A stretch of 64,000 nucleotides of DNA from Pocillopora verrucosa (lineage: Eukaryota; Cnidaria; Anthozoa; Scleractinia; Pocilloporidae). The notes under the pieces were generated by a model. The model did not search any database, was not told the DNA's origin, and saw only the letters and a program-made list of their open reading frames with translations. Of this stretch, positions 1 through 64,000 are shown piece after piece. Numbering within the stretch: position 1 is the first letter of the stretch; every line of letters starts with the position of its first letter. The translations under genes and the position numbers were made by a program. The DNA is taken from positions 10,268,795 to 10,332,794 of the forward strand of contig NC_089322.1 of assembly GCF_036669915.1 (NCBI RefSeq), written 5' to 3'.

Positions 1-183
1 ACCAGTGATTCCCAACTTGGTATTTTTCTTTATCCTTATTACTTGTCTGCTTGATAGTAAATTGAGATTGTAAGGAGAAATTCTGTCTTGGTCACTTATG
101 GGAGTTAAAATGTTAACACTGTATTGGGTCCATTACTTTTTTTCTGTAATCATTTTAATATTTCTTATCATTTTCTCCAACAG

Positions 184-6106
<5,923 letters not shown>

Positions 6107-6462
6107 CCGAAAACAAGCGAGTAAATCCCATTCGTCTCGATAAGGACATGAAAGAGTACCCCAACATTACTGGCGTTTCTGTGCTATGCTTCCTATCTTT
6201 CCATATTTCTCCCATGGGATAAGCGGTACGTAACGTTGCGTGGCGAGAACTTATTCAAGACAGTTATTACTCTTCCATATCCTTGATTTTGGTTGTCACA
6301 CAACGCCTCCCGGAGAAAGAGTGGTAGACAGCGCTTGGTGACTTGCAGCCAATCAAGGGAACTTTCACACTCTCTTCACCTTTTAAATTGTGAGGATTTT
6401 CAAGAAAGCGATGGTTTTAAGGCAAAAGCAACATGACTCAAGCGAAACAGAAACTGAACGAA

Positions 6463-6468
6463 AATAAA
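6463..6468 (+). promoter_or_regulatory. Poly(A) signal candidate for RTCB
   Basis: AATAAA about 360 bp downstream of the RTCB stop. This is the first canonical hexamer on this strand after the stop that I noticed. Confidence 0.5.
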
Positions 6469-6499
6469 TGGCTGCTATTTCCTCCTTGGGTTTCCTTAT

Positions 6500-7482
6500 T
6501 TATTAATCTTATTCAACCAGGGAAGAGTACACGAATTATTATATTTGGTGAAAGCAACCACAAAAAGTATTATTAAATTGGTAAGGTCATATATGGTTAC
6601 TTTGGAGACATGGCAGAATGAGATCAATTTAGATTTAGTTGTTCTTACTCCAGTTACTGAAAATGTATTGGAAAGAAACCTTTTTTTCTTTCGGGAATTG
6701 CATCCGTAACTTGCACTATTTCTATAATCTGAAACGAACTTGAAGGTTTTTAATATCTGCAACTTGTTTGTCTCTGGTATTCTAGTTTTTGAAAGTGGTT
6801 TGGAAGGTACCGTAATGTTGTCACTTTTTGTCGATCTTTTTCACCTTGTATCTAAACAAATTCACGGAACAAATTTGGTGATAGATTTTGAACAACGACC
6901 TTTCCTGCTACGCTTTTTCTTCTTACGCTTTTTCCTCGACAGTCTTTGTACAATTGTACTGGTGAACACTACTATCGCAATGCCACTAGTGGTCATTTTG
7001 TTCGTGTATTATTTCATGGACTTCAGCTGTAGTAAGAACATTATATACAATTGTTGATACTTGGAAGGACGTGGACTCAGAAGGGAGTGGTATTTTTCAG
7101 ATTTCGTCTTCCAAAAGCTGCCCCAAAAAAAAGGAACTACTTCGTTGCATTTGGAATTTAGCAAAACACATCTACTTTTGAAATAAATAAATAAATCATA
7201 ATGTTAGTAAGGATAATGATGATGAAAAAAATTAAAATCTCAATGCTGCAATAATAACTAATGGTAATAGTTACAACAATAATCCTTCAGTGCTTCAGGT
7301 TCGTGGTTTGGTTTGGTTTCTAGCTGACGGATGTCTTAAAATACGTTATCATAGGTATAATGACAACAATCATGGTAAAAGCCATAGTGATAAATGATGC
7401 TAAACAAAATAATAAGTTAAGATTCCTTTTAACTGTGTTTATGCAATGATTAGAATGAATACTGTTTACTGCAAAATTATCT
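6500..7482. other. Intergenic, nothing supported
   Basis: AT-rich DNA between RTCB and GPCR 1, which converge here. Open frames are short, lack splice context and resemble no family I know. The 3' UTR of GPCR 1 probably begins below 7483. Confidence 0.5.
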
Positions 7483-10121
7483 CTACACAGCACTTGTAAA
7501 CTGGTATACAACAGTAGACTGGACAGTTTGATCCAGTATTGGCTGTTTGGCCTCACTCCCTACGCTCCCATTTGTTTTACTCAAGAATGAGATTCTCATT
7601 AATGGGTAAGATATCATTCTCCGAAACTCGGCTCTAAATTTCTTCCTAAAGTATATCAGGAGCCAGGGGTTGACAACGCTGTTTGCATGTCCAAGCCAAT
7701 AGGATAACAGCATGAAATAATATGGCAGGGATAGACTCAGTTTGAAGTCTATGGCTAGAATCATATGATGCGCGTGCGCTGGAAGCCAGCAGAGAGCAAA
7801 AGCAACAACGACAGCGATTGACATGTTTATCGCCTTGCGCTTGGTAGCGTTGGTGCGATTTCTTGCGCGATTTTTGATTTCAACCCCCGGTAGTTTATGC
7901 TTCTGTAGCGTGTAACAAACATACCCATAGAGGACACAAATGGTAACTACAGGCAGTAAGTAGATGGTGACTACGAGGTAAAGGAACACACCTCTTAAGG
8001 CCGCTTGAGTCTCGCCAAACTGACTAAACTTAAATTCTATCCTGGAGTTCTTAACTTTGATTATGACCAGCCATGGGGCCATTAGACACATTGAGATGAT
8101 CCAAATTGTGGGAACCAAGATCTTTTTGTTCCTAAAGCGAGGGAACTTTTGCATGGGAAAGACAATCCCGAAGAAGAAGTCAAAAGCCACGGCTGTTAGA
8201 GAGAAGACGGACGCTGTGACCGCCACGTAAAAAACAAACATGATGAGCTTGGCAAAGAATTCACCAAATGTTCCATCGATCCACAGATTGTCCAAAATGA
8301 TTAGTTCCATCGACTGAGGCATGACAACAACTGTTACGAGCAGGTCGGCCACAGCGAGGTTGACGTACATGAAGCTTGTTAATCTTCTGGTTTCTGGCCT
8401 CTTGTATAGTATATAGATCACCAAAATGTTTCCAACCAAGGCCACTGAAATGATTGCAGTGTATAAGATGGCGAAGGTGAGTTTAATACTTGATGGGTAC
8501 GAGAATGGAGCCTGCACTGTGGAAGCTAAAACACGATAAAATCAGCGTTAGGACGTCATGGACACAGACAAAACAAATGGATAGTTGAGAAAGGCACTGG
8601 GGGAATCAAGTGTGTTATGCTGAACTTGACAGCTTGATCTTGGCTGCTTGTGAACCTAGGCGTTTGAATGTGAAGTGTAGACTGAATGGATTTGGCCAAA
8701 ACAAAACAAAAACACAAAGCATACTCTCGGCCCCTTGCGACCAGAACTCAACCACTTTCAGCAACGTTTGAGGCAAGGCGTAGGCTGTTCGTGCAAGACA
8801 TCCTGTGTCAATAGTGACATTAAGCACCAGGGTTTTCAGCGGAAACCTCGAACGGCAAACGGCGGTGGAGGTCACGTGATCAAGCTCTGTGGTCACGTTC
8901 GGAGTTCTCAACGCCGAGAGGTAGGTTTTTACGTAAGTGATTTACCTGAACGTTTTTTATCCTGAATTTGTTTTTATGCCACGTACAAATCAGAAAGTTT
9001 TGTAAACCAGTCTTTTTAGAACAAGTTTGGATATATCTTATAGCGAATGAGTGAAAATAGGACTTTTTGTTGCCATTTGAAAATCAAACACTGCTGTTTT
9101 CTGGAAATTCAATATGGCGGCCTCTTCAATTTCATGTTTTTTTCGAAGTTTTCGGTTGCTAGTGGCCTTCTGCGAACTCATAACTCAGGATTTTCTCTCC
9201 TTTAAGGTTTATCATTCAAGCAGCAGTAGATGGTATCTGAGAAAGCTTGAAATGTTATAATTCCAGGGTATCATGGCTCTATTCCAATAGCCAGAAATGA
9301 AGCACGAGCTAGCCCTTGCATAGGAGGTGGCAAAGTATTTCCCTGAAAAGCCCCAAGAGTGGGACGAAGTAGCTAAAATACTCAGCAAAGCTTTTTCTAC
9401 TGATGATAAACAAGTAGAAGTCAAAGGGAGAGGATGTCGAGAAAAGATGGATAGAATACTTCATCGCACAAATCATCTGAAGAACTAATGTCAAAGGCCA
9501 GAGCTACAGTAAGGATGTCCTCAAAATCATACCTTAGAAATGGAAAATAAAAAATTTATTTCTTTTTTGCAGATAAATGATCGTTTGAGAACTCCAAAAA
9601 ATCCTGAAAACGCATCAGCTTAGAAAAACTAACCTTGCAGCAGCCGCCATTTTCTGGAACTTCTCATAATTCACTTTTTTTCTACGTAAATTTGCTTGAG
9701 GTTGGAGAGGTGTAGCTAAAGCAGTAGGAGCCATAAACGTCGAACACCAAACGCCTAACCTGAAAGTTCCATTTCAGGTTTGCCGTTAATGCGAAAACCC
9801 TGGTGCTAAATGTCTCTAATAACGTCCTATGACTGCAAACAACCCAAATGATCTATTTGTTCAGAACCAACCCTCTTCATACCTGAGTGTTGAATCTACT
9901 GGTGTCAGTAACACACTCTAATTAGGCCAATCCTTAGGCTACGAGCTTTGACGTAACACTACACGGGTTTCAGGGTTTGAAATGGCAAGACTGGCTTGAA
10001 GGCGGGCGACGCCCTCCTTTTAATTGAAAAACTAAAGGGCAGGTGTTTGAGTTGGACCTGTGCTTTGTCTCTTACCGTTTGCAGACATTGATGAATTCAC
10101 AGCAGTTGAAGAGGCGTTCAT
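7483..10121 (-). CDS. GPCR 1: class A (rhodopsin-like) receptor with altered core motifs
   Basis: Seven-helix receptor of the peptide-receptor-like class A type. Two exons on the minus strand: exon 1 10121-10076 (starts MNASSTAVNSS, two N-glycosylation sequons) and exon 2 8516-7483. The 46-nt exon 1 ends in phase 1 at a GTAAG donor and exon 2 follows a CAG acceptor, giving 359 codons plus stop. TM1 (VALVGNILVIYIL), TM2 (NLAVADLLVTVVVMP), TM6 (FALCWLPAHA) and TM7 (YWLGHANSVVNPWLL) are clear. Oddities: DRY reads DFF, the TM3-start and ECL2 cysteines seen in GPCR 2 and 3 are absent, and NPxxY reads NPWLL. The frame is otherwise open. It may be a diverged receptor, a non-signalling decoy, or a gene early in decay. 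The ligand cannot be inferred. Confidence 0.88.
8815..9815. mobile_element. About 1-kb DNA transposon relic in the GPCR 1 intron
   Basis: Left end near 8815 reads GACATTAAGCACCAGGGTTTTC-like sequence; the reverse complement of the right end near 9815 reads GACATTTAGCACCAGGGTTTT, followed on both sides by a shared ACGGCAAAC. These are terminal inverted repeats of roughly 22 bp plus subterminal matches. Target duplication is not clear. The element holds a transposon-type coding fragment (9327-9487) and lies wholly inside the intron 8517-10075. Confidence 0.6.
9327..9487 (+). pseudogene. Myb/SANT-like (trihelix-type) fragment of a transposon protein
   Basis: An open stretch on the plus strand encodes EKPQEWDEVAKILSKAFSTD followed by QVEVKGRGCREKMDRILHR and then a stop. 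This pattern (W..V...L...F, then a K.RGCRE.MD..L segment) resembles the Myb/SANT-like DNA-binding domain found near the N-terminus of several animal transposon proteins. Upstream codons contain stops and no start is convincing. It is antisense to GPCR 1 and inside the intronic transposon, so a relic is the best reading. Family assignment is from memory and moderate. Confidence 0.4.
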
Positions 10122-10925
10122 ACTCGGCGCCTGATGAAGAAGACCAAAGCAAACGTAAAGTTCGACAGATTTTGACCGACAGGAAGGGAGGATTTATGCT
10201 ATGCTATTATCGCACCATACCTTAAAAACGGCCTCGAATTTATTCGGTAGAAGTGACCTCCTTGATAAGCCATATGGACTCTGATTTTCAGAACATACTT
10301 TCCCCTAAAGTATCGAATGGCTACAAAAAATTTAGGTGTGCCATTAATTAATTTGGATTTGAAATCAGAGCAAGCGAAATAAGCACTCAAAGGGGGAAAT
10401 GAGTCAATTTTTTAGGGTTTGCACCGCTGGTCTCTCAGAGCCCCTATTCCATAATAGCCTATTTGGAGGCCAAGTACAACCCTCATCTTAGTCACTTGGT
10501 AACACGGTACGTAACAACTCTTTCAACGCAAATTTTTAAATCTTGAAATCCCTACATGTTCTCACCGGAATTTTCTTACCCCTAAAATCACAAATATGTG
10601 CGACCCCATTCTAGCAACTCTTTTTGAAAAGGCAACCACACAACTTGATTATTTTTTTTCTCAAGTCTTCCAGTATCTTGTGTACGTAACCCAGTAGTAT
10701 CCGTACGTATTAACCCGAAACAAAGATTTCATCAAATATCCTCTGTTGAATGTAACAACCCGCCAGTTAATTAAACTTTATTTTATTGCCCGCGAGTGTT
10801 TTTCCAAACAAATTTCCATCATTCCGTGCATTATATATTTCATGCACACGTAAATAAAGTTATATTTCCTGTAGCTGTTCCCTTTGTTGCTATTAATTCG
10901 AATTATCCTTTTATTTGCAGGATAA

Positions 10926-11530
10926 TCTGTGGAATTAACGTTCCTTGTAATTTCAGTCCTATTTTGAAGGCTTTATTCGGCTTAAATGGTTGGAAATTGA
11001 TCTTTCGAATGACATCAACCAATTTACAGAAAATAATGCTTCTCAGAAAGGATATTGCATGAATATGAAGAGACTGAAAGACAAACTTGACGCTCTATCC
11101 CATTTCGATGAAAGGTAATTCGACAAAATGTAATTATCTCTCATGAGGTGGGGAATTTTTCTGAAGTATTCCTGAATAGTCTTGTATATCAACAGCCTTT
11201 TGGTAAATATAGTAACAGGAAATTTCTGCGAGGACTTGGAGTCCCGGTAAACGACATTGCACTTCTTTAGGCGTTTGTTCGACAAATTTATCCTTCATTT
11301 TTACAATTTAATCTGCTGGAGCACTGAAGTATTGCCTTAAGTTGGTGCCATTGACGATTAGAATATCAGCCTTTATTCAGCTCTTACCATTATTAGTTCT
11401 TCAGTGTTTAACGCGCGTTTCAGCTCGACTTTTGATGATTCAAATAATTACCTTCTGGAAAGATGACAATTTAGCTCATAGGTCTGCCCGCTTTATATCA
11501 CCACATACCTTTAGAAGCTTGATTGGTTTT
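10926..11530. repeat. Duplicated block, copy 1 (other copy 24740-25320)
   Basis: Long direct match to 24740-25320. Shared landmarks in order: a 'tcggcttaaa' stretch, 'catcaaccaat' with 'cagaaaat', 'agtaacaggaaatttct', 'cacttatccttcatttttac'-like sequence and 'ataattaccttctggaaagatgac'-type sequence. Divergence is substantial with many small indels. Copy 1 has an open stretch at about 10999-11114 ending at GTAATT that might be an old exon, but the matching stretch in copy 2 is broken. Confidence 0.65.
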
Positions 11531-11539
11531 AACAATTTA

Positions 11540-12560
11540 GAGAATTGTAATCTACAATGCTTAACTCCCATGAGTGACCAAAAGAGAATTTATCCTTATA
11601 GTATCACTGAAATATCAACCGGATAAGTGATGCGTATCAAGAAAAGCGGATCAGCTTAAAGTTAAGCAGGCTTTGTTTAACGATTAACAATGACCGTGTG
11701 TGGCTACTTTAGAACATTGGCGGAAACAGCTTAAAAATACACGCGGGATTTTTCAAAATTTCCGATAATTATACTAGCGGCAGATTTAAACCATCGGCAA
11801 AACTGATGATAAGACAAATCCTCCCCGTGGGGGTGATTCTGGTAGATTTTTTAGGATGCAAATAGTCACGGTGGGGTGGATGGTGGGGCGACTGTAGCTT
11901 TCGTATCTGAAGTAAAGAGATGTCACCGTTTTTTCCTTTATATTGCTTAAAACTGGCGAAAGATATATTCAATTAGAGGCTCACTGTGCGATGCAAAGGT
12001 AATGAGAGCATGTGTAACCTGGTATTAACGTCCGAAGCCTACCACGCCGTTGAATCATGCAGAAGACTATCGTCATTTGCTCGATTGTTTAATGTGCGTG
12101 TATTTAAATTTCGCGCTGCGTGAATGAGATTTTGTTCCTGATGTGCACAAAAAGGTTCATATTCTCCTTCCTCTAGCGTGTGATTTAAACCTGGTAATAA
12201 CGTCCCAAGCCTCGCGCTTCGTTAATTCGTGTAGTTTTACGGGTATCATTCTCTTTCCGTGTTTCAATTCAACGAAAGGAGTTAAAAAAACAATGGCAAG
12301 TGGAAATAGTCGCACACGCTCGTCAATTTCTCCCATTCGACTCGACTGTTCAATCCGAGTATATTTGAATTTCGAGCTTCGTAAGCAAGAAAAACTGAAT
12401 AATCTCCTTCCACAATTTTTTTGTGTTTACACAAACCGACATCTAATTGATACCTATTTATACAATGCTGAAACTTTCTCTTTGACTGCAGATTCCTCAG
12501 AGAATCAGATTTGCTTGCAAGCAACTAGAAGTTGCAGGAGCAAATATGAATCTAATGTGC
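11540..12560. other. Intergenic with a weak internal duplication
   Basis: No gene supported. About 12018-12125 and 12190-12400 share 'cctggtaataacgtcc'-like and 'tatttgaatttcg'-like stretches, so an old local duplication is likely. Open frames here have no recognisable domain. Confidence 0.4.
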
Positions 12561-12579
12561 ATTTTAAATTTTGGCTTAG

Positions 12580-12875
12580 GTAAATATCTGCACAACATAC
12601 TGGAAAATTTGGCTCAGGTAAAGATCTGCACAACATAATGGAAAATTGGCTTAGGTAAAGATTTGCACAACATAATGGAAAATTGGCTTAGGTAAATATC
12701 TGCACAACATACTGGAAAATTTGGCTCAGGTAAAGATCTGCACAACATAATGGAAAATTGGCTTAGGTAAAGATCTGCACAACATAATGGAAAATTTGGC
12801 TTAGGTAAAGATCTGCACAATATAATGGAAAGTTTGGCTTAGGTAAAGATCTGCACAACATACTGGAAAATTTGG
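12580..12875. repeat. 37/38-bp minisatellite, about 7-8 copies
   Basis: Head-to-tail units of the type 'ggcttaggtaaagatctgca' followed by 'caacataatggaaaatt'. Unit length alternates 37 and 38 bp (one or two extra T), so two units make 75 bp. As a result the minus strand keeps an open 25-codon periodic frame. Each unit contains AGGTAAAG or AGGTAAAT, which looks like a splice donor on the plus strand. Confidence 0.9.
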
Positions 12876-13089
12876 AGCTGAAGGCAATCTTTGATGGCTT
12901 CCAAAATCAGGGGATGGCCACCTACAAGATGTGAAAAAGCTGTGGAAGGTATTGTAGTTTTTGATATCTTACAATGTGCAAAAATAGGTTTTGAACAGAT
13001 AGTATACTTCTAATTTGCTAAAAGTGAAAATATCATTTTGTAACTAAAGAAGAGTAGAAAAAACTGAAAAGGTTACTTTCAATTCCAGG

Positions 13090-13590
13090 GTTTTTCTGAG
13101 CTATTTTCAGCTCTAGAAGCGCAAATAAGAGAGGAACAATATCTACCTCCTCAGTAATTTCAAGAGAGGGCACGAAAATGGGCGATGACGAGGACATAAC
13201 TCCCTACATACATGGTAGGTCAATAATCTTGTAAACCAATCTTAAAAAACTGGATTACAATGATATTAATAACTTTAAGAATAATGATAATCATTATCGT
13301 TCTTTTATTATTTTTTGTAGCTCTTGTGTACCATGTACCCCAGTTTCTTGAAAAATGTGGCTGTATTTTTAAAGTAAATTGCCAGCCCGTCGAAAAAAAA
13401 AAAACAAAAACAATGGGTAGTCACGGGTTTCATCGTGGTACAGAAAAGGGTGGCAGGAACTCCAAGCACACAGTACAGGTCATGGAGAAAGAAAATAGAA
13501 AGTTTTTGCAAGAGTATGCAACCTGTACCGAAACAAAAGATCATACGTTAAAAAGTTGGAGGATGACCAAGGTAGCATAGCCACATACAT
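13090..13590 (+). pseudogene. Transposon-derived exon pair (HVPQFLEK-type protein)
   Basis: The exon ending at 13214 encodes DDEDITPYIH and is followed by a GT intron (13215-13320) ending in TTTTTTGTAG. The next exon continues ALVYHVPQFLEKCG, QPVEKKKTK, FHRGTEKGGRNS and TVQVMEKENRK. The joined reading TPYIHALVYHVPQFLEK with a later QPVEK and a KGGR segment resembles a C-terminal module common in cnidarian and sponge transposon proteins (YxHxxxxHVPxF plus QxxEKxN). The exact superfamily is not settled. The upstream part is short and later codons run into stops, so this is probably a relic. It might belong to the same lineage as the SANT-like piece at 9.3 kb. Confidence 0.45.
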
Positions 13591-13599
13591 CAACAATCA

Positions 13600-16500
13600 C
13601 GAAGACGGATAAAGGCAATGTCAGGCAATAAATATCTTACAGGACATTTCAAAGCATTGCACAGCATTAAAAAATAATTCTGTGCAATAATTGTACATAT
13701 TGAGAACTATGATACTTTTAATTTGTTGGCCCGACTGAATTTCATTATTTTATTTTGCAGGATCAGAAGTAGCCACAACAGAAAGTAATTGAAGAAAAAT
13801 CGAAGTACTCAATAAAAAAACAGCTCTTTTCGGAGCTAAAACAAAACGGCTCCTTAAGAAGCCACCACATGTGTTTGAAGTCATGACCAACATGTAAGTG
13901 TTTCTCCCAGTAAAGAATAACTTCAGCCAGTATTTTTAGCCCATAAATATAAACATTTTTTTACCGGCATAAGTGTTGAATAGAAGAGCCTCCCACACAA
14001 ACCGATCAACTCAGTCAAGTTTCTCCCAGTTTGAATTAGTTAATCCGGTACTTTTTGCGAAAAAATATCAAAATTCTTTGCTTGCATAAGTGTTGAATAA
14101 CAGAAGGACCTTTCTCAAAGTTTGAACCTTTCACCAGTTCAACAGCTTTCGAATTCCCTGTCTCAGACTCTTGGAAAAGGTCTTAACTTTCCCACTTGCT
14201 CTACCCAAGTTATTCACGGAAACGTACTAGGCCGCGGCCATTTGAAAATTCACTATCGAATGAATAAGTAAATGAAGTCGTGTCCAGATCTCGTAGTTCA
14301 CACCTCGAGTTCAAACCATTTGCGTCTTCAAAGAACGTACGCGCTAGACTCTTCAATTTAGGAAAATGTCAGATCAAGAGCAATTGCGATAGGTAAGAAA
14401 GCCTCATTGCAGTGATTCAGTAGAACGGTATTTTTGTTGTAACTTTTCGAGCTATTTCAGTGTTAAGGCTTACAAAATTTCATTTTAACTTACATTCAAT
14501 GATGGCCACGTAGCTGATCTTTTGGAAGAATTAGGGGCCTACCTGGAGGGTCATCTTGGCATTTTGGATGCTGTAAGTATATGGCTCAAAGCCGAAAAAC
14601 GTCATTTAGATTACATGTAGAAAAGAAACTGTGCAGAAGTCGAAGAAGCTTTACTTAAGGTTTGTGGACTTAGCCGCCACATGGGAGGAACTTGGAAACG
14701 GTGTGCATTTAGGCTAAATAAACATTCATTTATATGTTTGCACTAATTTTCAGGAGAGACCCCCGGCTCAATAACTGCGACCTCCCTCTTTCATGACGTA
14801 ATTACGTACACCAAAACTGCGTTTTAAACTTTCACACTAGTAACGACATGAAGCACGTAATCTTTCACGAAATCTGTAACGTCGTTGAATAGACCCAATG
14901 TCACATACGTGATCAGCGGATGATAACACCGACGTGACTAATGGAGGATATAAATCACGAGACTAATTGAAACTTGACGTTAACTAACTCTGATAATAAG
15001 TTCATGGGTCAATGAACCCTTAGCCTGTAGTGCAGGTGTCTTATTAAGGCGAGATAACGTTTAGAAGCTCAACCGGCCATGTTTGATTTGGAGTCAGAGT
15101 TGACGGTGGGGGATAGGGTGGGGTGTCACTCACCCCCTTAGTGCCAATTTCGTTCCCTCCTCAGCCTATCGCTTCCATAAAAATCAAAGATGATGGTCAT
15201 AATTTCGCTTAGTAAACACTGAGCACTCGCTCGCCAAAATTACGCGTGCACTGCAGGCTGATGAACCTTTCGCTTTTACGTCTCCTAAGAGAGGAATTAT
15301 CTTCGTTTGAAGAGCCAAAGCATACCACTGTGTACCATTGCGCTGAATTTTTCGACTCGAAATGGAAAATGAAAGTTAATAAAAAATTTTTAATAAGATT
15401 AAGCATATTTCTCCGAAATAAGTAAAAATGAAAAAGGAAAAACAAATTCCAACGGAGAGACATGGAATCAACGAAGACACATGTAGATTAGAAAACTGAG
15501 AATTTTACAATTAAAGAAAAAAATCTGCACTTTCAATTAATGGGTATGTTGCAGGGTAATGTTTTTTCCTATTACAGCCATCCAAAGAACGTCTTAATGG
15601 GGTGAGGGTGTTAACGGTTAACCCAAAATGATACATGAAGATTAAAAAAAGAAAAAAAAAATTACAAGTAACATTTTCTGCGACTAATGGTTCAAATTTG
15701 TCAATGTTTACGCCCAACAGCTAAACTTCCTGTCTGCTCTCCGGCTAACAGTCAACCCCATTGGTCAAAGTTTTCACTTGTCACGTGATGTTATTTCAGT
15801 TTATCGCATTTAAGGCCAAATATTTTTGCACCTGGGACTTAATTACATGTAGGGTCAGTTATCACATTGACACGTAAATCTTCAACAGCAACTGATATTT
15901 TCTCATTTAGAATTTAAAGGAGGATAAAAAGTATTTTAAAATCAAATGATAGAAAAGCGAACCTCTCTTTTAATAACTTTTAATAATAAACTCATTTGAT
16001 ACTTCAGGAAATTCTAACGTTAACCAAGAGATTAAAACCTTTAATAATGCGATAAAAAATGGAAAAATGTCAGAAAGTTCATCACGAAAATTAAAGTCAT
16101 TTCCAAAATCATCAGCTCGACGTTTTTTTTTCTTTTTTTTATTTCCTTTTTTTTTCCCTCTGCCACCAGCTAATATTCAAATTTTAATTCTAAGGGTGTG
16201 AAAACTAAAAAAAAAAACAAAAAAAAAAAACATTGTTTTTGTCACCTTTGTTTTATATGTCCTTCTTACCTTATCTAATTGCTTTCAGCTCTTTGGTGCA
16301 CTCTTAAATAAATCGTAGATGAGCCATTTTCCTATAAGTTTGTGCTGAGGGACACTTCGGAAATTTGACTGCAAAAGAATTAGAAGAAAATTTAATTTTG
16401 CTATTTTAGTGTAAATAAATGATGACAGCTCGTAGAAAAAACGACATATTTACACGATCAAGTTCTTTGACAACTGTTCTACAACGGTAAAATACGACAA

Positions 16501-19500
16501 ACTCTTGTTTTTAATGTTCCAAAGCAAACAAAATACTAAAGACTTGTCAAATAGAGAAATTCTCGATTCACGAATCTACTCCGATAAATTTTTCCCAATA
16601 TGTTGATTATCTACAAGGATGCGCGTCGTAAAACTAAACAATAAACATTCTATTTGCTAGAAAAAAGCTTTTAAAGAGGAATCAATGAAGGCCTTTTCTC
16701 TCATTGACATAATTAAACGATGTAGTGTGGTTGTAGTATGATTAACAACTGCTCACAATTTAATGAGAAATATCATATCTTAACCTGCGCGCGATCGTTT
16801 ACTGAAACGTGGGACACGACAACCAGTCGAGTGCATAACCGAGAGGATATATCATCGTGGGTTTTTAGACCTTATCTAAGACAGACCAAGATGGTTAAAA
16901 ACCATCCATACCTTCGACAGTGGCACATACCTGTTCCTGTCAATGGAAGAAACCAGGCGAATCACTCTACCTTTTCATTTTGTCGTAATATCACGAGTTA
17001 TGCACAGAATTATGTAAGAATTCATGACGTTTGGCAAAGACTACAGGTGCTGTGATTCATACATCATACTGCAAAGACAAACAAATAAGAAAACAAACAC
17101 TGAGTTGGTTTAACCTCTGGATAGACGGTGATAAATTGGAAGCCTTAGATTTACAGTACTAATGAAAGGCTACTTAAAGTGAACAAGAAAATAACATCAG
17201 AAAGATCCAAATTAACGCAGGATCATTCAAGACGGACCATTATAAAGAAAAACAACGACGCCTTGTGTGACTCAAGGAGTCTCTTAGATCTGATATGTAA
17301 GAAAAGCTGCATGGACTGTGTGGCATTCATCAAAATCACCAACGTTTAAGAATGCAACTCCAGTGAAGGTGACTAGGTGCACGAACAAGGCAGCATTGAA
17401 GTTTTATATTTAGGCAAAGTGTTTTTGAGACTGACTTCATTATTGAATGTGGAAATGTCATCTCAGTAGATGTTATTTTTGCTCTCTAAAATATCGAGGG
17501 AAAATGTTAGAGACCGACACATGAAGCATTTTTGCACCATTTTCAGGCCTAAATGAAGCCTCTACAATCAATTACTGAAGTACCATCAGTTATACAGCAA
17601 ATGTGACGACTAGCTACGCTTAGTTTTGTTTTCAAATCCATTGCGCCCCATTCCAAGAGCTGGTAAAACTGATTTGAAATTCAACTCAAATAATGCATTT
17701 TGCACGTCACTCACCAGGCCGGGGGTATTTCAAAAGCACATTCAGATTAAGGGAAAATTTAGCGTAGCAAAGTAGGACTATGGGTTTTCATCTCTTAATC
17801 AAGCTATGGGCTACTGAAGCCTGTTTTGGGATAAAACCATTGGAAAATTTATGAAAACCTCATATTTTGTTTTCGATAAGAATACATGTTCTTATAAATG
17901 CCGCATGATAGCAGTAGGGGAACAGGATCAGACGTGTTTAAAACAGGTTATAAAAAGAAATATCATATGGGTAGAGAGAACAGTCTTTACGCAGTTGTGA
18001 CTGTTAACTCCGATAGTTATCAATCGTTAGTCAAAACAATCGACTGTTTGGCCATTATCATCAAACCAAAATGAAACCTTGCAGTAACTCAGAGTAAAGC
18101 ATCCACTTTTAGTCAAAATAATCCCTCATTTCTATCAAACAAATTGAAAATGAAATATTCATGAACACTGAAAACAGGCAAGAGACATTTGCATAAAGGT
18201 GTGGATTCACGGATCTCACATCTTGAATGTTGCCTAAATTTTTTGTTTTGGTTTTTTTCAGTGCTTTCAGTTGTCCTCATTTTTACCATATTTTGTTCCT
18301 ACTGGTTTTTTACTATTTTGTATTTTACTACCATCAGTGAGTAATTTTTTTTTTTAGGTTTCCCATGCTATGAGGGACGGCCGTTGATAGCTTATGATTC
18401 GCTTTACAACCTTTCAAAGTTACCCGACATGGGCCATTTGTTCAAAAAACGATCAGAATCATAATACGTTTGGATCTTCTCAGACTTTCCCGAGGAAAAA
18501 CTATGTCGACCTTTTAGTTCTGTGGGCGTTTAATTTATCTCAAGAAGGGCAAAACTGAGGAAAAAATCAAATGTTAGCACATAATAATCGTCATGTTACT
18601 TGACACATACTGATTAACCTATACGCGTTTTGAATAAGCCGGCTCCTGTGAACAAATTGACTGTTCATGACTATAAGTTCTTTAAGTCTCTTTTAAAGTT
18701 GGAACTAATTGATTTCTTACTGATAAAAGAAGACGACATACTGTCTGACCCCTAATGTGTAGAAGTATTAGTCTATGACTTCAGTAATTCATCCAATGTC
18801 TTATTCATCCAACAAGTCAAATTATGCATATTTTACTCAGATACAAAACTCACTGACAAAGCCTGATCACCGCTGATGGCAACTTGTCGACGAAAGAAGG
18901 AGATACTACTTAATAAAACGGGGGCCGTAAACGTGTCAAATGAAGTCTCTGAAAAATACTTCTAACCTGACTTTGAGTGTGTGTCTTAATAAGAGCAAAA
19001 TATTTCCTTCATTATTTTCTTGTCATTTTCTCCTTCATGTAAAGGGTTGTTGTGGGACCGTAATGAAGATATATTTCATTCGAGGTTGTAACAGGGAGTA
19101 AATATTGATTGTGCAAATAGAGATATATGCACTATATAAACATATGTAGCCAACAAGTTCTACTTAGCAGCTCAGCGATTGCGAGGAAAGTTGCAGTTAA
19201 AATACACGTACTAAGCCTATTTCATGTTAAAATAATTTCTCTCCTATGTCAAGAGCTGTTCCAAAGATCATTTCAACTGAAAAACACGTCGGTGGTATTT
19301 GATAAACCAGCTTTTCATATAAGCCCAAATATAGAGGCTAGTAAAAAAAAACAATGTAAATATTTCTTTGGTGAGAAATGAACAGGAATCCAATAACTTT
19401 GCATGTTCGATTGAGTTAACATATGTTCTGCATTGACTCCTTGTCATGACAGAAATTTCTAACCGGAAAAAATGTTACCCACCAATTCTGGCGTGCTACT

Positions 19501-20600
19501 CCTTATAATGCCGAACTCATCTCACGCCTGAACCTAAACGTAGTTAGCAATTTTGTGTTCCCGTTTTAGCGACCGCTCTCATTTATAAAGGCAATGTTGA
19601 AGTCAGATTATGATCGATACCGACATCAAGTTATTTCAATATCTTGCGCGACTACTCGTTTAAAGTTTAATCAAGCTTCAACCACTGTTGTAATGAACTC
19701 ATGACATCTGCATTAAAATGGTTTCATGACCGTCAAACTGTCGCCATTATATTGTGGCTAAATGCTTTAAACCTAAAAAGTAATTTTTTTTCTTTCTTTT
19801 TTTTTCAATCTTTATTTAACTAATGGAGTTTTGGATTGAAGTAGAGCATATTACGTCAAGGACATACAAGAAAAATGTAGTTTGATTTTACGCCCATCTT
19901 TCTTCCAATTTTTTTAATGATATTGTAAAAGAAAAACAATTGGAAAATCTTAACCCTGACCTTGAGCAATATAGATCTTTTTTTGTATTTTTTTTCATCG
20001 TTTGAACCTGAGTTTCCGAACGCAAGAAATTTCACTTTTACTACCTGCTGTTTGGCGTAAATTAACACACGCTCACTTGTAAATTCTTTAGTAGTCAAAA
20101 ACAATGTCTAGACCACCTTTATGTAGAGATTTTTCTTAGATTAAATAACCAACGACGATAACAGGACTCCAAAGGTCCATAAAGGTCTAGAAAATGGACG
20201 TAAATAATTATAATGATAAACAAGTTAAAAACATGATAAAAAAGCATTTTGGGCCGAGGACTGACAGAATGGAAAAAGAATAATAGTATCTTTAAATAAG
20301 AAGAGTTTTTTTTTTTTATTTTCTGCAATCGCTAGCTATTTTTCTTTTCTTCCTGTTACATCTTTCGTGAGTCTGGCTGAAAATAAGAAAATTTTTTATA
20401 GGCTGTCCTTTTTTTTGTTTGTTTGAGATTTTGATAGCTCTAAATCTCGTAGATGGAGTTTTATTGTTTTAAAATATAAAGCAATAAACCGATTCACAGC
20501 TTTCGTGATGTCATACTTCTTGTGCGAGGGAAGTCAAACAACCCTAAATAAAAATTTATACCGGGAATTTATAAACTTCCGTTTTCAAAAACTTTGCAGT
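13600..20600. other. Long gene-poor interval
   Basis: Seven kilobases of AT-rich DNA without a supportable gene. Possible but unassigned scraps: 14490-14572 (+), encoding HVADLLEELGAYLEGHLGIL before GTAAGT, which looks exon-like; and 16738-17055 (+), an open frame without a family, containing YLRQTK, which recurs in another frame near 52.8 kb and so may be repeat-derived. T-rich and A-rich tracts occur at 16119-16160 and 16208-16230. Confidence 0.45.
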
Positions 20601-20607
20601 CTAAATG

Positions 20608-20608
<1 letters not shown>

Positions 20609-20644
<36 letters not shown>
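20609..20644. repeat. (TA)18 microsatellite
   Basis: An uninterrupted TA run of about 36 bp. A shorter AT run lies at about 21350-21371. Confidence 0.95.
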
Positions 20645-20646
<2 letters not shown>

Positions 20647-22239
20647 AGATTATGGACGATGCACGTATATTTTATATTTTACTATGTGATGGTAAAACAA
20701 AAGTTTGGAAATTTTGACGCCAGCTACTGTGCTTCTCATTTGTCTATACAATTCTGTCAACACCTTTTTTAATAAAAAAAACAAAAAAACAAAAACAAAA
20801 AGGTCCACGTTACAGCCTGCGGCCTTCTTCAAGTATGTATAGGTTAAAAAATTATAAAATGCTTAAAATCTTAAACAAATAACTAAGTAGGATACACTTG
20901 TATTAAAAAAGATGCACAAGGCTTTACAACCTCATACACTTTTTTGTTATAAATGTATATCCTTTTTCAAAACGTATTGTAACCTGTCAATACCGTGAAT
21001 AGATAAAATTCATTTGAATCACTGATTTTGTCTTAGTGAAAATCTTGACAAGCAGTATGTCAAAAATTAGTCAAAAATTCATTTGAAACGCATGTATTAC
21101 CATAATAATATAACTTACAAATAAAGGTTATGACTTTTTAGCTAATTTCAGTTTACTTACGTAGAAGTTGGAAAATGGAAACGCACATTTTCTTTTCTGT
21201 TTTTTGTCTTTGTTTTACTTTGTTTTGTTTTGTTTTTTTATTACTCAGGTGAATGTTTGAGACAAATTTCCTTTGCGCCTCTCGGTTTCAATTTAAATCG
21301 AGAATATTGAAAGATAACTTCCGTGAAGAAAACGTAATATGAATAAAAAAATATATATATGTATATATATAACAAATACTCGACAATACGGAGGTAACCA
21401 ATGCCGAAGACACGTTCGGTTACAAACAACTGAACAAACACAACGTTCATGAAATTCACTGTTACACAAAGTACCATTTGCTACCCCAAGAGGGGTCTTG
21501 GTGAGGTGAGGTTAATGGTGAGATATATGAAGTCTCTACAAAACGTTCCCCAACTAATTAAGGCTTCGTCCAACACATTATTCTCATTGTAAGCTGAAAG
21601 ATGACTGTTATTTTGATGTTTTTTGAAGCCAAGATGCTATTTTGACTCACCGCATTTAACGCTTGAAAAAGTATTTGGTGTATTTGTGAAGACACGTACC
21701 AAAATTCAACGGAAATAACAAAGTTGAGAAATGGAAATCAAGCAATTTAATCGTGCAATCTATCGTCCAACTGAGGATATACTCCTCGGAAGAACTGTTT
21801 TCGGTTGTGGTAAGTGACTTTTGAAAACAATTATTGTAAAATAAACCGAGATAAACATAGTTCACCGTTACCAGGCAATGTCATAGACTTTGATTGAAAC
21901 TAATCGCGAACATGAAGCAAACTAATAAAATGAAGACCTGTCAATGACTTTCAATCTAAAATGTCCGCTTATTTACAAAGTCTTCCCAGTAGTGATTGAA
22001 TTCACCATCCCTCACATAATTAGTCTCGTAGCAGAGAAAAATTAAATTTTGAAAACAATGATTCACGGTAAAAAAAAACCTTAAAGATCGCATACAGAAT
22101 ATGACACTCAGTGTACTTGACCTACAAAATGTCCTATGTTCCGATAGGCTACGCCTTTTGTTTAGATTAAAGGCAAAAGAAAACTGCCAAGATTTGTGTC
22201 TTTTCTTTACAGTTTTCTCGCTCAGTCCCTCGTTTCATT

Positions 22240-22800
22240 CATTGTTCACTTAAGTGACTTGGAAAGCGTTTTCATTACCTGATTTTCATAGGGAAATCCA
22301 AACGTTTTCTTTTTCCTCATTAAGTTGATTCATTATTTTCCTGCGCCAATATCAAAATTAAACTGCTTTCAAACATTTGGAAGACGTCAGCCTCAGAAAG
22401 CCATAAATCAATGAAAGGAAAACCCCAGACTGGCATTTGAATCTTACCGAAATCTAACTAAGGGGCAAAAAAATACAAATAATAAATAGAAAATGGATAT
22501 TAAAACTTTTGCAGCGTAATAAGATCTGACATCAGTTTAATTCAAGTCAGAGCTAATTGAGGTGGCGACGAAAAAGTGAACACGGCGATCAGTACATTAA
22601 ACAATGCTTTTTACACTCAAAAACATCTGCTGCTTAATATCGTGTGTTCCCCTGCGAGCAAAACCAAATAGAAATCCTGTACGTGACCAAAGATAGGAAG
22701 TTTGGTAAAACTTCTTATTGTCCAGCGCATCACTTTCACCTTGACTGAACTTAGCGGTTTTTTTTTTTTTTTGGCTTAAGCCCGCTTTTTCCTTGATTGC
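22240..22800. repeat. Duplicated block, copy 1 (other copy 26375-26850)
   Basis: Direct match to 26375-26850. Landmarks in both: 'acttggaaagcgttttxatt', 'tttttcctcattaag' with 'ttcattattttcct', 'cgtcagcctcag', 'gaggt' before a 'gaacac..ggcgat' stretch, 'cactcaaaaacatctgct'-like sequence and 'tccagcgcatca'. Divergent, with several indels. No coding function seen in either copy. Confidence 0.6.
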
Positions 22801-22956
22801 TTGCAAAGGCTATTTACCAAAAACACATTGAAATTTATATCACTTCCGTTCGTTCTTTGTTTTACATCTTTCCACCCGTTTAGACATCCCGAAAAGAGAA
22901 CGAATTGGATAATGTATGGTTCTTTTTCAATCTCCGAATTTCGTTCAAAATTCCAC

Positions 22957-23193
22957 TTAAAACAGGATAAGTGTTAAGTCGGTATTCATACTTACTTTAG
23001 CAGGGAGCTCCATCCAGAATGAAGTTCGGCTTTGTGTTATCAAAATAGCAACGGCATAATTAACTTGCAACCAATTTATCATGGGTACAAAGCACAGGTG
23101 CATCACGTGAACATTAGCTAAGAATACGTGGATGAAAATTGTCTCCAAAGAGTGTCCTTTGGTGAAAGTCAAGAGTAAAAGAGACTGAATCAC
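22957..23193 (-). other. Exon-like open stretch, unassigned
   Basis: Minus-strand open reading that ends MELPAK at an AAAGTAAGTATG donor-like site. Hydrophobic residues are frequent but no family is recognised. It might be a lost exon or chance. Confidence 0.15.
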
Positions 23194-23199
23194 AATTAA

Positions 23200-24735
23200 A
23201 ATCTTAAATAAAAAAAAGAGAAAACAAAAATAACAATGACAGTGACCCTGAGGGGACGAAGGATCAGGTCTAGAGAAAGTTCTCGCCTGGCTGTCGAAAA
23301 ATTATCTCCCAAAAATTACTGCAGCTATTATCAAGTAGGTAAGATTTGACTGGCTCCATTTAAGTCAGGATTTATTGCCCCTCTAGAAACTAAAGCAATA
23401 GTTGGTCACTGTTCTATGCCATTTTAAAGCTTATGTCATCAAAATATACTCTTTTAAAGATAAAAGAGAAAGTGACTATATATTTTGCTTGATTGATCTT
23501 GAATTTAATTATGACATCTACCCGGATTTTCAAGTCATCTCTGACAATAGCCACCCGTGGGAGCGAAATGTACAGGTTAGACTTATTTATTCCGGTCCAT
23601 AAATACGTGCTTGCATGGGAAAAAGATAGTATAGAGGCATAGCCATTTTCCTATGTGTTAAGTGTTAATTGAATACCCTCCTACATACCGTCGAGTAAGA
23701 TAAGCGGAATATCCCCTGGATATATGGACCCACGCCCTCAGAGAAGTTTAGGCAGTGCAACTGACACCTGCATCCCCTTCCGTCATATCCTCCCAGCGTT
23801 GATTAATCAACATGTTCATCAGGTTTACTCACTTTCTTTCAGCGGAATTGGATGTCAGGATCTCTTTCTTTGTCATAACTCATTACCATAAGTAGTTATG
23901 GCATAGGGTAAGTCATTACTAATATCAACGGAGAACCGTTGAAACCAGTTTTTTATTCTACTGTTGAGTTAACATCTTGCATTTAATACACCGGCGATGG
24001 AACCGACTTTTATCTTTAAGACTTCTATCAAGAAACAAACACTTAAAAAGCAGTTCAAGAGATCATGGGCTCTTATAAAGCGTGGACATTGATATCCTGT
24101 TTCAAATTTCATCATATCCATCGCAGAAACGGAATTATAACGACGTCATCTAAAGAGGCGATCAATTGGATGGATTCTTTGTAAATTTTCAGAGCACTTC
24201 TCTTTTAAAAAGGAGTTTTTAGAGTTGTATAGGACTGGATTGGCCCAACGGTTTGGTGAATTGTTTCAGCCAAATGAAAAAAGGCAAACATCTGAAGCTA
24301 GTATCCGTCTCTGGTTTTTCTAGAAATTGAAATTTAGCTGAATTCACAACGGGCCCTCTATCATATCACCTTGTATTTCATCCATTTTGTTACCGCCTCA
24401 TATTTCACCCAAGCCATAAAAACGGAATAAAACAATTTAAAAGTTGGAAAACATCTTAATTGTTCTCGTGGCTAGATAATTTCTTACTTGTTGGGTATTC
24501 TCTTCTCTTTTGTATAGATTCCCCGATGCCCGTGAATGATGGCAAGCCATTGCTGCCACAAAAATGGTGAGTTCCCTATTGGTCAGGATATCTTCAAACG
24601 ATCACTATAAAACTACAATAACATGACGAATTTGCCTTTTCAATTCACAGAATCAACCAAAATGTATCATTACCGAGACAGCTTTGTGAGGAATTCTGAT
24701 TATCCTTACTATCTGCCTATAATAATCTGAAAAAT
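23200..24735. other. Intergenic, nothing supported
   Basis: AT-rich sequence with only short, unsupported open frames. Confidence 0.4.
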
Positions 24736-24739
24736 TGGC

Positions 24740-25320
24740 ATTCCTTGCAATTTCAATGCAAATTTTAGGGCTGTCTTCGGCTTAAAAAGTTGAAAAATAA
24801 TCTTCTTTTGAGCTAACTATACTAGCATCAACCAATATGCAGAAAATACCGCTTCTCAAAAATAATGTCACGACACTGAAAGGCAGACTGGACGCTCCTT
24901 TCAATATTTCACTAAAATGTAATTACCACTCTTTAGAGGGAAATCTTTCTTAAGAATTATTGAATAATCTTGTTAATTATAAGCCTCTATGTAAAAGTAG
25001 TAACAGGAAATTTCTTCTAGAAATTAGAGTCTTAGAAAACTACATCGTACTTGTTTAGATTTTTTTTTCGATACACTTATCCTTCATTTTTACGATCGAG
25101 TTAATCTGCCGAATCACCTTAGTACTGCCTTCTATGTTTGTATGTATTGGCATTTAGAATTTCAGTTTTTTTTATTCTTTTCTCTACGGCTGTTTTCTTC
25201 TGCACTTAACGTGTGTCTCAGCTTGACCTTTGATGTTGCAGATAATTACCTTCTGGAAAGATGACAGTCTAGCTCGAGGTCAGTTCCGCTCACTAGATAT
25301 AGAACATACCTTCAAGTGTT
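24740..25320. repeat. Duplicated block, copy 2 (other copy 10926-11530)
   Basis: Same landmarks and order as copy 1, on the same strand, 13.8 kb away. The open stretch seen in copy 1 is interrupted here. Confidence 0.65.
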
Positions 25321-26374
25321 TACCCTCGCAGTGGCTATGAAATATTCGGCATGTGATACTGTCAGAATATGTTTTTGCTTTTTTTCTTTTTTTAACCTGA
25401 TTTCCTTACTCTTTTCTTCTTCTTCTTCCTAATATTGATATATTATCGACTGAGTATTGGAGAGGATGGATATTTATCACCAAGAGGGTGCTCTCTTGAA
25501 GAAAAACCGAATTCTGACTTTTTGTAACGAAATGTTCGGAAGCAAGAAGGGAGACTAACAGTAGATCCTTGGATTTTAAAGACAACAATGCGTGATCATA
25601 TTATTTTGACTGGTGTAACATGAACAAGGGTAGTTAAGGTAGTGTGAGAGGACTGGAGGGAGAGAGGAGGAATACATGACATTGGCTAGCACCAGAATAT
25701 CCAGATAATCCTGCGAGCCTTAAATCTGTTTACAATTCTTTGTAAGAAGGAATAATTTTATCAAAGAGATTGCGATTGCTCAAGGAATAAATAGGAAAGA
25801 AAGAAAAAAACACACAACGGTAACCCCAAAAACTGCCAAGACTTGTACTTTTTGTCTATGTTTCATCGGGCAGAGTGCGTGGACACATTTATTATTCATA
25901 ACCGATAAAGCGGCAAATTTGAACTTAACTTCGGTTTTTTTTTATAGAACCCTAAATAAGAGAAGCCAAAATTGGCCTACTAGGCTTCATAAAACTCACT
26001 TTCTGAGTTTTACAAGTGCTAGCTTTTAAATCAACGCGCGATTGAAGATTAAAGATGGATCTACAATTTGCACCTAAAATAAAGGACATCTACGAGGTAG
26101 AGGAATTATTCTTTTGCACCAGGAAGAGTCTAGAAAGTATACAAAAATTGGTCATTTTTAGCTAGTATGAAAGTCGTTTTTAAGATCGACTCTCTCTAAA
26201 CCCTTACTACTCACCAAAAATCAACGCAAGGCAAATGGCAGATTGATCTTTCCTTAAACAGAATCAGTTTTAATTTTGAAAATTGGTCATCAGGAACCAG
26301 TTTCCTTTTCAGTTTGAAAATTTTCAGTCTCAGTCAAACTATTTTGTTCTCAGCTGTAACATAGACAAATTGTT

Positions 26375-26850
26375 TACTAAGGTAACTTGGAAAGCGTTTT
26401 TATTTACCTTTTTTCCTCATTAAGATGATTTATTATTTTCCTACGTCAATATCAAAAATCAAACTGCTTTCGCACATTTTGTTCACGTCAGCCTCAGTAA
26501 CCCAAAAATTGATGAACGGAAAATCTTGCATTGACATAGAAGTCTTACGAAAAAGAAAAAAAAGGACACAAAATTATAAATGATAAATCAAGGATGGATA
26601 AGTAAAATTTAGCACTATAATAGGGCCTGAAAACTGTTCAATTCAAGTCTGAGTTGGTTGAGGTAAAAACGAACAACAGAACACATGGCGATATGCAAAT
26701 TAAACATACCCTTTTTGCACTAAAAAAAAAAAAACATCTGCTACTCCACATCATGTTCCTCTGAGAGCAATGCTGGATAGAATTATGCGACTTAAAGGAA
26801 GTTTTCCTCCTCTCGTTGTTCAGTTCCAGCGCATCATCTCTAAAGACCTT
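26375..26850. repeat. Duplicated block, copy 2 (other copy 22240-22800)
   Basis: Direct, diverged copy of the 22.2-kb block, about 4.1 kb downstream of it and 0.6 kb from the 3' end of the GPCR 2 pseudogene. Confidence 0.6.
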
Positions 26851-27206
26851 GATAAAACTGAGCAACGAGAATGTTTTGCCAGGACTTCAAAAATACAAGA
26901 TTTTGAATCCCTTTTACTCGTTTCTTATCTTTCTACTTATAGACATCCCAAGAAGAGAACGAAGAAGATTAGGTATGCTTCTTGTTCAATCTCCTATCTT
27001 AGGACTACATTCAATTCAAAACAGGGTGGGTGGTCCCGAGCAAGTAGAAGATGACCAGTATAATCTAATTCAGTTTAGCTTTTATAAATTAAAATAGGAA
27101 AGCAACGAAGTGTCGATAAAAGGTGACCTTTTACAACACAACCAACGTAAAGCATGCCCCCTGGTTGGTTAATTCACCGTCTACTATTTACCCATGGGTT
27201 TACTCT

Positions 27207-27287
27207 GCTGCTGTAAGCAAATACAATGATTTGTGATGTAGTATTACTAGTCATTGTATTTGCTTACAGCAAATGCAATGACTAGTT
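27207..27287. repeat. Inverted repeat / small foldback
   Basis: The palindrome 27247-27287 has arms 'actagtcattgtatttgct' and the near-exact complement around a 3-nt loop. A further forward copy 'tgtaagcaaatacaatga' lies at about 27213-27230, making three related segments in 80 bp. Confidence 0.8.
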
Positions 27288-27743
27288 TTCTCGCTCCAGT
27301 TTTGTCCAGTCATGTTAGACTATACGAACATTTTTGGTTCAAAAAACGGAACTCTTTTGCTACGATGTATCGATGTTATCTTTTAAAATATATGGTTAAC
27401 ACCACAGCTATCACCTTAAGCGACGCTTACGCTTCTTAACAACATTTCGTGTGCATCCGCAACACAATAGTGTACACCGTGGTGTTGACCTTTTTTCAGA
27501 CGTTTGTCTCACTGCAAATCTGTTTTTCTTTCTCATTGAGCACACAATTTATTTCCTTGCGATCCATGCGCACATCTTGCAGTAGTACGTCATTGTACAC
27601 ATTAGTGCCTTTAGCATGTTTGGTTGACGTCTGATATCTTGTAAATCTAAAGTAACGAGAATTTGAATGTTTATCTCTCTTCACAGCCTCACAAAAGTCT
27701 TTGCGCAATGTTTCGCTTAAGGTCAGGTACAACCATGGATTTA

Positions 27744-27765
27744 TGGCACTGTTGTGGCACTGTTG
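27744..27765 (-). repeat. 11-bp tandem duplication disrupting GPCR 2
   Basis: TGGCACTGTTG occurs twice head to tail (27744-27754 and 27755-27765). Without one copy the minus strand would read through from NSA directly into INPWLY; with both it meets a stop within a few codons. Confidence 0.95.
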
Positions 27766-28667
27766 GCATGTCCCAACCAATTAGACAAATACTGCACATA
27801 ATATGGAAGTTGAGCATTATGAACATCAGGAAATGATCCAAGTATGCCATACGGACAATATAGACTTGTGATGGAAGCCAACAGATGGCAAATACAGCGG
27901 TGATTATTACAAGCATGCGTACGACCTTTCGTTTGGTTACCTCGTTTCGGTGTTTTGTTTTTAGAGTAACTAGTCCTGGAATACCTCTGCGGCGCAGCCG
28001 AAGACAAACCAGGTATATAGCGTGGATATCACAAGCAGTGGAATCATGTACATAAGAAGGAACAAGTAATGTAAAAAGGATCCTCTTGTATTCTTTCCCG
28101 GGTGCCTGAAATATGGGCGCGCAAACGTAATATGTGTCGTTTGGAAAATACTTAAAATTTTTCCATGTTAGAGCGACGGGGATCGAAGTGATCGTTGCAC
28201 TAAACCAAATTCCCACAGACTGGATTTTCCCTTGGCGAAAATTTGGGAAACGGTCGAGAGGGAAAGTAACTCCTAAGTAACGACCCACTGACATCAACAA
28301 TAGACTAGCGATTGACGCCGCCAGTGTGATGAAGTTAAGGTACCTCACACCAGCACATGTGACAAGGCCTACGTCTCCAGAAATCCATTTTCCCTCTGTG
28401 AAGACATATGACATGGAATCGGGCATCACAATTAAGGTCACTAAAATATCTGCAAAGGCCATGTTGACGAACAATACCCCAGTGAGGGACCTTGTTTCTG
28501 GTTTCCACTTGAAAAAAAACAAAACTCCCACTTTCAAAAAAAGAGCCATCTATTTCGGAAAATTTAGCAGTTTTATTTGCTAAATGCGCTACATGATTTG
28601 TGTTGATTTAATGATAACATTTGCGGTAAGCAAAAGTTAATTATCTTTCTGACCTTGCAGAGTAGCT

Positions 28668-31400
28668 AAATAGTCCCAGTATAAACAAATTCAAATCACT
28701 CATTAAAGAAATGATGAAATGATGACTGAAGAGCTGAATTTTTGCTCTTTATTTTTTCTTTTTGCAAGCATGCGAGAAACTTCGACGGCAAATCTAAAGA
28801 AAAAAAAAAACAGCCTCGTTCAATGCGATCTTGGCAGCCATTCTTTCGTCGGTATTCCAAACAATTTCGGCCCTAATTTCGGCTACTCCAGATAGAGTGT
28901 GTAAAGCTTTGCAAACTTTGAGAATGTCGACTTTTTTTATCGAGGCTAGAATACGCAGAGCTTTGATTCATTTACCGGAATGCGTGTTCGCGAAGTCGCC
29001 AATCCTACTATTTTTATTTTTGGAAGTGAAGTTGCTTTTTTCTGCCGGTGGTTTTTCAAACCAAATAAAATAGAGTTGGTAAAGTTATCAACTGTAAAAC
29101 AATTACGCTGTGACTAAATGCTGGGCACGGTCTCGAATAGACTAAATGCCCGGCCGTCAAAAATTTTCACGCAACCTCCATCGAAAGATTCTATCAAACT
29201 TTTAAAGAGTATCAGATGTTTGTTAAGAAATGTCAAGCGATTCTGGGTATTTAGTGCATTTGGACCGTACCCGGTGTCACAGCGGATTTGGACCCCCGCG
29301 AATTTGGACACTCCCCCTTCCCACTCCGCAAGCGGATATGGACCCCCTTCGCAGATTTTGGACCTCTTTTTAAGCATCGTTTTTATCATATTTGGTAACT
29401 AATTCTCTTTTTGCAGGCTTTCTGTCTATGTTCTTTTCAATCACAACACAGCATTCCTCAATACAGGTAAAAAAGGAAAAGCCATTTTGTTCCAATTCTG
29501 CTGCATTCATTATAGCGTGTCAAACAGTATACGCAAGAATTCGATGCGAGCAAACTACTGCATTAGAACCATTGAGACTGTTACAATAAATCTTTGCTTC
29601 TTCCGATGCGAATCAGACGAAACGTCATAACAATAGAGGAGACTGTTGCGTCCAGTCACAAAAATAAGTCAGTCTAAACAGCTTCTGAACAAGAACGTAG
29701 TAACTACTTTTACTACAAGTCGTTCGTAAACTATGATAGGTAAAAATGTTTCTACTCTGAACTATTGGAACTCTCAGCTTATTTTCAATGCAAATCAACA
29801 TTTATGTCTACGTCTTAACAAAAGCGGAGACTATTACATTGAACTCAATCTTTTTTCTAATTTTAACGATTATTAACTGTCGAGGGATCCGAAATAACCC
29901 CATAACATTTACAAAGATGTTTAGAGCCTGGCGGTCTGCAAACAATGCAGAGCCACACTCAAGAAGTGGGGAGAAACACCAGACGTAGTCGAGTGTTTCT
30001 CCCTACACTTCTTTCGTGCTTTAACCGCTTCCTGCGTGCTTTACAACAGAACAGAGCACAGTCAAGGCTTCTCTATTTGTTAAAGAACGTTAAGGATATA
30101 TGCTTTCACTCAGTTTTGTTGGGGGGTCCAAATCCGCGGAGTGGGGTCCAAATCCGCTAGCGGAGGGGGGGTCCATATCCTTTAGGACACCCCCGGCAAG
30201 TCTTCAAGAGTCGACAAATCGAGCAATTTTGTGGTTCGATCAGCTCGAAAAGTTTGTCCACTAAATAATTTTAGAATCACTTGGGAAATCTAAACAAACA
30301 TCGAATACTGTATTATCAATAGGTTTAGTTGAGGTTTTTTTGTACTGTTTCCCGCCAGTTTTTACGGAACCTGAAGGTGTTCTAACGTACTGACCCTTGC
30401 TGTCACGCCACAGTTGTCACGAAGACAACGTATTCTACGAAACTAGGCTGACCTCCTAAGTTTTATCACATGTTCATCACTGAAAAATCAACTCAATTTT
30501 TAGCATCGCTTGACATTTCTAGGTAAACATCTGATACTCTTTAGAGGTTTGAAGAAACCTTTCAGTGGCATTTTGATTCAAATTTCTGACTGCCGGGCAT
30601 TTAGTCCATTTGAGACCGTGCCCGGCCGTCTGATCAGAAGCGTAGAATTTCAAAGTGGCGACAATCGAGCGATATTGTAGTATGCACAAACTCGGATAAT
30701 TTATCCACTAAAAAAAAAATCGCTTTACATTTCTTAACAAACATCTGATACTCTCAAGAAGTTTGAAGGAACCCGCCTTTCAGAGGCATTTCTGGCTGCC
30801 GGGCATTTGGTCCATTTGAGACCGTGCCCGGCAGTCTGATCAGAAGCGTAGAATTTCTAAGTTGTCGACAACCGAGCGATATTAAAGTCTGCTCAACCTC
30901 GGAGAATTTGATCACTAAAAAAACCAAATAAATTTCTGGAATCGCTTGACATTCCTTTGCAAACATTTGATATTCTTAAAAAATTTTTGACAGAACCTTT
31001 CTGCGGAGATTGCGTGAAAATTTATTCTTTTAGTCTATTTCAGACCGTGCCGGGCATTTTGTCACTGCCAAACAATGATTCTACAACGCAACGCGCCTGT
31101 TGATTATTCATCATTTCATATGCTGTAAATTCGCTTTAGAAGCCCGTATATCCCCGAAATTTTTAATTTACGCTCTGATCCTCATTCGAAGGTCTTTTAA
31201 AATGAAATGGAATTAAAGGCCGTGAGTTCCAGCCTAAAGATTTGCCGAGACCCTTGGAGTTGAGGCGCTATTGCCGTACCCAAACCGTAAGAGCTTTCAA
31301 GTTGTGGTTCAAACTAGTTACACTCGGAGTAACAGGTGACCGCATGCCAACAGTGTTCCTTAGGACATAACATACCCTTGAATGTCTCCGATGAACCCCT
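28668..31400. mobile_element. Palindromic tandem-repeat element, copy A
   Basis: Matches 49960-52090 in the same orientation over nearly its whole length apart from an inserted MITE (29273-30191). It contains a short transposon-like coding scrap (about 28690-29070), then units of about 205-230 bp, each with a hairpin of arms GACTGCCGGGCA / TGCCCGGCAGTC (near 30589 and 30794, with a reverse-oriented one near 29121), then a non-repeated tail (31130-31390) starting 'ctgtaaattcg'. It lies in the former intron of GPCR 2. The class of element is unknown. Confidence 0.75.
29273..30191. mobile_element. 919-bp MITE inside repeat copy A
   Basis: Starts GGTGTCACAGCGGATTTGG and ends with the complement of GGTGTCCTAAAGGATATGG, with more GGAT(T/A)TGGACCCCC copies just inside both ends (subterminal repeats). 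Flanked by CCC on each side (29270-29272 and 30192-30194). Repeat copy B at 50.46 kb has the uninterrupted sequence 'gtgcccggcactc', an empty site, so the borders are well supported. No coding capacity. Confidence 0.88.
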
Positions 31401-31706
31401 CCTTTCTAGTATAAACCATACAATAAATTGTTCATTTTGCCAAAAATATGCTTCATAATCTCGTCAAACACGTTAAAGACAGACAAGATTTGAACGACAA
31501 GAGTTGAACTAAACGGAAAGAGCAGCTATGTCAGTCTTGTAAAAACAGTAAAACTGAGCAGACGATAGCTGAATAACGAAAAATAAAACTGTTCACATAA
31601 CAACCTAGATAATTTTCTGCTCTCTTTTAAAGCCCTTTTTCAATTCCGCAAAATATTTGAGATTCGACTTACCGTCAGAGGAGTTCACTGTAACAGTAGA
31701 GTTCAT

Positions 31707-31985
31707 TGTAATGATGTTCAAGAGTGCACTTCTTGGAATCAGCGACAAGAAAATATGTTTCCTTTCTCCCAGACCTAGAACTGACAAACAAGTCGAATCT
31801 TCATACACATTGCGCATCTGGAACACGACAGCACAAAATTGCTTAAATTGCTTACGTATTCATAAAGTTAATCTAATTAGCGAGCCTTTTAATGAAATAA
31901 ATATATATCGAAGTTTGGGTGATAAGGATATACAACAGAGCGGATATATAAGTTTACATGAGAAAGATATTCACTCTGTATAATA
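31707..31985 (-). promoter_or_regulatory. 5' flank of GPCR 2, shared with GPCR 3
   Basis: Reads on the minus strand as a diverged copy of 57190-57471, upstream of GPCR 3. Shared landmarks: 'gtgaatatctttct', 'ccgctctgt', 'aaaggctcgctaattagatt', 'acgtaagcaatttaagcaat' and 'ggagaaaggaa'. It probably carries the promoter and 5' UTR. An in-frame upstream ATG (MRNVYED) is kept open into exon 1, as in GPCR 3. Confidence 0.6.
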
Positions 31986-32039
31986 CTCAATACAATTGCC
32001 TCGTCTTGATTTTGGTTCCAAGATTGATTTTTCTGAAGA

Positions 32040-32190
32040 AAAATGCCACGGGAAATGCTTGAAAGAGCATTTCTGAGCCTCTAGGTTTCAAAATTTTCTG
32101 GGGGAGCATGACCCCAGACCCCCCTAGTGACTCGCGCCTTCGGCGCCCGAAACTTACCTCGTCTTGTTCTGAAGTCTGGCTACGGCCCTG
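32040..32190 (+). repeat. Dispersed-repeat fragment
   Basis: Carries 'ctgggggagcatgacccc' and 'gcgccttcggcgcccg', a combination I associate with an abundant coral repeat. Recognition is from memory; no ends defined. Confidence 0.35.
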
Positions 32191-32199
32191 ACTAGTGTT

Positions 32200-32940
32200 T
32201 TAAGACAGTTTTGACACGATATTTACTTTCAACAAATGAATGCTCTTATTCGGTGCCTTTAGGCAAAACCTAAAGCATCCTTAAAGGTTGACTTAAGCTT
32301 TAGGCGTCTTTCGTTGTAAACCGAAAAGTCCAAAAGCTAACAATTATCTTTCATGAATCTTTACTTGAACATACGTTGAACTTTAATAATGCAAATTTTT
32401 CAGCATCCTTTGAGTAGTCTCTTTTTTTTGCACAAAAGAGGGTGTTTAATCAATATACATTTAATTTAACTTTATGGTGAGAATTAAATAAGTCCCGCTG
32501 TTTTGACATCATTAATTGACACACTAAAGATAGTCTTATTGTAATCTGAACTGTCAATAGGAAATGCATGACAAATTAGCCAACACTTGCATAGGCCAGG
32601 AATAGCAAATTTTGTCTTCCGGAAGCTCAAGGCCGCCAAAATTCATTAATTTTTTGGTTCGTTTATTTTCTGCTAATCTGGTAGGCGACTTGCCACCTGG
32701 CCTGGGTTGTTATAGATAACCCAGAGTTAGTCTGAAATTTGATTTCAGGTCTGAAAGCTTTAAAAGAAAATGCAGTTCAAATCTTTTTGCTTGCAATTTA
32801 ATCACTGGATGTTCTAACGAGAATAGGGAAAATTGTCTCTAAAAGGTTTTTGAACAAAGGAATAAAGAAACCTGGATTACAATTTACTCCTGAGTTAGCG
32901 CTAGTCGGCCTTCGAACAAATGGGCCCTAGAGCGATAATG
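32200..32940. other. Intergenic, nothing supported
   Basis: AT-rich DNA between the repeat fragment and the EnSpm relic. No motif recognised. Confidence 0.4.
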
Positions 32941-32951
32941 GTCTCGCTTGG

Positions 32952-34867
32952 TTGCTCAATTTCTTTGTCTCGTGGCCAGGGGTTCTTGGCTTAGAAATTT
33001 CCGATGAGGCTTTTGAGAAATTAATGATGAGCCTTTCTGGATCCTTTTACCTTTTGAGGCAATTCTTAAATGTTGATAGAGATGATTTCAATAAGATTGT
33101 GGTTTGTCCAAAGTGTACAAAACTGTATAAGTACGACTCCTGAATTTCGATGATAAACAATCGACAGGTGGCAAAAAAATGTGGCGACACTCATTACTCC
33201 AGAGGAAGAAAACTAACTTGTAATGCCACTCGTGACAAAGGTTACTCTTCATAATGGAAAAACTTGCTTCTACCCCACCAAGTACTACTGCAGCAACAGC
33301 ATCATAGACGAGCTGGAGAAGTTGGTCTTGAGAAAAGACTTTCCCATAAATTGCGAAGTGTGGAGAAAACGAAAAGTGGAATCAAATACCTTAGCTTTTT
33401 TTTTGATGGAAATCTATGGAAAGAATTCCAGAACGTCAGTGATTCCCCTTTCTTGAGTAAACCACGAAATTATGGGTTTATATTGACCTTTCACTTTTTC
33501 CAGCCGATGAACACTGTAAGGATTATTCCGTCGGAGTGTTTTACTTGGCAATTTTAAATCTACCTAGGTCTGAACGGTTCAAATGGGAGAATATCGTTTT
33601 TGTAGGCGTTGTTCCTTCATTGAGGAGAGAACCCAAAGATTGAAATAAATTTCTTGAGCCAGCTGTGGATGAGTTGAAAGCCTTGTGGAAAGGGGTCAAG
33701 ATCAAAGCTAGCCTTAGTAGATTTGCTCTAATGTTTCGTGATGCCGTTTTGTGTGTATATACTGACGTTCCTACGACGAGAAAGATCTGTGGATTCAAGG
33801 GGCATTCAGCTCAACTTGGCACGTTGAAGTTTTTAGGTGGTTTTGGGGAAAAAGAGATTACTCTGAATTCAAAAGAAGCTTATGGAAACCTCGCACAAAT
33901 GAAGAACATCGTCGAATAGCCATTACTCAGTGCAAAACAAAAGCGCGACGAAATTTGCTGGGGCAACAAAGTGGAATCACCTAATATAGCATTTTACTGC
34001 GACTCGATTACCTTGATGTTATTAGATTTTGCACGGTTGATCCTATGCACAAACTCTTTCTCGGAACTGTCAAAAGAATGTTCAAACTATGGACATACTC
34101 AAAACTTTTTTCGCCCAGCCAACTGAACGAAATCGAGGAAAGAATAAAATCATTTGAGGTTCCTAGTGACATTGGACGATTACCGATGAGGATAACGAGG
34201 AATTGTGGTTCATATGCAGCAGAGCAGTGGAAGAACTGGACACTCACTTATTCTAATTTCTGCCTTCAAAGTATTCTACCAGAGGAACATTTCCGGTGCG
34301 GGCAGACATTTGTGTTTGTATGTAGATATTTTTTGCAAGTCTGCTACTACAAAAACAGAACTTGACATTGTCGATGGATTGATTCTTCAATTTTGCAAGT
34401 CAGTGGAGACTCTATATGGAAAAAATGCCATTACCCCAAATATGCACATGCACAACCATTTGAAAGAGGTTATTCTCGACCACGGACCAGTTACTAGCTT
34501 TTGGTGTTTTAGCTTTGAACGATTTAGTGGAATACTAGGCAGTATAACAACAAACAAGAGATCTGTCGAACTCCAAATCATGAGAAAATTCATACTAAGA
34601 TTCCCAAAGGACATGAAACTACAAAACCAGTTTAAAGGAGATTTTAAATTTCGTTCACCTGATGTTTCACCTTCCGACTGGCTTACGATCTATGAATTTT
34701 CTTATATTGCAACAAATGTGCCACTACGTGGAATAAACTTGTTGAATAAATCGGAGATTAATGTTTCGCCATGTTACAAGCTTGTTTCTTTTGATACCGT
34801 TGATTTGAAATTACTGACCGCCGTCTACAGAGTGTTGTACTTTGAGGGGCGAATTGAAGCAAGTTAA
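32952..34867 (+). pseudogene. EnSpm/CACTA-type (tnp2-like, DUF4218) transposase relic
   Basis: Pieces in the right order but in different frames: DDFNKIVVCPKCTKLYKYDS (about 33080), KVTLHNGKTCFYPTKYYC and SIIDELEKLVLR (33240-33330), LAILNLPRSERFKWENI (33547-33600), VDELKALWKGV with TTRKICGFKGHSAQLG (33665-33835), VDPMHKLFLGTVKRMFKLW (34035-34095), then ITPNMHMHNHLKEVILDHGP and FERFSGILGSITTNKRSVE (34430-34570). These match the layout of animal EnSpm transposases: the CPxC region, the GHxAxLG segment, the DPMHNLFLGTAKHM segment and the C-terminal DUF4218 block. Several frameshifts (for example between 34300 and 34345) and stops disable it. No terminal CACTA repeats were located. Confidence 0.88.
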
Positions 34868-34869
34868 CT

Positions 34870-35780
34870 CACAGAAACTATATATAAATTTGGCTCGTTT
34901 AAAATATGGTTACCTACGTATGGGTCCAAAATACAAACAAGAGGATACTAGCATTTTGGCCAGCAAAGAATGAAAAAGTCCTTCAAGACGCGTTTTTTAT
35001 CTCCAGGCATCGTTCAGTATTATTTTACACATTCATTCAAGCTAGGAGAGGAACATGTCACGCACTACTTTTCTTGTTTAAGATGGTTTTTTAGCCCATA
35101 AGGAATCTTATTTTGCAAACCCAATTAAATCTACAAAAATAAATTCCTTCCAGGAGGGGACAGCATCGTTTTTGCCAATTCAGAGGGTATTTTCCAGGTT
35201 TGCTACAACTAAACTTGAGCTGGAGGGGCAACAAACAATTGCTATTGCACAAATAACAAGGAATGTGTACTTATAAAAATATCGCACACAGGCATTTACA
35301 GTGATCCCTACATCAAAAAGTAAAGGGATCTTCGTATTAGAAATAGTAGGTATCTTTCCACAGGAGAAATTCCTAATTGCTTTAAAGAAAATTGTGGTAA
35401 TAAGAATGTTCGACTGTATTTCTAAAGTTCAGCTAAATAATAAGTAAATATCCAATAATTTCATACAATTAGCATATTTTTTGGATAAGATTTAACTGTG
35501 ATCTCCTAAAAAGATTCCACTTAAGGTTCCAGCTTCCATCTTTTATGAGCAAGCAGATTCCGTATAAACAAGTAGTATGCTTTCCAGTTCAAAGGGAAAC
35601 AAAATGTGACCTTGACAAGATACAGTCACAGTTCATAAGTACATTCTAAAACGTAAAAGTGAAATGATGCCTTTGTTTCAGTTGAAAGCCCACAACAAAA
35701 AACTGAATATTTTTCTGTTAATATTATTGTCAAACATTGACATAAAATTTAAAATCATCCAACCACTAACTAATGAAAAC
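34870..35780. other. Intergenic, nothing supported
   Basis: AT-rich stretch between the EnSpm relic and the left end of the long-TIR transposon. It may include the tail of the EnSpm element. Confidence 0.4.
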
Positions 35781-35782
35781 TA

Positions 35783-36928
35783 TGGGCGGCCGTCACCACC
35801 AAAAATACAAGGATGTCAAATAGATCAGCAAATACAAAAACGGTGTAAGGATCAGCTGCAGGATAGAATAGCTAATAAAGGAATGGCATGGCCAAATTAT
35901 AGACGGTTTAGTCTTCCCTCGTGAAACAGAACACCGTAAAAATGGATAATTTAGCCAAATGATAAACGGTCTAGTTGCCCATGTCGAGTTGGAACATATA
36001 ATTGTGAAATGGAGTAAATCAATTAAGAATAGCTTAGCACTCATGTGCAATACAGTACTCAAACGGTGTAGCGTTGCGTCAAATGGCTCAGATTAACGTC
36101 GAGTAGCACAGCGCACGCACAAACGGTGTAGCGTTGCGTGAAATGGCTCAGCTTAATGTAGAATGGTACAGCGTACACACATGTGGTGCAGCGCTGCGTG
36201 AAATTGGCTCAGCGTAATGTCGAATGGTACAGCGTACATGCAAACAGTGTAGCGTTGCGTCAAGTGGCTTAGCGTAATGTCGCATGGTACAGTGTACACA
36301 AAAATGATGTAGCGTTGCGTGAAATGGCTTAGCGTAATGTAGAATGGTACAGCATAAACACAAATAGTGTAGCGTTAGGTCGAATAGCTTTGCAGAACAT
36401 GAGACGCTCTATCTGAACATTAAATTGCTTAGTATTACTTGAAATCTTTCGATGTTGTGGCGAATCGTCGAGCTTGCTTGTAGCGTGACGTGAAGGCCAT
36501 GCCATTCCCTTATTAGCTATGCTATCCTGCAGCTGATCCTTAAGCCATCTTTGAATTGCTGATCTATATGACATCCTTGTATTTTTGGTGGTGACGGCCG
36601 CCAAGGCTATCTCGCCGAAACCACCAAAAACAGAAACCGGAACAGCGATCTGCTGGGGGCATGACGTCATCGAATGTGAAGACTGCCGCGAAACCATCAC
36701 ATGGCGTAGTCGCTGTATTGAATAGTCTTCACTTAGCTTTGCCGTAAAGCAGAGCCAATTCGGTAAGTCTCTTCTCTTTTTTCCCCGCCGATATTGTATT
36801 TATTCGTTGTCGTTCATGAAAGCGTCAATTAAAATAGCAACAAGACTGAATTCCACCACGGTTTGCCAGCCTCCCGGTTTACCACAGTTTGCACGTGTTG
36901 GTGGGCCTGAATATGTGTATAGTATTAA
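35783..36928. repeat. Left terminal inverted repeat
   Basis: The outer 821 bp (35783-36603) is itself bounded by inverted repeats of about 110 bp: the stretch from TGGGCGGCCGTCACCACC through 'ggatgtcaaatagatcagca' returns reversed at 36495-36603. Inside it is a 60-bp tandem array. The inner part (36604-36928) includes 'ggtttcgcgg'-type sequence, 'catgacgtcatcgaatgtgaa' shortened here, and 'ccgggaggctggcaaacc' in reverse, all matched in the right arm. So the arm combines a foldback module with a unique inner section. Confidence 0.85.
36068..36395. repeat. 60-bp tandem array in the left arm
   Basis: About five and a half units of the pattern 'gtagcgttgcgtgaaatggc' + 'tcagcgtaatgtcgaatggt' + 'acagcgtacacacaaacggt'. 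Because 60 is divisible by three, an open 20-codon periodic frame appears on the minus strand; it has no start context and is not taken as a gene. Confidence 0.93.
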
Positions 36929-38003
36929 GTAGTGTTATGACGTGCATTAAATGTCGACTGTCGAGCTCTCTTTTCTTTCTCTGACTCACGCTTACTTTTC
37001 AACGAGGGTTCAACTTCAACGGCTCTTTGAACACTGGAGGAGTACATGAGAAGTTGAATTTTGTGTGTGCCCTGGACGCCATGGTACGAAAACTGATATC
37101 CTTGATCTGTTTTGACATTTTTCAATCAAAGTGATATCGGAATGCTTTAATTGGTGTGCCGGACGATAAGAGTAAGCTGAGAGAAGACTGTTTATATTTA
37201 TTATTTTAAAGAAGTGTACATTATATTGCTTTGTTTAGTAATTTTTCCTGAGTGCAGTGATAGTAAAAGTAAGATCTATTTTTATTTTGTCGATCAAAGG
37301 TAAATTACATGTCTGGATCGGAATCAGTTAAAGGTTTTTTTTCGCGTTCTAAAAATAGTGTTTGCCACAGTAATATTTTTTACTGAGTTGGTTTAGCGCG
37401 CATACATACCTATCTTCCCTGCGCTCTTTCCCATTTCGTAGTCATCACGTATTAAGGAAGGCTAATGCGGACACCGTAATGCGCGTAGTTGTACGTAATT
37501 GTCCAAATCTAGGTCGAGTTTTACCGTTCGATCTGTTACGGTCGCAACTTGCTGTATAAAAACTATTGCATAATTCAGACAATTGACAGGACACCTGGCT
37601 GTTTCGTCGTTTGTTTCAGTAGACGTATTTATTTATATTTTTATTTATTTTTACATTCTTTACCTCAACTATTAATTTTTGCGATTATCATTATTATTAT
37701 TATTATTATTATTGCTACAGACTGAGTTCGGTACAAACTAGATACATTGACTATAGTTGCGTGACTTGTGACGTTTCTCTTCTTGCCTTTAGGGCTAAGC
37801 AAAGAAAACTTCCATTCAAAACGTAATCAACTTACAGGCAAGAGCTTTTAAGCCCCGCCGCAGTGTTAACACAAACGTTTGCATATCAGAAACACACTTT
37901 GTATCCTTTAAACAGAGAATTCAAGAAAGCACCGACAAGTGGCATTGGCTTCACTACTGTGTCACAGGGTGCTTGAAATTAAAACTCTTATTTTTGTTGA
38001 CAG
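36929..38003. other. Inner flank between left arm and integrase exons
   Basis: No exon is certain. It includes a (TTA)n run at about 37690-37714. The 5' exons and promoter of the integrase-like gene should lie here if they survive; the HTH-type N-terminus usual for this family was not found. Confidence 0.4.
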
Positions 38004-39355
38004 GTTGCAAACAATCGAGGGTTACCTTGTTTCCCAAGGTGCACGTGTGCAGAGGTGGAGACTAAGGAGTGCCATAAAGAGAGTCGATCACATTGGTAGG
38101 AGGCTAAGGTCTATGAATGCCATCCGTAGACACGTGTATAACGTACTTTCCCCACTGGCCCTCTGGCATATGGACGGGAATCACAAACTGATACGGTAGC
38201 TGTCACCTATCTCACTATTTTGATGACATATTTGTTGTTATAATTCAGGTGTCAATAACTTTGCACCATTTGTTTTAGGAGCAACCTCCCCCCCCCTCTC
38301 CCCTTCACAAGTTATCAACATATACTTTCGGTTTGCCACTCTATTCCTTCTCTTCGTAGATGGCGATTCGTGGTTCACGACTGTATTGACGGTTACAGTC
38401 GCTCCGTCGTTTACCTTAGGTGCGATACGAATGACACGTCTGACACAGTCTTGCGTCTCTTTGAGGGTGCGGTGTCCTGAATGGGGATTGCCATCACGAG
38501 TCAGGGGCGACATGGGAGTTGAAAACAGAGACGTGGCACACTACATGTTGAGCCATATAGCGAGAGGGCCCAGAAGAGGGAGTTACATCACCGGACGAAG
38601 TGAGCACAACTCGCGTATAGAAAGACTCTGGCGTGATGTGTACAAGTTAGTCCTGTCCTCATTTTACGACCTTTTCCTTTCTCTCGAAGCATGCGGTCAG
38701 CTCGATCTTGACAACGAAGAGCATCTATTTTGCCTTCACTTCACTTATCTCTCAATAATCAACGAGGTCCTTTCAAAATTTGTGCTATCCTGGAATAATC
38801 GCAAAATACGTACTGCAGGAAACAAAAGTCCTTTACTACTGTTCATACTAGGGATGCAAGAAATTGCAGAAGAAAGTGGTATTGTGGCATCAGATTACTT
38901 TCAAAGCCTTATTCAGGTAAACGCAATAATGCATATGACAGACACAGTTCCCCAGGCATTAAAGCCACACAGGTGAACAATCTCAAGTGGCCTGCACTAA
39001 AAATTGAGTTTTAATTAACCACCCCTTCAATTTAAATACAGATGATGATCGAAACGATGCCAAGATTCCTTGCTTGCAAAGTTAATTTAAGGCAGTCATA
39101 ACCAGTGTTTTGCGGTATTTAAATCTCCTTTCAACTATATTTCAGAGGGACTTGGAGGGATACAGTGTGGATCCTACGGCTTACTTTCATGACAGCACAG
39201 ATGATGCACTACAGAATGAGGTTGTTGTCCCCCTAACACGGTGTCCGTTAGATGCTGATTCGTATACGATTTTTGAGGCAAGCATGTCAGAAGTCCAAGG
39301 CGAAGATCCATGGGAAATGTATCAATTGGGACTTTTAAACAGTATAATAGGTTAA
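38004..39355 (+). pseudogene. DDE integrase-core (rve-like) transposase candidate, one frameshift
   Basis: Three exons with good splice sites: 38004-38195 (after TTGACAG), 38360-38972 and 39146-39355 (stop TAA). The phase across the first junction restores [19 protein letters not shown]. It belongs to the animal family of integrase-core proteins whose signature is LWHxDGNHKLIRW followed by IDGYSR, GLPSRVRxDxGxEN and RIERLWRDV. The candidate catalytic residues are present: D in MDGNHK, D in VRGDMGVEN and E in [10 protein letters not shown]. The C-terminal exon has VVVPLTRCPL as in relatives. An extra base near 38478 (after FEGAVS, before EWGLPSRV) shifts the frame. The N-terminal DNA-binding part is missing or not recognised. 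It probably encodes the enzyme that moved the element. The single frameshift could be a sequencing error. Confidence 0.85.
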
Positions 39356-39380
39356 AACGTAACGGCTTTAAAAATTGCGC

Positions 39381-39386
39381 AATAAA
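39381..39386 (+). promoter_or_regulatory. Poly(A) signal candidate for the integrase-like gene
   Basis: AATAAA 25 bp after the TAA stop, about 180 bp before the end of the opposing HECT-like gene, so the two transcription units converge here. Confidence 0.55.
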
Positions 39387-39569
39387 CGTCCCTCGCTTTT
39401 CTTTTGTATCGAGTTGGATGAGTATTTGGCATCATTAACACATAAACTTTGCTCTTTTCAATGTATTTTCATTTCGTTCATCTCAGGCCCATTTCAGAAT
39501 TTTCGCCTCTACAGTGCTACTGTAAACTAAATTCAACTTATAAATAAAAAAACACCTTGTCAAAGAGAG

Positions 39570-42079
39570 TCAATCAGAAATCAGTAGTTTTAATTGGAGA
39601 CGGCCAAAGTAATCATTTGCGAATGCGTAGTCAAAGAAAGAGAACACTTCTTCCTTGGTCATTGATACATTCTCACCTATCGGCAAAGTCAGCCTGCTAA
39701 TACAAGTGTTGCCCATAGGAAGGCAAGATGGCATATTCGTATCAAAACAAATAATGGGCTTCATTTGGAAACTCAGAACAGGCTCGTTCTCGTATCCAGT
39801 GACGAACTTTAAAATACAATGGAGAGATATATTGCCATCTAACCTTCTTCCAGCTAAAAAGAGAAAAACACAATAATAGCAGTGCTGTCATAAAGCTCTA
39901 AATCCCGATTCTTTTTTACGCGCTCTGTGGAAATTTCGATTGGCGAAAAGCAAAGTTACATTTGTCTAGCTAGCGATGATGTTTCTTAGACCAGACAAAA
40001 GAAACGACAGTTACCTTACACCTCTTTCAAGTAATTCAGGAAGAGTCTGTATGTTTTTTCTTCCCGCTGTCTTCGATTAGTCGCTTCGTCGGAAAAAATA
40101 GGGTCCAGCAGTTTCACCAGTTTGGGGGTATGTCATAGGCAGCACTGTTGTCTTTCTGAAGAGGAATGAAAGACTCGGTTTCCCATGAAGGAGCTAACAG
40201 ATTAATAGAAAAGCAAGATTCATGGAATCTATGTAAAATTGTTAGAGACTGTAGTCATAATTGAATTTGGTTTTCTTGCCTAAGTAAAGGGTGAAGACCG
40301 TCAGTTACAACCGGTCACCTTGAAAGCTTACCTAAACGAGTCTGAATCTCTCGAGTCCTACCCGAAATTGGGTTTCCGCTTCCCCCAGATTAGTCAAATC
40401 ATCTTTTGTGAAGATTCGCTGAAGCTGGTCTTCAGCAAGGAAAGTAAGCAAAGGACCACCTTGCAACAAACTGAAACCTGCAATAAAAAGGTAAATTTAA
40501 ATTCTTGTGTGCCCAAGTGAAAATTACGTAGGTGTCTAAATAGGCTTTGCATATTTACCAAAAAAGAGGCCAGCTCCATAATACTGTTTCCTGTCCAATG
40601 CTTCTTTTTTCTCAAAAAAAAAACGTAGCCTTCTCCTTCTTCCTTGAAGAGCTTGTCACGTATTTCGCGCATCACCATGCCCAAAAATTTCCACCATAAT
40701 CTTGAGAGCCCTCGCCGGTGAAGATCACCTCTAAAGGTACACTGAAATCAATCGCTGGCGGATCATCCCTCGATATCTTTTCCATTGCATCATCGAAGAG
40801 GCGGTAACGAGAGACAAATATCTCCGTGGTCTTTCCCTCACACAGTTCAGAGTCGTTTTGAAGGTCAAGCATTCGCCCTCGCTGTAACCTTCGCCTGAAC
40901 TCCCCTAAGAGTTGTGTAACAGGCTCGTCACAAGTAGCCCTGAAATAAATTTGAAATGATCAAAGAGGCGTAACGCCCGTGAAATTTAAATAATTCCCAA
41001 AAGTATGCGGTGACACATGCGTTAAACCGGTCAACTAACGAGCAGTCGGCCCGATTGTATTTAGCTTCTTACACGAATAGTTGAGAGCCAAAGTCAAAGT
41101 AGTAAAATCAACTAACGCATCTCTGCACATAAAAGGTTGTGCTTAGCACATTATATCATTGGACGGACGCCTAATTTCCACGTTCCTTCCCTTAAAACGA
41201 TATCACAGCAAACGTTCATACACACTAACACCAACTACACTGTAGGGTACGGAAAAGACAATCAAGCAGAATGTACCAAGGATAACTCTATCAATTTGTA
41301 CTTACATAGCTTTTAATGTTTCCTCTGATGCATTTCTCATATGCTCCTCGTACGGGACAGGTTCCCTAGGCAGATAGCAAGGAACAACTATTTGAGGGGG
41401 GCTTTTAGCGGGATGGTAGAAGTTTTCATGCAATGTTCATGATGTTACAATAAACTGTAAATTAGTGTATGACGGCAGCAGCAGTGTATAATGGATGTAC
41501 ACACGGTTAGTCCATAGAAAACGATACAGGATTGGCGTTTCATTCCCTTAGACGCACTTGAGAAACTCTTCAGCGCCTCCTAAATAATCAACCTCCACGG
41601 GTAATTTTAACATGGCTAAGAAACTCACTCTTTATTGGCAGCTGCTTCGCCAAGACTTATTGAAGCCTGTTCAGTACCAAGAGGAGGCTGTTCTGGCAGT
41701 TCCAGTGAATTCTGCTCAGTGCCACCAGGAGGCTGATCTGGCAGTTCTGCTGGGGTTAACTCGTTCTTCCTCTCTGAAATATTGATTATACTGGTGTAAA
41801 AAGCCACCTTCAGCCTTAGCACAATGCCCCATGTTAATGCCCCATATATGATATTAATATAAAGTATAAAGTCACTGATATCTTAAACGTAATTAAAGCT
41901 AACAGTGCGTACAAAAGGAATTTCTAACTACGTGAAATACCGAAAACAACTTTTAGTACTTTCTAAAAGCGTGGGAACGATAACCACCATGCGAGTGGGG
42001 TGACCACTTCTACTTACCTCCTCTCTCCAAATGCTAGCGGCAGATCATCGTCGGATGTTTCTGCAGGCCTTGTTTCACC
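39570..42079 (-). pseudogene. HECT-domain E3 ubiquitin ligase-like gene (G2E3-like), damaged
   Basis: HECT enzymes pass ubiquitin from an E2 to a catalytic Cys and then to substrate. Minus-strand exons with splice sites: 42079-42018 (acidic, ETSDDDLPL), 41773-41629 (PDQPPGGTEQ / PEQPPLGTEQ repeat), about 41430-41306, 40939-40559, 40477-40332, 40155-40015 and 39853-39570. N-lobe landmarks: VPLEVIFTGEGSQDYGG, EIRDKLFKEEGEGY, YYGAGLFFG joined across an intron to FSLLQGGPL, and LLDPIFSDEATNRR. C-lobe: LKFVTGYENEPVL and LPMGNTCISRLTLP, with the candidate catalytic Cys present. Lesions: a frameshift removing the PRRE-type residues after QDYGG (about 40676), another at a T10 run (about 40614-40623), one near 40128, and in-frame stops at two exon ends (40332-40334 and about 40017). 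It runs tail to tail with the integrase-like gene. Confidence 0.82.
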
Positions 42080-45000
42080 CTACAAACAAATTATTCCAAA
42101 GGAAAAAATTAAGTATTCGCAGAAGGCTCAATATTTTACCCAGAAATAGTCGCAAAAACGTCACCAGCAAAACACAAACCCGACACGTTTCCATATGGGC
42201 TCGCATCCCGCGCAGTGGGATAGACATATTTAGTACTGATTCTGCTATTCATCAAACCTCACAGGGACTCGATAAATAAAAACCACTTACTTCCCGAGCC
42301 AGTTCTTTTGTCATTGTTCATTGACCTAGGTCGCCATACAGTTCTTCAAAATCCGTCGTTCTCCATCCCAAACACTCACCTATTACAGGAAAAAGCATCA
42401 ATAAAGTCAACTGCTCTCGATCGAATTGACTGCTACAGAGTTCGAAGCGTCCAAATATCCTGTAAAATTGCCATTTCCTCCCATCAAAAAAACTTCCCAA
42501 CGCGCCAAAATATCCCATATTTTCCATGTTAAGTGACGAGACGCCACGTTGAAAACTATGACTGAAATAGTTAAGCACGAGCAACGCTGATCTTCAAATC
42601 GTCGGCCATAATTGTTTATATTCTTGCAGGGAAGTAAATTAGTCCTCAGGTCCTTTTCGGAATAAAAATATGCCAGGCGTTGAATGCAAATTCAGTAGTC
42701 TTGGCGCGAAAATTTAATTAAAGCAAATCAAAATTCTGACATCATGTCATCGCTCTGCCTCGAAAAATCCCAAAGATTTATTTGCAGGTCTTCTTTTCTT
42801 TTCTTTTCATCAAATAGAAGGTCTGCGGTGCTCAAATTGTATAAGCCATGGTACAGAACACGCTTCTTTGCAGATCGAGCCGTGATCGCCGCCATATTGA
42901 ATTCTCTTGATATTCTATTGTTCCGGAGTGTAATACGATTTACCGCTGATAATTGCTAGCGGGCTCGAAATGTCCTTGATTTCTAGCGATGGGTGAGCTT
43001 ATCACGCCCAGCGAGGCAAAAAAAAGTTCTGGTAATGGTTTTTTCTGTTAAAAATTGTAGTGTTGTTTTAATAAGTTGTAATTGCATTAAGTTGTAAACA
43101 TTGCTTTTAATTAATGTCCTGTTTTCATCCTCTAACAGATCAAAAAAGTCATCCTAATGGAGTTGAGTAGTCATTTTTCCTACAGAAAGAAGGTCAATAC
43201 TGCATGCAAATGAACTTAGGTATGATTTTAAAGATATTTGTAATGTTTGTGGTTACACTTAGTGGAAGGACTAGTGACAGTAGTGCACCGAATTAAAAAT
43301 GCATTATTTTCTCTCAACAGTACTCCAATTAACCTATGAAACTACAGCCACCGTAGAAAGATGTGAATGTTTACGTGAATTAGCTCGTGAGGAAGTTGAT
43401 ATTCCGATAACTTGGAGATGACAACAAATACTGTGAACAATCGAATGCACAAAGTCAGTCCTACTAAATGACAAAAAGGGGTGAGGAATATTTATCAATA
43501 CTGCTTCAAGACTTTTTAAAACCTCCTCAAAATGTTAAACATAGGATGCTGTTGCTTTGTTCTTTTTCCGGCTGAAAGGAGAGTTCAAGTTAACAAGCTC
43601 AGAATACCTGGCTTGTAGGCCCTGGGACCAGTGTTCCAGAAGTCCTGATAACTTACTAGTTACGTAAAGCTATTTCTTTTCTCATGTAGTCAATTTTTGG
43701 TGTTTGTGAAAACTTAAAAGTACCATACTTACTTGATTGAGAAGATGGGCTTGTTTACACAGGACTAAAATCTACAGCGCCACTTGAAAGAAAATGAATT
43801 AAAATAATCGCTCTCGGAACCGATATGTCTTCCGGGTTTTGAGAAACGCATCCGTGCCTACTACTTATTTTGAGAGAGCTAAGTGATAAATCGCAAGACT
43901 TTTAGTTTCTTGGCCTCGTTGGTGGAAATTTACGAGAGATTCAATTTATCTTTCCAAACCATGGCCAACACATCTCTTTCGGTATTGGGTCAATTGCAAA
44001 CTATCCAGGTCATGCAAAAGGGCCTCCGTATGTAGAAGAAAATGTGTAATCATCAGTTACCTCTATTCTCACCAGGGATCCCTTCGAACAATGGTGAATT
44101 TCAGCATGTTACGTGACTCCAAACCCCTGGGATTTTAGCATGAGAATGGTTATGCAATCTTTTACACGTTTTTTGGCTATATAATCTTATTCCGGTGCGG
44201 TCAGTCCTTTATAACCTCAAAAGTCCTTTCCACGGCGTTTGAGGAGGTTTAGCTAAGTGCGCCCCTCCCTCCTTCCCGCAGCCATGATAGCGCCTACGCT
44301 CCAGGTAGCTACCTACTCACTTCCGCCTCGGGCTGGCCTTTCCCATATCTTATAACATCCTTGAGGCTTTGTTTGTGGGTAGCCCTTGTGAGAATATATT
44401 ACTATTTTCTGGGACTCTCTGTGCTCTCTGGGAGGAACTGCTTACGCGGTTCTGCCGCCTGCTCGCGTAAGGGTGGACCCTCTGTAAGTGGCAAAAAAAT
44501 TATTAGAGAAAATGCCTCTGTTAATGCCTTCCTTGCAGGACCCGAAAAAAACAGAGTACATTTCTGAATTTTATGAGAAGTTGATCGTACGGAATTCATA
44601 CTATCAAGTGAAAATGAAATGCATCGGCGCGGGTAAAGCTTCCGCAAATGAAAGAGAAAAGTCGCTCCGCTAACGGGCAAAGGACACTTTTGCATACAGG
44701 TGTAGAAAAAGAAAAACACGCAATAGCGCAGGAAAATTGATTGATAAGCCAGACAGGACGGTTCCTCTGAGAACGAGAAAACTCGAAAGCCTTTAAGATT
44801 GATTTAATGTTCATGCACGCCAAACAGAGTTACCAGTATGGTACAAGTTTTCATTTTTGTTTAAAATAATGTAAATAAGGTCTACGGTCTAAAAAGCATA
44901 ACAACTCAACCCCAGAGATCTCATCCGTGCAGAGACATTTTTACGTTCCATTAAGGGAAGGGCTGAAATGAACACAATTTTTAGGGGTCTTGGCCGAGAG

Positions 45001-46799
45001 CCTATTGATGCAGCGGTGTCGGACACAGCCATGTAGACAAGTGTCCAGGGTGAGGGGTATAGGGGTGCAACGAAGAGTTTCAAACCCTGACCTATTCATA
45101 CCCGGACAAGTTCAGATCCTGTTCAAGACAGAGAGGTTAGAAAACAAGCTGCTCCCGTAAGCTACCGCAAAGTTTGTGTCTTTTACAATTCAAGCTCTTA
45201 CTCGCTTTTTCAATCGTTTTAAGAATGTGTATTTCAAATGGTTTTGTGAATGCGGTAAAGGGCATTTTCGTGACTCGTGATCGGCTCTTGTTCTCCCCGT
45301 GAAATATGAAACTGCTAACTTTTTTGTCGTGAATTGTGATTTTCAAAGTGGTCGTGAAGCGTGATTTTGTAAAATTACTATCCGTGAAACGACAAATGAA
45401 TGTTTAATTTGCTGTGAATCGTGAGTTTAAGGTTACTTCCTACCTTCAGAGACCTAAAAAATCGATTTTTATTTCATTTGACAAAACTGAATTCAAACAT
45501 TCAATCAAATGTTTCCATGGAAAAAATATCTGATATCTTTAAAAGCACAGTTATTTAGAAAAACGTATTTTCAAATAAAAGTTATTAAATCAGGAAGGTG
45601 TCATTATCTGGGACCTGGGTGAGTTCCCTGGGGGAATTTTCGCGGCAACCGCTCATGTTGAGGCTCGATCTTCATGTTACTTCCATATTTTGTTTACATC
45701 GCACACTTTACAAAATTCACACGTGGAAGCTCTTTGTTTATGGAAAAATCTTTGCGCATGGAAAAAATCAACAGCGGAAGAAAGTCCTTGGGAGAAAAAA
45801 AAGGAAAAAAAGGCAGGCCCAAAGAAAAGAAAGGGTAGCACTCTGTCAAGCAAAGAACACAATTCTTTTGTGAAAACGATTAGTACTAACGGAGCTTCAC
45901 GCTGGCGCCCAGATTTCGAACAAAGAGGTCCGATGTAACCAAAATTTACCATACATAATGTTTAAAGCGAAGTTTCCTTTTCTATATACAAGTACTAGTC
46001 TTGATACAAAAACATTAAAAATCGCCTCGAATCGTAATTTTGAAAGCTGTATGTTGATTATTTGTCTTGCTCCTCAGCTTTGCAGTTTTTTAAATTTTTG
46101 CAGCGGGTTTTTCCTTTGCCGTTGACCACTTTGCTTATCATTGTGTTGTCCTCTTCAACGCTCCACTGAGCAATCGAGATAAAAAAAAGAAAAAAAAAGT
46201 CTGCAATGGGTTACTTTTATCGGGAAATCTTAATCCATAGTCATTGACGCCAGGAGGTCCCGTTGTCCTATTGGTTTGCGGTTTCCTGGGGCCAGATAAT
46301 CTTCTGGCGAGGCGCGAGTTGTTTGCAAACCTTTATAAGCTGAAATCTGGCATTTGACTTTAGGAGGAATACCGCTATTTTGAGCGAATTTATAGGGTAT
46401 ATAGATTTGACCGATTTTCGTCAAATTTCGCCAAAACATCCTAGGAATGATGACAAACGAAGCTGTGTCGGGAAATTTTGATATTTGAAAAATTTGTCCC
46501 GTGGCGTCCATTTACGCAATACGACTCGCATATTTTTAGCTACTCCAACTAAGGATGCCGATATGGACACAACTAATCAGAATATCGAAAAAGCCTGACA
46601 CACTTTTGTTGATTGATGCCTCGTGAATGAGACTGTGCAGCCATTTTGCTCATGATCCAGCATCTGATACCCGATGAATTCAATAGAAGAACCTTCGGTC
46701 GTTTAACGCCTTACCGGCTCTTGACACTTCCGTGAAAGAAAGTCGCTCAAATTATGTTTTTATCGTAATCTGCAGTTATTAAGCTTTCTTCTGATATGT
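42080..46799. other. Unassigned interior of the long-TIR transposon
   Basis: Mostly unannotatable. 42320-42540 (-) ends at an AATAGGTGAGT donor and may be an upstream HECT-gene exon. 46230-46511 has a minus-strand open frame that looks repeat-derived. 45300-45420 has repeated 'cgtgaa..gtgattt' phrases. No third recognisable enzyme was found. Confidence 0.4.
43138..43421 (+). CDS. Possible 3' exon pair of a small plus-strand gene
   Basis: Candidate exon 43138-43219 (ending EGQYCMQMNL at TTAG/GTATGA) could join 43321-43421 (after TCTCAACAG), giving LQLTYETTATVERCECLREL and REEVDIPITWR before TGA. The phase fits, and the amino-acid composition looks protein-like. No family recognised and no start found. 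It might be a cargo gene of the transposon or chance. Confidence 0.25.
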
Positions 46800-47766
46800 A
46801 GTTTGCATACTATAAACATTTAGGCTCACCAACACGTGCAAACTGTGGTAAACCGGGAGGCCGGTAAACCGTGGTAGAATCCAGTCTCGTTGCTATTTTA
46901 ATTAACGCTATCACGAACGACAACGAATAAATGCAATATCGGCAGGGAAAAAAAGAGGAGAAACTTACCAAGTTGGCTCTGCTTTACGGCAAGGCGAAGT
47001 GAAGACTCTTCCACACAGCGACTACACTATGTAATGGTTTCGCGCCAGTCTTCACATTCGATGACGTCATGCCCCCCAGCAGATCGCTGAACCATTTGTG
47101 GTTTGTATTTTTGGTGGTTTCGGCGAGATAGCATTCAGATCACGCCACAAGCAAGCTCGAAAATTTGCCACACCATCGAAATATTTCTTATAATGCTAAG
47201 CAATTTAATGTTCAGTTAGAACGTCTGATGTTCAGCAAAGCTATTCGTAATGCTACACTATTCGTGTGTAAGCTGTACCATTCTACATTACGCTATGCCG
47301 TTTCACGCAACGCTACACCATTTGTGTGTACGCTGTACCAATCGGCATTACGCCGAGCCATTTCACGCAACGCTACACTGCTTGTATGTACGCTGTACCA
47401 TTCGACATTACGCTGGGCCATTTCACGCAACGCTACACCGTTTGTGCCTACGCTGTGCCACTCGACATTACCCTGAGCCATTTGACGTAACGCTACACCG
47501 TTTGTGTATTGTATTGCAAATGAGTGCTAGGCTATTCGCAATTGAGCTAGTCCTTTTCACAATTTCATGTTCCAACTCAACACGGGCTACTAGACCGTTT
47601 ATCATTTGGCTAAACTATTCATGTTTAGGGTGTTCTGTTTCATGAAGGAAAACTAAACCGTCTATAATTTGGCCATGCCATTTCTTTATTAGCTTTGCTG
47701 TCCTGCAGCCGATCCTTAGACCAGCTGTGTATTTGCTGATCTTTTTGACATCCTTGTATTTTTGGT
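46800..47766. repeat. Right terminal inverted repeat (continues at 49544-49564)
   Basis: Inverted match to 36928-35783. Against the left arm it lacks about 110 bp (the inner copy of the terminal module, expected near 47127), with 'gagatagcattcag' at the junction. After the nested element, 49544-49564 restores the last bases, TTTGGTGGTGACGGCCGCCCA in register. Confidence 0.85.
47245..47505. repeat. 60-bp tandem array in the right arm
   Basis: About four and a half units of the same 60-bp repeat as in the left arm, in inverse orientation. Unit number differs between arms (about 5.5 against 4.5), so the arrays evolve independently. Confidence 0.92.
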
Positions 47767-49543
47767 TCGCCTCATGTAAGGTAATCCAGGACAGTATTAG
47801 ATTCTGGATTCCACGCTGCGGATTCCGGATTCCAGATGCTGGATTCCAGATTCTACCGCTGCAGATTCCGGATTCCAAAACACAAAAGATTCTAGATTTT
47901 AGTTTCTGGTTTGCCCCTAATTTTCGCATTTCGTTTTCTAGGAATGACTTCGATGGCGGATTTCGCTATTGAAGGACATGTTTGTGAATGCATGTTTGTC
48001 TATTCATATTTCCTCAACAACATTTGATATTTATGACAAATGTATAATAGCAAATTAAGGGATAAATTTTTGTTGTAGGAATACCTGTTGAGACTGTCCG
48101 TCTTTTAAATCCAATGTCCATTCATTCCACATCTTTTCAGCAACTCTGAAGAGGCGAGGCCGCATTTCTTTCATACAGGTTCCTCGAGGTTCTTCAAGTG
48201 ATTTAACAGTAACAAAGAACTAATAGTTCAAATCACTGCTTAGCATTTTTAACTTGTAAATAACAGTTGGACTAAAAATTGGCCAATTTTTTAAATATAA
48301 AACTGACTTAGAACTGCTAAGAAAAAAGCTCGAAAATATTTCCCTATCATCTCAAATTACTTTTTAAACCATGTATTGAGCCAAAAATTTAAACCGGAAT
48401 ATAATTTTAATAACACCCCGAGTAAATCACGGACAGAAAAGCTTGTTTTCCCAAATGTAATTGGCGATGATGTTCGACGAGAATGCGCACCAATTCAGCT
48501 ATACTTAAACTTTTGAAAAATCGCGAAAGATCCTCATTTACACGGTAATGTTTGAAGAATAATATTCTCTTTTCTAAATTTCCTTTTTTTTTAAAAGGTT
48601 AGCCAAGTCATATCGCATTACGTCGGCGATGAATCCTTCAGAGCAATGATTCTATAAAGTTTCAGGTGGGCCGCCGCTATTTTCTTTTCTAGAAAATGTT
48701 GTTTGACCTTAAAATCTGGTGATATCTTATCTTAGTCGCACCGAGATATGATGCCTTATGAAATCTTAAGTTTGTTATTCCAAATGCCAAATATCAAACA
48801 TGTCAAAGAAAACGGTTCACGTTTAAATGCCGAACATTCGACCTGTAAATAGACCTTTCCTGGCTTCCATAAATATCCATATATAACCTTGTTCAAAGTT
48901 TATCATAATTGGAAACGTGTGGTCCATCGCCCTGATAAGCTCACTCCTAATCTTGGAAGCGACACTTCCCTTTCACTCTCCCCAGCTGCTTTCTCATCCG
49001 CCGGATTTTGATCCTCATCATCTCCAACATCTTCGTCGTAAAGGTCACCATTAGCAAGCCTGGAGAGCCTGTTGTCCTCCTCAGACGTTAGAGTGATGCT
49101 TGAACCCTTGGCAGTGAATCCCAAAACTCGGGTTAGAATGCAGTTGGGTGAGTTCCGATCACAGACATCGCCGGGAGTATACGTAAGAGGGTCACTTGTC
49201 CAGTTCAGCCACTGAAATTGCACCTTCTTTCGTAAAAAATTGCCTCCATCTACTTCTAATTGAACGTCTTTTAAGAGAATAGCCAGCCAGAATGGCGAAA
49301 TCTCTCTTCTGCGGTTATGTCTCACAGCAACGACTTGAACTGCACTCTACAGTGGTTGCATGGATGCGGGTGAAAGCCGCTAATACGATTTGAAATGGAT
49401 TTTCAGCAAATGGATTCTGGATTCCCTTTTTAGCAGAATCCTGGATTCCAAAAGCTGGATTCTGGATTCCAAAGCTTAGTATTCCGGATTCCACGAGCAA
49501 AATTTCCTTGATTCCGGAATCTGGATTTCCTTACATGGGGCGA
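47767..49543. mobile_element. 1777-bp DNA transposon nested in the right arm
   Basis: Begins TCGCCTCATGTAAGG and ends with the complement of TCGCCCCATGTAAGG; about 21 of the first 23 bp match. TTTGGT flanks it on both sides (47761-47766 and 49544-49549), and the left arm shows the same site uninterrupted. Both subterminal zones hold many copies of 'ctggattcc' / 'ggattccgg' (47796-47885 and 49380-49535). A minus-strand exon-like open frame is inside. Confidence 0.9.
48903..49346 (-). CDS. Hypothetical transposon protein, C-terminal exon
   Basis: Open from an acceptor-like TGTAG just above 49346 to TGA at 48903, about 147 codons. It starts SAVQVVAVRHNRRREISPFW, continues FQWLNWTSDPLTYTPGDVC and ends with an acidic tail rich in D and E (YDEDVGDDEDQNPADE). 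Resembles C-terminal exons of uncharacterised transposon-linked proteins that I recall from corals; no enzyme motif. No start codon at the 5' edge, so upstream exons would be needed. Lies within the nested element on its minus strand. Confidence 0.45.
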   Translation of the reverse strand, partial: SAVQVVAVRHNRRREISPFWLAILLKDVQLEVDGGNFLRKKVQFQWLNWTSDPLTYTPGDVCDRNSPNCILTRVLGFTAKGSSITLTSEEDNRLSRLANGDLYDEDVGDDEDQNPADEKAAGESEREVSLPRLGVSLSGRWTTRFQL

Positions 49544-49961
49544 TTTGGTGGTGACGGCCGCCCATACAAATGACCTATAATATCAAGACAAGCTTTAATA
49601 ATTATTCGATCTAAAAGAAACACATTTATAATTCGCACTCAGAACAAACGCAAATCAAGTCTAAAGCTAAAAAAAAAAATTTTTATCGAAGTTTGGAAAA
49701 AGTAACGAAGCGAAAACTGACTAAATTAAAAAACCTTCAGTGTAAACTTACTTCTGTGGCGGGTCGTTACAACAGTCTCACTTTACTGGTTAGCAGATTC
49801 TCCAGGTAAGCGGATTTAGAAACAGAAAAATTGATAACAAAATAACTTCTTTCTCACTTCGATTCCGGTGAAAAACTGACTTAAAACATAATAATCTAAC
49901 GGCTTTAAATCAATCTATGGAATTAATGTCAATCACGATTCTTGTCATTAATTAAATTTGT

Positions 49962-50190
49962 CAACAAGAGGCAACGCCTACAGTCCTAGTGGTAACAAAT
50001 TCAGATTACCCATTAAAGAAATGACAACTGAAGAGCTGGATATTTGCCTAAATTTTTTTGCAAGCATGCGAGAAAATTCGACGGCACACCTAAAGAAAAA
50101 AAAAAAACAGCTTTGTTCAGTGCGATCTTGGCAGCCATTCTTTCGTCGCTAGCCCATACAATCTCAGCCCTTATTTCGGCTACTCAAGAT
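49962..50190 (+). pseudogene. Transposon-like coding fragment, unassigned
   Basis: After an acceptor-like AACAAG the plus strand reads GNAYSPSGNKFRLPIKEMTT and EELDICLNFFASMRENSTA, then a long A run followed in a shifted frame by LAAILSSLAHTISALISAT. The EEL..CL..F pattern recalls N-terminal regions of tyrosine-recombinase-like (Crypton/DUF3504) proteins, but the fit is weak. A diverged copy lies at about 28690-28880. Broken in both. Confidence 0.3.
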
Positions 50191-50311
50191 AGAGTGTACA
50201 TAGTTTTTTGGAAGTGAAGTTGCTCTAGTCTTCCTGTGGTTGTCAAACCAAATAAAATTTAGATGGTAGAGTTATCAACTGTTTGCGTTTTTACTAAAAT
50301 AATTACCCTGT

Positions 50312-51330
50312 GACTAAATGCCTGGCAGCCGGGCACGGTCTCCAATAGACTAAATGCCCGGCAGTCAAACATTTTCACGCAACTTCCACCAAAACTTCTT
50401 CGTATTATCAGATGTTTGTTAAGAAATGTCAAGCGATTCCGGGTATTCAGTCTATTTGCGATCGTGCCCGGCACTCTGTTCAAGAGTCGACAAATCGAGC
50501 GATTTTGTGATTCGCTCAGCTGGAAAAATTGTCCACCAAATAATTTTAGAATCACTTGGGAAACCTAAACAAACATCGAATACTGTATTATTAACAAGTT
50601 TATTTGAGGTGACTGACCCTTGCTGTCACGCCACAGTTGTCACGAAGACAACATATTCTACGAAACCAGCCTGACCTCCCAAGCTTTAGAGCAGGTTCAT
50701 GCGGTTTAAGCTTGATCACTGAAAAACCAACGCAATGTTAACATTGCTTGACATTTCTAATCAAACACCTGACACTCTTGGGAAGTTTGAAGAACCTTTC
50801 AGTGGCATTTTGATGAAAATTTATGACTGCCGGGCATTTAGTCCATTTGAGACCGTGCCCGGCAGTCTTATTAGGAGCGTAGAATTTCCAAGTTGTCGAC
50901 AAGCGAGCAATATTATAGTATGCACAAGCTCAGAGAATTTGTCGGCTAAAAAACCAAATAAATGTTTGTATCGTTTGACATTTCTTAACAAACATTTGAT
51001 TATCTTAAATATGTTGAAAGAACCTTTCGGCGGAAATTGCGCGAAAATTTCTGACTGCCGAGCACTTAGTCCATTTGAGAGACCGTGCCCGGCAGTCTGA
51101 TCAGAAGCATAGAATTTCAGTGTCGACAACCAAGCGATATTGCATTATGCACAAGCTCGGATAATGTATCCACTAAAAAAGCAAATTAATTTTTGGAATC
51201 GCTTTACATTTCTAAACAAACATCTGATACTCTTGGGAAGTTTGATGGACACTTTCAATGGCATTTTGGTAAATAATTCTAACTGCCGGGCATTTAGTCC
51301 ACTTGAGACCGAGTCCGGCCGGGCAGTGTG
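50312..51330. repeat. Hairpin tandem array, about 228-bp units
   Basis: Each unit has a hairpin with 12-bp arms GACTGCCGGGCA / TGCCCGGCAGTC and a 19-20-nt loop 'tttagtccatttgagaccg', then 'agaatttctaagttgtcgac', an AT-rich spacer and 'cgcttgacatttct'. GC-rich stems stand out against AT-rich spacers. Confidence 0.88.
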
Positions 51331-52099
51331 ATCAGAAATGTAGAATTTCTAAGTTGTCGACAACCGAGCGATATTATAGAATGCACAAGCTCGGAGAATT
51401 TGTCCACTAAAAAAAACCAAATAAATTTTTGGAATCGCTTGACATTACTAAACATACATTTGATATCGCCTCTTTGAGAGTTCCTTATGTTCATACAAAT
51501 TTTCGCCATTGCGGTGTGGGTGAACTCACCGTCTAACTTTATTTAAAGAATCGACAGAGGTCAGTTTCCGCTTCGTTACTTTTTCCAAACTTCGATAAAA
51601 TTTTTTTTCCTAGTCAAAATCAACACGTCCTCACTCAGTTGTCCCCGAAAGATACATAAATGGTGGTTCATTTGCATATTGTGAATTTTTAGGCTGATTT
51701 AGGGCTATTTTTGCTCGGTTTTAGTTCATCTGCTCTGCCCTCTAAATAATCCTTTCCAAGGTACGTCTACGAGTAACGCCAAACTAACGAACCCACTGGA
51801 AAAAAAATGCTGTAAATTCGTTCTAGAAGCCCATATAACATCGAAATTGTTAACTTACGCTCTGTTCCTCATTCGAAGGTCATGTAAAATCAAATGGAAT
51901 TAAAGGCCGCGAGTTCCAGCCTAAAGATTTGCCGAGACCCTTGGAGTTGAGGCACTCTACAGATATTGCGGTACTCAAACCGTAAGAGCTTTCAAGTTAT
52001 GGTTCAAACTAGTTACATTCGGTGTAACAAGTGACCGCTGAATGTTTCTTAGGACATTACATACCCTTGAATGTATTCGGTGAATGTTGCCTCAATTAA

Positions 52100-55000
52100 A
52101 GTCTATTCTAGTGAGAGGCCATGGACAAAAAAAAAAAAGACATATTTCTCAATTAACATAACCTTCTTTATACCCGAAAACGAAATTTTTAACAGTGTTA
52201 AGGTTTTTCTAAAATTTTATTTATATATTTACCTTTTAAAAAAAGTGTGGGGTTAACAAGTTCTGAGGTCCGCAGGTACCGGAGGTGAGGCGGTTTACTG
52301 AGACGCTTTCGAATTTGACCAGATGATGACCTCTTTTCATAGGAGGCGCCGCCTTATTTCTCTTCGGTGGTCTGTTTTTGTTATTGCTTTGTTTTGTTGT
52401 TGTTGCTTTTTTTGGTGATCCTTGTTAATTTGGATCTTCCTCTGGTTATTTTATTTTTCACATCAACATTTGTAATCTTTTACCTGCGCCCGAGAATTTC
52501 AGTCCCAGATGTTCAAAACCCCAGGGTCCATCAAAAATATTGTCAATGGTCTGTTTTCTTACTTGGTTACGGCCTTCTTTATAAATTACAGTACCCGCAG
52601 CTTTGAACCATTAGTTAAAATTTATGCACGATTCAACGTATAAGTTTTGACGCCTCCGCCAACTTCTATGAATATGTTTATGCTGGTGTGAAGATCTTGG
52701 AAGGGAGGGGGGTGTTTCTTCTTCTGCCGCTGTACGTTAAATTGGATTAGAGCGTATGCGTAATTTTTAAACATTTTGGTCTGTCTGAGATAAGATAGAT
52801 GCTTCAATCTTAGTTTAGTCATCAACATCCCCTCTACCCACTCCCACTGACACCAAAAAAATTCAACGACAAGTACAAAAATAAAAGTGATAAGAACTTC
52901 GGGGTTGAATGGAGAATATTTTACATAATTTCCATGTTAACGTTTGTTAAATTAAGAACTATGGCGGCAAATTGTCGAAGGTAAAACGCACCGTGACCAG
53001 AGTGTAAATTGAACTAGAACAGCTGTTTAATTTTGGAGCAACTGTAGAATACCCTGCCACTTTGGTCCACCTCATTTACATGTGTCATGAGGCTTTGAAG
53101 ATCGAGGCATAACACAATATAGTTTTTTCTTATTCAATGACATGTAAATGAGTGGCAGGGTATTGTGCAGCTTAGCTTTATTTTATTGTAAGACAGCTTA
53201 TCAATGCAGGTAGTCGAACGAATCGTTTAAAAATTCTACATTTTGCTTTGCTTGCGAATAGTCGAACTTTATATTCATTTGCTTAAGTTTCACTTTTACT
53301 CAGTGAGATATTTCAACTGCGTAATTGTCGAATAAAGAAAAACCGTTACGGTGTTGTTTTATGAATATTGCGATCCATAGGAAATGTCACGTCATGGGAT
53401 TATATTTCTTAGGCGTATAGTTTTTAAGCTTCTACTTATCGAAAGATGCGTTTTTCATTGTTTCCTTTAGCGGTTTATATCCGTCGTCTAAGACCTATCG
53501 TGACGGACTTGCGAACTGAAATTTATACTTATTTGCATAGCCACTGAGGCAACTCAAGCGAGGTGGAAATGGTGTAAATATAGATGTTATTGATAAGCTC
53601 ATGCCAAAAGATGCGGAGATCCTGGTGATATGGGGTCTATACACTAGGAAGCTGGAACAGGGACTTGGGAATTGGATCATTAATATTTAAGTTCGGGTTC
53701 ACCAGGTGGTATTTTGCGGTCGAAAAGGTAAATACGGGAAACAGGCTGTCTTTCTGGGGGTTGTAATATTTGCAAACGGCTAAATATCTTCTTTTTTTTT
53801 TTTCGAAAAATTGACAGAGAATTGACTTGATGAATTATCCCGCGACCATCCGTCAAAATACACGGTACAGAATGTGGTAAAATAATAAAAAAAGTAAATA
53901 CAAAATGAAAAATGCCCTTGACAACTTTTTTAGCTGGTTGACCGATCATAATACACATTATAATTTCCATGAAAAAATAAAATTTCAACGTCATTTTTTT
54001 AAAAATTTTTTTAAGATAGCAGCGTGCGAATTAAGGATTCAGTTTCAGAAAACAGGTCATAAGCAAACAACCTACAAATGTTTACCTCTAACTCCAGAGA
54101 ATCACTTGCGTATGGGGTGAAAGAAGAAACTTTAGGGCATGATTCCTTTCAGTGTATATGGTAGTGAGCTTGTTAATACGCTTGCAGCATCCAGTATGAT
54201 GAATTGAAAAAAATTCAAAATTAGCATTTTTTAGTTATTACTTTTATTTACTCAATAAGACTGATGTAAATATATCAAATTTTATTTTCCATTTCATATA
54301 TGAATCAGCCATCACTTTTAGACCATTAATCGTTGGGTCGCTAATCCGGCGTAGAACTCCTTTTAAAAGCTTCCGTCTCTGAAATCGTTTAAATAAGCTT
54401 ATTCTTTATTTACGGAGACACTACCACACACATTAGGACAAGAAACATTTATAGATTCTGAGGATAGCAGTCATTCCACGAGGTTATTCGTTGGTCTCTT
54501 TAAGTTTCGGTGGCAGGGCGAGTTTATCTTCGGAATTTTTAGGTGAGTTGAGTTTCAATGGCCAAAGCTGTTTTTTTCCCCTTTTTTTAAGTCATGCAGC
54601 GATGAACTGGTTAGATATGAAAACAGACTTAATGTTTTAGAGCCAAATTATGCGTCACACACAAAGAGAACCTAGATTAATAAACATCTTTATCCCTGGA
54701 TGGGTGCGGTTTAAACTGCGATTCGAACTTATAATTTCAGTTCTTGTTTTTAAACAGACTTGTCTTCGATTTAAGACCCAATGCGGATGAACAGTTCAAA
54801 AGTATATAGTGTTCATCCGATTCTAAGAGGCCATTATGAATTGATATCTTGTGCTCGATCAAATTATGGATGATAACATTGGGATTTGTCCTGCTGTCAA
54901 TCATAAGAGTTCGATGGAACCTGGAGTCGTAATATATTTGGTTTTCCCCTTTGTGTTCAGCATGTGTCACGTTAGCTTTAAACTAGCGTGTCACATAGTC

Positions 55001-57180
55001 ATTCTTGTTACTCTGTATAAGTTTTTCTTTTCTTTTGTCTTTTTCTCTCTCTCTCTCTCTCTCTTTTTTTTTTTTAATAAGCCTTTTACTAAAGAAAACA
55101 ACAGCTATTATGGAAACTATTACCTTAACGCCCACCATAACTTGGTTGAAAGGATCTCAATGAACCACCTGAATGTGGTTTTTGAGATTGTTGACGTCAT
55201 TCCTATGATCGGCAGTAATGTTTCAATTCGTACACTAGAAGAGCAAGTTGAGTTGAAACATTCATTATAAGACCATTTACTACTTTTACTTATTTATTTG
55301 TTTCTTATTTTGTTGGTTTTTTTGTTTATTTTCGTTGGGGCTGATTAACTTTAATTCGCATTTTTAAATTAAAATCGATTCCAAACGGCCGTTTTGGATG
55401 TTCATTGTTTACTGTTTTAGGGAGCTTTCGGAGCAATACAAGATGAAAATTAGAAAAATCTTCAGGATTGTAATTACTTGAGTTCTTTCAATCAATTTTA
55501 ACCTTGATGACGTAAATTTAATCATTCTATACCGTTTACAACCCATTGTATGAAGGGCACCCCGGAAATTTTAAAGAAAAACTCGAGGCTTGTCAAAATT
55601 CTCAAACTATGCATCGCTTCGATTGTTTACGATCTAATAAGAAACGGGAGCCATAGGAACATTTAAAGCTCATTGGCTAATTTATTTTATTTCATCATCC
55701 TTTGCTCATTCTTGTGGCCGTATCCAAAAGTTCTTGAAATACTTTTAGGAACAAGAATATGTGATGCCTTCATAAATTAATAAGACTCGGAAATTTGCTG
55801 TCACTTATCTGCCACACTTTCTTCGATACGTACAACTTGCAATTTACCCACTCACGCTCGCTTCCTTTCCGACCTATTTCACTTACTTATTTACTTCTTC
55901 ATTTAACATAACCAGCAACTGTATGAGCAAAGTTCTCTTCATTTCTTCGCAAAACTCTCAATATCTAACAGAGTAAGATTAAGTATTTTAAATGGAGTTT
56001 CCATCCATTACATTCTGGAAAGTTTTTATCTTCAAAGTGAAAAAGAAAAAAAAAAAAAGAGATGCATGTTATGCTTATTTACTGCAAATATTTATAGTTA
56101 TGGTTAATTTCAGGAAAGAAAGGCTTAAACTCATTATCACACCGAAGGCTTTTGGTTCCTTTTTCATATTTAAAATTGATCAGCTTCAAGAATAATTTCA
56201 GTAAGGTGATTAATGGGCCACATTTAAGGTGAAATGTGCACTCAACCAAAAAGAATCACTGATTATTTTTGAAATATATTCTAGTAGCTTTTATAACTAA
56301 AACTCATTGGAAGCTGAAGACTTGTTAATCCACTAAAAGCTAATAAAGAAATTTAACAGAGTAAGGAAGATTAGAAACAAAAAATAGTAACAGCGCGATA
56401 GTTGAATGATAATTCTGGTAATCAGCAGGAAGCATCTTTTGTTATTGAAAGTCAAGTGGCGGTCAGGAAATTTGAAACTTTCTTTCTATGTTCTCGAATT
56501 TTCTTCCTGCGTTCTCGAATTTTCTTATATTATATTATTATTATATTTCTTATATTATATTTCTTATATTACAAACGATACAACAGCTAAACATCACATT
56601 CCATCAAAGAAGCAGGAGTGTTTCCAGATGCCGTGTTTCTCAGTATGGTCCAATATTGCAAATTACGGTGTCACTCATTGTTATTGATGCCCAAACAGAA
56701 TTCTCGTATTAATGAGTTACAGCTGATTATTAACATAACAAAACAAAGTTTGACTTGGATGTTTATTAAAAGTAAATATCGTGTCAAAACTGTTTTAAAC
56801 CATTGGTGGTTTGGAAAAAGACGGCTGTTTTCTTTGATGAAGAATGCAATAAGTCCGTTCTTTCGACTTTTTCTCAACACGGTACATTGTAATTTGGGTA
56901 AACAAACCGTGGAAGACCCCATAGGGTGCCAATATTTCACCATTTCGTCAAAAGAGACGACAACTACTCAACAGTCGACGTAAGGTGAGTTTTGCTCTGC
57001 ACTCTATATGAAAGCAACCGTGTTATTACTCGTAATATACCTAACATTTTATAATTGAGCCTTCTTTACGGACAATTCCCTCGTCGCAAGGCATACCTAG
57101 AAATTTTGGTATGTTCTATCAGCTTACAGCATCATTTACGAACTGAGTTGTAGGCTTCCATATACACAGTATGTGGCTAA
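52100..57180. other. Gene-poor interval before GPCR 3
   Basis: No gene supported. Includes the 53048-53164 inverted repeat, a (TC)n run at about 55047-55066 and assorted A/T tracts. Open frames of 60-140 codons at 54.7-57.0 kb show no family or exon structure. Confidence 0.45.
53048..53164. repeat. 117-bp inverted repeat (small foldback)
   Basis: Arms AATACCCTGCCACT + TCATTTACATGT and their complement; the left arm has about 10 extra bp between the two blocks. The loop is about 55 bp. MITE-like; no target duplication seen. Confidence 0.8.
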
Positions 57181-57189
57181 TATTTCGGG

Positions 57190-57471
57190 TATCATACACA
57201 AGTGAATATCTTTCTTGTGAAAACCTATATTTCCGCTCTGTCGTAATATATCCTTATCATCCTAACTTCTGGATATATTAATTTGATTAAAAGGCTCGCT
57301 AATTAGATTAACTTTACCAATACGTAAGCAATTTAAGCAATGTGTGCTATCGTGTTCCAAATGCGTAAAGTGTTAAACAGCAGATTCGACTTTTCGTCAG
57401 TTCTAGGTGTGGGAGAAAGGAAGCATATTTTCTTGTTGCTGACATCAAGAAGTACACTCTTGAGAATTACG
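57190..57471 (+). promoter_or_regulatory. Conserved 5' flank of GPCR 3
   Basis: Inverted, diverged copy of the GPCR 2 flank (31985-31707). Probably contains promoter and 5' UTR. An ATG at 57361 is in frame with exon 1 with no stop between, and the same is true in GPCR 2, so a 37-codon longer N-terminus is possible. I prefer the ATG at 57472 because the sequon-rich segment begins there in all three receptors. Confidence 0.55.
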
Positions 57472-60400
57472 ATGAACACTACAATAAACTCTACAGATAC
57501 AGAGAACTCCTCTGACGGTAAGTCGAATCTCAAACATTTTGCGTGATTGATAAAGGGCTTTGAAAGAAAGCATAGAATAATGTAAGCTGTCACGTAAACA
57601 TTTTTTTTCCTTATTCAACTATCGTCTACTCATTTTTACTGTGTTTACAAGGCTGATATGGCAACTCCTTCCATTTAATTCAACTCTTGTCGCTGTAAAC
57701 GGCTGCGAATATATGAAATTCATATATTTGAACTGCGGATAAAGACGTGAATATGAAAGCGATCTTCGCAGTTATGAACGCTACTTAAGCAGTAACGAAA
57801 AGAAGGCTTGAAAAAAAATTCAGGCCTGTACGGGATACGAATTCCATATATTTACAGCCGTTTATTCACCACTTCACGGGTTTATTTGGAACCAACACAG
57901 CGACCAACTCCCAGTTGGCTTGTTAGCTCACTTGGTAGAGCACTGCATCGGTATCGCAGAGGTCATGGGTTTATCCCGTACAGGCCTGAATTATTTTCAG
58001 GCCTTCTTTTCGCTACTGCTTCAGTAGTGTTCATAACTGCGAAGATCGCTTTCATATTCACGTCTTGCCGTTGTGGCCAATGGTCGTTTGAGTTGCATTT
58101 TGTCTGTCTTCAACTCGTTTGACGAGATTATGAAACATATTTTTCGCCAAATAAACAATTTATTGTATGATATGTGCTTGAAAGGAGAGGGTCACTAGAG
58201 ATTTATGTTCAACTGAACAACGTGTAATTTTACGATTGTCATTCCATGAAATGCTTCGAATGGGAAGAAAGCGAAACGAGCCGTTTACATTGAACTAATT
58301 ATGGTGCTATTTATCATCGTAAAACTGGGAAGACGTGAGAAGGAAGCTCGTTGCATACTGACGTCGCCACGGTATGCAATAGCAGGATGCTACCATTTAG
58401 CTGCGGTAGTCTCGGTGTATTTTGAAAGGAAAGGCACGTCCATGTAAAGATATTGCAGCACTGTTTTTCTTTACAGTCGAGGCGTTAAAATTCAGAGAAC
58501 GTGTAGCATCTCTTTTGTCGCCTGTTTAATCTGTTCATCGCGAAGTTAGTTAGATAGCAAATTAACTTGCACCTTGAAAACCTGTCGGAGGAAATAACTT
58601 TGTAGTATCATGGGATCTAAGCCAAAGTAAATCACACTCAACGCCATCATGTGCTTGTCCATCAAATGGCGTCATGCGATAATCAGTTTATCAAAAACTC
58701 TTAATTTGAATCCGTCAAATTTTGACGAGTTCATTTTATTGACTTTCTCCCGGCACTTTTTATCTTGTATGCGTGTGACCTTTTTCTTCTGAGGTTAGGG
58801 GGCTTCAACATGCAGTCATGCTTCCTTAGCCTTAGCATTTTTTCACGAGTTTTAAATTCAATAAATGCCATTTGATAGCGAGTCAATAATTCGCTGATTA
58901 CCAAAAGAGCTTTCGTCATTATCATTACTGAATGACCACTAATGCCATGCTCGTGTGCGTCAATGGCCTCTCTTACTGTATAGGCACCTCTTACAAGGCA
59001 ACTGAAAGAAAGCCGAAATAGATATGATTAAAACCGATTAATGAAGGCATAACAGGCTAAAAGAATCATTTCTAATGGACTGATTAGAAAGTACTCTCAA
59101 TAATCACAGGCTATCTTATTTTTCGTGAGGTTGTTGTCTAGACTCCTTTAAAATCCTATTAGGTTCGAATTTTCGTGCTTTTATGTCGGAATCTAAAAAA
59201 ATAATCACCAGATACAAAACACAGATTACCATATGAATCAGGAGAAAATAAACGATTTCTTCATGTTGCGGCTGGTTGAGAGACTAAGCCGTCCAGAAAA
59301 AAAAAATGTTGTTCGAGTGTAACTAAAGGTTAATGATATGATTTTTAACACAGGGCACGGACACAAAAGAAAATACATGTAAATTACTTTTTTATTCGAC
59401 GGATTGGGAGGGCCGAACTGGAAAATATCTGACTCAAGATCATAAGATACAGGCTTTTCCATACAAAAAATTGATTACCATATGAGCCGGGAGAAAACAA
59501 GTAATTTTTTTTTTCGTTGCGGCTGGTTGAGAGGCTAAACCGTCCAGACAAAAAGAAAATTGTTGTTAATGATGTGATTGTTAACACACGGGGCATGGAC
59601 GAAAAAAAAGTACATGCTAATAATTTCAGTTACTTCTTTTTCACTCGACGGGTGGGAGGGTCGGACGGGAAAATATTTGATTCGAGGTCTGGACATACGG
59701 ACCTGTAGCGCAAGGAAACGCCTGACGACTTTTCCAGACCGGCTCTCGTCAACTCGTCGGGCCTCATCGACGTCAGCTTTCGCTCTTTTCGCTAGCGTGG
59801 CCGCACAGTTCTTTTGATGATAACGAAACATGAAAAAGGGAAAAAAAAGGTAGATATTGCAAACATGCAATAACAAGAAAAACCAAAACAAAACAATACA
59901 GAACATACCCCTCTGTTTGCTTTACACAGGGCAGTCACCTGGCCCCAGCTCTCTACATAAGACGATCTTCACAGTACTGTATTCGATGACCATATTTGTG
60001 GCAGTGGTCGGAAATCTTCTTCTGATCTTCATCATCAAAAGAAGACCAGAAACAAGATCGCTGACTGGTTTCCTGTTTGTCAACATGGCCGTCGCTGACC
60101 TTCTGGTGGCTCTGATTGCTATGCCTGTCTCCATGTATATCCTGCACGGTGGTGGGGTATGGGCAACGGGAATGTTTGGAAATGTCACGTGTTCGCTTAC
60201 GTTTTTCACGTTTCATGTCACACTCGGCGCATCCATTTTAAGTCTGTTGATTATGTCAGTGGATCGTTACTTTGCAGTTGCCCGTCCTCTTCACCGTTTT
60301 GAGACGTTTCGAAAGGCTAGAGTCCTAACTGTGTTTATTTGGTTGAGTGCAATGATTTTCTCCATTCCAGCTGCTATTATTTGGAGGCTTGTTCATTGGC

Positions 60401-60978
60401 CTCAAACTGAGGGTTTGGTTTGCGGTCCAAAATATGAAGAGCTTGGCAAATTTGGGACGAAGGGTTTCTACACTTACCTCGTTCTAATTATGTACCTGAT
60501 TCCACTTATCATAATAATTACCCTTTATTCTCGGATCTGTCTCACGCTTTGGCACCGAAGCATGCCGGGTGAAGCTTCGTCCGAAATTGAGAAACGTAAC
60601 GAGATTACGAAGCGAAGAGTTGTGCGCATGCTCGTCATAATCACTGCTGTTTTCGCTCTTTGTTGGTTCCCGGCTCACTTTTTTCATTTACTTATTGCAT
60701 ATCGTCCTGACGTCTTGTCGAAACTTCCGTATTACGTAATGATCTTTTGCTTCTGGTTGGGTCACGCAAACAGTGCGGTAAACCCATGGCTGTACATGAT
60801 GTTAAACGAGAAATTCCGTATCGCCCTCAGTGCTACTGTACGCGGAAGGGATCCAAGAATGCGATCCGGCTCAAACAGAACCCAATCCACCTCAAAGTAC
60901 ACTTCAATCGAAGGCGGCAATTCGTTCAAGACAAGACAGTCAAATAGAGAAAAATCCAAAGCAGAAACATTCATGTGA
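57472..60978 (+). CDS. GPCR 3: class A (rhodopsin-like) peptide-receptor-like GPCR
   Basis: Two exons: 57472-57517 (MNTTINSTDTENSSD, three N-glycosylation sequons, phase 1 donor GTAAGT) and 59930-60978 (after TTTACACAG). Joined length is 364 codons plus stop. TM1 VAVVGNLLLIFII, TM2 NMAVADLLVALIAMP, Cys at the start of TM3 (FGNVTCSL), SVDRYFAVARPL, ECL2 Cys (EGLVCGPKY), TM5 IMYLIPLIIIITLY, TM6 FALCWFPAHF and TM7 WLGHANSAVNPWLYMML are all intact. The C-tail is rich in S, T, R and K. The sequence looks like invertebrate neuropeptide-type receptors, but ligand class is not decidable. The 2.4-kb intron holds a SINE-like foldback and a 249-bp tandem duplication. This is the only member here with every class A motif, so it is the probable functional receptor. 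Confidence 0.95.
57744..58066 (+). mobile_element. tRNA-like SINE/foldback element in the GPCR 3 intron
   Basis: Arms of about 90 bp (57744-57836 and 57976-58066) are inverted copies, for example 'gcgatcttcgcagttatgaa' and 'gtaacgaaaagaaggc' reversed on the right. Between them 57920-57985 carries tRNA promoter-like boxes: TTAGCTCACTTGGTAGAGCA (box A) and ATGGGTTTATCCCGT (box B), with a CTGC..GCAG anticodon-arm-like stem. It lacks a proper acceptor stem, so it is not called as a tRNA gene. Confidence 0.75.
58070..59220. other. Interior of the GPCR 3 intron
   Basis: No exon or further repeat recognised. Confidence 0.4.
59224..59720. repeat. 249-bp tandem duplication upstream of GPCR 3 exon 2
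   Basis: Unit 1 starts at 59224 and unit 2 at 59473. Shared phrases: 'gattaccatatga', 'ttgcggctggttgagag' with 'taa.ccgtccaga', 'gttaatgat.tgatt.ttaa' and 'gggaaaatat.tga'. Divergence is moderate. It ends about 210 bp before the exon 2 acceptor. Confidence 0.8.
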
Positions 60979-60984
60979 GACGAT

Positions 60985-62430
60985 ACGTACTTAATCCAAC
61001 CTAATGCTTATCGGGCTTCTTCATGTAAAACCGCCATCAAATGTCCTGCTGCCATAGAAAGCGCGATTTACAACATTCAGTAGTTTAGAGTTCTGCGTGC
61101 GATAGTGTCAGAAACGTTGGAGTGCGATTGATAGTAGATGGTTGTCATTGCCGTTTGACAAATTTTTCAATGTTCTCCCACGCAAAGAGAGTCAGCACGT
61201 GAGGGACGAAGAAGATCTGGTGATCCTTTGCCAATATTTCTATGTCGAACCTCCTTACCTGAGAACAGACGCAAGATTCTCAGACAAGAATTAACTGACT
61301 TAGCTATAGTTGCAACGATCCCTCCATCATTTGTTACTCAACGGTGTTTGCTAGAATTGAAAATCCGTAGGGAGACACTGATTGAGCCCTGGTGAGCCCA
61401 ACCTTGACCAGCGCGTTTTTTTGTTTTTGTTTTTTTTTCGGTTTGGCGGCTCTTTTTTATCGAATTTTTTACCCCGTAACCCTTGTGGATATAGTAAGGT
61501 TTGGCGCCGAAAACACTTTGTTTTGTTTATTGATAGTTTTTGTTTTTTGTTTATTATATTGTTGTTATAATCATTATTATAGAATGACTTATCAAAATCA
61601 TGATGATCAGCTTGAAAAGAGGGCCACCGTGCTCTAGCCAATAGTGTTATCCTAATGCAAAAAAATTTGTTTAGTTCTAAAACTGTTCTTAATTGTAAGT
61701 GTGTTTCTTCCACGCCCCACATTTAAGCTGCCAAAGAAAGGAGACCAAGGCCAGAATTGCTTTCTGAGAGCATTCATTACAAGATATAAAATATGTAGAG
61801 CTCAAAAAAGCTCACGATTTAATTTTTTTTTTCCTTTTTTGCACTACTTTTTGTCTTCAAGCGCCAATAACTGAGAAAGAAAACCTTCCGAGGACATAGA
61901 GGCAACCTCCCGAGATCGACTTCGGTCCGCCTGAAATTATTGAGATCAACCATATTGCTCCAATCATTTCTTTGTTAAAAAACAACTGGGGGCGCTCAAG
62001 ACGAAGCGAAACGAAGCGAGTATTATGAGCAAGTCCTTCCCCGTGCGTTTCTTATCCTTTAAAGTTACCACCAGACTGAAGGCAAGACTCGTTTCCTTTA
62101 GTAACCCCAGAAGAGTTAGGTCGAAAGAGGTTTTTTCAAAAACATGCACAGATCATACATTTCTCTGTTTGTTTACACACCAGATAATCCTCGAATTCGG
62201 AAGTGGTCACAATAATTTTTTACAAACCAAAAAGAGACCGCGCGGACACGCAATTTGTTTCTTTTGTTATGCGTCTAGCTAAATCTCAACCTATGATAAA
62301 GTGTGATACGAGCATGGGAACGTAATTCTGAGTATATGTATAGTAACCATATTATTATTTGCTATATCTTCAAATGATTAATTGATATTACTTTACAAAA
62401 AAGTGTAATAAACGCTTTTATTCATGATTT
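60985..62430. other. Intergenic between GPCR 3 and the hairpin
   Basis: No gene supported. AATAAA at 62407 is far from the receptor stop; the closer 3' end signal was not identified. T-rich runs occur at 61410-61440 and 61820-61840. Confidence 0.4.
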
Positions 62431-62436
62431 TAATCA

Positions 62437-62573
62437 GTTTTCAATCACGCCGTGACATCATACCACAATACCACCGGCATAAGTAACATTGCACGATTGA
62501 GGGAGTCGCGCAATGTTACTTATGCCGGTGGTATTGTGGATCCTTGGTATAATGTCACGGCGTGATTGAAAAC
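62437..62573. repeat. 137-bp near-perfect hairpin
   Basis: Arms begin GTTTTCAATCACGCCGTGAC and end with the exact complement; the inner arms ACCGGCATAAGTAACATTGC also pair exactly. The right arm has about 8 extra bp (around 'ggatccttgg'). Loop about 17 bp. Probably a young foldback/MITE; a long hairpin RNA is possible if transcribed. Confidence 0.92.
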
Positions 62574-62657
62574 TTCAAGATCATATATCAGTCTAATTAA
62601 ATTACAGCTTGATTCTCGTCTACGGTGTGACTTATTCGAAAGTCTATAGTTTTTCAT

Positions 62658-63684
62658 TTAAACAGCCACGGTGGACTGAAAGCACGGACCTTCACACTCA
62701 CATATAAAAGCCCAACTGTTTGTGCAAGGCACTGTGTACCATAGTGAAAAAGTGGTATCCGGATGCGTTGCTAAGACAACACAGTCTCTTTGTTCTTCAG
62801 TTATCAAATCTTGAGGAAAGCCAGGTGGAAAGTTAAGAAATGGCGCTGGATTTGTGTCTCCATTCAGGCGAAAAACACCCTCCTCTTCTAAGTCCGTCAC
62901 ACCAATGTAATATCTTTGCCCTTAGAGAAGAGAAAAGATGAATTGATGAAAAGATATCTCGTGTTCGATTTTGACTCATACCACCTCATTAGTGTTTTGA
63001 GGAAGGCCCCTGCTCTGAGCCGCGAGATATACCTACTGCATTAAAGGTATTTCATAATAAAATTTAGTTCTACGCAGAGCGAATGTACGAGTATAAATAG
63101 TCTGTTAGTCGGGAGCTTGTCTTCCTTGAGTCCTCATTGAAGCTATTTTGGAAATAATTACCTCAATTTTTTTCTATTTATCCTTCTTTTTCATTTATCT
63201 GTTTTTGGAAACATGTTCAAACAAGGGGAATGATGTTAATTGCAACGAGCAATCACAAAGAGAACCTACGGGAAAATAGACTTCTGTTACCATCCTTAAA
63301 CTTCAAAATTTAAAAAAAACCATAAATAAATAAATAATGAGTAACGCTAATATTTTCTCGTCCTTTTCCTTCTATTTTTCTGTGGGTCTTGAAGATTTGA
63401 CTGCATCAATAACTGGAGTGTGTTTTGAATTGACCTTTCAGAAGATAACTTGATCATCATTGAAGTTTGTCATACCGTGTTTTTATAGTACGTACCATTA
63501 TCAGGGGCAAGATAAACAACTTCAGCATTCTCTTCAAGTGATCGAATCTCGATAAGATCTCCCAGTTTATTGTCTTTAGTCTTAAAGCTCATACAAAATG
63601 ATCTTGCAGCCTCGAATGTTATGGTAGGGGTAAGGAAGAATCTGATACAACCACCTCTAAATGGAACAAAGTCCTGAGGACAAT
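62658..63684 (-). CDS. C-type lectin-like domain protein, last two exons
   Basis: Minus-strand exons 63684-63496 and 62920-62658 (stop TAA) join in phase across GT-AG sites. The first encodes DCPQDFVPFRGGCIRFF, FEAARSFCMSF and LGDLIEIRSLEENAEVVYLA, the usual first half of a C-type lectin domain. The second encodes GQRYYIGVTDLEEEGVFRL, RDCVVLA and VPCTNSWAFICECEGPC. The four conserved Cys and the WIG-like YIG are present. The sugar-binding motifs EPN/QPD and WND are not seen, so calcium-dependent sugar binding is doubtful. After the domain only a dozen residues remain. Signal peptide and other upstream exons must lie beyond the window, since none is found in 63685-64000. Probably secreted or at the cell surface. 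Confidence 0.88.
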
Positions 63685-63689
63685 CTTGA

Positions 63690-64000
63690 GAAAATAAGAT
63701 AACAAGAAATGGAAATTAATAACAATAACAATAACAGTGATGACGAAGTTGTTTACCATGATGATGACGATGATGGAAATATATATAGAGAAAGAACTTC
63801 CACTGCATTATAAAATTCCCACATGGAGGAATAATTATTCAGGTTTGAGAATCACCATACTTTTTGACTGCCAGTTGTGCACGCCCTATATTGTATGTAG
63901 GGAGACGGCTGACTGGTAACCTTCCCAGAAAAAAAAAAAAAAAAAAATGTTTGAAAAGACAAACTATGTTTCCATGAAAACCCTTCGCAAGAAGTAGTGG
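63690..64000. other. Intron or flank of the lectin gene
   Basis: Contains an A19 run at 63929-63947 and short ATG repeats near 63740-63775. No exon seen. Confidence 0.4.

Follow-up and report, generated by a model that had tools for sequence, protein, structure and literature searches.

Does a DDE integrase gene that faces a HECT-type ubiquitin ligase gene between long inverted repeats, as found in the coral Pocillopora verrucosa, travel with it as one transposon, and if so, to which known type does the transposon belong and what may the ligase do for it? The locus lies within a stretch of 64,000 nucleotides (the window), which corresponds to C11:10268795-10332794 of the 353-Mb host assembly. 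Our reading, to which we assign a probability of roughly 0.87, is that the locus represents a cut-and-paste DNA transposon of the IS3EU type, now an old and broken copy, whose lineage carries a second gene (HECT) facing the transposase gene.

A decayed element with two facing genes

The decayed transposon spans positions 35781-49566 of the window, with TATGGGCGGCCGTCACCACC ... GGTGGTGACGGCCGCCCATA as its outer letters (Table 1). Matched inverted arms had been claimed for this locus and were confirmed, the terminal inverted repeats (TIRs) measuring 1,145 bp on the left and 984 bp on the right, with 89% identity; they align inverted and in order over about 1 kb, with 844 of 953 aligned positions identical. 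An 18-mer of the arm occurs at 35783 (+) and 49564 (-) and at no other site in the window, and tandem repeats of about 60 bp lie inside both arms. The right TIR is split by a later insertion that is foreign to the original element and for which TTTGGT, read from the letters, is the probable 6-bp duplication. The original prediction had also taken the TA on both sides as a target duplication, but this TA belongs to the termini, TATGGG..CCCATA, and the target site duplications (TSDs) at other copies are 6 bp long. A TA-duplicating element, Tc1/mariner or other, was thus rejected, since the 6-bp duplications lie outside TATGG..CCATA. The 6-bp flanks of the window element differ (GAAAAC and CAAATG), so this copy is without a target duplication.

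Table 1. Features of the window element and related elements elsewhere in the host genome
Feature	Position	Strand	Evidence or remarks
Left TIR, start TATGGGCGGCCGTCACCACC, ~60-bp tandem repeats inside	35781..36925	+	arm alignment and repeat scan
Additional inverted copy of outer ~109 bp, within left arm, missing from right arm	36495..36602	-	arm alignment
rva_4 DDE integrase remnant, exons about 38005-38195, 38361-38478, 38479-38916, 39143-39352	38005..39352	+	PF24764 and translation
Broken HECT E3 ubiquitin ligase gene, several exons	39570..42215	-	PF00632 8.4e-6 and translation
Possible further upstream HECT exon region	42791..43045	-	weak match, E 0.001
Right TIR, main part	46807..47767	-	arm alignment
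Later nested insert in right TIR, 1,776 bp	47768..49543	.	own 22-bp inverted ends, 91% identical
Right TIR, outermost 23 bp, end CCGCCCATA	49544..49566	-	arm alignment and letters
C2 element, 11,475 bp, TSD ACCAGC	C2:17348483-17359957		integrase open over 552 codons; HECT has in-frame stops
C13 element, 12,936 bp, TSD GACATA	C13:9938964-9951899		breaks in both genes
C6 element, 7,008 bp, TSD AAAATA	C6:14026077-14033084		TIRs 126 bp, 96%; far-diverged gene pair
C3 element, 5,657 bp	C3:27984044-27989700		TIRs 85%; HECT open over 395 codons
C11:6.79 Mb element, 3,824 bp, TSD CTCTAA	C11:6794338-6798161		TIRs 402/408 identical

The two genes of the window copy stand tail to tail with 214 bp between their stops, in agreement with the predicted spacing of about 215 bp, and both carry breaks. 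The integrase, on the plus strand, belongs to the DDE family rva_4 (PF24764, E 4.4e-41), and its introns are read at GT..AG borders. The complete DDE set that had been predicted was found in the motifs LWHMDGNHKL (38161-38190), VRGDMGVEN (38500-38526) and RIERLWRD (38614-38637), all on the plus strand; the reading frame of the gene is interrupted near 38478, and no counterpart of the first ~160 codons of its relative P0001 was found within the window element. Its closest match is a 483-aa P. verrucosa protein, 90% identical, from a cluster of 51 members, and the DDE triad (D218, D275 and E312) is conserved in all 16 integrases aligned. NCBIfam matches to IS481 (3.5e-11) and IS3 (3e-7) both fall below the curated cut-offs. 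The predicted structure (mean pLDDT 73) resembles those of IstA, TnsB and retroviral integrases (5e-6 to 1e-4), and a sequence search of solved structures with the integrase profile gave no match below E 0.07. An HTH_21 domain is present in the C6 integrase, no zinc-binding (HHCC) integrase domain was detected in the four integrases tested, and the phage and plasmid records searched with the integrase gave no match.

The minus-strand gene had been predicted to hold both HECT lobes and a candidate catalytic Cys, and this part stands (PF00632 8.4e-6). The C-lobe lies at 39573-39887 by the family match and at 39573-39854 in the gene reading, where the letters ...LPMGNTCISRL... contain the catalytic T-C, the N-lobe lies at about 40690-40938, and exons upstream of them are read at 41305-41364, 41628-41777, 42017-42079 and 42180-42215, all on the minus strand. 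What needed correction is the state and extent of the gene, which has frame breaks near 40690, 40620 and 40125 and reaches farther upstream, to ~42215 and, by a weak match, to ~43045. The catalytic Cys is present in every aligned HECT row that has letters at that position, and T-C is also read at the window, C2, C3, C13, C6 and C11:6.79 Mb copies. The HECT profile matches AREL1 at 2.3e-17, and the predicted structure, reliable from roughly residue 220 onward, resembles HECT domains (1e-11). Among five relatives tested with Pfam, four have HECT alone and the fifth has DED and HECT. Some relatives carry the database label G2E3-like.

Complete units and linkage across the genome

Outside the window, the C2, C13 and C6 elements each combine TIRs and an exact 6-bp TSD with the two genes in tail-to-tail arrangement. 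In the C3 element the TSD is displaced, with TGTCAT at the left end and again 3 bp beyond the right end. The young element at C11:6.79 Mb has an integrase that faces a short gene whose end is a weak remnant of the HECT C-lobe (PF00632 E 0.066, below the cut-off); both of its TIRs stop exactly after ATG GCN GAC (Met-Ala-Asp), the first three codons of both genes, and diverge from the next base. As the TIRs run through the third codon of both genes, the repeats supply the leader and the start codon to both. The termini read TATGGG in the window, TATGAC in C2, TATGGC in C3, TATGGG/TATGGC in C13, TACGAT in C6 and TATGGA at C11:6.79 Mb. In a scan for an exact TSD with matching TIRs (threshold 15/24), the four exact elements (C2, C13, C6 and C11:6.79 Mb) score 22-24 of 24; control runs produced 9 hits from 240 shuffled 14-kb pieces, and 3 hits that all fell in a single one of eight window pieces.

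The linkage of the two genes was assessed with HECT loci merged from three genome searches (P0130, PF00632 and the C3 HECT) and integrase loci merged from two (P0001 and PF24764), which gave 48 HECT and about 110 integrase loci. These numbers are lower bounds, as are all our genome lists, in which 40 of 160 arm candidates, 88 of 201 for P0001 and 150 of 229 for PF24764 were scored. Merging left out six exon rows of the P0001 list, which belong to the window copy and its duplicate, and took from the PF24764 list only rows away from P0001 loci; the C3 HECT query was itself taken from a linked element, and the four pairs it gave were assigned by visual comparison. Fifteen of the 48 HECT loci have an rva_4 integrase no more than 15 kb away, against a mean of 0.48 and a maximum of 5 in 5,000 random runs. 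The recurring linkage that the original prediction had called for is therefore present, and 12 of the 15 pairs are tail to tail (P 1.2e-5), the other three (C8:13.74, C11:12.81 and C1:4.41 Mb) being divergent. One of the 15, at C11:10.348 Mb, is the segmental duplicate of the window copy, 40 kb away and 98% identical, and the remnant at C11:6.79 Mb is counted neither among the 48 nor among the 15. Weak matches (E 1e-3 to 1e-5) underlie the linked pairs at C6:4.74, C12:8.15, C8:13.74, C3:5.96 and C1:4.41 Mb, and the HECT of a further weak pair, at C3:18.09 Mb, was not recovered with 74 transposon-type HECT sequences. Eight of the 15 pairs were read as DNA; both genes lie within TIRs in six (window, duplicate, C2, C3, C13 and C6:14.03), and no enclosing TIRs were seen in the other two (C1 and C3:18.09). 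Together with the complete units in C2, C13 and C6, this linkage supports the view that the two genes travel in one transposon.

A HECT match is near only a minority of the about 110 integrase loci, and at two of the integrase loci, L044 and L046 (the latter partly masked), neither HECT nor TIRs were seen in the 10 kb read. Of the 33 unlinked HECT loci, 24 were found by the general HECT family alone and may be host genes, and the nine found with transposon-type HECT queries have no listed integrase within 15 kb. An ORF with RING/TRAF-zinc similarity lies 3 kb from an integrase at C8:20.44 Mb.

The arm of the window element was found at 159 or more scored places in the host genome. Both outer ends are visible at five of the 30 arm loci extracted; two of the five have exact 6-bp duplications (GATATG and GCTAAT), one matches at 5 of 6 positions, one has a 6-mer shifted by one base and one has none. 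When the lists were compared by eye, the window and its segmental duplicate were the only gene pairs edged by window arms among the matches listed; another gene pair has such arms 5 kb away, at C8:2930323-2932057, but in opposite orientation. Almost every listed arm copy is thus a gene-free derivative, so that the expectation that other copies of the window arms enclose the pair holds for the segmental duplicate and fails for nearly all the rest of those listed. This abundance of arms without genes, the lack of a TSD at the window flanks and the inverted copy of its own end within the left arm could all be explained if the arms were independent MITEs from two unrelated insertions, with the genes adjacent by chance. 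However, the arms align in order over about 1 kb, the C2, C13 and C6 pairs lie inside TIRs with exact TSDs, and linkage is 15 of 48 against 0.48. We consider two separate MITE insertions very unlikely, contradicted as they are by the recurring complete units.

Relation to known transposon families

The original remark that no described superfamily with this pairing was known is not upheld, because the terminal sequences, the length of the TSD and the kind of transposase agree with IS3EU/GingerRoot. IS3EU families are described as having TA..TA ends and usually 6-bp TSDs and as grouping with GingerRoot (Kojima, PMC10045372). TA..TA termini are seen in the window, C2, C3, C13, C6 and C11:6.79 Mb elements; the 6-bp TSD is exact in C2, C13, C6, C11:6.79 Mb and two of the five window-family derivatives, the exceptions being C3, displaced by 3 bp, and the window copy, with none. 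The transposase is also of the IS3/IS481-like DDE type without the HHCC zinc domain. By these features of sequence the HECT-carrying elements are, with high probability, of the IS3EU type. They differ from the IS3EU/GingerRoot pattern in their TIRs, which range from 126 bp to ~1.1 kb, and in their animal host. IS481EU and the prokaryotic IS481/IS3 elements share a related DDE core and an upstream HTH, but IS481EU is described with TSDs of around 4, 15 or 25 bp and a single protein per family (PMC10045372).

The closest parallel is with TET-bearing fungal IS3EU elements, which are described with ends TAYGG..CCRTA and an alpha-kinase gene opposite the transposase (PMC12730594). The coral TATGG fits these ends, and the second gene likewise has the opposite orientation; unlike the fungal second genes described there, it encodes a HECT ligase and not an alpha-kinase or TET protein. 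The words HECT and ubiquitin are absent from the main texts of PMC10045372 and PMC12730594. No HECT-bearing transposon is described among the matches listed from the open-licence PMC literature, although a Repbase entry is possible, and no paper in that literature joins IS3EU with HECT, or HECT with a DDE transposase. DNA transposon and HECT occur together in a single, unrelated paper among the open-licence PMC papers, as far as these were covered. With HECT E3 ligases of the AREL1, E6AP and NEDD4 types the coral protein shares profile, fold and catalytic T-C, but it differs from solved HECT ligases in being only 12-19% identical in the 50 structural alignments shown and in being transposon-borne.

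Joint divergence and occurrence in other animals

Across six linked pairs (Pocillopora, Montipora, C2, C3, C13 and C6), integrase and HECT identities are correlated with r = 0.95, a value reached by 7 of 720 relabellings, the true one included; the Pocillopora HECT in this set is two database fragments joined. The integrases of pair-carrying families share only 23-68% identity. Judged from these identities, the two proteins have a shared history of movement and divergence in several old lineages. The C3 HECT is 50% identical to an acorn worm protein (P0152) versus about 35% to the window family of the same genome, which fits old transposon lineages.

Database entries from two other corals point to the same pairing. 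In Montipora foliosa, the integrase P0071 and the HECT P0130 have the same longest contig of 264,931 bp, where shifted comparisons (contigs >20 kb) give 0.001 such matches expected. In Acropora digitifera, LOC107336547 is a HECT gene and LOC107336548 is the name on a Paramuricea integrase, and from these consecutive locus numbers the two genes are presumably adjacent. The 3,125-bp longest contig common to P0006 and P0191 was set aside as a possible coincidence, with 0.48 such matches expected. Three sponge contigs (L001-L003, 3.4-4.2 kb, in a symbiont MAG) carry rva_4 integrases, with no HECT at E 0.01 and no convincing TIR pair, and viral contigs searched with both protein alignments and the arm gave no relative and no exact arm match.

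A broader proposal, which we advance tentatively and at somewhat less than an even chance, concerns an ancient animal class of IS3EU type. Its predicted ubiquitin ligase would have co-evolved with the transposase through three or more deep lineages and would counteract host silencing or repair, and many of the G2E3-like HECT genes seen in corals, molluscs and acorn worms would have come from this class. What look like host family expansions of HECT genes in coral and other invertebrate genomes may be genes of transposons.

Possible role of the ligase

The best reading of the second gene, by analogy with the fungal carriers of alpha-kinase and TET, is that the HECT ligase would be an accessory protein of this IS3EU-type lineage. 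In such an element the transposase would bind the TIRs, excise the element and insert it into target DNA across a 6-bp stagger, while promoters in the TIRs would drive both genes. The predicted ligase, charged by a host E2, would tag a host protein that limits the element, for example a silencing or repair factor. The joint movement and divergence of the two proteins in old lineages point to a transposon that turns protein tagging to its benefit, and a ligase kept this long with its transposase should serve the element. A host target such as silencing or repair, which the original prediction had offered as an example, comes close to an even chance in our estimate. The presence of other modifying enzymes, alpha-kinase and TET/JBP, in fungal IS3EU elements suggests host-facing roles (PMC12730594) and speaks less for a ligase that acts on the transposase or transpososome itself, by turnover or by disassembly after strand transfer. 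This second role is possible but rather doubtful, and the facing genes and matched divergence would fit such a direct partnership equally well. A role other than a host target, transposase control or passive cargo seems improbable to us. A transposon with its own predicted ubiquitin ligase would be a way into the question of how mobile DNA manipulates its host, and the substrates of a retained ligase should reveal either host factors that restrain the element or a novel form of transposase control.

It is also unlikely that the HECT gene is passive cargo, captured once and without a role, as the many gene-free and HECT-less relatives and the broken HECT of the window copy might indicate, given that the pair and its catalytic Cys are kept across families whose integrases are so far apart, and that 395 codons of the C3 HECT still form an open frame.

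Segmental duplication and neighbouring insertions

The region that holds the decayed, probably IS3EU-type element (window 34281-51543) has a segmental duplicate about 40 kb downstream, at C11:10342765-10366000, with 94-98% identity between the two. This downstream duplicate carries two additional insertions, one of ~5 kb at the point matching window 42030 and the other of ~1.1 kb at the point matching window 49336. Within the window, the insert nested in the right terminal inverted repeat is probably bounded by TTTGGT as its target site duplication, judging from the sequence. The neighbouring pair of inverted arms, spaced ~1.84 kb apart and enclosing ~228-bp tandem repeats, probably represents a further transposon. 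ARAGORN gave no tRNA at the position of the Rfam match (57917-57987).

Features located in the window
Feature	Position	Description
Nested insert	47768-49543	1,776 bp; GGATTCC-rich ends
Inverted arm pair	49673-49721 and 51560-51608	49 bp; arms 96% complementary
tRNA match	57917-57987	Rfam, 43 bits (single match)

Related loci

At L045, an rva_4 integrase locus (C11:6794338-6798161), both terminal inverted repeats stop exactly past codon three of each of two facing genes, and this element is the youngest-looking. The rva_4 integrase of another locus, L044 (C8:20436001-20446000), has at least four near-identical genomic copies among the matches listed, on C8, C14, C1 and C12. A RING/TRAF-zinc ORF, which may or may not be part of the element, lies 3 kb downstream of the C8 copy. 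Among relatives of the HECT ligase, the Saccoglossus protein P0168 has an N-terminal death effector domain (DED; 2.8e-13).
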